Made by a program: the position numbers and the translations under genes
In this document: in pieces, positions 1-31,691 of the stretch
Numbering within the stretch: the stretch's first letter is position 1
Layout of the letters: each line of letters starts with the position of its first letter
Source: a virus
Virus record (IMG/VR): IMGVR_UViG_3300034121_000854
Location: 1 to 31,691 of that record
DNA: 31,691 bases
Strand: one strand, 5' to 3'
Notes under the pieces: generated by a model
Told to the model about the DNA's origin: nothing
What the model saw: the letters and a program-made list of their open reading frames with translations, nothing else
Databases searched by the model: none

Positions 1-11
1 CGGGAGTTCAT
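1..11 (-). CDS. Start of a further operon gene, cut by the window edge
   Basis: An ATG at 11-9 overlaps the TGA stop of the helicase gene in the ATGA arrangement used throughout this operon. Only the first three codons (Met-Asn-Ser) lie in the window, so nothing can be said about the product. The overlap pattern is the only support. Confidence 0.35.
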
Positions 12-1396
12 TTGTAGAAGACCTCCTGCATTTGACGCGATGGTGCGTAGACGGTGTCAGCGGCGTCCGTGGTGCGGTTGCCGAGGGCCGCGTTTTCAAA
101 GCGGGTCAGCCGCGGGCGCCAAATAAGGTTCACCTTGCCGGTCGCGCCGGCTCGATGTTTTGCGATGTGCAGCTCAGCGTCTTGAGGGTCGGGCTCAGTT
201 TCCTGGTCGGCTGCGTAGTACGCGGGGCGGTGCAGAAGACAGACCAAATCGGCATCCTGCTCAATGCTGCCACTCTCGCGGAGGTCGGACATCTTTGGGC
301 GGTTGTCTACGGCCTTTTCTGCGTTGCGGTTCACCTGAGCGGCGGCAACGACCGGCACTCCCAGCTCCATGGCCATGGCTTTGAGGCCGCGGGAGACAAA
401 GCCGACTTCGTTCTCGCGGGACTGGGCTCCGGCGTGGCTGACAAGCTGCAGGTAATCAACGAAGATGACCTTCACGCCCCAGCGGCGGACGGCAAGACGT
501 GCGCGGCCGCGGATGTCGAGCATCGTCAGACCGCCGCGGTCGTCAACGTAGAGGGGTTCCGTGGCGAATTGGTCGGCGGCCTGCACGATGCGGAGCTTGC
601 TGGCGTGGTCGAGGAAGCCATTGCGGACGACCTCAATGTTGGTCTCCGCGCGGCCGAGGACAACGCGACTGGCCAGCTCGTTGGCGGGCATCTCCAGCGA
701 GAAATACAAAGTCGGGACGCCGCGGCGGGACATGTTTTCGCAGGCGTTGAGCATCCAGGCGGATTTGCCCATGGCGGGACGGCCAGCCACGATGGTCAGC
801 TGCCCGGGGCGCAGGCCGCCTGTGAGGTAGTCGAAGGACTTAAAGCCGGTCTCCACGCCCAGTTTGGCCCCGGGCACCATCAGCTTCTCCAGCTCCTCCA
901 GCAGACCGGGCACGATGGCAGACGCGGGGCGCATGCTGTCGGTGCTTTGGCCAAGGGAGAGCGACAAGACGGACTCGCCGGCGTCCTGCAGCACGCTGTC
1001 GGCAGGCTGCGACATGTCCGAGGCGGCAGACTGCAGGCGGCCGGCGGCGTTTAGGATTGCGCGGCGGGCGTGAAGGTCGCGGAGAGTCTGGACGTGGTAC
1101 TCGACTGCGGCGGGGCCGCCGGCGGTGTGGGCAACCATGTCGGTCACTGCTCCGGCGCCGCCGACAAACTCAAGGCGGTCGTGGCTGGCGAGGACTTGCG
1201 TCACGGCAACAATGTTCGGCACGCCGCCGGCTCCGCGGATGTCGCGGATGACGCCGAAGACCTGCGCGTTGGCGGGGGTAAAAAAGAGGTCAGCGTTGAG
1301 GCCGGCGATCTCGTCGATCATGCCGGGTTCAGACATGAGGGCACCGAGCACGGCGGCTTCGACCTCGGGGGCGTTGGGAACAATTTGCTTTTTCAT
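8..1396 (-). CDS. dnaB: DnaB-type replicative DNA helicase
   Basis: This is a hexameric 5'-3' replicative helicase of the DnaB/RecA-like family, predicted to unwind phage DNA at the replication fork. The 462 residues match the family's usual length. The N-terminal domain (about 1-150) has the DnaB-typical beginning, PxxxEvEaAVLGALM. The C-terminal ATPase domain shows Walker A at 204-212 (AGRPAMGKS), catalytic Glu 235 in SLEM, Walker B at 310-315 (VIFVDY), a sensor AQVNR around 353-357 and the DLRESGSIEQDAD block at 371-383 that marks DnaB. The start is well supported: a GGAGGT Shine-Dalgarno lies 8 nt upstream and the ATG overlaps the previous stop as TAATG. It is the distal gene of the early operon that also carries the initiator candidate (2805-3647). 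No separate DnaC-type loader is recognisable. Confidence 0.95.
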   Translation of the reverse strand: MKKQIVPNAPEVEAAVLGALMSEPGMIDEIAGLNADLFFTPANAQVFGVIRDIRGAGGVPNIVAVTQVLASHDRLEFVGGAGAVTDMVAHTAGGPAAVEYHVQTLRDLHARRAILNAAGRLQSAASDMSQPADSVLQDAGESVLSLSLGQSTDSMRPASAIVPGLLEELEKLMVPGAKLGVETGFKSFDYLTGGLRPGQLTIVAGRPAMGKSAWMLNACENMSRRGVPTLYFSLEMPANELASRVVLGRAETNIEVVRNGFLDHASKLRIVQAADQFATEPLYVDDRGGLTMLDIRGRARLAVRRWGVKVIFVDYLQLVSHAGAQSRENEVGFVSRGLKAMAMELGVPVVAAAQVNRNAEKAVDNRPKMSDLRESGSIEQDADLVCLLHRPAYYAADQETEPDPQDAELHIAKHRAGATGKVNLIWRPRLTRFENAALGNRTTDAADTVYAPSRQMQEVFYK

Positions 1397-1488
1397 TAGG
1401 CTGGACCTCCGTCGTTATTCTCCAAGATCGCTATGACAATCATCGCCAGCAGAAGGAGCAGCAGGTATGTCGTGAGCAGTGCGTTCAC
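1396..1488 (-). CDS. 30-residue single-pass membrane peptide
   Basis: This is a small gene starting with GTG at 1488, preceded by a strong GGAGG Shine-Dalgarno 7 nt upstream. Its TAA stop overlaps the helicase ATG. The peptide is essentially one hydrophobic helix (LLTTYLLLLLLAMIVIAIL) followed by a short acidic tail (ENNDGGPA). Its first 74 nt overlap the 3' end of the 71-aa gene in another frame. Function is unknown. Small membrane peptides in early phage operons often act on host envelope or replication proteins, but nothing here says which. Good ribosome-binding site and coupling support translation; the length makes it easy to miss. Confidence 0.6.
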   Translation of the reverse strand: MNALLTTYLLLLLLAMIVIAILENNDGGPA

Positions 1489-1630
1489 TTGCGAGCCTCC
1501 GTAATGCGGCTCGACGCTTGAGCCAGCGGTCGCACGCTGCGTCGACCATGAGGAAACTTTCGTAGGCGTAGGGAGAAATCCATAACTCTGGTGTGGTAAT
1601 GCGTTCGGGGTTGTCGTCGGTAAATTCCAT
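1415..1630 (-). CDS. Small early protein with AACDR motif (71 aa), paralogue of 1918-2106
   Basis: No known family is recognised. The centre of the protein (PYAYESFLMVDAACDRWLKR) resembles the product at 1918-2106 (PYIRHLEVHAACDRFLASR). The shared core is PY, six or seven residues, then D/H-AACDR-W/F-L. The two genes therefore look like diverged duplicates in one operon. I chose ATG 1630; an upstream in-frame ATG at 1669 would add 13 residues that overlap the operator-like repeats at 1663-1688. Neither start has a clear Shine-Dalgarno, which fits a gene at the head of a transcript. The last 74 nt also encode the 30-residue membrane peptide in another frame. Confidence 0.6.
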   Translation of the reverse strand: MEFTDDNPERITTPELWISPYAYESFLMVDAACDRWLKRRAALRRLASERTAHDIPAAPSAGDDCHSDLGE

Positions 1631-1660
1631 GGCACTAGGACTGCGTGTGGTGTGCCGCGG

Positions 1661-1690
1661 TGTGTCCATGACTGTCCCATAGTGTCCACG
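1661..1690. promoter_or_regulatory. Operator-like array: three TGTCC half-sites at 10-bp spacing
   Basis: TGTCCA (1663), TGTCCC (1673) and TGTCCA (1683) form three tandem half-sites with exactly 10-bp spacing, about 33 nt upstream of the ATG at 1630. The same motif and spacing recur at 7102-7117, 7388-7403, 7721-7736 and, more degenerate, 7323-7346. The spacing puts each site on the same helix face, as expected for cooperative binding of dimeric repressors such as ribbon-helix-helix proteins. No convincing -35/-10 pair was found here. Confidence 0.5.
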
Positions 1691-1921
1691 TCATGGCAAG
1701 AGTTTTTCTATGGGCAGATCAATATTTTCGGGGTCAGTCATCAGCAGTGCTTCGTGCTTGGCTGCGGACACGGCCGAGGTCAGCGCAGCGCAGGACTGCA
1801 GGACGCGCCGGAGCATCTTGCGTTGGCTGGTGAGGTCGGCGATCTGGGACTCAAGCGAGCGGATCTTGAGCGACTCAATGCCCGCCTCTGCGGCTGGCCC
1901 AAAGTTGATCTGGCCGATCAC
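1691..1921 (-). CDS. Small coiled-coil protein (76 aa), function unknown
   Basis: The protein is mostly helical and charged, with a likely coiled coil at about 17-50 (ESLKIRSLESQIADLTSQRK). The start is a GTG at 1921 that overlaps the upstream TGA as GTGA. It has AAGGAGG immediately upstream; an earlier GTG at 1960 has no ribosome-binding site, so the shorter form is preferred. No family is recognised. Position between small replication-operon genes suggests an early accessory protein. Confidence 0.6.
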   Translation of the reverse strand: MIGQINFGPAAEAGIESLKIRSLESQIADLTSQRKMLRRVLQSCAALTSAVSAAKHEALLMTDPENIDLPIEKLLP

Positions 1922-2106
1922 GCGGACCTCCTTCGCTTGGTCGTTGTTCCGTACAGCCACGCGGACTTGCGGAAGTTGGGGTCGGTGATGATGCCGCGGG
2001 ACGCCAAGAAGCGGTCGCAGGCGGCGTGGACCTCGAGGTGCCGGATGTATGGGCAGCCTGGGGTGCCGTCCTCAATGGTCTGCGTCTTGCCGTTCTTGGT
2101 CATCAT
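1918..2106 (-). CDS. Small early protein with AACDR motif (62 aa), paralogue of 1415-1630
   Basis: The start ATG at 2106 has an excellent AAAGGAGG Shine-Dalgarno at 8-nt spacing and overlaps the previous TGA as ATGA. The core CPYIRHLEVHAACDRFLASRG is shared in pattern with the 71-aa product at 1415-1630. The C-terminus is basic (TTKRRRSA). No known domain is recognised. The N-terminus contains GTPGCPY, and there are two cysteines in all, too few for a zinc finger alone. It is likely an early host-interaction or DNA-associated protein; that is a guess from position and charge. Confidence 0.7.
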   Translation of the reverse strand: MMTKNGKTQTIEDGTPGCPYIRHLEVHAACDRFLASRGIITDPNFRKSAWLYGTTTKRRRSA

Positions 2107-2276
2107 GGCTCTAGCTCCTCCTTTAGGCTGATCTTTTCCCACACGACTTGGAGGGCCATGAGGTTGGCGATGGTTTGGGTGAAGAGGTCATCGATGACCT
2201 CGGCGTTGATGGTCGCGCGGCCGTTCTCGCGAGTAACTGCGGGGGGCTTTTTCTTGGTGGGTGTTTTGGTTTTCAT
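2103..2276 (-). CDS. Small basic-N-terminus protein (57 aa), function unknown
   Basis: The ATG is at 2276 and the TGA stop overlaps the next gene as ATGA. The N-terminus is lysine-rich (MKTKTPTKKKPPA), followed by a helical segment (NAEVIDDLFTQTIANLMALQ) and an acidic end (SLKEELEP). The Shine-Dalgarno of the following gene is embedded in its last codons. No Shine-Dalgarno precedes its own start. Instead a TGTCCA half-site lies 4-9 nt upstream of the ATG, so it may begin a transcript. Confidence 0.55.
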   Translation of the reverse strand: MKTKTPTKKKPPAVTRENGRATINAEVIDDLFTQTIANLMALQVVWEKISLKEELEP

Positions 2277-2316
2277 ATGTGGACAAAGGTACAGTGGGGG
2301 TAGGACATCGGCTGTC

Positions 2317-2808
2317 TTAGGGGGTAAATGATTTTTGATGGGCGGTTAGGGATTCTGCGACTTCGTCCAAAAGGCTCCAGTTGCCCGGCTGGCGGTGGCG
2401 GTCAGGGTGATAGCGGACGGTCTGCCGGCTGCGGACATCCTCGAACGACCAAAAGACAAACTGGTTGCGGTCGGGCAGGTAGGCCGCAAGGATGTCGAAA
2501 TCGCCGGCAGCGTAGGGCCGCGTTGTGTCGCCGCCGCCGCGCTTGGCGTTTATGTGGTAGTCGCCGCGGTCGGTCAGCTTAGCCGTCTTGACCTGCACAG
2601 TCAGCCTGAGCGTGCCCCGGACCAGCACCCAGTCGGCGGTGTGGTCGTGGCCGAATGCCTTGAAGTTCTCCCAGTCGTAGACGATGCAGCCGGCGATGAA
2701 GAGAGCCTCGGTGAGGTCGCCGCGGCGGCAGTTTGAGAGCTTCCGGGCGGCCGCCTCGGAGACGGGCGCGTTGAGCCCCTCGCAGATGGCAAAGATTGCC
2801 TGGGTCAT
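2317..2808 (-). CDS. PD-(D/E)XK endonuclease-like protein
   Basis: The 163-residue protein resembles small PD-(D/E)XK nucleases of the PDDEXK_5 type. Glu34 lies in GDLTEALFIAGC, Asp59 in TADWVLV, and the catalytic-style VQVKTAK holds Gln72 and Lys74. The spacing Asp-x12-Q-x-K fits the E...D...QxK active site. A further acidic segment GDFDILAAYLPD (about 102-113) matches the conserved second half of the fold. It probably cuts or resolves DNA during replication or recombination. The start ATG has AAGGGAG upstream and overlaps the initiator stop as ATGA. A 40-nt gap follows before the next gene. Confidence 0.7.
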   Translation of the reverse strand: MTQAIFAICEGLNAPVSEAAARKLSNCRRGDLTEALFIAGCIVYDWENFKAFGHDHTADWVLVRGTLRLTVQVKTAKLTDRGDYHINAKRGGGDTTRPYAAGDFDILAAYLPDRNQFVFWSFEDVRSRQTVRYHPDRHRQPGNWSLLDEVAESLTAHQKSFTP

Positions 2809-3647
2809 GCGACTCCCTTCATCCGTTCTTCCTGCAGGGCTTCGAGCGCCATCATGCGCCGCTCAGCCTCGGACGGCTGCACCGGGCCGGTGCGCGGGAT
2901 GTGGAGGACTTTGGCGGTGTCCTTGGGGGTGTCTACAAACACGCCGCGCCAGCCGTGCTTCACGGACTTGCGGAGGGCTTCGACGGCGGCGGCTTCGTTG
3001 ACGGCGGCAAGATCGGCAACGATGCGCTGGGCTGCGGTCGGAGTAAGCGGGGCTTTGATCTCGCGGCGGTGTTGGGCGAATTCTGCCCAGGCATTGGCGA
3101 GGCCGGCACTGTGGGGCAGGGGAAGGTTGGCGGGATCGAACTTGGCTGGCTTCGGACGCGGAACAGCTACAGGGGAAGAAGAAGGTGGCGAAGGCAACGC
3201 AGTTGCCGGAGCTGGCGCGTCAGCGCTACGTTCTTCCTGTTCCTTATGTTTCTTTATGTTGGGGTCTAAATCTTGGACCACTTGGGTCCAGCGTTTAGAC
3301 CACTTGGGTCCAGCATTTAGACCACTTGGGTCTAAATCTTGGACCGGTCTAAGTTTTAGACCCATCTCGGAAACGCCGGGGATTTTCCAGATCGAAGCCT
3401 CGGCGCCGTCGCCGGCCAGCTTGCGGTGGCCTTTTTCGACCATGACTAGGTGGCCAGCATCGCGGAGTCGCTTGAGGCTGTTGGCGACCGTGGCGCGGCA
3501 CAGGCGGGTCTTCTGGCAGAGCTTGCCCCAGGAGCCGAAGCAGTTGCCGTCCTCGTCGGCGAAGTCAGCCAAGGCCAGCAGGACAAGCCGGTCGGAGCCC
3601 TCAACGGTGCTGACGTACCAGACGAAGTTGGTAGCGGCGACAGACAT
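2805..3647 (-). CDS. Winged-helix replication initiator-like protein
   Basis: The 280 residues fall into three parts. The N-terminal helix-turn-helix domain (about 1-95) includes SDRLVLLALADFADEDGNCF and TRLCRATVANSLKRLRDAGH, the pattern of HTH_36-type phage replication proteins. A linker follows that is rich in Pro and Ala. The C-terminal helical domain (about 175-280) contains KAPLTPTAAQRIVADL and resembles the distal part of phage O-like initiators. It likely binds the origin and recruits the DnaB-type helicase encoded downstream. The linker DNA carries 22-bp repeats (3276-3349) that resemble iterons. GGGAGG lies about 9 nt before the ATG, which overlaps the upstream stop as TGATG. Confidence 0.75.
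   Translation of the reverse strand: MSVAATNFVWYVSTVEGSDRLVLLALADFADEDGNCFGSWGKLCQKTRLCRATVANSLKRLRDAGHLVMVEKGHRKLAGDGAEASIWKIPGVSEMGLKLRPVQDLDPSGLNAGPKWSKRWTQVVQDLDPNIKKHKEQEERSADAPAPATALPSPPSSSPVAVPRPKPAKFDPANLPLPHSAGLANAWAEFAQHRREIKAPLTPTAAQRIVADLAAVNEAAAVEALRKSVKHGWRGVFVDTPKDTAKVLHIPRTGPVQPSEAERRMMALEALQEERMKGVA
3276..3349. repeat. 22-bp iteron-like repeats inside the initiator gene (candidate origin)
   Basis: GACCACTTGGGTC occurs at 3276-3288, 3298-3310 and 3320-3332, exactly 22 bp apart. A truncated palindrome GACCGGTC follows in register at 3342. Each unit is an imperfect palindrome (GACC-N5-GGTC) flanked by T-rich TTTAGA or TCTTGG. Because 22 is not a multiple of three, the copies are translated in three different frames (DPSG, GPKWS, WTQVV). 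The repetition is thus conserved as DNA rather than protein. Iterons within the O gene are the known layout of lambdoid origins. Confidence 0.7.
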
Positions 3648-3985
3648 CAGCTGCGCCTCCCGAATTTGTTCCGGTGGGCGCCCTTGGGGCCGTCGAACTC
3701 GAGGGTGCCGTCCGGGCGGACCCGAGCGAAGCGGACCTTGATCCGGTCGTTGGTGCGCCAGTCTTCCTTGGTCTGGACGTAGGTGACCGCGGGGCCATCG
3801 AACCCCGGGGGCAAAATGAAGAGCATCTTAGGGTGGGGGCAGGACTTCACTGAGACGGCCGCGGTGACCTCCTCGCCGATGGCGAAGGGGGCGCCGGCGG
3901 GCTTGGGGGCGGTCTCGGGCTCAGGGGTGGCTTCGGGTTGCCCTCTGAAGGTGTCGGTGGCTTTTTTGATTAGTTCGTTGATCAT
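3647..3985 (-). CDS. 112-residue early protein, function unknown
   Basis: A short helical N-terminus (MINELIKKATDTF) is followed by a Pro/Glu-rich linker (about 15-32). A beta-rich C-terminal domain comes next (GEEVTAAVSVKSCPHPKMLFILPPGFDG, then YVQTKEDWRTNDRIKVRFARVRPDGTLEF). The strands could form a small barrel, but no single-strand-binding signature is visible and I do not assign one. The ATG overlaps the previous TGA as ATGA; there is no Shine-Dalgarno, so translation is probably coupled. It lies directly upstream of the initiator, which suggests a replication role. Confidence 0.6.
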   Translation of the reverse strand: MINELIKKATDTFRGQPEATPEPETAPKPAGAPFAIGEEVTAAVSVKSCPHPKMLFILPPGFDGPAVTYVQTKEDWRTNDRIKVRFARVRPDGTLEFDGPKGAHRNKFGRRS

Positions 3986-4392
3986 GCTGCTAGTTGTTGG
4001 TGGGTTAATCGGGTAAGGCGCGCGCCAGGGGACTCCGCTGCGATCTGCAGATACTCTGCGACCTCGTCGATCATCGGGTCTCCGCTATGGTTGATGACGG
4101 TGGTGTGGCCGGTGAACGACCAGTGAATCCAAGGGTGCTCCGGCCATTTGTCGGGGTTGCACCTGCCGATCTCGATAAGGGCAATGCCTCCGTCCCAGCA
4201 GACGATGCCGTCAGGAATGCAGCGGTCCTTGCGGCCAGCCTTAATGTTGCCCATAAGGTAATGGGTGAAGGACTCGTCAACGCTGCCGCCCACCCGCATG
4301 TCTGGCCAGACACGCTGCAAAGCGTTGAGAACCCAAGGGATTAGGTTAATCATCGCTTCATGGAGCGGTCCGCCGTCTTTGCCGTAGCTCAT
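3982..4392 (-). CDS. PD-(D/E)XK-like fold protein, possibly inactive (136 aa)
   Basis: An in-frame upstream ATG at 4503 exists. The ATG at 4392 is preferred because the upstream part is low-complexity and a small ORF (4389-4481) ends there in an ATGA overlap. The protein contains CIPDGIVCWDGGIALIEIG at about 58-76. This recalls the PD...ExK motif of restriction-like nucleases, with Asp61 and Glu74. The lysine position is Gly76, followed by Arg77. It may be a nuclease fold that has lost or relocated its lysine, or an unrelated protein. A Trp-rich segment (KWPEHPWIHWSF) follows. Confidence 0.5.
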   Translation of the reverse strand: MSYGKDGGPLHEAMINLIPWVLNALQRVWPDMRVGGSVDESFTHYLMGNIKAGRKDRCIPDGIVCWDGGIALIEIGRCNPDKWPEHPWIHWSFTGHTTVINHSGDPMIDEVAEYLQIAAESPGARLTRLTHQQLAA

Positions 4393-4481
4393 GGGGTTGT
4401 TTTTATGAAAAATTTCGGGAGGCTGAATCGGTGGGGGGTATTGAAGAAATTGAGAATGGCGAGCCCCCACCCCCCCTCCAT
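4389..4481 (-). CDS. Possible 30-residue peptide
   Basis: An ATG at 4481 has AGGA 7 nt upstream. The frame runs 30 codons to a TGA that overlaps the next gene's ATG as ATGA, the junction style of this operon. The product would be basic and aromatic (AILNFFNTPHRFS, then FFIKTTP). The DNA is unusual, with a run of G on this strand just after the start. The alternative is that this stretch is the N-terminus of the following gene in another frame, or untranslated leader. Confidence 0.35.
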   Translation of the reverse strand: MEGGWGLAILNFFNTPHRFSLPKFFIKTTP

Positions 4482-4554
4482 AACTTAATCCTATAATGCT
4501 CATGACTAGTGGTCCTACTCTGTTGTCTCATTAACCGTCTCATCATGATGATGT

Positions 4555-5157
4555 TCATCTGTCAAATTCCTCTGTAGACACTGTCTCAATCTCAATAAGA
4601 GGCTCGGGCAATGCCGCTGCCTTTTGAGGCTCGGCCGTCAGGGCATCGACCGGTTGAAACGCCACATCCACGCTGTCCTCGCGCCTCTTCAAGCCGGCCA
4701 CGAAGTCCAGCCAGGCATCAGCCGCAGGCGCCATGACGTGCTCGACACGCTGGGTAGGTCCGCCGGATAACAGCTCCATCTTCTCCGTAGCCACCGCCGA
4801 CATGATGACAAGTCCGTGATCTTGCATATCCGGCACGCGATCAAGGAGTTCCGCAGTGCCAATAGCCGCCAGAGTGCGCCAATTATTCGCTGCCGTTTGC
4901 CGCGCCTTCTCAAGCATCTCCGGCTTGTTGCGAATTAAGGCGACGACCGTGTGAAATGACGTGTTAAACGCCTTGGCGATGCGCGTGGCGGGCATTCCGC
5001 CAACGTGCGCCTCCATGATCTGCATTGCCTTGCCCGGAGGTACTTCCATGCCGGTGTGGCCCTGGACGCTCACCAGCTCCTTGCCCTCTTCATCCTTAAC
5101 CATCTTCACGCGACGGCCGGCCTTCCTGGGTTTCGATTGTGTCTTGGGTCTTGCCAT
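4555..5157 (-). CDS. HTH DNA-binding protein, candidate small terminase subunit
   Basis: The 200 residues begin with a basic segment (MARPKTQSKPRKAGRRVK). At about 70-96 there is a helix-turn-helix (MPATRIAKAFNTSFHTVVALIRNKP). A helical middle follows (EKARQTAANNWRTLAAIGTAELL) and an acidic C-terminus (PEPLIEIETVSTEEFDR). The pattern of HTH, helical oligomerisation region and GGPTQRVEH motif resembles small terminase-like phage proteins. However, no large terminase is adjacent, and its place in the early operon is atypical, so a regulatory role is equally possible. The start at 5157 lies 1 nt after the HNH gene stop; an in-frame ATG further upstream overlaps that gene and is rejected. Confidence 0.6.
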   Translation of the reverse strand: MARPKTQSKPRKAGRRVKMVKDEEGKELVSVQGHTGMEVPPGKAMQIMEAHVGGMPATRIAKAFNTSFHTVVALIRNKPEMLEKARQTAANNWRTLAAIGTAELLDRVPDMQDHGLVIMSAVATEKMELLSGGPTQRVEHVMAPAADAWLDFVAGLKRREDSVDVAFQPVDALTAEPQKAAALPEPLIEIETVSTEEFDR

Positions 5158-5158
5158 A

Positions 5159-5698
5159 TCAGTGTCTTGCGAATTCGCCGTGGAGTTGCTCGCGAAGCTG
5201 CCGGGCGTGCGCCACAGCGTCTTCAAAACGCTTAAAGTATTTGCTGTGCATGACCCTCTTGCACTGGACTCTCACAACCCATCCATCCGATGGCTTGTGG
5301 TAGCAGACACCCTTTATTCCGCTGGTGTTGCTGCGTGACTTTCGAGCGTTTTGGACATTGTCCGAGTAGTTGCACTCGCGCAAATTCACGGCGCGATTGT
5401 CTGTCTTGTCGCCATTGATGTGGTCGCAGCAAGGATGCGGCCAGCGTCCATGGATGAGTGCAAAGGCAACGCGATGCGCATAAAACAAATGCCTATTGAA
5501 CACCACGCGCAAATATCCTAGAGCGCCCTTGCCGGTTATTATGTCGCCGACGCGCGTGTTTGACGCCCTTGGTTTCTTCCAACGCAAGACACCCGTTTGC
5601 GGGTCATAGTCAAAGTGCTCCTGCAGCTGTTCAATAGTTGGATGCCACTTGACCGCGGCGCCGCCGCCAAGCTCTGGAACGTGCGCGCAGTCCTTCAT
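5159..5698 (-). CDS. HNH homing endonuclease with AP2 DNA-binding domain
   Basis: This 179-residue free-standing homing endonuclease has an N-terminal HNH nuclease part. His75-Arg76 (YAHRVAFALIHGRWP) precedes the metal-binding core at 92-102 (DHINGDKTDNR), then NLRECNYSDNVQN. The C-terminal AP2/ERF domain (about 124-175) shows NTSGIKGVCYHKPSDGWVVR and YFKRFEDAVAHARQL. Such enzymes cut a specific site in related phages and copy their own gene there. GGGGAGG 7 nt before the ATG fixes the start, and the ATG overlaps the preceding TGA. It is probably a selfish insertion in the early operon. Confidence 0.9.
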   Translation of the reverse strand: MKDCAHVPELGGGAAVKWHPTIEQLQEHFDYDPQTGVLRWKKPRASNTRVGDIITGKGALGYLRVVFNRHLFYAHRVAFALIHGRWPHPCCDHINGDKTDNRAVNLRECNYSDNVQNARKSRSNTSGIKGVCYHKPSDGWVVRVQCKRVMHSKYFKRFEDAVAHARQLREQLHGEFARH

Positions 5699-5961
5699 CG
5701 TAAAATCCTCCCCTTGTGCCGACGCAGCAGCGGCCGCACCGGCTCAATGCCTTGGTCCGTCTCAAAGATGTTCAAGTGCGGCCCCTTGATAGCCCGGGCA
5801 ATCTTGGTCATGCCCATGTCCAGCAGGACGCCGGAGAGCCAAGGGTCGCGGCTCTGGACATGCCAGTAGTCGCCTACCTGCCACGCGCAGAGGGTAGTGG
5901 ACGTGCCGGGGATTGAACCCGGAGCGGGCTTGCAAGGTTTGCGCTGCTGCACGGTGGCCAC
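5695..5961 (-). CDS. Unknown basic protein (up to 88 aa), start uncertain
   Basis: The reading frame opens with GTG at 5961 and ends in a TGA that overlaps the HNH start as ATGA. The C-terminal part (WLSGVLLDMGMTKIARAIKG, then LNIFETDQGIEPVRPLLRRH) looks like a real small protein. The first 20-25 residues (CKPAPGSIPGTST) are a translation of the tRNA-like T-arm and acceptor sequence, so the true start may be later. No better start codon with a Shine-Dalgarno is seen. One possibility is that a tRNA-like element replaced the original 5' end. Confidence 0.45.
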   Translation of the reverse strand: MATVQQRKPCKPAPGSIPGTSTTLCAWQVGDYWHVQSRDPWLSGVLLDMGMTKIARAIKGPHLNIFETDQGIEPVRPLLRRHKGRILR

Positions 5962-5965
5962 GTCC
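5898..5965 (-). tRNA. Degenerate tRNA-like element (acceptor stem and T-arm only)
   Basis: Read on the minus strand, a 7-bp acceptor stem (GGACGTG with CACGTCC, plus A as discriminator) closes 5965-5898. It contains a perfect 5-bp T-arm, CCGGG-TTCAATC-CCCGG, with the canonical T-loop. The 36 nt between them are too short for normal D and anticodon arms, and no 5-bp stem around a 7-nt loop fits. A CTTGCAA stretch could be a former loop with TGC. No CCA is encoded. It is best seen as a decayed tRNA or a minimal tRNA-like structure. Confidence 0.4.
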
Positions 5966-5972
5966 GAATGAG

Positions 5973-6176
5973 TTAGAGCGAGTAGCAGGCAAACCTCTTG
6001 CCGTTCCTGCGCAGCGTCCGGCTACGCACCTTGATGCCTTCCTGCCGCATCTCCTCGATGCGAGCAGCCAGCCGCATACACCCAAAGCGGGTGAGGGCTG
6101 AGATTGCGGTCAGTCCGTGGCCGCGGCGAAGGTAACGCAATATGCGATTGGTCTGGTTCTTGGTGTTTGTGCTCAT
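5973..6176 (-). CDS. Small helix-turn-helix protein (HTH_39-like)
   Basis: The 67 residues form a compact winged-helix-like fold. NRILRYLRRGHGLTAISALT gives the first helices and turn. RFGCMRLAARIEEMRQEGIK matches the recognition region, and a basic beta end follows (SRTLRRNGKRFACY). This is the pattern of HTH_39 proteins found in many prophages, which help switch genes or modulate host functions. The ATG overlaps the previous TGA as ATGA. It has no Shine-Dalgarno, so coupling is likely. Confidence 0.75.
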   Translation of the reverse strand: MSTNTKNQTNRILRYLRRGHGLTAISALTRFGCMRLAARIEEMRQEGIKVRSRTLRRNGKRFACYSL

Positions 6177-6295
6177 GGTTTGCTTTTGGTGGTTTGGTTA
6201 AAGATGCGCCGGCAGACAGCCAGCAGTGCATCCACAGGGATGCATGGGCGTGTGCCGTGGTAGTTGCGCGCGGGGAGTTGGCTTGGGACGGTCAT
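6173..6295 (-). CDS. 40-residue microprotein, function unknown
   Basis: GGAGG lies 7 nt before ATG 6295. The start overlaps the upstream stop and the stop overlaps the downstream start, both as ATGA. The peptide is MTVPSQLPARNYHG, then TRPCIPVDALLAVCRRIF and a basic end (NQTTKSKP). The two cysteines and a central helix are all that can be described. Translation signals make it convincing despite its size. Confidence 0.65.
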   Translation of the reverse strand: MTVPSQLPARNYHGTRPCIPVDALLAVCRRIFNQTTKSKP

Positions 6296-6459
6296 GTGGT
6301 TGCCTCCGTCAGCTCGGCTTCCTCTTCGACCAAGCCTTCCAGCACCGGATCAAAGGGAATGCCAAGCCGGCCGCACGCATCCTCAGCGGCGTTCCAGATG
6401 TCAGCCTCGCGCTGCTCGTCGCAGCACCGGTCGTCCGGGTCTCCGAGTTCGCAACTCAT
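6292..6459 (-). CDS. Acidic 55-residue protein with four cysteines
   Basis: The start at 6459 is set by AAGGAGG 7 nt upstream and an ATGA overlap; an earlier in-frame ATG at 6480 lacks these. Cysteines in MSCELGDPDDRCCDEQ and EDACGRLG could bind a metal, but the spacing matches no family I know. The protein is strongly acidic (EEEAELTEATT at the end), as seen in DNA-mimic or anti-host proteins. That analogy is inference only. Confidence 0.6.
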   Translation of the reverse strand: MSCELGDPDDRCCDEQREADIWNAAEDACGRLGIPFDPVLEGLVEEEAELTEATT

Positions 6460-6647
6460 AGCCCAGCCTCCTTGGCGCATCCGTCTAGCGTGGCGTTGAC
6501 CTTGCGGCGTTCCTCCAGCTCGCGTTGAAATACCTTGAAGGCGCCTTCATCCAGCGCAGTCCACCAGCCGAGTGCCCAGACGAGGTCCAAGGTCATCTGG
6601 CTGGAGAACATGAGGGCCGACACGATGGGGTCCTTGTCGCAACTCAC
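6456..6647 (-). CDS. 63-residue early protein, function unknown
   Basis: It starts with GTG 6647, which overlaps the previous TGA as GTGA and has AAAGG about 9 nt upstream. A more upstream GTG (6665) is less likely. The hydrophobic middle (PIVSALMFSSQMTLDLVWALGWW) could be a membrane-associated helix. The second half is a charged helix (FKVFQRELEERRKVNATLDG). No family is recognised. The first residues (SCDKDP) echo those of the next gene (SCELGDP). Confidence 0.55.
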   Translation of the reverse strand: MSCDKDPIVSALMFSSQMTLDLVWALGWWTALDEGAFKVFQRELEERRKVNATLDGCAKEAGL

Positions 6648-6949
6648 TTGGCACCGCCTTTCCACTGGAAAACCGCCTTGTGCGCATCAGCCAGCGCATC
6701 GTACTTGTCTTGCGAGGTCTCGCCTAAGTGCGCCGTGTACAGGAGCTTCTTAACCAACTCCCTGGCCGCGTTGCGCTCCTTAGCCAGCCGGAGGAGCGGT
6801 GAGTTGAGGCCCGGCGCCTGCTCGGCAAGCTGCACCGCAATGTCTGCGGTCGCCTCGGCAAGCCACTTGGCATCGCCCAGGCATTCGGCGTCTCCGCACT
6901 CGCACAAAGCCTCCGGTGCGTAAGGTTGGTCGATGCGCAGGTCGATCAT
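6644..6949 (-). CDS. 101-residue early protein with CxC/C N-terminal cluster
   Basis: The start is supported by GGAGG 6 nt before ATG 6949 and an ATGA overlap. Cysteines lie at 16, 18 and 23 (LCECGDAECLGDAKW). The rest is helical (ERNAARELVKKLLYTAHLGE, DALADAHKAVFQW). The early cysteine-rich motif might hold a metal. The phage family is unknown to me and no function is assigned. Confidence 0.6.
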   Translation of the reverse strand: MIDLRIDQPYAPEALCECGDAECLGDAKWLAEATADIAVQLAEQAPGLNSPLLRLAKERNAARELVKKLLYTAHLGETSQDKYDALADAHKAVFQWKGGAK

Positions 6950-7071
6950 CGCCGTCCTCCGATCTTGTTGATGGCGTTTAGGGCAACGAAGCCGACGACG
7001 AGCAGGACAACGAGCGACACGAAGGTCGCGTCGGTGAGGTAGCTAAGAACTTCCAATGGTGTGGGTGTCAT
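6946..7071 (-). CDS. 41-residue single-pass membrane protein
   Basis: Too short to be found by usual cut-offs, it is framed by ATGA overlaps on both sides. After MTPTPLEVLSYLTDAT comes one transmembrane helix (FVSLVVLLVVGFVALNAI), then a basic end (NKIGGRR) consistent with a cytoplasmic C-terminus. There is no Shine-Dalgarno of its own. The GGAGG for the next gene sits in its last codons. It resembles small inner-membrane phage proteins such as exclusion factors, but nothing more can be said. Confidence 0.6.
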   Translation of the reverse strand: MTPTPLEVLSYLTDATFVSLVVLLVVGFVALNAINKIGGRR

Positions 7072-7307
7072 AGTTGTGGTGTGTTGGTTTGTTTTTCAGC
7101 CTGTCCACATGTGTCCACATGGAAGACATTGAAAGTGCGATCAGCAATGAAAGCATCAAGTGCCCGGACGCTGATCCGCGTGCCGCGCTGCGGGCCGACC
7201 TTGAACGCCGCCAACTCGCCGCTGGCGATGAAGCCGCGGAGCGTGGCGTTGCGAACACGCAGGGCTTGTGCGGCCTCGCTGACAGTCAGGGCCAAGTGGG
7301 CGTGCAT
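7068..7307 (-). CDS. Excisionase/HTH_17-type DNA-binding protein
   Basis: The 79 residues contain a MerR-like winged HTH at about 7-58. LTVSEAAQALRVRNATLRGF is the HTH, and GELAAFKVGPQRGTRISVRA is the wing and return. This is the pattern of HTH_17/excisionase-family proteins. It is the first gene of the leftward operon, divergent from the ribbon-helix-helix gene. It could act as an excisionase, or as the early-promoter control protein like Cox. No Shine-Dalgarno precedes ATG 7307, and degenerate operator sites (7323-7346) lie just upstream. The C-terminal codons contain two TGTCCA half-sites. Confidence 0.75.
   Translation of the reverse strand: MHAHLALTVSEAAQALRVRNATLRGFIASGELAAFKVGPQRGTRISVRALDAFIADRTFNVFHVDTCGQAEKQTNTPQL
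7102..7117. promoter_or_regulatory. Operator-like pair of TGTCCA half-sites
   Basis: TGTCCACATG is repeated exactly at 7102 and 7112, 10 bp apart, inside the 3' end of the HTH_17 gene. The pair is 31-46 nt upstream of the ATG at 7071. It matches the motif and spacing of the arrays at 1663-1688 and 7388-7403. It could control an internal promoter for the microprotein genes, though no -10 element is clear. Confidence 0.4.
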
Positions 7308-7322
7308 GCGTGGAGATTCGCA

Positions 7323-7346
7323 GACAGGTGTGGACAGCGCAAGACA
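7323..7346. promoter_or_regulatory. Degenerate operator-like triplet upstream of the leftward operon
   Basis: GACA (the complement of TGTC) lies at 7323, 7333 and 7343, exactly 10 bp apart. The central copy is extended to TGTGGACA, identical to the half-sites elsewhere. It lies 16-39 nt upstream of ATG 7307 in the divergent intergenic region, where the early leftward promoter is expected. Confidence 0.4.
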
Positions 7347-7379
7347 TATTTTTCACCACTTGTGGGGCCAAGACCCTAT

Positions 7380-7409
7380 TTGACAAATGTCCCGAAGTGT
7401 CCCTAAGTG
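7380..7409 (+). promoter_or_regulatory. Candidate promoter with overlapping operator for the RHH regulator
   Basis: A perfect -35 TTGACA (7380-7385) is followed, at 17-18 bp, by a weak -10 around 7403-7409 (CTAAGTG). Two TGTCCC half-sites (7388 and 7398, 10 bp apart) lie exactly between them. Transcription would start close to ATG 7416, giving a leaderless or nearly leaderless message, as for lambda cI from pRM. The layout suggests autorepression. Confidence 0.5.
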
Positions 7410-7415
7410 AATCGT

Positions 7416-7667
7416 ATGAAAACGAACAAACGACTGGTCGGCGCCCGGAGATCGGTGCACGCCAACCTAAGCAGCGGCAACCATGCGCGGCTCCTGCGCC
7501 ACGCCGAGGCCGCTAATCTCAGCGCGTCCAAGTACGCCGGCGTTGCCGTGGACTTCCTCTTGGACCTCGAGGAAGCATTCGGCGGCCCGCTGACTGAACA
7601 GTTCCGGCGCATGCTGATCAACTCGTCCAACAAAGCCCAGGTCGCCCTCAAGAAGTTGCTGGCGTAA
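7416..7667 (+). CDS. Ribbon-helix-helix regulator, candidate repressor (83 aa)
   Basis: The basic N-terminus (MKTNKRLVGARRS) leads into VHANLSSGNHARLLRHAEAA, a beta strand plus helix. NLSASKYAGVAVDFLLDLEE then gives the second helix with the S-x-S-x-Y turn typical of Arc/CopG-type ribbon-helix-helix proteins. The remaining C-terminal helices may mediate oligomerisation. ATG 7416 is preferred over GTG 7407, which falls in the promoter. It is the first plus-strand gene, divergent from the leftward operon, the classic place of a lysogeny or early repressor. Tandem TGTCC sites at helical spacing nearby suit such a protein. Confidence 0.65.
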   Translation: MKTNKRLVGARRSVHANLSSGNHARLLRHAEAANLSASKYAGVAVDFLLDLEEAFGGPLTEQFRRMLINSSNKAQVALKKLLA

Positions 7668-7690
7668 GTCGCTGGGGATTAGCCTTTAGA

Positions 7691-7719
7691 AACTATCTTC
7701 ACTTTGACTGAAAATAGTT
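7691..7719. repeat. AT-rich inverted repeat after the RHH gene
   Basis: AACTATCTTCA (7691-7701) pairs with TGAAAATAGTT (7709-7719) with one mismatch and a 7-nt loop. It starts 24 nt after the RHH stop and is directly followed by the TGTGGACA half-site. No T-run follows, so it is not a standard intrinsic terminator. It may be a weak terminator or part of a regulator site. Confidence 0.4.
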
Positions 7720-7720
7720 G

Positions 7721-7756
7721 TGGACAGATTGGGACATGGTTGATAGGTTGACGACA
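7721..7756. promoter_or_regulatory. Operator-like sites upstream of the plus-strand unknown genes
   Basis: TGGACA (7721-7726) and GGGACA (7731-7736) are the complement of TGTCCA/TGTCCC at 10-bp spacing. A further GACA is in register at 7753-7756. They lie 33-68 nt upstream of ATG 7789. A TTGACG (7748-7753) could be a -35 element, with TAAGAA (7773) as a poor -10 at 19-bp spacing. Confidence 0.4.
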
Positions 7757-7788
7757 GATCCGCAAGGGTCCGTAAGAAACACACCACA

Positions 7789-8121
7789 ATGAACACACAC
7801 ACCACATCACAGGTCGCGCTGCCAGCCTACGTTGACATTGCCAACGAAAGCGTTGCCCTTCGCCGCACGGCGGACGGCTACCAGACACCGGACGGACGCT
7901 ACCAGTTCATCCGCACATCGTACGCCAGCAGCGGTCGCAACGGCTGCTGGAAAGACGCATGGCACGTTCGCCGCATCGATCCGGCCAGCGCGCTCGGCTA
8001 CGTCAAAGTCTGCACCTTCGAGGACCGCCTCAAGGACTGCCGGTTTGAAGTGTTCTATGACCTCGTCGGCGACCTGCCGGACGAGCAGCAGGACATCGTT
8101 GATCAACTTGTTGCCGCCTAA
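7789..8121 (+). CDS. Unknown 110-residue protein
   Basis: No family is recognised. The protein has a beta-rich middle (ESVALRRTADGYQTPDGRYQF), a segment with aromatic and Cys residues (GRNGCWKDAWHVRRID) and an acidic helical end (LPDEQQDIVDQLVAA). The start ATG has no Shine-Dalgarno. Its 11-nt leader ACACACCACA-type sequence is shared with the start region at 7071. It is the first of three plus-strand genes ending in a lipoprotein, so it may belong to a lysogenic-conversion unit. Confidence 0.6.
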   Translation: MNTHTTSQVALPAYVDIANESVALRRTADGYQTPDGRYQFIRTSYASSGRNGCWKDAWHVRRIDPASALGYVKVCTFEDRLKDCRFEVFYDLVGDLPDEQQDIVDQLVAA

Positions 8122-8122
8122 C

Positions 8123-8350
8123 ATGACCACACGCATCATCCGCAAATCGGCAACGATCCGCGAGCTGCCGACCGGCTGGCTCGCAAAAGAGCGCGGCGCC
8201 ACCTACAAGACAGCGCATGCCGCATTGCAGGCGACTCGCCGCGAGGATCGTGCTATCACCCGAGGCATGCCGTCATCAGCGGTAGTCCGCATCATCAACT
8301 GGGAGCCAACCACAGCCGTTGGCCGCTCCGTAGTTTTGGCCCTGCAATGA
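8123..8350 (+). CDS. Unknown basic 75-residue protein
   Basis: The gene begins 1 nt after the previous stop and ends in a TGA that overlaps the lipoprotein ATG. The product is basic (MTTRIIRKSATIRELPTGWL, then ERGATYKTAHAALQATRRED). It has a hydrophobic C-terminal half (SAVVRIINWEPTTAVGRSVV). No motif identifies it. Reading-frame continuity with both neighbours is the main support. Confidence 0.55.
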   Translation: MTTRIIRKSATIRELPTGWLAKERGATYKTAHAALQATRREDRAITRGMPSSAVVRIINWEPTTAVGRSVVLALQ

Positions 8351-8718
8351 GAACGCTCACGCTCCTCGCCAGCCTACTCCTCGCAGCCTGCGCGACAACG
8401 CCGGAGCCCAAGCCCTTTGTGCCCACCGCACCAAAAGCTCGAGCAATGGCCGTCCATAGCATTCCCACCGGCATGATGGTCATGGTGAACGAAGAATGGG
8501 CGGGCATTACGCCGTGCGTCATCATGCTCCCGGCGGACAGCAACGGCGGATTCACTGGCCCGCTGACCATCATCGAAGCCGTGCCGATCACCGGCGGCCT
8601 GCAGTCCACCAAGATGTGGTGGCAGAGGCAGCGGATTCCCTCGAGGGTGGTCTTCACGCTGCCCTGGGCGCCGCCGCAGCCAGCGAAGAAGGCGGATCTT
8701 GTGGTGCCCGCGGTGTAG
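8347..8718 (+). CDS. Lipoprotein with PEGA-like domain (moron/exclusion candidate)
   Basis: The N-terminus is a lipoprotein signal peptide: MRTLTLLASLLLAAC, with lipobox LLAAC and Cys15. The mature part has a PTAPKARAM linker followed by a PEGA-like sequence, HSIPTGMMVMVNEEWAGITP (about 37-56). Aromatic and beta-rich segments then lead to a Pro-rich end. PEGA-type domains are small surface beta folds. A lipidated envelope protein at the edge of the lysogeny/integration region is typical of superinfection exclusion or conversion genes, but that role is inferred. It is the last gene of the plus-strand unit, convergent with the integrase. Confidence 0.7.
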   Translation: MRTLTLLASLLLAACATTPEPKPFVPTAPKARAMAVHSIPTGMMVMVNEEWAGITPCVIMLPADSNGGFTGPLTIIEAVPITGGLQSTKMWWQRQRIPSRVVFTLPWAPPQPAKKADLVVPAV

Positions 8719-8745
8719 GTATTGCCGGAGAATAATCCATTTTGG

Positions 8746-8788
8746 CTACAGAGAGGAATTGCGGCAGTTTCGCGGGGGCTCTCTGTAG
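8746..8788. terminator. Inverted repeat between convergent genes, possible bidirectional terminator
   Basis: CTACAGAGAG (8746-8755) pairs perfectly with CTCTCTGTAG (8779-8788). The 23-nt loop contains a small GCG/CGC stem. It lies between the lipoprotein stop and the integrase stop. The position suggests a shared terminator, but there is no strong T-run on either side, so it may instead be a protein-binding or RNA-processing site. Confidence 0.45.
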
Positions 8789-8798
8789 AATTGTGCCC

Positions 8799-9893
8799 TT
8801 AATCCGGCAGCTCAACCCGCTGGTCCATTGTTGCGTAGTGCCGCTCAGTCGTTGAGCTAGTGGTGTGCCCAAGGAACCGCGACACGGTTGAGATCCGGCC
8901 GGTGGCGTTGAGCAGGTCGCTGCCCGCCTGCTTGCGTAGGCAGTAGAGCAAGTCCTTGCGCCCAGGCAGGAACTCCCGCAGCCAGTTGTTCATGATGCGC
9001 ATGCACCAGTTATGGCGCGTGTACGTTGTCCCTCCGGGCACCATGTAGTCATCAGCCTCCAGCAGCTCCGCGGCGACCGCATCGGGGAGTACAATCTGCC
9101 GCTGCCGCCGCGATCCGGTCTTGAGCGTGAAGCCCTCGTCCGGCCGCTGCACAAGTAAGAGCTCATGCTTGTCGCCCCGCCTTTCAATCCAGCCCTTCCG
9201 GCAGGCCGCAATCTCGGTCGGCGTCATGCCGCAGCGTCGCGCCAGCAGGAACGCCCTGCGAATCCCGCCGCCGGCCAGCCTGCTCTTCTCCTCTAGGGTT
9301 GCCAGCACGTCCGCGGTGAGGGGAACGAAGGCGTCGAGGTTCGCTCGGATGCCGGTCTTGGCGGTCGCATCGCGGAACTCGGCGAGGTCCGGCAAGTCAA
9401 AGCCCTCCCAGTCATTCGCCCGGCAAAAGACTGCGCGGCCCATGGCGAGGTTGGTCTTTTGCGAGGCCGGCGCCAGCTGCGTCTTGCGCAGGAAGTCGGA
9501 GACCAGCTTGCGGTTGAGGCGGGTGAGGGGAAGCGCGCGGAGTTTCTCTCGGTCAGTTACGCCCAGGCCGTCCCGCAGGACAACCAGCAGTGCGTTGACG
9601 TTGTCCTTGCGGGAATCTACTTTGCTTGTCTGCAAGTAATGATCGCACGCCGCACCAATCGATTCGGAGGAAGTCTTCCGGGCATGATCCTTGAGCGCAG
9701 CCAGTCCCGCCGTGGCGGTCTGCTCGAGGATGGCCTTGGCCTTGGCGCGCGCCATAGCGATGTCCTCGGTGGCCAGACTGAGACGCTGCCGGGTCAGCGA
9801 GGAGGGATGCCGGAATTGCAGCTGCCAGAACGGAGACTTGCCGACCTTGTAGAGTGTTCCGGTCAGTCCGCGGTGCTTGATGGTGGTGTCCAT
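8799..9893 (-). CDS. int: Tyrosine recombinase (phage integrase)
   Basis: The 364-residue integrase catalyses site-specific recombination between phage and host attachment sites. The N-terminal arm-binding region (about 1-75) is followed by a SAM-like core-binding domain (about 76-175) and a catalytic domain (about 185-364). Catalytic residues are Arg219/220 (LLARRCGMTPTE), a likely Lys258 (TLKTG), Arg320 in YCLRK, His343 in RFLGH and the nucleophile Tyr353 in ERHYA. The usual HxxR histidine is Tyr317 here. I chose ATG 9893, which has AAGGAT 7 nt upstream; an in-frame start at 9944 lies inside the arm-site repeats. The gene runs away from the attachment site at 10055-10093. Confidence 0.93.
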   Translation of the reverse strand: MDTTIKHRGLTGTLYKVGKSPFWQLQFRHPSSLTRQRLSLATEDIAMARAKAKAILEQTATAGLAALKDHARKTSSESIGAACDHYLQTSKVDSRKDNVNALLVVLRDGLGVTDREKLRALPLTRLNRKLVSDFLRKTQLAPASQKTNLAMGRAVFCRANDWEGFDLPDLAEFRDATAKTGIRANLDAFVPLTADVLATLEEKSRLAGGGIRRAFLLARRCGMTPTEIAACRKGWIERRGDKHELLLVQRPDEGFTLKTGSRRQRQIVLPDAVAAELLEADDYMVPGGTTYTRHNWCMRIMNNWLREFLPGRKDLLYCLRKQAGSDLLNATGRISTVSRFLGHTTSSTTERHYATMDQRVELPD

Positions 9894-9919
9894 GGCCGCA
9901 TCCTTACGGCCCGCGGAAT

Positions 9920-9987
9920 GGTCTGTCAACAGCAGTCTGACCAAAGTCTGTCAGAGTCTGACCACAGTCTGTCCGATAGTCTGGCAG
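9920..9987. repeat. Cluster of AGTCTG repeats, candidate integrase arm-type sites
   Basis: AGTCTG occurs at 9934, 9945, 9955, 9966 and 9978, with a sixth GTCTG at 9921. Spacings of 10-14 bp are close to a helical turn. Two extended versions alternate: AGTCTGACC (9934, 9955) and AGTCTGTC (9945, 9966). They lie between the integrase start and the tRNA-Thr fragment, where arm-type integrase binding sites of an attP normally lie. Some copies contain TGTCC or TGACC, so binding by the TGTCC regulator to repress int is an alternative. Confidence 0.6.
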
Positions 9988-10039
9988 AAACAATCGATCT
10001 TACGGACCTTCTCGGTCGCTTACGGAACAGTGTCTACAG

Positions 10040-10045
10040 TAGAAT
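10040..10045 (+). promoter_or_regulatory. -10-like element just upstream of the tRNA-Thr fragment
   Basis: TAGAAT, one mismatch from TATAAT, ends 9 nt before the first base of the tRNA fragment, the distance expected for a tRNA promoter. A clear -35 is missing: TTACGG at 10020 is the best, with a short 14-bp spacing. TTACGGA also occurs at 10000. Confidence 0.35.
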
Positions 10046-10054
10046 CTGGGGAAC

Positions 10055-10093
10055 GCCGGCATAGCTCAGCTGGTAGAGCACCTGATTTGTAAT
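10055..10093 (+). other. attP: attP candidate: 5' half of tRNA-Thr(TGT)
   Basis: This is the 5' half of a tRNA-Thr: acceptor GCCGGCA, TA, D-stem GCTC/GAGC with loop AGCTGGTA, anticodon 5' stem CCTGA and loop TTTGTAA with anticodon TGT (10088-10090). After one more T the sequence departs from any tRNA; no 3' anticodon stem, T-arm or acceptor partner is present in the next 300 nt. With the integrase and arm-type repeats next to it, this is most simply the phage attachment core, with strand exchange in the anticodon stem-loop. Genes on both sides are phage genes, so it is an attP and not a prophage-host junction. Confidence 0.7.
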
Positions 10094-10161
10094 AAGCTGC
10101 TGTAGCCAGTATCCATGCGGGTCTTCGGGGAGTGTGGCTGACGGTGTGGCAAACATGACGA

Positions 10162-10179
10162 AGCCCGCCGTAGCGGGCT
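10162..10179 (-). terminator. Hairpin at the end of the late operon
   Basis: AGCCCGC-CGTA-GCGGGCT forms a 7-bp GC-rich stem with a 4-nt loop, about 33 nt after the last late gene (stop at 10212). On the minus strand it is followed by TCGTCATGTTT, a poor U-tract. It probably ends late transcription before it reaches the attachment site and integrase. The rest of 10094-10211 shows only two GTGTGGC copies (10132, 10144). Confidence 0.5.
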
Positions 10180-10211
10180 CCGAGTCTCCTGCACCGCGCT
10201 TGGCGGGGGAG

Positions 10212-10424
10212 CTATAGGTCGTCTAGTCCTGCCGGTGCTGGCTCTGCTGGTCGCCGCACCGGAAACTCAGACGGGTCGCGGTCAGTGACCATGGCAATGA
10301 CCTCGCGCCGCTCTTGGGCGGTCAAACGCCGGCCGTACACTTTCTCAGCGGCCCCGATCATGCCGTCCACGTTTTCAGCCGTGTCGTCCGGGTCGTCGGT
10401 AAAATCTGCAGGGAATCCACTCAT
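10212..10424 (-). CDS. Acidic 70-residue protein, last gene of the late operon
   Basis: The ATG at 10424 overlaps the stop of the giant virion protein as ATGA. The N-terminus is very acidic (DFTDDPDDTAENVDGM), followed by a helix (KVYGRRLTAQERREVIAMVT) and a Pro/Ala-rich end. No family is recognised. Its tight coupling to the giant gene suggests a chaperone or partner of it. Confidence 0.6.
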   Translation of the reverse strand: MSGFPADFTDDPDDTAENVDGMIGAAEKVYGRRLTAQERREVIAMVTDRDPSEFPVRRPAEPAPAGLDDL

Positions 10425-13400
10425 TGTTCTATGTAATTAAATGCACCATTTTTAAGGGAAAGTCGAATGGTTTGTCCGGCGTCGTTGGAACCCTCAACGA
10501 AGCCCTCGGCCGTGCGCATGAACTGCGCGAAGTCGCTCGCCGTGCCGTTGCGCCCGTATTTGCGCACGAAGTTCTTCGTGATGTCTAAGGACGAGTGCCC
10601 AACCGCCTCGTTCTTAATTGCGTTCCAGGTAGCCCAGTGCAGGCCGCCGGGATCGGCGTGGGCGCCGAGGTAGTTGCGCAGCTCCGGTGAGTTGTTGATC
10701 GCCACCTGCGCCACGCTATCGAGGGAGTTGTAGAGGGCGAGGCTGAACGCTGGGTTTCCGTTTTCAAGCGTGCCGTAGTTTTTGTAGATGCCGATGGGAT
10801 CTTGCGGAATAACTTTTTGCGCGCCGACATACTTGAAGTATTGCTCCGGTGTTGCCGCGCCGGTCAGCTTCATCACGTCCGGCAGGTAAAGGTCAACAAA
10901 GCGCCAGCGATCCAGCACACTGCCCTTGACTCCAAAGCTCAAGCCCACGAAGCCCTGCACCTTATTCTTCATGCCGACCTTGCCGTGCCCAAGTGCGTTG
11001 AACTGAGCGCGCATGTCGATGGCGTTGTTGTTGGCGTAAAGCGCAGCCACCTCGTCCCACCGCCCGTTGTGGTAAGCCAGCGCCTTGTAGAACGAATTAG
11101 CGTTCGCCTTGGCGTTGTTGCCCTTGCCGCGAAAATCTCCCTTGGTGCCGTCCAGAGCTTTGGCCACCAAAGCCTCCCAGGCCTTTGGCGTCATGTTGAA
11201 CTTGCCCTGGACCGACATGTCAATGGCTTCAATGATTGCTGGGTCCAGCACGGTGCGCATCCACGCCGCTTCTTGGTTGACCACATCGAGTTGCTTGGAA
11301 AGCGTGCCCCAGTAATGGTGCAGCGCCGTGTTGAACGGCGACGGCTGCCCGCCTACCAGTTGCCGCATGTCGGTCACTCCGTCCAAGCCCTGCATGGCCG
11401 CCGCGCGCGTTCCCGGCACGGTGCGCTTGCCGTGAAAGCCGCCGTCAAGCAGTCCGACAAATGCCGCGGGGTCGGTCAGCATCAGCTTCAATCCGCTTGG
11501 AGGGATCAGAATATCTCCGACAACGCCCGAGGCGCGCATGATCTCCGAGTACCCAACCGGATCGACAAACTTCATTGGGTCAGCCGCGGCCAGCGCCGCC
11601 GCCCGCACTGACTGTTGCGCGTCGGCCTGCGCTCGCGCTCGGTCTGTCCGGGCAACATCGTAGATGTCCTGCTTGGAAAATGACACACCCTTGACCTTGT
11701 CAAGTTTGACGTTTGGCAGCGGCATCCAGTGCTGGCCCGTGTAGTCCTTCCAGCTTTTAGGGTTGCCGCCATCCACCACGGCGTCTGGCTTGTCTTTGCG
11801 CCGTATCACCAACTTAGGAACGCTTGAAGCCCCCTTCGGCAGCCGGGGAATCGCTTTGCGTGCGGTATCGGTGAGCTGCGTCACGGTGCCCTTTGGCATT
11901 GCCACGCCTTGATCGCCTGCAGGCGCAGCATCCGGCATCGCCTGCCCACGCTGCGCCCCGCCACGCTCAAGCCCCGGGGGATCTTCCAACAGCTCAGACG
12001 GCCGGCGCCCGCTATCGTACACCTCGCGGTTATGTCGCGCCGCCGCGGCCCGCGATTCACTCGGCGTCTCGCCCATGGGATTGTCCATCGTGTCTGAGCC
12101 AAAGCGGAAGAAGCCGTCCTCGCTAATGCTGCCGGCGCCGATGGCCAAGAAGTCCGGCCCGAGATCCTCGTTGGTCTCAAAGTGCGTGCGCTTGTTGGTG
12201 CTGACTACACGGCCGTCTGCGCCGACGAACGCGGCGCGCCTGGCTCGCTCGTTAAGCGGGATGTCTGCGCGCTCGGAATAGCCCACATCCGGCATCCCCT
12301 GAGCCCCCCGCGGGATCTGCTGGGGCATGCGGTTGTTGTTGATCTTGTCGTAGTCGAAGAAGTAGCCAGTGCGGCCAGTGGGCTTGGCATCGTTGAGCCG
12401 GTCCACGCGCCAAGTGCGGATGCTGCCCCGAGGGTTCAGCTCGTAGTAGAGCGGGTTGGCGGTGCGCTGCACGGCCGTGCCGGTGCCGATGAGCCCGTTA
12501 AGCATGTCGCGCTTGGCAACTCCGATGGTTGCCTCACCGGGCAAGCCCGCGCGGTGGTTGGCCAAGTAGGCTTTGAGGTCGGCCTCCACCTGCTTCATGT
12601 CGTTGTTAAAGAGCCCAAGGTCGCCCTTGTTGATCGCCTTCATGGAGGACGCGCGGAAGGCGTTGAGGTCCAGCGAGGCGGCCAGCAGATGGTTCGCCTT
12701 GGTCACCTGCCAGCCGAATGGCACGGTCTCCCGCTGGATGGCGCGCACGTTGCCCAGGTTGGTCACGCGGTAGCGCCCCGAGGCGCCGGTGCCGATGGCG
12801 TTGTAGTCGATGTCCCAGCTGCCGCCCTCGGCGCGGCTTTGCTCCATTGAGCGGGCAAACTCGCGGACGTGCTGCGGGAAGTGCGTGAAGAAGTCAAACT
12901 GCGGCGGCAGTACCGGCCCGCCGACCGTCTCGCGGCCGTCCACCTTGCGCCGACCAAACTGCGTTGAGTTTACCGGAACAAACTTGCGCGCATCGTAAAG
13001 CGTCTTGATTTGTGCCGCGCGGCTCGCCTCTGTCTGGTTGACCAACTTCTGCGGCTTAAAGCTGTAAGTGCCGTCCGGCCGCTGAAAAAGGAAATCGTTC
13101 TCCAACACGCCGCGGCCCTCGTCCCGCAGCTTCACATGCGTGCTGCGTCCCAAGTCCTCCGGCCGGTTGCTGCGCGCCAGCTCCACGCCCCGCGGCGCCG
13201 CCGTGCCAGCCTCCTCGAGGCCGACCAGATACTGATCGTAGGCGCGGACATATTCCTTCACCCGCTTCTGCATGATGCGGTCTTGGAAGAGCGGGTTGTC
13301 GCGGAAGAGGACGGACGGATTGTCCAGCAGCTTGCCAGTGCCGGGGTCAAGGCGCGCGCCCATCACCTCCAGCACGCGCCCGCCGGATGCGAGTATGGAT

Positions 13401-16021
13401 TCAGCCAGCCGCGGGAACATGGCGTCACGGCGGATGGCGCGGAAGTCAATGGCGGGAGCCTCCGAGGCAAACGTCTCCGCAATGATCTCGTCGCGCGCCC
13501 AGTCCAGCGGATCTTGGCCATTTTCAACGCTGCGCTCAGAAAGTTCTTCGACACGCTGGTCAATGAGACGCTGCCGCGCCTGCTCAGAAACTGGCTGCCC
13601 CTTCATCACGTCAGCCAGCGTTGTCTTGCCGGTGGAAATGTCATTGATCTGGGCGTCGGTCAAGTTGACCGGGGCGTCCTCAATGGCGCCGACTAGGATG
13701 TCTTTGTCCACCAACCGCGTTGCGTATTCCCTGCCTCGCGCCGCAACGCCATCCGTTGCATATTGCTGGTTGACCAAGTTGCGCAGGTCGCTTCGCGGCT
13801 GACCGTCAAGGATGTCGCTGGTCAGGATGGCGTGGCCGATTTCGTGTGGGATGATCCGGTTGGGCGACAGGTCTTGCGCCAGCCGCTGGTTGGCTGACAC
13901 GGCGTCTCCCGTTTTGACCAGCAGCCGGATGCCCTGCGGCACATGCGTTGAGTCCACGGTGCCGTCTGCCGCGGTGATGTCGATCACGCTGCCACCCTTG
14001 TCCGCGTCCGGTCTTACAGACACCGTTCCGTCTACTGGGGCCGTGTGACCCATGTTGACAAAGATCCGCGCCGTTCCTTTGGCGTCCTTCTCAACATAAA
14101 GACCCGCCGCCGTCTCGCCGCCGGCCGCGCGGAGGTCGGCGTTGGCCCGGTAGTCCTGACCGCGCAGTGGGATAAATTTGACCTTGTTGCGCAGCACGCC
14201 CTGCATGGCCGCCAGCTGCGAGAGGCTGTCGTGAGATAGCGACATAAGGGACGCCGCGTCGCCGTTGCTCTCAGTCACATCGACCAGCATCCTGGCAATG
14301 TCGGCATCCACCTCAGCCGGTCGCCTGCCGAAACTTCTTGTTGCTGTCCCAATGGTCGTTCCCAGCAAGACGGCCCCGCCGACAATCTGGCCGCCCTGCT
14401 CGGCATCGGGGGCCACCAAAGCAAACGGAGCCGCCGCAAGGCCAGACACCGCAGCAGAGCTGACAACGTCATCCGCCAAGCGGAACGCCTGCGTTGCGCC
14501 CAAGTTGTTTGCCGTGCGCGACAGCCTGCGCAGCATCTGTGGGTTCTCGGGGTCTTGCGCCACGCGACGCAGGGTGCTATCGGCAGACGCACCACCCGGC
14601 TGCATGTGGCGGGCATAACGCTGGGGAAACACGCCGCTCTTGGCCATGGCGTCTGCGGCTTCAGCCCCAGCTACGCCCGCGCCGCCGGCGCCCATCTCGC
14701 GCACGATGGCATAGCTGCCGCCCGCCGCCGCTCCGGTGCGCCTCAGGACCGCCCCGCCAAATTTCATAATGGGCAGAATTGAGAGCACGCCCGTAGCCAC
14801 GCCACCCAGTGCCGCCGGCGCACCTTGGCCCTGAGTGCTCAAATAGCCAACGCCTCCGGTTAGTGCCGTTGCGGCCGCCGTTTGCTGCATTGCGTTCATT
14901 CCTGTCAAATCTTGCACCTTGTCGGTGATCCTCATGGAGCCGCGCTTGAGCGCATCAGCGCCTGCGTTAGCAGCCTCTTCCGCCATTTTAAGCGGCACGC
15001 CCGTGATCGACGACAGGCGGCGCAAGATGCGCGCCTTAGACATCACGCCAGCCCCAACCGGCAGTAGGTTGTCAAAAGAAAGAGCCATCGATGCTCCGGT
15101 CGCCAGAGCGCGCTGCGGCTCCATCACCTCGCCGGTTATCGGATTGGTTGCCCGCGCCTCGCTGCTCTCTTGCGTCACTGGCGTCTGGCCGATGTTAAAA
15201 TTTCCCACACCGGCAATCTCACGGTCAAAGTTCTTGCCGCGGCGGTAGTCTTCAAATGCCTGTTCGACATCGGCGTTTTCTTCCAGAGGAGTCGGTGCCG
15301 TCTCGCCGCGCTCTTTGGCTGCGGCGAACTCGCGGTTGATGATCTCGAGGTCTCCGCGCAGGTCTCCAGACAGCTTGCCCTCGGCCCGCAACTTTTGGGC
15401 AATGGCACCGCGCACCTGCTCCTGCCGGCGCACGTCTGTGGCGTGATCGCGCACCGTGTTGCCGACCCAGTCAACGAACTTGGCAAACTCCAAGCCCGCC
15501 TTACGGCCAGCTTCCTTGAACGTGACGAAGTTCTGCGTGGCAAAGCGATCTGGCCGATAGAAGTTTGACGTGGCGTTGTCCTTCAGCTCCTGGCCCACCT
15601 CTGCGGTCAAAGACGCCAGCCCTTGGCTGGCTGCCACCGCCCCATCGACGAAGCTGCCCACCGTATTCTTCTCCTGCTGCCGGCGCGCATGCACCGGGGC
15701 AAACTCCTCAAAAGGCATCTCGTAGGCTGGATCGTAATATAGGTTGTCCTCCTGCGCATTCAGCTCCGCATCTGTCAGCGGCTTGGCCGGCTCTCGGAAG
15801 TCTGCCTGCGGAGGCTGGGGGGCCGACTGCGGCATGGTCTTTTGGCCAAATGGCGTAGCCTGCATAACGCTGTCCAACGTGGCGCGCCGATCCATCTGCG
15901 CGTCCGTCATCGGAACGGCGTCCGGCAACTCAAGCACTCGGGCGGCAGTTCCGTAAAGGCTCTGCCGCGCCTCCATCTCGTCCATTGCGTCGAGCTGGGC
16001 GTCTGTGAAGCCTTTTGCCAT
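10421..16021 (-). CDS. Giant virion/ejection-type protein with HExxH metallopeptidase motif
   Basis: At 1866 residues it has the length and late-operon position of giant internal virion or ejection proteins of podoviruses. The N-terminal 300 residues are charged and helical. A hydrophobic stretch follows at about 400-470 (SILPIMKFGGAVLR, AAAGGSYAI) and another near 555-580 (QIVGGAVLLGTTIG), possible membrane-inserting segments. A zinc metallopeptidase motif lies at 726-730 (RIIPHEIGHAIL). About 110 residues later DEIIAETFASEAP could give the third glutamate ligand, as in gluzincin-like peptidases of polyvalent proteins. The C-terminal 450 residues show DVARTDRARAQADAQQSVRA and a well-conserved-looking GLSFGVKGSVLDRWRFVDLY segment. 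It may enter the cell with the DNA and cleave envelope or host proteins; that role is inferred. Confidence 0.75.
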   Translation of the reverse strand: MAKGFTDAQLDAMDEMEARQSLYGTAARVLELPDAVPMTDAQMDRRATLDSVMQATPFGQKTMPQSAPQPPQADFREPAKPLTDAELNAQEDNLYYDPAYEMPFEEFAPVHARRQQEKNTVGSFVDGAVAASQGLASLTAEVGQELKDNATSNFYRPDRFATQNFVTFKEAGRKAGLEFAKFVDWVGNTVRDHATDVRRQEQVRGAIAQKLRAEGKLSGDLRGDLEIINREFAAAKERGETAPTPLEENADVEQAFEDYRRGKNFDREIAGVGNFNIGQTPVTQESSEARATNPITGEVMEPQRALATGASMALSFDNLLPVGAGVMSKARILRRLSSITGVPLKMAEEAANAGADALKRGSMRITDKVQDLTGMNAMQQTAAATALTGGVGYLSTQGQGAPAALGGVATGVLSILPIMKFGGAVLRRTGAAAGGSYAIVREMGAGGAGVAGAEAADAMAKSGVFPQRYARHMQPGGASADSTLRRVAQDPENPQMLRRLSRTANNLGATQAFRLADDVVSSAAVSGLAAAPFALVAPDAEQGGQIVGGAVLLGTTIGTATRSFGRRPAEVDADIARMLVDVTESNGDAASLMSLSHDSLSQLAAMQGVLRNKVKFIPLRGQDYRANADLRAAGGETAAGLYVEKDAKGTARIFVNMGHTAPVDGTVSVRPDADKGGSVIDITAADGTVDSTHVPQGIRLLVKTGDAVSANQRLAQDLSPNRIIPHEIGHAILTSDILDGQPRSDLRNLVNQQYATDGVAARGREYATRLVDKDILVGAIEDAPVNLTDAQINDISTGKTTLADVMKGQPVSEQARQRLIDQRVEELSERSVENGQDPLDWARDEIIAETFASEAPAIDFRAIRRDAMFPRLAESILASGGRVLEVMGARLDPGTGKLLDNPSVLFRDNPLFQDRIMQKRVKEYVRAYDQYLVGLEEAGTAAPRGVELARSNRPEDLGRSTHVKLRDEGRGVLENDFLFQRPDGTYSFKPQKLVNQTEASRAAQIKTLYDARKFVPVNSTQFGRRKVDGRETVGGPVLPPQFDFFTHFPQHVREFARSMEQSRAEGGSWDIDYNAIGTGASGRYRVTNLGNVRAIQRETVPFGWQVTKANHLLAASLDLNAFRASSMKAINKGDLGLFNNDMKQVEADLKAYLANHRAGLPGEATIGVAKRDMLNGLIGTGTAVQRTANPLYYELNPRGSIRTWRVDRLNDAKPTGRTGYFFDYDKINNNRMPQQIPRGAQGMPDVGYSERADIPLNERARRAAFVGADGRVVSTNKRTHFETNEDLGPDFLAIGAGSISEDGFFRFGSDTMDNPMGETPSESRAAAARHNREVYDSGRRPSELLEDPPGLERGGAQRGQAMPDAAPAGDQGVAMPKGTVTQLTDTARKAIPRLPKGASSVPKLVIRRKDKPDAVVDGGNPKSWKDYTGQHWMPLPNVKLDKVKGVSFSKQDIYDVARTDRARAQADAQQSVRAAALAAADPMKFVDPVGYSEIMRASGVVGDILIPPSGLKLMLTDPAAFVGLLDGGFHGKRTVPGTRAAAMQGLDGVTDMRQLVGGQPSPFNTALHHYWGTLSKQLDVVNQEAAWMRTVLDPAIIEAIDMSVQGKFNMTPKAWEALVAKALDGTKGDFRGKGNNAKANANSFYKALAYHNGRWDEVAALYANNNAIDMRAQFNALGHGKVGMKNKVQGFVGLSFGVKGSVLDRWRFVDLYLPDVMKLTGAATPEQYFKYVGAQKVIPQDPIGIYKNYGTLENGNPAFSLALYNSLDSVAQVAINNSPELRNYLGAHADPGGLHWATWNAIKNEAVGHSSLDITKNFVRKYGRNGTASDFAQFMRTAEGFVEGSNDAGQTIRLSLKNGAFNYIEQ

Positions 16022-16024
16022 TAG

Positions 16025-16969
16025 TTATTGGACGGGGTTCCAGAGACCGTTGTCACCCTTTTCGTAGGTGATTCCACCAGAGACTCTGCGCGGCTTGGCT
16101 GCGGAATCGGAGCCCACACTGCCAGCGCCCGTCTGCGCCATTTGCTGCTCTGCCTTGTTCTTGAACATGTCGTACATGCCCTCAAAGATTTGGGCGTAAG
16201 ACTCATCGTCGCGGCGATAGCTAAGGCCGCCCGTTGCAGCAGAGCGAAGCATAGCGCGCTCAGTTTCTGTAAAGTTGCCCTGTCCTCGGTTCGCTTGGGC
16301 TTCTGCCAATGCAAGCGTGGACTCCAAGGTGTCGTGGTCAATATACCAGCCGGCTCGATCTCCGCTAGTTGCTGCTGGCGGTAGACTGTCAAAAGGTCCA
16401 ACGCGACCAAAATACTTCGGCGTCTTTTTGTCAGAACCCTTCTCGCCTTTTTTATATCCACGCAAGCGATCCATCAGCGTAAGAATATTGCTCGACATCT
16501 CCACCGTCTTTTGCGCTCTATCAGCTTCAGCCGTTTTGAGTGCTTGCGCCTGCGGGCCTTGCTGCTGCATCACCTGCCTGTCTTTCATTTGCCGAAACTC
16601 ATCAGCCAGCCGCGCGCCCTCTTGCGCTGTAAAGCGGTCCATGTTGCGGGCGTTGTCGTAAACGTACTTGGCCTGCTCGTCGAGCGAGCTGTAGACCTTG
16701 CGCGCCTCGTCGGTTTGCCCGGCAGCGTGCAGCTGCGCGATTTGCTCAAACGGAGCCAAGTTGTAGAGCACGCCGGTCTGGGGAATGCTGGCCGTGGCTT
16801 GGCGAACCTCTACCGGCACATCCTCAGCCATGTCGTCGCCCATCCCGCCGAACTCTGTCAGCGGGAGATCATTGCCCTGAGCGTCGCGCACTGGAGGAAG
16901 GGTTTCATAGTCGGACGCCGCGGCAGCATTGCTGCGGCTTACTTCACTAGGTGTCTGGACTGGGGGCAT
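16025..16969 (-). CDS. Predicted virion protein (314 aa)
   Basis: No named family is recognised. The N-terminal third is Pro/Asp-rich. The middle is strongly helical (EQIAQLHAAGQTDEARKVYS, then EFRQMKDRQVMQQQGPQAQA), compatible with a coiled coil. The region FTETERAMLRSAATGGLSYR is ordered-looking, and the protein ends with ITYEKGDNGLWNPVQ, a short beta tail. It sits immediately upstream of the giant protein and after other internal-virion-type genes. An ejection protein or a chaperone of the injectosome is likely. The stop is 3 nt before the giant gene's ATG. Confidence 0.6.
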   Translation of the reverse strand: MPPVQTPSEVSRSNAAAASDYETLPPVRDAQGNDLPLTEFGGMGDDMAEDVPVEVRQATASIPQTGVLYNLAPFEQIAQLHAAGQTDEARKVYSSLDEQAKYVYDNARNMDRFTAQEGARLADEFRQMKDRQVMQQQGPQAQALKTAEADRAQKTVEMSSNILTLMDRLRGYKKGEKGSDKKTPKYFGRVGPFDSLPPAATSGDRAGWYIDHDTLESTLALAEAQANRGQGNFTETERAMLRSAATGGLSYRRDDESYAQIFEGMYDMFKNKAEQQMAQTGAGSVGSDSAAKPRRVSGGITYEKGDNGLWNPVQ

Positions 16970-16979
16970 AGGAGTTTTG

Positions 16980-17453
16980 TTAGGGATTGCTGCGGAAATT
17001 CGGAAGAGCGGTCCCGTTGATTGACGGCCCTTCTTGGCGAAGTGTGTTTTGCGCGTCTGCCTGCTTCCGCAGATCAGGCATCCGCGCCGTCAACGCCTGC
17101 TGGCCCTGCTGCATGCCGACGCGCTGCCGCCCAAGCTGCGCATTGGCCATGGCCGGCATCATTGGGGCAAAGTTCTCCAGCATCATGCCGGCGTCGTAGT
17201 CATCCATGTCGCCAAACATCGCACTGTCCATGCCGAAGGTGTCTCCGGCCATGCCCATGAACTTCTTGAAGTTCTTGCCCTTGGCCTCGGTGCCTTTTTT
17301 GCTGCCATAAGCCGCTGCCAAACTCACCAGCGACGACCCAATGTCATCCGCCAACTTCATCTGCGCGTTGGCTGTAGTGTTGGCCGCGCCTACAACGGCA
17401 CCGCCAAGTATCTGGCCGCTCATATCATTCACTCCTGGGTTAAATCCAAACAT
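16980..17453 (-). CDS. Predicted small virion protein (157 aa)
   Basis: AAAGGAG lies 9 nt before ATG 17453. The protein is Gly/Ala/Met-rich: a small-residue N-terminus (GQILGGAVVGAANTTANAQM) and a Met-rich centre (GMDSAMFGDMDDYDAGMMLE). A Gln-rich helix follows (LGRQRVGMQQGQQALTARM). Such compositions are common in internal core/ejection proteins of podoviruses. No domain is recognised. Confidence 0.6.
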   Translation of the reverse strand: MFGFNPGVNDMSGQILGGAVVGAANTTANAQMKLADDIGSSLVSLAAAYGSKKGTEAKGKNFKKFMGMAGDTFGMDSAMFGDMDDYDAGMMLENFAPMMPAMANAQLGRQRVGMQQGQQALTARMPDLRKQADAQNTLRQEGPSINGTALPNFRSNP

Positions 17454-17468
17454 AGTTTTGTTCTCCTT

Positions 17469-17753
17469 TTATTTAATTCCTGCCGCCGCTCTTGCCTCAA
17501 GGCACAGCGTTGATCCCGGCACAAACGCGCGGCAGGCATTCGGTCGGTTGTTGTAAATTGAGCAGCCCACCGCGCAGCCGACCTTGCCGGTCAGCGCCAC
17601 GCATCTGCTGTTGGTTGTCTTCATTAGTGGGTAGTCATCGCGTAGCATCCATTCGGGGATGCCGACAGCGTCAGATCGGTCTCGTCGTAAGATTGGCCAG
17701 GACCACTTGTGAGAGCAGCATGCCCCACACCGTTGACAGTCGAAGTCTCCCAC
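17469..17753 (-). CDS. YkgJ-type cysteine-cluster protein (metal or Fe-S binding)
   Basis: The frame contains the YkgJ-family signature CQRCGACC near its start. CVALTGKVGCAVGCSIYNNR, then PNACRAFVPGSTLC and LEAR follow. Conserved cysteines plus the IYxxRPxxCR motif make the family assignment firm; members bind zinc or an iron-sulfur cluster. The frame is open from 17933, but upstream residues are a shadow of the PAPS-reductase gene. The first plausible start is GTG 17753 (94 residues), without a good Shine-Dalgarno. It overlaps the reductase by 130 bp in the -1 frame, so a fusion by -1 frameshifting is an alternative. Confidence 0.75.
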   Translation of the reverse strand: MGDFDCQRCGACCSHKWSWPILRRDRSDAVGIPEWMLRDDYPLMKTTNSRCVALTGKVGCAVGCSIYNNRPNACRAFVPGSTLCLEARAAAGIK

Positions 17754-18577
17754 GTCGGGCGGAACCCCTGCGCCTCGCTCGTTAGGTCCACATAGGGCGC
17801 CAGATGAGATATGTTGTTCGTCTCGCATGAGTTCTTGGGGCAATAGACGGTGTCGCCGAGGTGGCGGTTCACGCAGTTCCAGCAGACCGGGTAGTAGTCC
17901 GAGTTGTTCGCCTTGTCCGTCTTGTGCTGCCACACGCCGTCCGCCTTCTCGTAGCGGGTGTCGTCGTTGGGAACGCCGGCCGCCTCAAGGTAAGCCCACA
18001 CGTCGGCATCGCTCCAGTGGCGCATGGGATAGTATTGTGTCGGCACGCCGGCCTGCACCAAGGCGTCCTGGGCGAGCGGCACTTGGCCCTTGATCAAGTC
18101 CACGTCGGCCGACTTCTGGCCGTGGAATGCGGCATCCCAAGGAAACTCAAACGTCCCAGTCGGCCGGCGCAGGGCGTCCAGACCGCAGAGGTAGCGACCG
18201 CTGGCCAGCTCTTCGGGCTTGGGCTCCTCAGTGCCGAGGCAGAGGGCCAAGGCTTTCTGGCCAAACTGGTAGAGCTTCACAAAGTCAAAGCGCGGGGCGC
18301 CGGTCTCGATGTCAAAGCCGTCCGTCAGCATGTAGTCCAGCGGAGCGTAGTCATACATTTCCAGGTCCCACGCATTGGCCAGCCGGTCGCTGAAGGCGTA
18401 GCGACTGCGGAACCGGGGCTCGCGCCACTGGATCACCGGCAGCTTGGCTCCGACCTCGTAGCGGATGAGGTGCAGCATCGCGGTGCTGTCCTTGCCGCCA
18501 GACCAGAGGACAACCGGATTCACGCTGGCATCCAGCCAACGCTCCACCTGCCGACAAGTCTTTTTGATTAGCTCCAT
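17624..18577 (-). CDS. PAPS reductase-like (PP-loop) enzyme
   Basis: The 317-residue protein belongs to the PAPS reductase/ATP-pyrophosphatase superfamily. The PP-loop LWSGGKDSTAMLHL is at 24-37, binding ATP or PAPS. YYPMRHWSDADVWAYLE (about 182-198) is the family's C-terminal substrate motif. A Cys4 cluster at 232, 235, 246 and 251 (CWNCVNRHLG, YCPKNSC) may bind zinc or Fe-S. Roles for phage homologues include sulfur assimilation or sulfur-based DNA modification (DndC-like). It is unusual among virion genes. Its last 43 residues overlap the YkgJ-type gene in another frame, and its start overlaps the previous stop. Confidence 0.85.
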   Translation of the reverse strand: MELIKKTCRQVERWLDASVNPVVLWSGGKDSTAMLHLIRYEVGAKLPVIQWREPRFRSRYAFSDRLANAWDLEMYDYAPLDYMLTDGFDIETGAPRFDFVKLYQFGQKALALCLGTEEPKPEELASGRYLCGLDALRRPTGTFEFPWDAAFHGQKSADVDLIKGQVPLAQDALVQAGVPTQYYPMRHWSDADVWAYLEAAGVPNDDTRYEKADGVWQHKTDKANNSDYYPVCWNCVNRHLGDTVYCPKNSCETNNISHLAPYVDLTSEAQGFRPTWETSTVNGVGHAALTSGPGQSYDETDLTLSASPNGCYAMTTH

Positions 18578-19413
18578 CAGATTGCGATAGCGCCGATGCC
18601 GACCGCCATGCCCACACCGCTGCCGATCATGCCCATGGTCGCTGCGTTGCCGCTGGCCCCCGCCTGCATGCCTGCACCTTGCAGCGCGGCGTTGTTGTTG
18701 AGCACCGAGTTGTAGCGGTTCATGGCCATATTCGTGTTGAAGGATTCCACGTTGCCCGCCTGTTGCAGCGAACCACCGAAGATGCTGTTCACCTGTCCGG
18801 TCGTGGTGGAAAGCGTCTGTGAGCCCAGTCCAAACGCCGGCCCAATCGCTTGCCGAAACGGATCAAGGTCGCCATAAGCCCCAGCCAATCCAACCCGCCG
18901 CTGTCTGCGAGCAAGGTCCATCTGGTTCACGCCGGCGGCAAACCCACGCCGCTGGTCCTGCCGAGCGGTGCCGTAGGCATCTCTGCTAAGGATCTCCGCG
19001 CCCGCCGCGCCCATTGAGGTGCCAAGCCCGCGCGCCGCAAAGGCCGCCCGCGCCGACTGGGTGGCGTCCCGCTGCTGCTCCGGTGTCAGCGAGCGGCCGA
19101 GGGCCAGCTCCGACTCGGCATCCTGCATCAACCGCGACTCAATGGCATTAGGCGTGCTCGCCGCTGTCAGCTCTTCGCCGACTACACCGCGTGTGCGGGC
19201 GAGGTATTCGTTGTCCAGTTTGCCAGCGAGTTGGTCGGCGGTGTCAAATTGCAACTTGGTGTATTCGGGATACAGCCGCTTGATCATTGCCTCCTGCTCG
19301 GCAGACTGAGCCTTGGCCACGCGAATGCTCGCGTTGGCCATCTTATCGTAATCAATCGGCGCCGGTGCCGGTGGCAGCGGTTGTGGTGCTGGCATTGAAG
19401 GTGATCCACCCAT
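18577..19413 (-). CDS. Predicted internal virion protein (278 aa)
   Basis: AGGAGG 8 nt before ATG 19413 fixes the start. The N-terminus is Pro-rich, then a long helical region (IDYDKMANASIRVAKAQSAE, EQEAMIKRLYPEYTKLQ) and a part rich in Arg and Gln (ARQDQRRGFAAGVNQMDLAR). A glycine-rich hydrophobic C-terminus follows (MGMIGSGVGMAVGIGAIAI). The last part could insert in a membrane, as in T7 gp14-like ejection proteins. The analogy is based on layout and composition, not on a recognised domain. Confidence 0.6.
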   Translation of the reverse strand: MGGSPSMPAPQPLPPAPAPIDYDKMANASIRVAKAQSAEQEAMIKRLYPEYTKLQFDTADQLAGKLDNEYLARTRGVVGEELTAASTPNAIESRLMQDAESELALGRSLTPEQQRDATQSARAAFAARGLGTSMGAAGAEILSRDAYGTARQDQRRGFAAGVNQMDLARRQRRVGLAGAYGDLDPFRQAIGPAFGLGSQTLSTTTGQVNSIFGGSLQQAGNVESFNTNMAMNRYNSVLNNNAALQGAGMQAGASGNAATMGMIGSGVGMAVGIGAIAI

Positions 19414-19414
19414 A

Positions 19415-19762
19415 TTATTGTCCTCCTGTTTTCTGAATTAGTTGTTCCATTGAGTATACTCGCGGCTCAAAGCTCCCCCTGCGGCACCATGCCACATAGG
19501 TCTGTGGATGTGGCGCCACGCGCAGACACTCCCGCACGCAGCCTGTGCCAGCAGCGCCAGCAGCCAGAGTGACGAACCAAGTGTTTGGCTCGCCGCTTTC
19601 AAAGTTTTGCTCCTCCGCGTTCCACCGGCAGGCTTTGGCCAGCATGAAGCAGCTTGGGCTGTTCCACACATAGCCCGCCGACAAATGCTCGCCGACTGCT
19701 TCCCAGAAGTCTTGCGTGCTGTGGTTGTCCCACCATGTTTTTGCGCTTTGCCATGGGGTCAT
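19415..19762 (-). CDS. Trp-rich late protein, function unknown (115 aa)
   Basis: I place the start at ATG 19762, 2 nt after the collar-protein stop (TAAGCATG). The protein begins MTPWQSAKTWWDNHSTQDFW. It also contains NSPSCFMLAKACRW, an LAAGAAGTGCVREC segment and an end RVYSMEQLIQKTGGQ. Its pattern of AC and GxAGxG could recall small acyltransferase-like phage proteins, but I cannot assign it. Its place after the collar gene suggests it serves virion assembly or modifies the fibre. Confidence 0.5.
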   Translation of the reverse strand: MTPWQSAKTWWDNHSTQDFWEAVGEHLSAGYVWNSPSCFMLAKACRWNAEEQNFESGEPNTWFVTLAAGAAGTGCVRECLRVAPHPQTYVAWCRRGSFEPRVYSMEQLIQKTGGQ

Positions 19763-19764
19763 GC

Positions 19765-20523
19765 TTAGAACTTGATGCAATACAACAGCGCGATGTTCGC
19801 GGGCCGGGTTTCGGTGCCGCCGGTGGCTCCCGTTGTTCGCGCAAGGTCACTTGCTCCGTCCTGTCCGGTTCCGCCAGCTACATTGAACTGTCCATTGCTG
19901 ACAGCGATTTGGTCGGTATAGCTGTGCGTGTGAGCCTTAAACGTATCCTCCTGCTTCTCAGCAAAAGTTCCGCTGTAACTGCTACCGCCGATGGTTTGCG
20001 CGGAGCCGGCGCCGCGAATAAAAATACCGTTAAGATTGGGAAGTGGCAGACGCTTGTTGGCAGCGAAGTCCGTGGCTGCGTCCGCTCCTCGCGTTGAGGC
20101 CGACCCGCCGCTGGTAAGGATTGGCAGAGCGGTATTTGTCCAGTTGCCCCAAAGAACGGCGAACAGCGCCGAGTAATCGGCCGAGGCGTTTGTGGCGCCA
20201 CTGGAAGCGGAGCCGATAGTGTTGCCATTCGCGGCCAACCATCCGGTCGGAGCCGTTGAGCGGGCAAAAGCCTGCACGGCGCCCACTGGCATTAGGGCGT
20301 CGGCCACGGCGGCCAGTAGTTTTGCTGACGTGATTCCACCGTCCTTGACCCGAAACTTCCCTCCGCTGACTTCCAGCGTTGAGTCGTCGGTGTCGTCAGC
20401 AGTAGCGAACGTGATGGCGGCAGTCGGCGACTGGGCGCTGTTGAGTTTGGCGGGTGTAACCGTCTCGCCGGATGTAAAGCCGGATGGATCGTTGTAGCCT
20501 TTGGTGATTGCGATGGTTGCCAT
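19765..20523 (-). CDS. Tail collar-domain protein (receptor-binding candidate)
   Basis: The 252 residues contain a phage tail collar domain. At about 78-100 lies PVGAVQAFARSTAPTGWLAA, followed by NGNTIGS. Then come YSALFAVLWG, LPLPNLNGIFIRGAG and the characteristic end TRPANIALLYCIKF. The N-terminus (ITKGYNDPSGFTSGETVTPA) probably attaches it to the virion. Between the last two motifs is a His-containing loop (FKAHTHSYTDQIAV), likely the variable tip. Collar-domain proteins form the tip of short fibres and bind the host surface. Confidence 0.85.
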   Translation of the reverse strand: MATIAITKGYNDPSGFTSGETVTPAKLNSAQSPTAAITFATADDTDDSTLEVSGGKFRVKDGGITSAKLLAAVADALMPVGAVQAFARSTAPTGWLAANGNTIGSASSGATNASADYSALFAVLWGNWTNTALPILTSGGSASTRGADAATDFAANKRLPLPNLNGIFIRGAGSAQTIGGSSYSGTFAEKQEDTFKAHTHSYTDQIAVSNGQFNVAGGTGQDGASDLARTTGATGGTETRPANIALLYCIKF

Positions 20524-20526
20524 AAG

Positions 20527-22905
20527 TTATGCTGCGTTTCTGGTTTCGGTCGGCGGGTTGCTTGGGCCAGCGGCCTCGATTGAGACGTTGCGGATCTCTG
20601 GGCGCCGCGCCGTGGTCTCAAAGATTAACTCTGCGGCGTGCGCCTTGCGGCGGATCGGCTGCTTGAGCGTGTAATCCTCTCCGACTCCGGTGTCGTTGCT
20701 TTGCCCCGGCACCAAAGTGATCTCGGCGTCGGGGTTGATGAGGTTGGCCTTGACGGTGATGCTGCCGTCATCCGGCAAGACAACATCGGCGAGGCTGCGG
20801 GTGAACCGCTTGCTGCTCATCGTTCCCATGTTGTAGCGGCGGGTCTTGATCGTGCCGACCACTTGGCCGACATTGCTGCCGCTCGGCTCGTCGTCGGTGC
20901 CGTTGTCTTTTTCGTCAAGCAAGTAGAGCTTGCCGGTGCGGCGGACATTGAAGATGCGGCGGACATCGCTGTAGGTGCCAACGATTAGGTTGTCCACGCC
21001 GATGCCGTAGATGTCGCGGCTTTCCCACTGGTCATTGAGGGCCGACCAGGTGACAACCAGATCGTTGCTATCGTCAGGCGAGTCCAGCGTTGGGACGGCG
21101 AGGATGTAGCGGTTATTGTGCCAGATGCCGAAGGCGCGTTGCACCTTGCTCTGGTCGATGCGCTCAAAGAGGTCAGCAACCGGATCACTGAGCGGCTTGG
21201 TGTCGCCACGCAATTTCAAGTCAAGCTGGGTGTCCAAGCGGTAGACACCGGCGTCAGAAAGGAAGAAGACAAAGCGCCCAGCGGTGACGATGCTGTTGCG
21301 GGCCGAGCAGCCGATCTCATCGGTGATCAGTTCCAGCTTGGCAACCGCCGTGTCGATGGCGAAGTCGCTGCCATTGGTCGCGGGGAATTGCGCCAGCGTG
21401 GCCAGCCAGATGCTCTTGCGGCAGAACACTAAGGCGCTGTCTTCCACCCAAGGGTGCACGGCAACCACGAAGTCCCCGCCGCCGGCGCCGGTGCGGAAGC
21501 TGGCCCAGAAAGGATCGTAAAGGTCGGCGTCGAGGTAGTCGGAAATGGCGACCTGGTCACGGCCGTCAGGGATGATGAGGCGGTTCTGGATGTAGCTCGC
21601 CCAGCCGACCGAGCGCATCTTCTTGTAGGTCGGCCCTTCGGCCGGCACACCGGCTTCAGCGCGGACAAAGCTGCCGGTGCCGGTCCAGTAGATTGGGGGT
21701 TTGACGCGGCGCAGGCGCAAGCCAGCAGTTAGGTCGCTGGCCGTGCCGCTCGGAACCTCAATAGTAAATGTGTGGTCGGTCTTGGTGGCGACATCGAACT
21801 CATGCCCGTTCAGGGCGGCCGACGATCCGGCGGTCAGGCGGATGCGGTTGCCCACGATGTAGCCGTGGCTCTTGCTGAAGATGGTGGCAGTAGTTGAGTT
21901 GACCACTGCGCTGACCGGCGTGAGGGTGTGCGTGCCACTTTGGGTGCCGGAGGTGTTGATGGCCGCCCCGCCGCTGGTCGCGCTGATCTGCAACGTGTCG
22001 GTCGCCTTGTTGATGACGTAATACACTGTCCCCGCCGTCACGCCGGTCGGCAAGGCGCCGGTCGTGCTGAAAACCACGGCCATGCCATTCTCCAAATTGT
22101 GGGCAGTTTTCGTGACCACGGCCGGCGAGGCGATGGTCATGGTTGCCGCGCCCGCATTAACATCGGTTCCGCGCCCCACTTCGGCAAACGTGCCGGTCAG
22201 CGCCGCCTCGCGGAGCACATAAAGCCGGTCGTAGGCTTGCACCACCGAGACCGTGTCAGTCGGCTCAATGATCTCATCCGGCGAGCTGGGGTAGCCCACC
22301 GTGACAACGGTGTCGGTCGGCGAGACATTGCGCCAGAGGTAGGCACTATCGGGTCCACACATGACGACGAACTCGTTGGCATTCTCGTAGTTGCGGGAGG
22401 CGAAGACACCGGCGCCGAAGATGCCGCCGCTGTAGGTCGTTTTGACCAGCGGCCCCTTGTTGGCCAGCAGCGTGCCGGTGGCGTTGGCTGTCGGCGTGCC
22501 GGTCATGGTGTAAGTAAAGGTCGTGCCGCTGGGAGAGCTGATCACGAAGTCGCCGTTGTATTTGCTGGCGTCCACGCCGGTCGCCCCACGGATGTTGACT
22601 GTGGGCGTGCCGGTGTAGCCGTGCGCGGCGGCCGTGGTCACGGTGGCGGTCGTCGTGGAGAAGGTGATTGAGGTGATTGCCTTGTCGGCTGCGAGATCGA
22701 AGGAAAGCGTGAGCGGTTCGTCCGCCGTGCTGATGGCATCGGCCAGCCGCTTGGCCCCCTTGCGGGTCTGCGCAGTGCCACGCTCTAGGCGCATGTTGAC
22801 GCTGTCTTGCAGCATGCCGGCGGGCAAGGTCAGCGGGTTCAGCCGCGAGGCAAAGCCCACGAAACCCATGTCGCCGTCGCGCTGGACTGGTGATTCTAAA
22901 GCCAT
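20527..22905 (-). CDS. Large tail protein, nozzle-like candidate (792 aa)
   Basis: The N-terminus (GFVGFASRLNPLTLPAGMLQ, DSVNMRLERGTAQTRKG) is typical of large podovirus tail proteins that describe an N-terminal strand followed by a beta propeller. Three insertions resemble FCCH-like beta modules: VTTAAAHGYTGTPTVNIRGA (about 90), VTKTAHNLENGMAVVFSTTG (about 265) and FSKSHGYIVGNRIRLTAG (about 345). The later part (VHPWVEDSALVFCRKSIWLA, then RFVFFLSDAGVYRLDT) looks like propeller repeats. By size and position it is the T7 gp12-like nozzle equivalent. No enzymatic motif is seen. Confidence 0.65.
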   Translation of the reverse strand: MALESPVQRDGDMGFVGFASRLNPLTLPAGMLQDSVNMRLERGTAQTRKGAKRLADAISTADEPLTLSFDLAADKAITSITFSTTTATVTTAAAHGYTGTPTVNIRGATGVDASKYNGDFVISSPSGTTFTYTMTGTPTANATGTLLANKGPLVKTTYSGGIFGAGVFASRNYENANEFVVMCGPDSAYLWRNVSPTDTVVTVGYPSSPDEIIEPTDTVSVVQAYDRLYVLREAALTGTFAEVGRGTDVNAGAATMTIASPAVVTKTAHNLENGMAVVFSTTGALPTGVTAGTVYYVINKATDTLQISATSGGAAINTSGTQSGTHTLTPVSAVVNSTTATIFSKSHGYIVGNRIRLTAGSSAALNGHEFDVATKTDHTFTIEVPSGTASDLTAGLRLRRVKPPIYWTGTGSFVRAEAGVPAEGPTYKKMRSVGWASYIQNRLIIPDGRDQVAISDYLDADLYDPFWASFRTGAGGGDFVVAVHPWVEDSALVFCRKSIWLATLAQFPATNGSDFAIDTAVAKLELITDEIGCSARNSIVTAGRFVFFLSDAGVYRLDTQLDLKLRGDTKPLSDPVADLFERIDQSKVQRAFGIWHNNRYILAVPTLDSPDDSNDLVVTWSALNDQWESRDIYGIGVDNLIVGTYSDVRRIFNVRRTGKLYLLDEKDNGTDDEPSGSNVGQVVGTIKTRRYNMGTMSSKRFTRSLADVVLPDDGSITVKANLINPDAEITLVPGQSNDTGVGEDYTLKQPIRRKAHAAELIFETTARRPEIRNVSIEAAGPSNPPTETRNAA

Positions 22906-23492
22906 TAGTTCAGCGCCGCCTTTAGTTTGCTGCGAAATCTTGCCGCGTCACCGGGGGAAATGTCCGTCTTCCTGCTCGGCGAAACCTGCTGGTGCGTCAC
23001 AACCATCGACATCGGGATGCCCCACTTGCGCAGGCGCGGGGCCAGATACTCAATGGCGCTGGCCATGGCATCGTCGCCGAGCGGGTAGTCGTAGGTGTTG
23101 CCCTCCCAGGCGAGCCCGAGGGACCAAGAGTTAAGGTCGCCGCGCCCCATCCAGTTGCTTTTGCCAGCATGCCAAGCGCGCTCGCTGTCGTTGCAGAACA
23201 CGGTGCGGCGGCCGTCGCGGGCGATGAGAACGTGGTAGGACACTTTAGATGCCGGGTTGGCGATCCACTCGCAGCCCCCGCGATAGCTGCCGTCGCTGTG
23301 ATGTAGCACTACCGCCTCCGGCCGAATCGCGTTGCTGCTCTTGTTCGGCGTGTGGACCCTGCGCTCGTCGTAGGTGGTCTTGGGCGGCTCGACGGTGAAG
23401 CTCGGACTGGATACGGAGACAGAGTTCGGCGAGGCCGGCGCTAGGGAAGCGGCGGACTTGCTGCCAAATAGTCTCTTGATCCACGTCCACAT
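22905..23492 (-). CDS. N-acetylmuramoyl-L-alanine amidase endolysin
   Basis: The 195-residue endolysin has an Amidase_2 (T7 lysozyme-like) domain from about 45. It cuts the amide bond between muramic acid and the stem peptide. Zinc ligands are likely His64 (VVLHHSDGSY), His167 (MVVTHQQV) and Asp177 (RKTDISPGD). Tyr86 (SYHVLIARDG) and Lys175 correspond to the catalytic pair. SERAWHAGKSNW (103-114) is another family block. The N-terminal 40 residues are a Ser/Pro-rich linker after MWTWIKRLFG; they might help membrane association, but no clear signal-anchor is present. The gene follows two holin-like genes and a small lipoprotein. Confidence 0.92.
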   Translation of the reverse strand: MWTWIKRLFGSKSAASLAPASPNSVSVSSPSFTVEPPKTTYDERRVHTPNKSSNAIRPEAVVLHHSDGSYRGGCEWIANPASKVSYHVLIARDGRRTVFCNDSERAWHAGKSNWMGRGDLNSWSLGLAWEGNTYDYPLGDDAMASAIEYLAPRLRKWGIPMSMVVTHQQVSPSRKTDISPGDAARFRSKLKAALN

Positions 23493-23495
23493 TGG

Positions 23496-23642
23496 TTACT
23501 TTTTGTATCCGTCCGTTTTTGGCTGGGTGTAGGTCACGGTGGCTTGTTGTTTTAGAAAATCGTAGCCCACCGTCACGCAGCCAGGCAGCAGCAGGTAGGC
23601 GGCGAAGACCAAGGCAGCGGCAACGAATTTAGCCGCGAGCAT
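23496..23642 (-). CDS. Small outer-membrane lipoprotein, spanin-like (48 aa)
   Basis: This short gene has a lipoprotein signal peptide: MLAAKFVAAALVFAAYLLLP, then GC, with lipobox LLPGC and Cys22. The mature part is only 27 residues (VTVGYDFLKQQATVTYTQ, then PKTDGYKK). It overlaps the holin-like gene upstream by 14 nt and ends 3 nt before the amidase start. Small lipoproteins beside the endolysin are usually o-spanins (Rz1-type) that fuse inner and outer membranes. No i-spanin partner is visible, so this could be an unusual one-component system or a different lysis aid. Confidence 0.65.
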   Translation of the reverse strand: MLAAKFVAAALVFAAYLLLPGCVTVGYDFLKQQATVTYTQPKTDGYKK

Positions 23643-23802
23643 TGTTATCTTTGGCCATCACAAGTCCCCAGGCGGCGGCCAACGAAGCGGCGATGAGGCC
23701 GATGTCGGGGAGGCTGCCGGTGGAGAGAAATTCCTTTGCGCCGGTGGCGATTGCGATGATGGCGGTTAGCGCGCCGAGTGTAGTTGTTTTCCAGTTGTTC
23801 AT
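23629..23802 (-). CDS. Holin-like or antiholin-like membrane protein (57 aa)
   Basis: The start at ATG 23802 (MNNWKTTTLGALTAIIAIAT) is preferred over an in-frame ATG at 23835 inside the previous gene. Two hydrophobic segments are visible: LGALTAIIAIATGA and IGLIAASLAAAWGLVMA. A short GSLPD turn separates them. The C-terminus (KDNNARG) is hydrophilic. Two-helix proteins of this size in the lysis cassette are typical of class II holins. Confidence 0.7.
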   Translation of the reverse strand: MNNWKTTTLGALTAIIAIATGAKEFLSTGSLPDIGLIAASLAAAWGLVMAKDNNARG

Positions 23803-23807
23803 AGGTT

Positions 23808-23999
23808 TTATTTCTTTCGCTGATAGTCCCTCCAAACGGAGAGCAAAGTCACAACGCCAATGGCGAGGCCAAGGATTAGCCCGCTGATGCGTAGGTAGAG
23901 TTCAAACTGGGCCATGAAGCTGACGGCGACTGATCCGGTGGTGGCCAGCGTGCCCAGAAGACCCTTTTCAATCGTCGAAACGTGCGATTCGTAGCTCAT
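23808..23999 (-). CDS. Holin-like membrane protein (63 aa)
   Basis: After a short N-terminus (MSYESHVSTIEKG) come two hydrophobic helices, LLGTLATTGSVAVSFMA and ISGLILGLAIGVVTLLSV. A basic cytoplasmic-type tail follows (WRDYQRKK). The ATG overlaps the stop of the upstream fibre-like gene as ATGA. With the following 57-residue protein it may form a holin/antiholin pair that times lysis by the amidase. Confidence 0.75.
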   Translation of the reverse strand: MSYESHVSTIEKGLLGTLATTGSVAVSFMAQFELYLRISGLILGLAIGVVTLLSVWRDYQRKK

Positions 24000-24832
24000 G
24001 GGAGTTCCAGTCCTTGGCCAAGGGTGTTTTTATAAAGTGTACGGAGAGCGGACACGTTGACGGTCCAATCGGAAAAGATTGCGGTGAAGGCGATGTTGCC
24101 AATGACCGCAAAGCTGGTGTTCCCGCGTCCATTGCCGATATTGAGTGTTTCTAACGACTGGGTCATCGCCTCATTACCAACTTGCGCGGCATTGGAACCG
24201 TTGGCGATTAACGTGGTGTCCTGCCAAAGTTTATTTCCTTGGGCATTGCTGTTTGCAACTTCGTTGTTTTCCCTTTGAGTTGTCCAAGCTCTGTAATTTG
24301 CAGACAAGGCTGGCGAGGTAAATACAGCATAATTTACTGCGCCTACTCTGGTTGGTCCTCGCACAACGGTTGTGTTGTTAAAGTTCACGGATGCGTATCC
24401 GTTGTTTCCAAGGGCGCGACTACCCAACAAAAATTGCTCTGCCGAGAATGTGGTGCTTATGTTTGAAATGCTGAAAACGGTGCTGTTTGAGCGGATGTCG
24501 TATCCACCCTCTGTTGACCAAGGCACGGTAATGTTTCTGTCTCGTCCAACGCTTGAGCTTGTGGCAAACGTCATGCCGTCCGCCCCGCGCACTGGCGTAT
24601 TAACCATTGTCCCATTGAAAGCTCCCAGCCCACCCAGCGAGAACATCGTGTCGCCCGTCGCAGCATTCTGCGAAGACCTCAACGGCCAACAGACCATGTT
24701 GTTCCACAAGCCAAGCGCGTTGATTCCGGCAGCAAAGTCGCGGATCTGCTTACGAGGCGCTTCGGCGGAAATGTTGCACAGGTTGAGATACCCCTGCACA
24801 TCAAGCTCCCACTTGTTAGAACTTCGCACCAT
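23996..24832 (-). CDS. Tail-associated beta-rich protein (278 aa)
   Basis: The start at ATG 24832 lies 1 nt after the upstream stop (TGACATG). After an N-terminal helix-rich part (WELDVQGYLNLCNISAEAPR, KQIRDFAAGINALGLW), the protein is rich in Asn, Thr and Gly with a beta pattern (MVNTPVRGADGMTFATSS, NNGYASVNFNNTTVVRG). This is compatible with a LamG/concanavalin-like lectin fold, as in carbohydrate-binding tail proteins. No catalytic residues are visible. It sits between the fibre-like genes and the lysis cassette and probably binds cell-surface glycans; that is inference. Confidence 0.55.
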   Translation of the reverse strand: MVRSSNKWELDVQGYLNLCNISAEAPRKQIRDFAAGINALGLWNNMVCWPLRSSQNAATGDTMFSLGGLGAFNGTMVNTPVRGADGMTFATSSSVGRDRNITVPWSTEGGYDIRSNSTVFSISNISTTFSAEQFLLGSRALGNNGYASVNFNNTTVVRGPTRVGAVNYAVFTSPALSANYRAWTTQRENNEVANSNAQGNKLWQDTTLIANGSNAAQVGNEAMTQSLETLNIGNGRGNTSFAVIGNIAFTAIFSDWTVNVSALRTLYKNTLGQGLELP

Positions 24833-24833
24833 G

Positions 24834-25217
24834 TCAGATGCTTTCGACTTGCTGCCATGCCGCGAGCAGGCCGTCCCGCAATTCGGTGGGCAGGGCTTCG
24901 CTGCTGAATACAACGGAGCGTGATCCTGCTTCGGCGTGGGCCGTGATGGCAGCGGACAGCTTGGCGCGGCTTGCGGTGGCGACCTGTGACTCCATGCCTT
25001 CGGCGTCCACTTGCGTCTCGTAGTCCGAGTGTGTGCCGTCTGGCTCGATGAAGACTTGGCCGACCGACTCGCCTTCGACGAGTTGCGCTTGCAGCCATGC
25101 CAGAAGCGCCTGCGCGGTTAGGGCCAACGGCCCGTCAAGCGGGATGGCGGCGGTGGTGGCGTATGCGCCAGCGTTGCTGTAGCGGGTCAGGGTGTTGTTG
25201 GAGAGGAGGAGTTTCAT
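24834..25217 (-). CDS. Late protein, fibre-associated candidate (127 aa)
   Basis: The gene starts 2 nt after the previous stop (TAACAATG). The protein has a short strand-like N-terminus (MKLLLSNNTLTRYSNAGAYA), helices (LALTAQALLAWLQAQLVEGE), an acidic beta part (VGQVFIEPDGTHSDYETQ) and a helical end (ELRDGLLAAWQQVESI). No family is recognised. By position between two fibre-like genes it could be an assembly chaperone or accessory subunit. Confidence 0.55.
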   Translation of the reverse strand: MKLLLSNNTLTRYSNAGAYATTAAIPLDGPLALTAQALLAWLQAQLVEGESVGQVFIEPDGTHSDYETQVDAEGMESQVATASRAKLSAAITAHAEAGSRSVVFSSEALPTELRDGLLAAWQQVESI

Positions 25218-25219
25218 TG

Positions 25220-26758
25220 TTAATCGTATTCCACGCCCCACCATTCGACGCTGTTTTGCATATTTGCTGAGTTGTCCGCCGCGTTAGTACTGTTTTCCAT
25301 GCCGTAGTCGACGTGAACAAAACCTGCCGATGATCCATTGGTCGGCCCACCCGTTATCGTGGCCGATGGCACGTTGGTGGAGTTCCTATAAAGTTCCACA
25401 GTCCCGTTTGTTAAGTGCCTTACTGCAAAAAGAGTGTTGTAAGCATAAACAATACTTCCATAATTGAACGAAACCCAAGGACCATTGGTTGCGGTGGTCC
25501 CGTTGTGCGCTATCAATCGGGCTTCCATATTAGCGGCTCCGCGAAATTCTATACCAACCGCCCTGTTGGTAGGATAGTTTGCTATGCCCTCTGTGGTTCC
25601 GGTTTGAGTTACAACAAAACGGCATATGGCATTTGTTCTTGCCCATATTTCGGCGTAAACAAATGCCGTAAACGTGGAACTCCAAGCAAGAAGGGCACTG
25701 TCATTATATCCGCGATCCAACCTTCCCAACCGCACGCCAGATGCGCTGCTGGCATTGGTGGCCAAATTGACCGTCCAGCGAGATCCTGTTGCAACAAAAG
25801 ATGCTGTGCCGCCGTTTGTTGCCTTTGTTGGCATCCAGTCTGCCGCCGTTTGGTAATAAAAATTCCCGTTTAGAAATTGGCCGAATTTCGGCAGATACCG
25901 CGCATCCCCCAAATCCCGCGTCATCAAGCTCGACCCACTGCTCGCCGTCTGCGAAGGCGCAGTGTTCGCCGTCCCTCCCAGCGCGACATCCGTCAGATCG
26001 CCGCGATTTGCTACGGAGACGTTTGTGGGTCCGGTGGCGATGAGGGTGGCGGATTCATTAGGCGAGAGCGTTAAGTTTTGCGCGCCGTCAATCGTGATAC
26101 CGCCCACGTTGGAAATGGTCACGGCATTGGTCGCTTGGTTTACGAGGTAGTAAAACGCACCCAAGACGCCGTTGGTCACACTGCTGATCGCGTTGTTGTT
26201 GGTCAGGCGGATGACGTTGGCGTTGCTTGGCAGTGTTAGCCGTCCGTTCGTAGCTGCGGCGGTTTGCGTGGCGTCCAGAGCCCATGTTGAGGGCGTGGTG
26301 GTGGTGAAGGAGCCGACTGAGAGGGAGCCGTTGACCGTGACGTTGGTTGAAAATGTGGCGGGGCCAGTGCCAACTAAAGATCCGTTGACGTTTACGTTAG
26401 TAGAAAAGGTCGCTGGCGGGACTACCGAAAAACCTGTGGGGCCTGCTGCAAATACTGACTCACCTTTGGACACCCCATAAAGAAACCCTACCACAGAAAC
26501 CAAACCCGTGTTGCTTGCTCCAATCCGTATCGCCGGATTGGTGAAGGAGCCGCTTGCCGTAGTTGCAACACGGTTAAAGGTCACATCATTGGTCGTGCCA
26601 AGGCTGAGTGCCGTAGCAGCCGCCGCCGCATTGGTCGCCGTAAGCACCGCCCGCCCTGTCGCCGTGGAGTCCACGATATTCGCCGAGGTCGGCGGGTTGT
26701 CGATCTGGCCGTAGGCAGTGCCAGCGGCCAGCAGTAGAATGGTGAGCAGACGGTTCAT
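25220..26758 (-). CDS. Tail-fibre-like protein with an N-terminal signal peptide (512 aa)
   Basis: AAGGAA 8 nt before ATG 26758 supports this start. It begins with a Sec-type signal peptide (MNRLLTILLLAAGTAYG, likely cleavage before Gln18), which is odd for a virion protein. Then comes a beta-repeat, Ala/Thr/Asn-rich region of the kind found in fibres (NAAAAATALSLGTTNDVTFN). It includes an 18-residue tandem repeat (PATFSTNVNVNGSL type) at about 108-142. The middle part (SVTNGVLGAFYYLVNQATNA) resembles a trimeric fibre shaft. The C-terminal 200 residues (NGNFYYQTAADW to EWWGVEYD) look like a globular lectin-like head. It is probably an adsorption protein, or a secreted decoy. Confidence 0.65.
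   Translation of the reverse strand: MNRLLTILLLAAGTAYGQIDNPPTSANIVDSTATGRAVLTATNAAAAATALSLGTTNDVTFNRVATTASGSFTNPAIRIGASNTGLVSVVGFLYGVSKGESVFAAGPTGFSVVPPATFSTNVNVNGSLVGTGPATFSTNVTVNGSLSVGSFTTTTPSTWALDATQTAAATNGRLTLPSNANVIRLTNNNAISSVTNGVLGAFYYLVNQATNAVTISNVGGITIDGAQNLTLSPNESATLIATGPTNVSVANRGDLTDVALGGTANTAPSQTASSGSSLMTRDLGDARYLPKFGQFLNGNFYYQTAADWMPTKATNGGTASFVATGSRWTVNLATNASSASGVRLGRLDRGYNDSALLAWSSTFTAFVYAEIWARTNAICRFVVTQTGTTEGIANYPTNRAVGIEFRGAANMEARLIAHNGTTATNGPWVSFNYGSIVYAYNTLFAVRHLTNGTVELYRNSTNVPSATITGGPTNGSSAGFVHVDYGMENSTNAADNSANMQNSVEWWGVEYD
26328..26435. repeat. 54-bp tandem repeat in the fibre-like gene
   Basis: CCGTTGAC recurs at 26328 and 26382, part of two imperfect 54-bp copies. They encode the 18-residue unit PATFSTNV-N/T-VNGSL. 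The period is a multiple of three, so it reflects protein repetition, in contrast to the 22-bp iterons. Slippage or recombination here could change fibre length. Confidence 0.6.
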
Positions 26759-26759
26759 G

Positions 26760-27074
26760 TTAGATTCCTTGCTTGGCGACATACGCTTTGCTGGCGCTAC
26801 TGCAACGCAGACGGACCTCTTGCGAGGGAACCCACGCAGAATTGAAGGTCACGCTGCCGCCGGGCTGCACCACAATGCTGTCGGAGGCACCTGCATCAGC
26901 GCCGAAGTTAATGCTCATCACGGTGTCGCTGACGTTCTGAAATACAAAGTAAGTGCGCGACTCGTTGGCGACCATGACGATGTGACCGCCGGATGGCGCA
27001 GCGCCCGAGGTGGTGCTGCTGTGGTCAAGGACGTTGCCGGTTGAGGGTTTAGTTTTTACGTTAGGGAATCCCAT
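26760..27074 (-). CDS. Small virion-type beta protein (104 aa)
   Basis: The start at ATG 27074 is preferred because the longer frame overlaps the upstream gene. The product begins MGFPNVKTKPSTGNVL and contains RTYFVFQNVSDTVMSINFGA, then DSIVVQPGGSVTFNSAWV and VRLRCSSASKAYVAKQ. This beta pattern is common in small accessory virion proteins located near portal and neck genes. There is no Shine-Dalgarno; the 19-nt gap is CA-rich. The stop is 1 nt before the next ATG. Confidence 0.65.
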   Translation of the reverse strand: MGFPNVKTKPSTGNVLDHSSTTSGAAPSGGHIVMVANESRTYFVFQNVSDTVMSINFGADAGASDSIVVQPGGSVTFNSAWVPSQEVRLRCSSASKAYVAKQGI

Positions 27075-27093
27075 AATTTTGTTTGTTTGAGGG

Positions 27094-27741
27094 TTAGTAA
27101 GGTGAAGTCTGCGCGGTCCACCTGCGGACCTGCTTTTGCTGGAATGTGAATTTCTCGGTCTCCTTGACGAGTGACAACTCGGCGCGTCCATACATGACCT
27201 GCGCTTTGTCTAGCTGTCCGTCTTCGGTCAAGAGGTCGCCGGTCAAAGAGAACTTGAGGTAGTCAGCAAGGATCTGCGGGACGGTCTGGTCAAGGGCCGT
27301 GGCGAGGACGGGCGAAACAACAAGGCCGTTGGGGTCGCGGGGCTCGGCCGCCGGGGTCAGCCGGAAGCGGACATAGACGGTGTCAGGGCAGTCGCTCGGC
27401 AGGCGGATCTTGTCGAGGTCCAAGCTGAAGGTGATTTCTCTCGGCGCGGCGTGCGTGTGGGGGTTGTCTTGGTAGACGGCAAACACGTCCCCGATCTCGG
27501 TCTCGCCGGCCTGCGCTAGGTCCAAGTAAATGTCCTCATCCACCCCGGTCTGGGTGGCGCGTTCTTCGGTGCGCGTTAGGTCGGGCCAATCGTAGAACTC
27601 CCAGGCATCGCGGAGGTGCATGCCGAGGTTGTCCACCATGATCGTCTTGGTGGTTGTTGGCAGGTTGTCGATGCTGCTGCCGTCCAAGCCGGCGCGGCTG
27701 GCGGCGTTGGCGATAATGCTGGAGACGGTGGCGGTTTTCAT
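27094..27741 (-). CDS. Head-tail adaptor-like protein (215 aa)
   Basis: The protein is 215 residues long: a helical N-terminal half (VSSIIANAASRAGLDGSSID, then DNLGMHLRDAWEFYDWPDLT), a beta middle and a helical end (PQILADYLKFSLTGDLL, then QLDKAQVMYGRAELSLVKE). The helical-beta-helical layout and position downstream of the portal agree with T7 gp11-like or related adaptor proteins that link portal to nozzle. I see no sequence signature that proves it. The ATG overlaps the upstream gene's stop as ATGA. Confidence 0.6.
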   Translation of the reverse strand: MKTATVSSIIANAASRAGLDGSSIDNLPTTTKTIMVDNLGMHLRDAWEFYDWPDLTRTEERATQTGVDEDIYLDLAQAGETEIGDVFAVYQDNPHTHAAPREITFSLDLDKIRLPSDCPDTVYVRFRLTPAAEPRDPNGLVVSPVLATALDQTVPQILADYLKFSLTGDLLTEDGQLDKAQVMYGRAELSLVKETEKFTFQQKQVRRWTAQTSPY

Positions 27742-28016
27742 GCGGCCTCCTTGATGACGATGATCTGCGCGGCCTTGCCGGCGAAGGTGTAGTCGCTGTC
27801 GCGGCTGACATTGCCAGCGGATGACCGGACGTAGACGCCGGCGGCGTGGCGGCTGTAGAGCGGGATGCCGGAGCCAGCCAAGACGCGCCAGGCCGAGCCA
27901 ACAGGCGCCGAGCCGTCAAGCGGGAGGTCAGCATAGGTGCCTACCTCGCGGGCCAGCGGCGCGGAGGCCGAGGGTGCGCTAGGAGCAAAGCCTCCGGTTA
28001 GAGCGTTGTAGGTCAT
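27738..28016 (-). CDS. Small virion-associated beta protein (92 aa)
   Basis: The product is Ala/Ser/Pro-rich at the N-terminus (APSAPSASAPLAREVGTYAD). A compact beta fold follows (LPLDGSAPVGSAWRVLAGSG, then GVYVRSSAGNVSRDSDYTF). The LPL...G..Y sequence resembles short decoration or fibre-anchor domains. The stop overlaps the following start as ATGA, and the ATG overlaps the previous TAA. Function unknown. Confidence 0.6.
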   Translation of the reverse strand: MTYNALTGGFAPSAPSASAPLAREVGTYADLPLDGSAPVGSAWRVLAGSGIPLYSRHAAGVYVRSSAGNVSRDSDYTFAGKAAQIIVIKEAA

Positions 28017-28240
28017 TAGCTGCGGGTTACGGTGGCCAGCGGCGTGTTGTCCACGGTCGGGGGCTGCGTGGTGTAGGCGAAAGTCACGGTGGCAACGATG
28101 GTGCCGCTGGCGCCGCCTTCGCGGTAGGTCACGGTGGCGGCGTTGTTCGTTGCGCCGTGGTAGGTGAAGGCAATGTAATCATGCTGCGGGATATTGAGCC
28201 CGGCGACATTGCGGACGGCTACGTTGGGGGAAAATGCCAT
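28016..28240 (-). CDS. Small beta-rich late protein (74 aa)
   Basis: The protein contains NIPQHDYIAFTYHGATNNA, then TVTYREGGASGTIVATVTFA. This is a beta-sandwich-like pattern with YIAFTY and a T-rich end. Similar small proteins are found directly after portal genes in environmental podoviruses, where they are unnamed. It is 3 nt from the portal stop and its own stop overlaps the next start. Confidence 0.6.
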   Translation of the reverse strand: MAFSPNVAVRNVAGLNIPQHDYIAFTYHGATNNAATVTYREGGASGTIVATVTFAYTTQPPTVDNTPLATVTRS

Positions 28241-28243
28241 AGG

Positions 28244-30364
28244 TTAAGCCGCCGCTGCCTGCGGGCCTCCGAGTTGTTGGTCCTGCGCCATCTTCTGCAA
28301 CGCGGGCTGGGCGCCGACGCGGCCGATGACGGCGTTTTGCTGCTGCTGTAATTGGAATTGGAAACCCTGGGCGCGGGCGTCGATCATCTTGCGGAAGATT
28401 TCGTCCTGCTGATACCTTTGCTGCACCGCTGGGTTGCTCTGGATGATCGTCTGCAAGGTCTGCAAGCGGACCTGCGCGTTTTGGCCTCCTTCTTTCAATG
28501 GGGGCTCGGTGCCGGCGGCGATCTTGGCGAAGGCGCTTTGCTCGTCTTCCTGCTCGGCTGCGGTGGCGGCGCCGATGTCCTGCACCAACAGCGCGGCCAT
28601 GTTGGGATCGACCGCTTGGAACATATATTTTACAAGACCTGCTCGGTCTATAATTCCGAAACTGTCCATCGGAACCAATATCTCGCTCAAATATTTTAAT
28701 TTGGCCCCAAGTGCTTCAGCGTCGAGCACCCTTGCATCGAATTCTGCAGTGATATCAAACCTTCCGCGGATGTCCTGCGGGCTGGCGTTAAATGGCAGCT
28801 GGTTGCCCGTCACCCGGGCGACCTCCTCGGGCGACATATACTGCTGGGCGAGGGCCATCGTCTGGACAACGCAGAGCTTCATGTCTAGGAGCCAGGTGTC
28901 GATCAGCTCCTGGGTGTGCAGCATGGCGAGCTGGGGCGGGACGCCTTGGGACATGCGGCCGAAGTAATTGTCCACGTCCAAGCGGGTGGCGGCCTCGACT
29001 TCGATGCTGCCTTGGCTGACCCGGGGCGGCTCCATGAAGCTGACCTCACCTTGGCGGCGCTCAGGGATCTGCACGCCGGGGCCGAGGACTAGGTCAAACT
29101 TGCCGCGGTTGGCTGGCACGCGCACCGGCGGGAGGACGCTAAGGCTGGCGGCGTCTACGCGGAAGTCGCGCTGGGTCTTAATTTCGTTCTGCGCGGTCAT
29201 GCAGATTTCTGGGATGCCGCGGGACTCAAGGAGCGGGCGTGTGGTGCGCTCGCGGGCTAACTCAACAAAGGGGTAAAGGCCGTGCGCATACGGCATGATC
29301 TCATGCACGGCGACCTTGTCCGGGACGTGGAACGACATGATACTGCGCGTCACTCGGACGGCGCCGGTCTTCTCATCAATCTCCTTGCGGTAGACGTGCC
29401 AGATTTCGATCATGTCGCGCAGCTGCTCGTAGAGATACTGGTCGGTGCGGTGGAGGTTGGCCGTGATGCGCCGCATCTCGCCCTTGTGCTTGCTGGTGCG
29501 CTCCACCCAGTCCTCGTCCCAGCCCTCGATCATGCCGCGCTCGCGGAGTTCGACCTCGGTAAGCAGTTCCCGGCGGGCCACGAAGGCGGCGCGCTGCAGG
29601 CTGAAGCTCTGGATCGGGAAGATGATGTCCTCAAACGCCTCAAGCGCGGTCCAGACCGGCTTGTTTTCAAAGATGTAAGGGCTGTCCCATTCGACGATGC
29701 CCTTCTCGCGCAGCTCGCGCACCTTGGCCGGCTTGCCAAGCTCCGGCACGATCTCGCCGAGGAGCTGGGCAGCGAGTTCCTCCTGCTCAGGGTCAAGGAC
29801 GACCTCAATGAGGGCTTGGAGGTTGGCGGCCTGCTCGGGGTCTTGCTGCGCGGCGGCCTCGAGCATGCCCATGGCGTCATCGATGGTGAAGGTCTTGACC
29901 TCGGTGCGCGTGGTGGTCTGCCAGTCGATGGCCATGACGGCGAGGCCGTAGGTTTCGCGGAATTCAGCGGCAAGGCGGACCTCACGCTGGAGGTCACTGA
30001 GGCAATGCTGGAAGAGGAGCCACTTGAGGACAGCCTCGGCGGCGGTGCGCTTGTCGATGTCCATAGACTCGACCGGCTGGACCTGGACGCGCGCCTTGAA
30101 GAACGCGGAGGTCAACATCGCAACATGGTCTCGGCAAATATTGTCGCTGAGAAAAATCTTACAGTCCGAGCTGCCGTCCCAAGGAAATGGCTGGGCGCCG
30201 AGGCTGCCCTTGCGCTTGCGGCCGTCCTCGTTTTGCCCGGGCCAGATGCAGTAGCGGGTGTTCCAGTTTCGCAGCTTGCGCTGGATGTAGGTGCTGGCGT
30301 CGCTGTCGGCCTGCTCAACCTCACCGAGGATTTCTACGATCTTGTCGCGGTCGATGGGTTTCAA
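28244..30364 (-). CDS. Portal protein
   Basis: This is the large (about 706-residue) portal of a podovirus, the dodecameric vertex through which DNA is packaged and released. Recognisable parts include WPGQNEDGRKRKGSLG and PFPWDGSSDCKIFLSDN near the N-terminus. SPYIFENKPVWTALEAFEDI and MPYAHGLYPFVELARERTTR lie in the middle. The helical barrel-like C-terminus is rich in Gln (QGFQFQLQQQQNAV). The frame is open to a TTG at 30481. I prefer TTG 30364, because it overlaps the upstream stop as TTGA and gives MKPIDRDKIVEILGEV. The longer form would overlap 120 bp of a convincing gene. Confidence 0.85.
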   Translation of the reverse strand: MKPIDRDKIVEILGEVEQADSDASTYIQRKLRNWNTRYCIWPGQNEDGRKRKGSLGAQPFPWDGSSDCKIFLSDNICRDHVAMLTSAFFKARVQVQPVESMDIDKRTAAEAVLKWLLFQHCLSDLQREVRLAAEFRETYGLAVMAIDWQTTTRTEVKTFTIDDAMGMLEAAAQQDPEQAANLQALIEVVLDPEQEELAAQLLGEIVPELGKPAKVRELREKGIVEWDSPYIFENKPVWTALEAFEDIIFPIQSFSLQRAAFVARRELLTEVELRERGMIEGWDEDWVERTSKHKGEMRRITANLHRTDQYLYEQLRDMIEIWHVYRKEIDEKTGAVRVTRSIMSFHVPDKVAVHEIMPYAHGLYPFVELARERTTRPLLESRGIPEICMTAQNEIKTQRDFRVDAASLSVLPPVRVPANRGKFDLVLGPGVQIPERRQGEVSFMEPPRVSQGSIEVEAATRLDVDNYFGRMSQGVPPQLAMLHTQELIDTWLLDMKLCVVQTMALAQQYMSPEEVARVTGNQLPFNASPQDIRGRFDITAEFDARVLDAEALGAKLKYLSEILVPMDSFGIIDRAGLVKYMFQAVDPNMAALLVQDIGAATAAEQEDEQSAFAKIAAGTEPPLKEGGQNAQVRLQTLQTIIQSNPAVQQRYQQDEIFRKMIDARAQGFQFQLQQQQNAVIGRVGAQPALQKMAQDQQLGGPQAAAA

Positions 30365-30696
30365 GAGACGAGGATAGTGGTGTTGCGGGGTGTGTATTTG
30401 ACGACCGTCTCGGGGTTCTTTTTCTTGAACCAATCGCGGAAGCCCTTGTCCTGCCAGCACCCGGGATTTGTGCCGTGCCAAGCCCAGTAGCTGTCGGCAT
30501 CGATGCTCATCTCGCGGGCGCCGATGCCCTCGATGGCGCAGTTCTCAAGGCGGGCGTTAGCCTGGGCAATACGCTGCTGGCGCGTGGCCGCTAGAACAGC
30601 GTCCGCATGCCAGCCGCGCAGCAATTCCTCTTTGACGAGGTGCTGCATCTCATCGCCTAAGTCGGCGACAAGATCGCTCCAAAGTGTTTCAGCCAT
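30361..30696 (-). CDS. Small pre-portal protein (111 aa)
   Basis: The 111 residues are helical and charged (WSDLVADLGDEMQHLVKEEL, then AATRQQRIAQANARLENCAI). The end is well defined, with Trp and Cys (YWAWHGTNPGCWQDKGFRDW, then FKKKNPETVVKY). Similar small proteins precede portals in many phages, with an aromatic motif followed by FLKRNPE-type sequences; their role is unknown. The stop overlaps the portal's proposed TTG. The ATG at 30696 has no Shine-Dalgarno and follows a strong hairpin. Confidence 0.65.
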   Translation of the reverse strand: MAETLWSDLVADLGDEMQHLVKEELLRGWHADAVLAATRQQRIAQANARLENCAIEGIGAREMSIDADSYWAWHGTNPGCWQDKGFRDWFKKKNPETVVKYTPRNTTILVS

Positions 30697-30704
30697 CCTA
30701 ACTG

Positions 30705-30732
30705 CTGCCGTCCGCCTTGCAGCGGACGACAG
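30705..30732 (-). other. Strong hairpin between capsid-side genes and portal-side genes
   Basis: CTGTCGTCCGC and GCGGACGGCAG (minus strand) form an 11-bp stem with one G-T pair and a 6-nt loop. It occupies most of the 54-nt gap. No U-run follows, so it is unlikely to be a complete terminator. It may be an attenuator or mRNA-protecting structure that sets more expression of capsid than of portal. Confidence 0.5.
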
Positions 30733-30750
30733 AGTGTTAAGACAGACGGA

Positions 30751-31197
30751 CTAGACCTTGTTCAGATCGACAACGCTCAAGAAGATGTGGACTTCTCCAG
30801 CATCCAGCTCGGCTAGGTCGTACGAAGCCATCGAGGCCACAGTGGCGATGATGGGCGTAGACGCTGTGTAGGCAATCGGCGCGGTGCTGTTGAAGATGCG
30901 CGCGGTCACCGGAGTGCCGTTGGTGTTGATCTGTTGCGAGGCAATCAGCTGGTTGGTCGTGCCCGAGACGCCAACAACAACCGTGTTGCTGTTGTAGGCG
31001 CTGGTGCCGGTCTTTTGGAACGACGTGACCAAGTGGGTAGCTGCGTTCGTGATGATGCTGTCAGCCGGAAGGGTGAGCAGCGTCAGCGTCTGGGCGGTGT
31101 TATCAGTCGCTTCGGTGAGCGAAGTGTGCGTGATAACGACCTTGTGCGTGAAGCCGGTGGCGGCTTTGGTTTCGGCGGGGAGTTCGTATGTTTTCAT
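30751..31197 (-). CDS. Head decoration/cement protein candidate (148 aa)
   Basis: The product is Thr/Ala-rich with strong beta pattern (GFTHKVVITHTSLTEATDNT, then SAYNSNTVVVGVSGTTNQLI). It ends AELDAGEVHIFLSVVDLNKV. It immediately follows the major capsid gene, the usual place of decoration or head-fibre proteins in phages with this capsid type. No named domain is recognised and the role is inferred from position and composition. No Shine-Dalgarno was found before ATG 31197. Confidence 0.6.
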   Translation of the reverse strand: MKTYELPAETKAATGFTHKVVITHTSLTEATDNTAQTLTLLTLPADSIITNAATHLVTSFQKTGTSAYNSNTVVVGVSGTTNQLIASQQINTNGTPVTARIFNSTAPIAYTASTPIIATVASMASYDLAELDAGEVHIFLSVVDLNKV

Positions 31198-31221
31198 TGA
31201 ATTATATTCTCTGGTTTACGA

Positions 31222-31691
31222 CTAGGAAGTCGCGGCGAACTTGGCCAAGCCTTTGGGGTTCATGCAGACGAGCGCGGCGATTGCATCGACGAGCGCACGC
31301 TTGCCTCCACCCATGTCTTCCAACTCTTGAAAGCGGGGGCGGCGGCCATAACGTAGTTCGATCATCTCAGGGCTCATGACATAGCCGCGGGCCAACTGAA
31401 CGGCCGAGGCTTGGTCCTTGGCCAAGAACAGCGAAGGAACGATGTCGAGCACGCCGAAGTCGCCGTGGAAGGAATCGATGGAAGCAACGATCTTCTTGGA
31501 CTCAGCGCTCTGCGTGAACGTGCGAACCGAAAGGCCGGCCTTGTTGTCAGTTCCACCCGCGAAACGGGTGAAGTTGGTGAAGGCGCGCTTCAGCTCAGGA
31601 CCGCAGACGAGCATCATGCTGCTCATCGTGCCGGTGACGGTGTACATCGACTGCAACACGGCCTGCACTTCGCTTTCGGTGAGGGAAGCGG
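31222..31691 (-). CDS. Major capsid protein, SU10/DUF5309-like (C-terminal part, cut by window edge)
   Basis: The frame is open across the right edge of the window, so only the last 155 or so codons are seen. Typical regions of the SU10-like (HK97-fold) capsid family are present: KKIVASIDSFHGDFGVLDIV, SLFLAKDQ, then YVMSPEMIELRYGRRPRF and ELEDMGGGKRALVDAIAALV. The last part corresponds to the conserved L...G...K...E..L block of the family. The full gene should be about 300-400 residues. It is the first structural gene seen and precedes the portal in transcription order. Confidence 0.75.
   Translation of the reverse strand, partial: ASLTESEVQAVLQSMYTVTGTMSSMMLVCGPELKRAFTNFTRFAGGTDNKAGLSVRTFTQSAESKKIVASIDSFHGDFGVLDIVPSLFLAKDQASAVQLARGYVMSPEMIELRYGRRPRFQELEDMGGGKRALVDAIAALVCMNPKGLAKFAATS

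Follow-up and report, generated by a model that had tools for sequence, protein, structure and literature searches.

In a viral contig, we identified a dispersed set of short words repeated at exact 10-bp spacing near the starts of early and regulatory genes; in related viruses, these words change together with a small protein encoded among them. We refer to the whole stretch analysed (31,691 nucleotides, positions 1 to 31,691 of IMG/VR record IMGVR_UViG_3300034121_000854) as the window. We consider it likely that the protein is a ribbon-helix-helix (RHH)-type autorepressor that coats 10-bp units over promoters, and that it most likely serves as the lysogeny (immunity) repressor in a temperate phage that lacks a protein of the CI type.

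The preliminary description of this DNA had reported TGTCC arrays at exact 10-bp spacing, and these are real: the exact pair TGTCC-N5-TGTCC occurs five times in the window (both strands, four places), against 0.05 expected by shuffling. Specifically, 1,000 dinucleotide shuffles of the window yielded a mean of 0.054 pairs and a maximum of 2, which excludes chance in the window, and the reversed pattern, used as a control, yielded 0 pairs. The exact pairs start at 1663 and 1673 (together one triplet, 1663-1687), 7102, 7388, and 7722 (minus strand). All of them, as well as a degenerate triplet with one mismatch in each pair, are located in the early/regulatory region. The pairs are not equally frequent in late genes; in the rest of the window, single-mismatch TGTCC pairs occur only at 7005 and 28939. 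A single copy, TGTGGACA at 2280, had also been listed as a site. It is at chance level and recurs only in the near-identical genome G002, not in G001, G003, or G004, and we do not retain it.

The pair GTCCCGAAGT-GTCCCTAAGT (7388-7403, plus strand) lies between a -35-like TTGACA (7380-7385, plus) and the ATG of a gene for a putative 83-aa RHH-type regulator (7416-7667, plus; strand RRSVHANLS), which we annotated from its homologues, from word covariation, and from an RHH pattern with weak matches. This pair had been described as sitting between TTGACA and a -10 element; the TTGACA is present, but we found no convincing -10 after it. Because the first T of TTGACA is 36 nt from the ATG, the regulator transcript probably has no leader or almost none. 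The degenerate triplet (7322-7346, minus) lies over the leftward promoter of an excisionase-like HTH_17 gene (7068-7307, minus; Pfam HTH_17, 8.8e-10; weak matches to excisionase PHROGs), the first leftward gene, in a Cro/Cox-like position. A TTGCGC at 7342-7337 is 35 nt before its ATG. The pair at 7102-7117 (plus) precedes a leftward small gene starting at 7071. The earlier placement of sites at or upstream of gene starts applies here in that the pair is about 31 nt upstream of 7071, but it falls within the 3'-terminal part of the HTH_17 reading frame rather than occupying a gap. The pair at 7721-7737 (minus) separates the regulator gene from a rightward gene (7789-8121, plus) that differs between relatives. 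Finally, a triplet (1663-1688, plus) lies about 32 nt before a small gene (ATG 1630) preceding dnaB; the operon that follows this triplet includes the gene of a DnaB-like replicative helicase (8-1396, minus; Pfam DnaB_C, 5.4e-82, and synteny). An O-like gene contains, near 3263-3362, an unrelated array of iterons built on another word.

Homologues of the 7416-7667 product are encoded on approximately 57 other viral contigs, and computation could establish where the sites lie, how they are phased, that they are conserved, and that they covary with this protein. The four clade-A relatives, whose regulators are 92-100% identical, have the same sites as the window, and the 7388-7403 pair is kept in 4/4, once with a mismatch. 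Where the regulator is only about 50% identical, the word is different while positions and spacing are unchanged. A motif search in relatives, which had been suggested as a check, recovered the same positions with each clade's own word at 10-bp spacing. Upstream of the regulator gene, 33 of 36 distinct loci have their strongest periodicity at lag 10, compared with 4% of control windows, and lag 10 is not the top lag within the regulator coding sequence itself. Other clades carry GTTGGC-type or GCGGAC-type units at the position homologous to 7388-7403, and the TTGACA is conserved across clades (TTGACT in clade F). Up to four 10-bp units occupy the position of the 7721-7737 pair in other clades, the position of the 7322-7346 triplet has a clade-specific word, and counterparts of the 7102-7117 pair are present in clades B and C. 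The same applies about 6 kb from the regulator gene: in nearly all contigs that cover the region (including G005, G008, L101, L108-L110, L112-L114, L119, L120, L123, L131, and L132), the triplet preceding the dnaB operon is present at the corresponding site and is written in the word of that clade. In clade D this operator is a pair, and a strict pattern gave no match to the triplet in L117. One search match, L267, was set aside as not being a relative.

All conserved operator positions change word jointly between clades, and the word corresponds to the predicted strand of the regulator: V-H-A-N goes with TGTCC, V-[FY]-A-N with TTGGC, and V-T-[IV]-S with (C)GGAC. The residues that separate the words are H, F/Y, and T. 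We also considered the S/G residue of the strand, and dropped it, as TTGGC goes with S, G, and A alike. Since the word and this small neighbouring protein change in step from one phage group to the next, the 7416-7667 product is very probably the regulator that reads the 10-bp words, although word-change events in the family history are few and other linked protein differences could be responsible. The proposal that one phage-encoded protein acts at several phased sites is well supported by the joint word switch, by its tracking of the 7416-7667 family, and by its indifference to exchange of the HTH_17 gene. This last observation bears on a competing assignment that we regard as improbable, in which the HTH_17 (excisionase/Cox-like) product of 7068-7307 reads the phased repeats and serves as both repressor and excisionase. 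P2 Cox and lambda Xis bind phased direct repeats, and the HTH_17 gene is adjacent, with its domain and a weak excisionase similarity. The window-type protein, too, has drifted apart between clades A and C, to 54-55% identity. However, a 41%-identical HTH protein takes its place in many clade-B and half of the clade-C contigs, and the words there are unchanged; an excisionase/Cox-type reader would be expected to bring a word change with it. The HTH_17 product is therefore probably not the reader, and its gene is a probable target. The HTH_17 proteins of clades A and D share 66% identity, and these clades have the GGAC/TGTCC core in common, so this assignment is only weakened.

Ribbon-helix-helix proteins have an N-terminal strand with alternating hydrophobic residues followed by two helices, approximately 45 residues in all, and form intertwined dimers whose strand pair enters the major groove. 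The 7416-7667 product shows an RHH-like pattern (S-V-H-A-N-L ... A-N-L-S-A-S-K-Y ... A-V-D-F), and we predict this fold for it. AlphaFold monomers from two alignments placed helices as expected and did not model the strand, at low confidence (mean pLDDT 62-64); Foldseek with the first of them returned noise only. We found no significant match to the product in Pfam, PHROG, NCBIfam, or PDB, and the family would consequently go unrecognised as a repressor in genome annotation; the sole match in the PDB sequence search, to a tRNA synthetase, was spurious. Weak matches of the family pointed to HicB (0.054) and a FitA-like RHH protein (0.05), and hhalign against a hand-entered set of RHH proteins gave a weak match in register (P 0.003, 10% probability).

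We propose that dimers of the regulator would read a 4-6 bp core within each 10-bp unit and sit side by side on one helix face. Candidate targets are the promoters of the regulator itself, the divergent leftward early operon (HTH_17), genes 7071 and 7789, and the dnaB operon. Each carries two or three units, with up to four downstream of the regulator gene in relatives. At the regulator's own and the leftward promoter, the units fill the interval from the -35-like hexamer to the start codon, and the bound protein would block RNA polymerase. The predicted outcome is autoregulation together with repression of early and replication genes, and a part in lysogeny. From clade to clade, all operators have changed along with the core that the protein would read, with positions and 10-bp phase retained, which would divide the phages into different specificity groups. 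Phased direct repeats at the regulator's own and several other promoters are what RHH repressors on tandem operators (F55, omega, and MetJ type) have, and they are what we found.

A temperate life is indicated by an integrase and by a tRNA-like attP core upstream of it. The claim that the switch is not of the cI/Cro type held up, as searches of the window and six relatives, with positive controls, detected neither of the CI-type repressor domains HTH_3 (PF01381) and Peptidase_S24 (PF00717). A Cro-like early-to-late shut-off by the same RHH-type protein would account equally well for autoregulation and for control of the early and replication genes; lysogeny would then be maintained by other means, or would not occur. 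We judge this possible but rather unlikely, given the integrase and attP and given that the HTH_3 and S24 searches revealed no other repressor candidate. A regulator encoded by the host is compatible with sequence alone, but across one phage lineage the words vary in concert with a phage protein whose gene lies among the sites, which makes this very improbable; when the regulator and the portal protein were used to search GTDB genomes for a host, neither gave a match. Least credible is that the repeats serve not as transcription operators but as replication iterons, as a partition site, or as DnaA boxes. High-GC DnaA boxes look similar to TTGTCCACA, some copies read TGTCCACA, dnaB is among the targets, and tandem repeats are bound by RHH ParB proteins such as pSM19035 omega (PMC9499535). 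Against this, an entirely different word occupies the same places in other clades, two or three units lie at each of five promoters in place of a single array, the O-like gene already contains iterons of another word, and we noticed no ParA among the genes read. DnaA boxes or iterons would show a conserved TTATNCACA or TTGTCCACA clustered at an origin; here the word is not conserved in relatives and its copies are dispersed over five promoters.

More broadly, and tentatively, we suggest that a widespread temperate phage family may maintain lysogeny through a non-CI RHH-type repressor on leaderless promoters, and that heteroimmune groups may arise by joint switching of reading strand and dispersed operators with position and 10-bp phase intact. 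If true, such switching would amount to a specificity code of RHH proteins found in nature. With several naturally matched regulators and operator sets, of equal geometry and different words, it would be possible to test directly how RHH proteins choose DNA and how a scattered regulon can acquire a new specificity and still function; the family would also supply an immunity-group marker for uncultured temperate phages lacking a CI-type gene. DNA and protein searches of annotated phage genomes gave no match, and we found no descriptions of this RHH-type phage regulator family and its genome-wide word switching.

The kind of regulator is already known from SSV1 F55, Arc/Mnt, and omega. Arc and Mnt of phage P22 are likewise phage-encoded RHH repressors, and Mnt is similar in length to the 7416-7667 product, with a C-terminal helical part. 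They mainly control the antirepressor region, through operators that are inverted half-sites, and have no sequence match to our protein. MetJ dimers sit side by side on tandem met boxes, but these are 8-bp boxes and MetJ is a host metabolic repressor with a corepressor. Omega of plasmid pSM19035 regulates several promoters. This RHH protein recognises tandem repeats that adjoin one another (PMC9499535). These differ in being 7-bp heptads of mixed orientation, and omega also acts in partition together with ParA; no such partner was noticed here. F55 of Sulfolobus spindle-shaped virus 1, an RHH protein that binds two tandem repeats at immediate-early promoters and its own, has been described as CI-like in lysogeny maintenance (PMC5569661). 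The system described here resembles it in pairing a small, putatively RHH-type protein with tandem repeats at its own and early promoters. F55, however, belongs to an archaeal virus, and its repeats (consensus ATAGATAGAGT) overlap the BRE/TSS, whereas here the phages bear an integrase, the operators combine a -35-like hexamer with exact 10-bp units, and the word switches clade by clade.

We searched the window, a virus record of 31,691 bases, for exact TGTCC-N5-TGTCC repeats and found five: four lie on the plus strand (1663, 1673, 7102, 7388) and one on the minus strand (7722). Exact pairs in 1000 dinucleotide-preserving shuffles averaged 0.054, with a maximum of 2, against the five observed. 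We confirmed a degenerate triplet at 7322-7346; the only near matches elsewhere in the window, at 7005 and 28939, each have a mismatch. The preliminary description had placed these repeats correctly to within one base. It had also counted a single copy at 2280 as a regulon member, which we dropped, as it is shared with the near-identical contig G002 only and is absent from three other relatives checked.

The leftward side of the locus holds dnaB (8-1396, leftward), a PD-(D/E)XK gene, an O-like replication gene (2805-3647), small genes and the gene for an excisionase-like HTH_17 protein (7068-7307, leftward). On the rightward side are the gene for an 83-aa protein of predicted ribbon-helix-helix (RHH) type (7416-7667, rightward; hereafter the regulator), a variable gene (7789), a lipoprotein-like gene and the integrase gene (8799-9944), itself leftward. 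Within the O-like gene, an iteron-like array at 3263-3362 (TTAGACCACTTGGGTCTAA type; GGGTC, 22-bp spacing) is a probable origin of replication. A putative HNH homing endonuclease-like gene (5159-5698) recurs in G001 and G003 only, at 55-57% identity, among six relatives searched, and the late region carries a PAPS reductase/ATP-PPase-like gene with an SGGKDS motif (17624-18577).

The regulator family extends to about 57 other viral contigs in all. Four contigs with a regulator at 92-100% identity have every cluster in place, a few with one mismatch: the distal triplet (1663-1688), the 7102 pair, the leftward triplet (7322-7346) and the pairs before and behind the regulator. Contigs with a 47-50% identical regulator contain no exact TGTCC pair and carry TTGGC/GCCAA units, exactly 10 bp apart, at matching places. 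Further contigs found by alignment search (regulator 51-61% identical) have TTGGC-type units, mostly GTNGGCAT. The L172/L173 clade, recovered through its HTH_17 gene, and L212-L226, two more clades recovered through a broader alignment, have a V-T-[IV]-S regulator strand, and the core of their units is (C)GGAC. When the regions upstream of the regulator are placed in register by the TTGACA-like hexamer, the window has the units GTCCCGAAGT-GTCCCTAAGT, L103 has GTTGGCATCC-GTTGGAGCGT-GTTGGC and L222 has GCGGACTAGA-GCGGACGTTT-GCGGAC.

The distal site behaves likewise. In the window's clade (A) the triplet precedes a small gene of the dnaB operon; nearly every clade B and C contig spanning the region has a triplet of its clade's word about 270-290 bases before dnaB. 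That of G005 is GTAGGCATATGTTGGCAAATGTAGGCATGG, and there a recognisably related small gene follows. Clade D has a pair at this position, not a triplet, and L117 did not match the strict pattern there. Since own-word units stand at matching places, the distal dnaB position included, this dispersed set of putative operators has changed its word together.

Some relatives have an extra pair or triplet of the clade's word some 80-120 bases away from the start of the integrase gene (G002 23063-23082, G008 6004-6023, L120 10168-10187, L099 2967-2986 and L188 10728-10757; only a GTCC core in clade D), and int may belong to the regulon in these phages. A second short-repeat array, with a spacing of about 10-11 bp, lies just upstream of int in the window (about 9900-9990) and at the matching place in G002, G003, G004, G008, L099, L120 and L188. 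Its clade-dependent word (GGTCAGACT, CTGCCACA or CTGCCAAA) is unlike the operators'; the array may consist of arm sites for the integrase or of operators for a second regulator.

We assessed phase without reference to any word, as the best self-match lag in roughly 165 bases before the regulator. Lag 10 was strongest in 33 of 36 distinct loci, which are related and hence not 36 independent tests, and was best in 4% of control windows from the same loci. The signal downstream of the regulator gene was weaker, lag 10 being best in 8 loci and lag 30 likewise in 8, and the regulator coding sequence gave no lag-10 peak. Between clades the words differ and the phase is constant.

As candidate readers of the word we compared the two phage proteins whose genes lie among the sites. 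The regulator family is present throughout, among loci found by searching with the regulator and HTH_17 only, so that phages with sites but neither protein would be missed. Its predicted DNA-facing strand residues follow the word, over a small number of word changes: TGTCC goes with H and N, TTGGC with N and either F or Y, and (C)GGAC with T and S. One contig, whose regulator has diverged in its C-terminal part, still has F and N, and its word is still TTGGC. RHH proteins read DNA through the strand; AmrZ, for example, touches the half-site with three alternating residues of its strand (PMC3325190). The HTH_17 protein, by contrast, is replaced in many clade B and some clade C contigs by another HTH that shares about 41% identity with it across the HTH region, and the words stay the same. 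Among closely related phages two types of this leftward gene (MHAHLALTV... and MTNTPQLLTIRDAA..., as at L101 7608-7796 and in its relatives) interchange at one place. Clades A and D, however, have cores that are reverse complements of each other despite different residues in the regulator strand, and between these two clades the HTH_17 proteins share 66% identity, so HTH_17 is weakened as the reader but stays a minor candidate.

The RHH fold of the regulator is a prediction. Curated libraries held no significant match; the best, both weak and both to RHH families, were HicB (0.054) and FitA-like RHH (0.05), the former spanning residues 7-45 of the clade D protein, the part predicted to hold the strand and helices. 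An hhalign comparison with hand-entered, approximate sequences of six RHH proteins put the strand and both helices in register (P 0.003, only 10% probability). Monomer models were of low confidence, as expected for a fold in which the strand forms only in the dimer.

At the regulator's own and the leftward promoters, units fill the stretch from a TTGnnn hexamer to the start codon. The codon is only 35-38 nt downstream of the hexamer (36 nt for 7416, 35 nt for 7307; farther for the clade C regulator gene), leaving hardly any room for a leader, which accounts for the lack of Shine-Dalgarno sequences. With a dimer at every 10-bp step, one face of the DNA would be occupied and the promoter covered, so that the regulator would probably control its own gene and repress the early and replication genes. 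A tRNA 5'-half-like sequence (GCCGGCATAGCTCAGCTGGTAGAGCACCTGATTTGTAAT) at about 9990-10100 on the minus strand, upstream of the integrase, is a probable attP core with a TGT-anticodon (Thr-like) tRNA; because of it, we consider these phages probably temperate, and it could reveal the host. A domain search found neither HTH_3 nor Peptidase_S24 in the window or six relatives (control genomes were positive). Because no other repressor was found, we tentatively favour lysogeny maintenance as the regulator's role over a shut-off of early transcription.

In the libraries and a limited open-access literature, we found no description of the regulator family, of an exact 10-bp unit in integrase-bearing phages, or of a genome-wide word switch. 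The kind of system is already known, since precedents are described. The closest of these is an RHH lysogeny regulator of the archaeal virus SSV1, F55, which acts on tandem repeats at its own promoter as well as at early ones (PMC5569661); another is Omega of pSM19035, which recognises contiguous heptads (PMC9499535).
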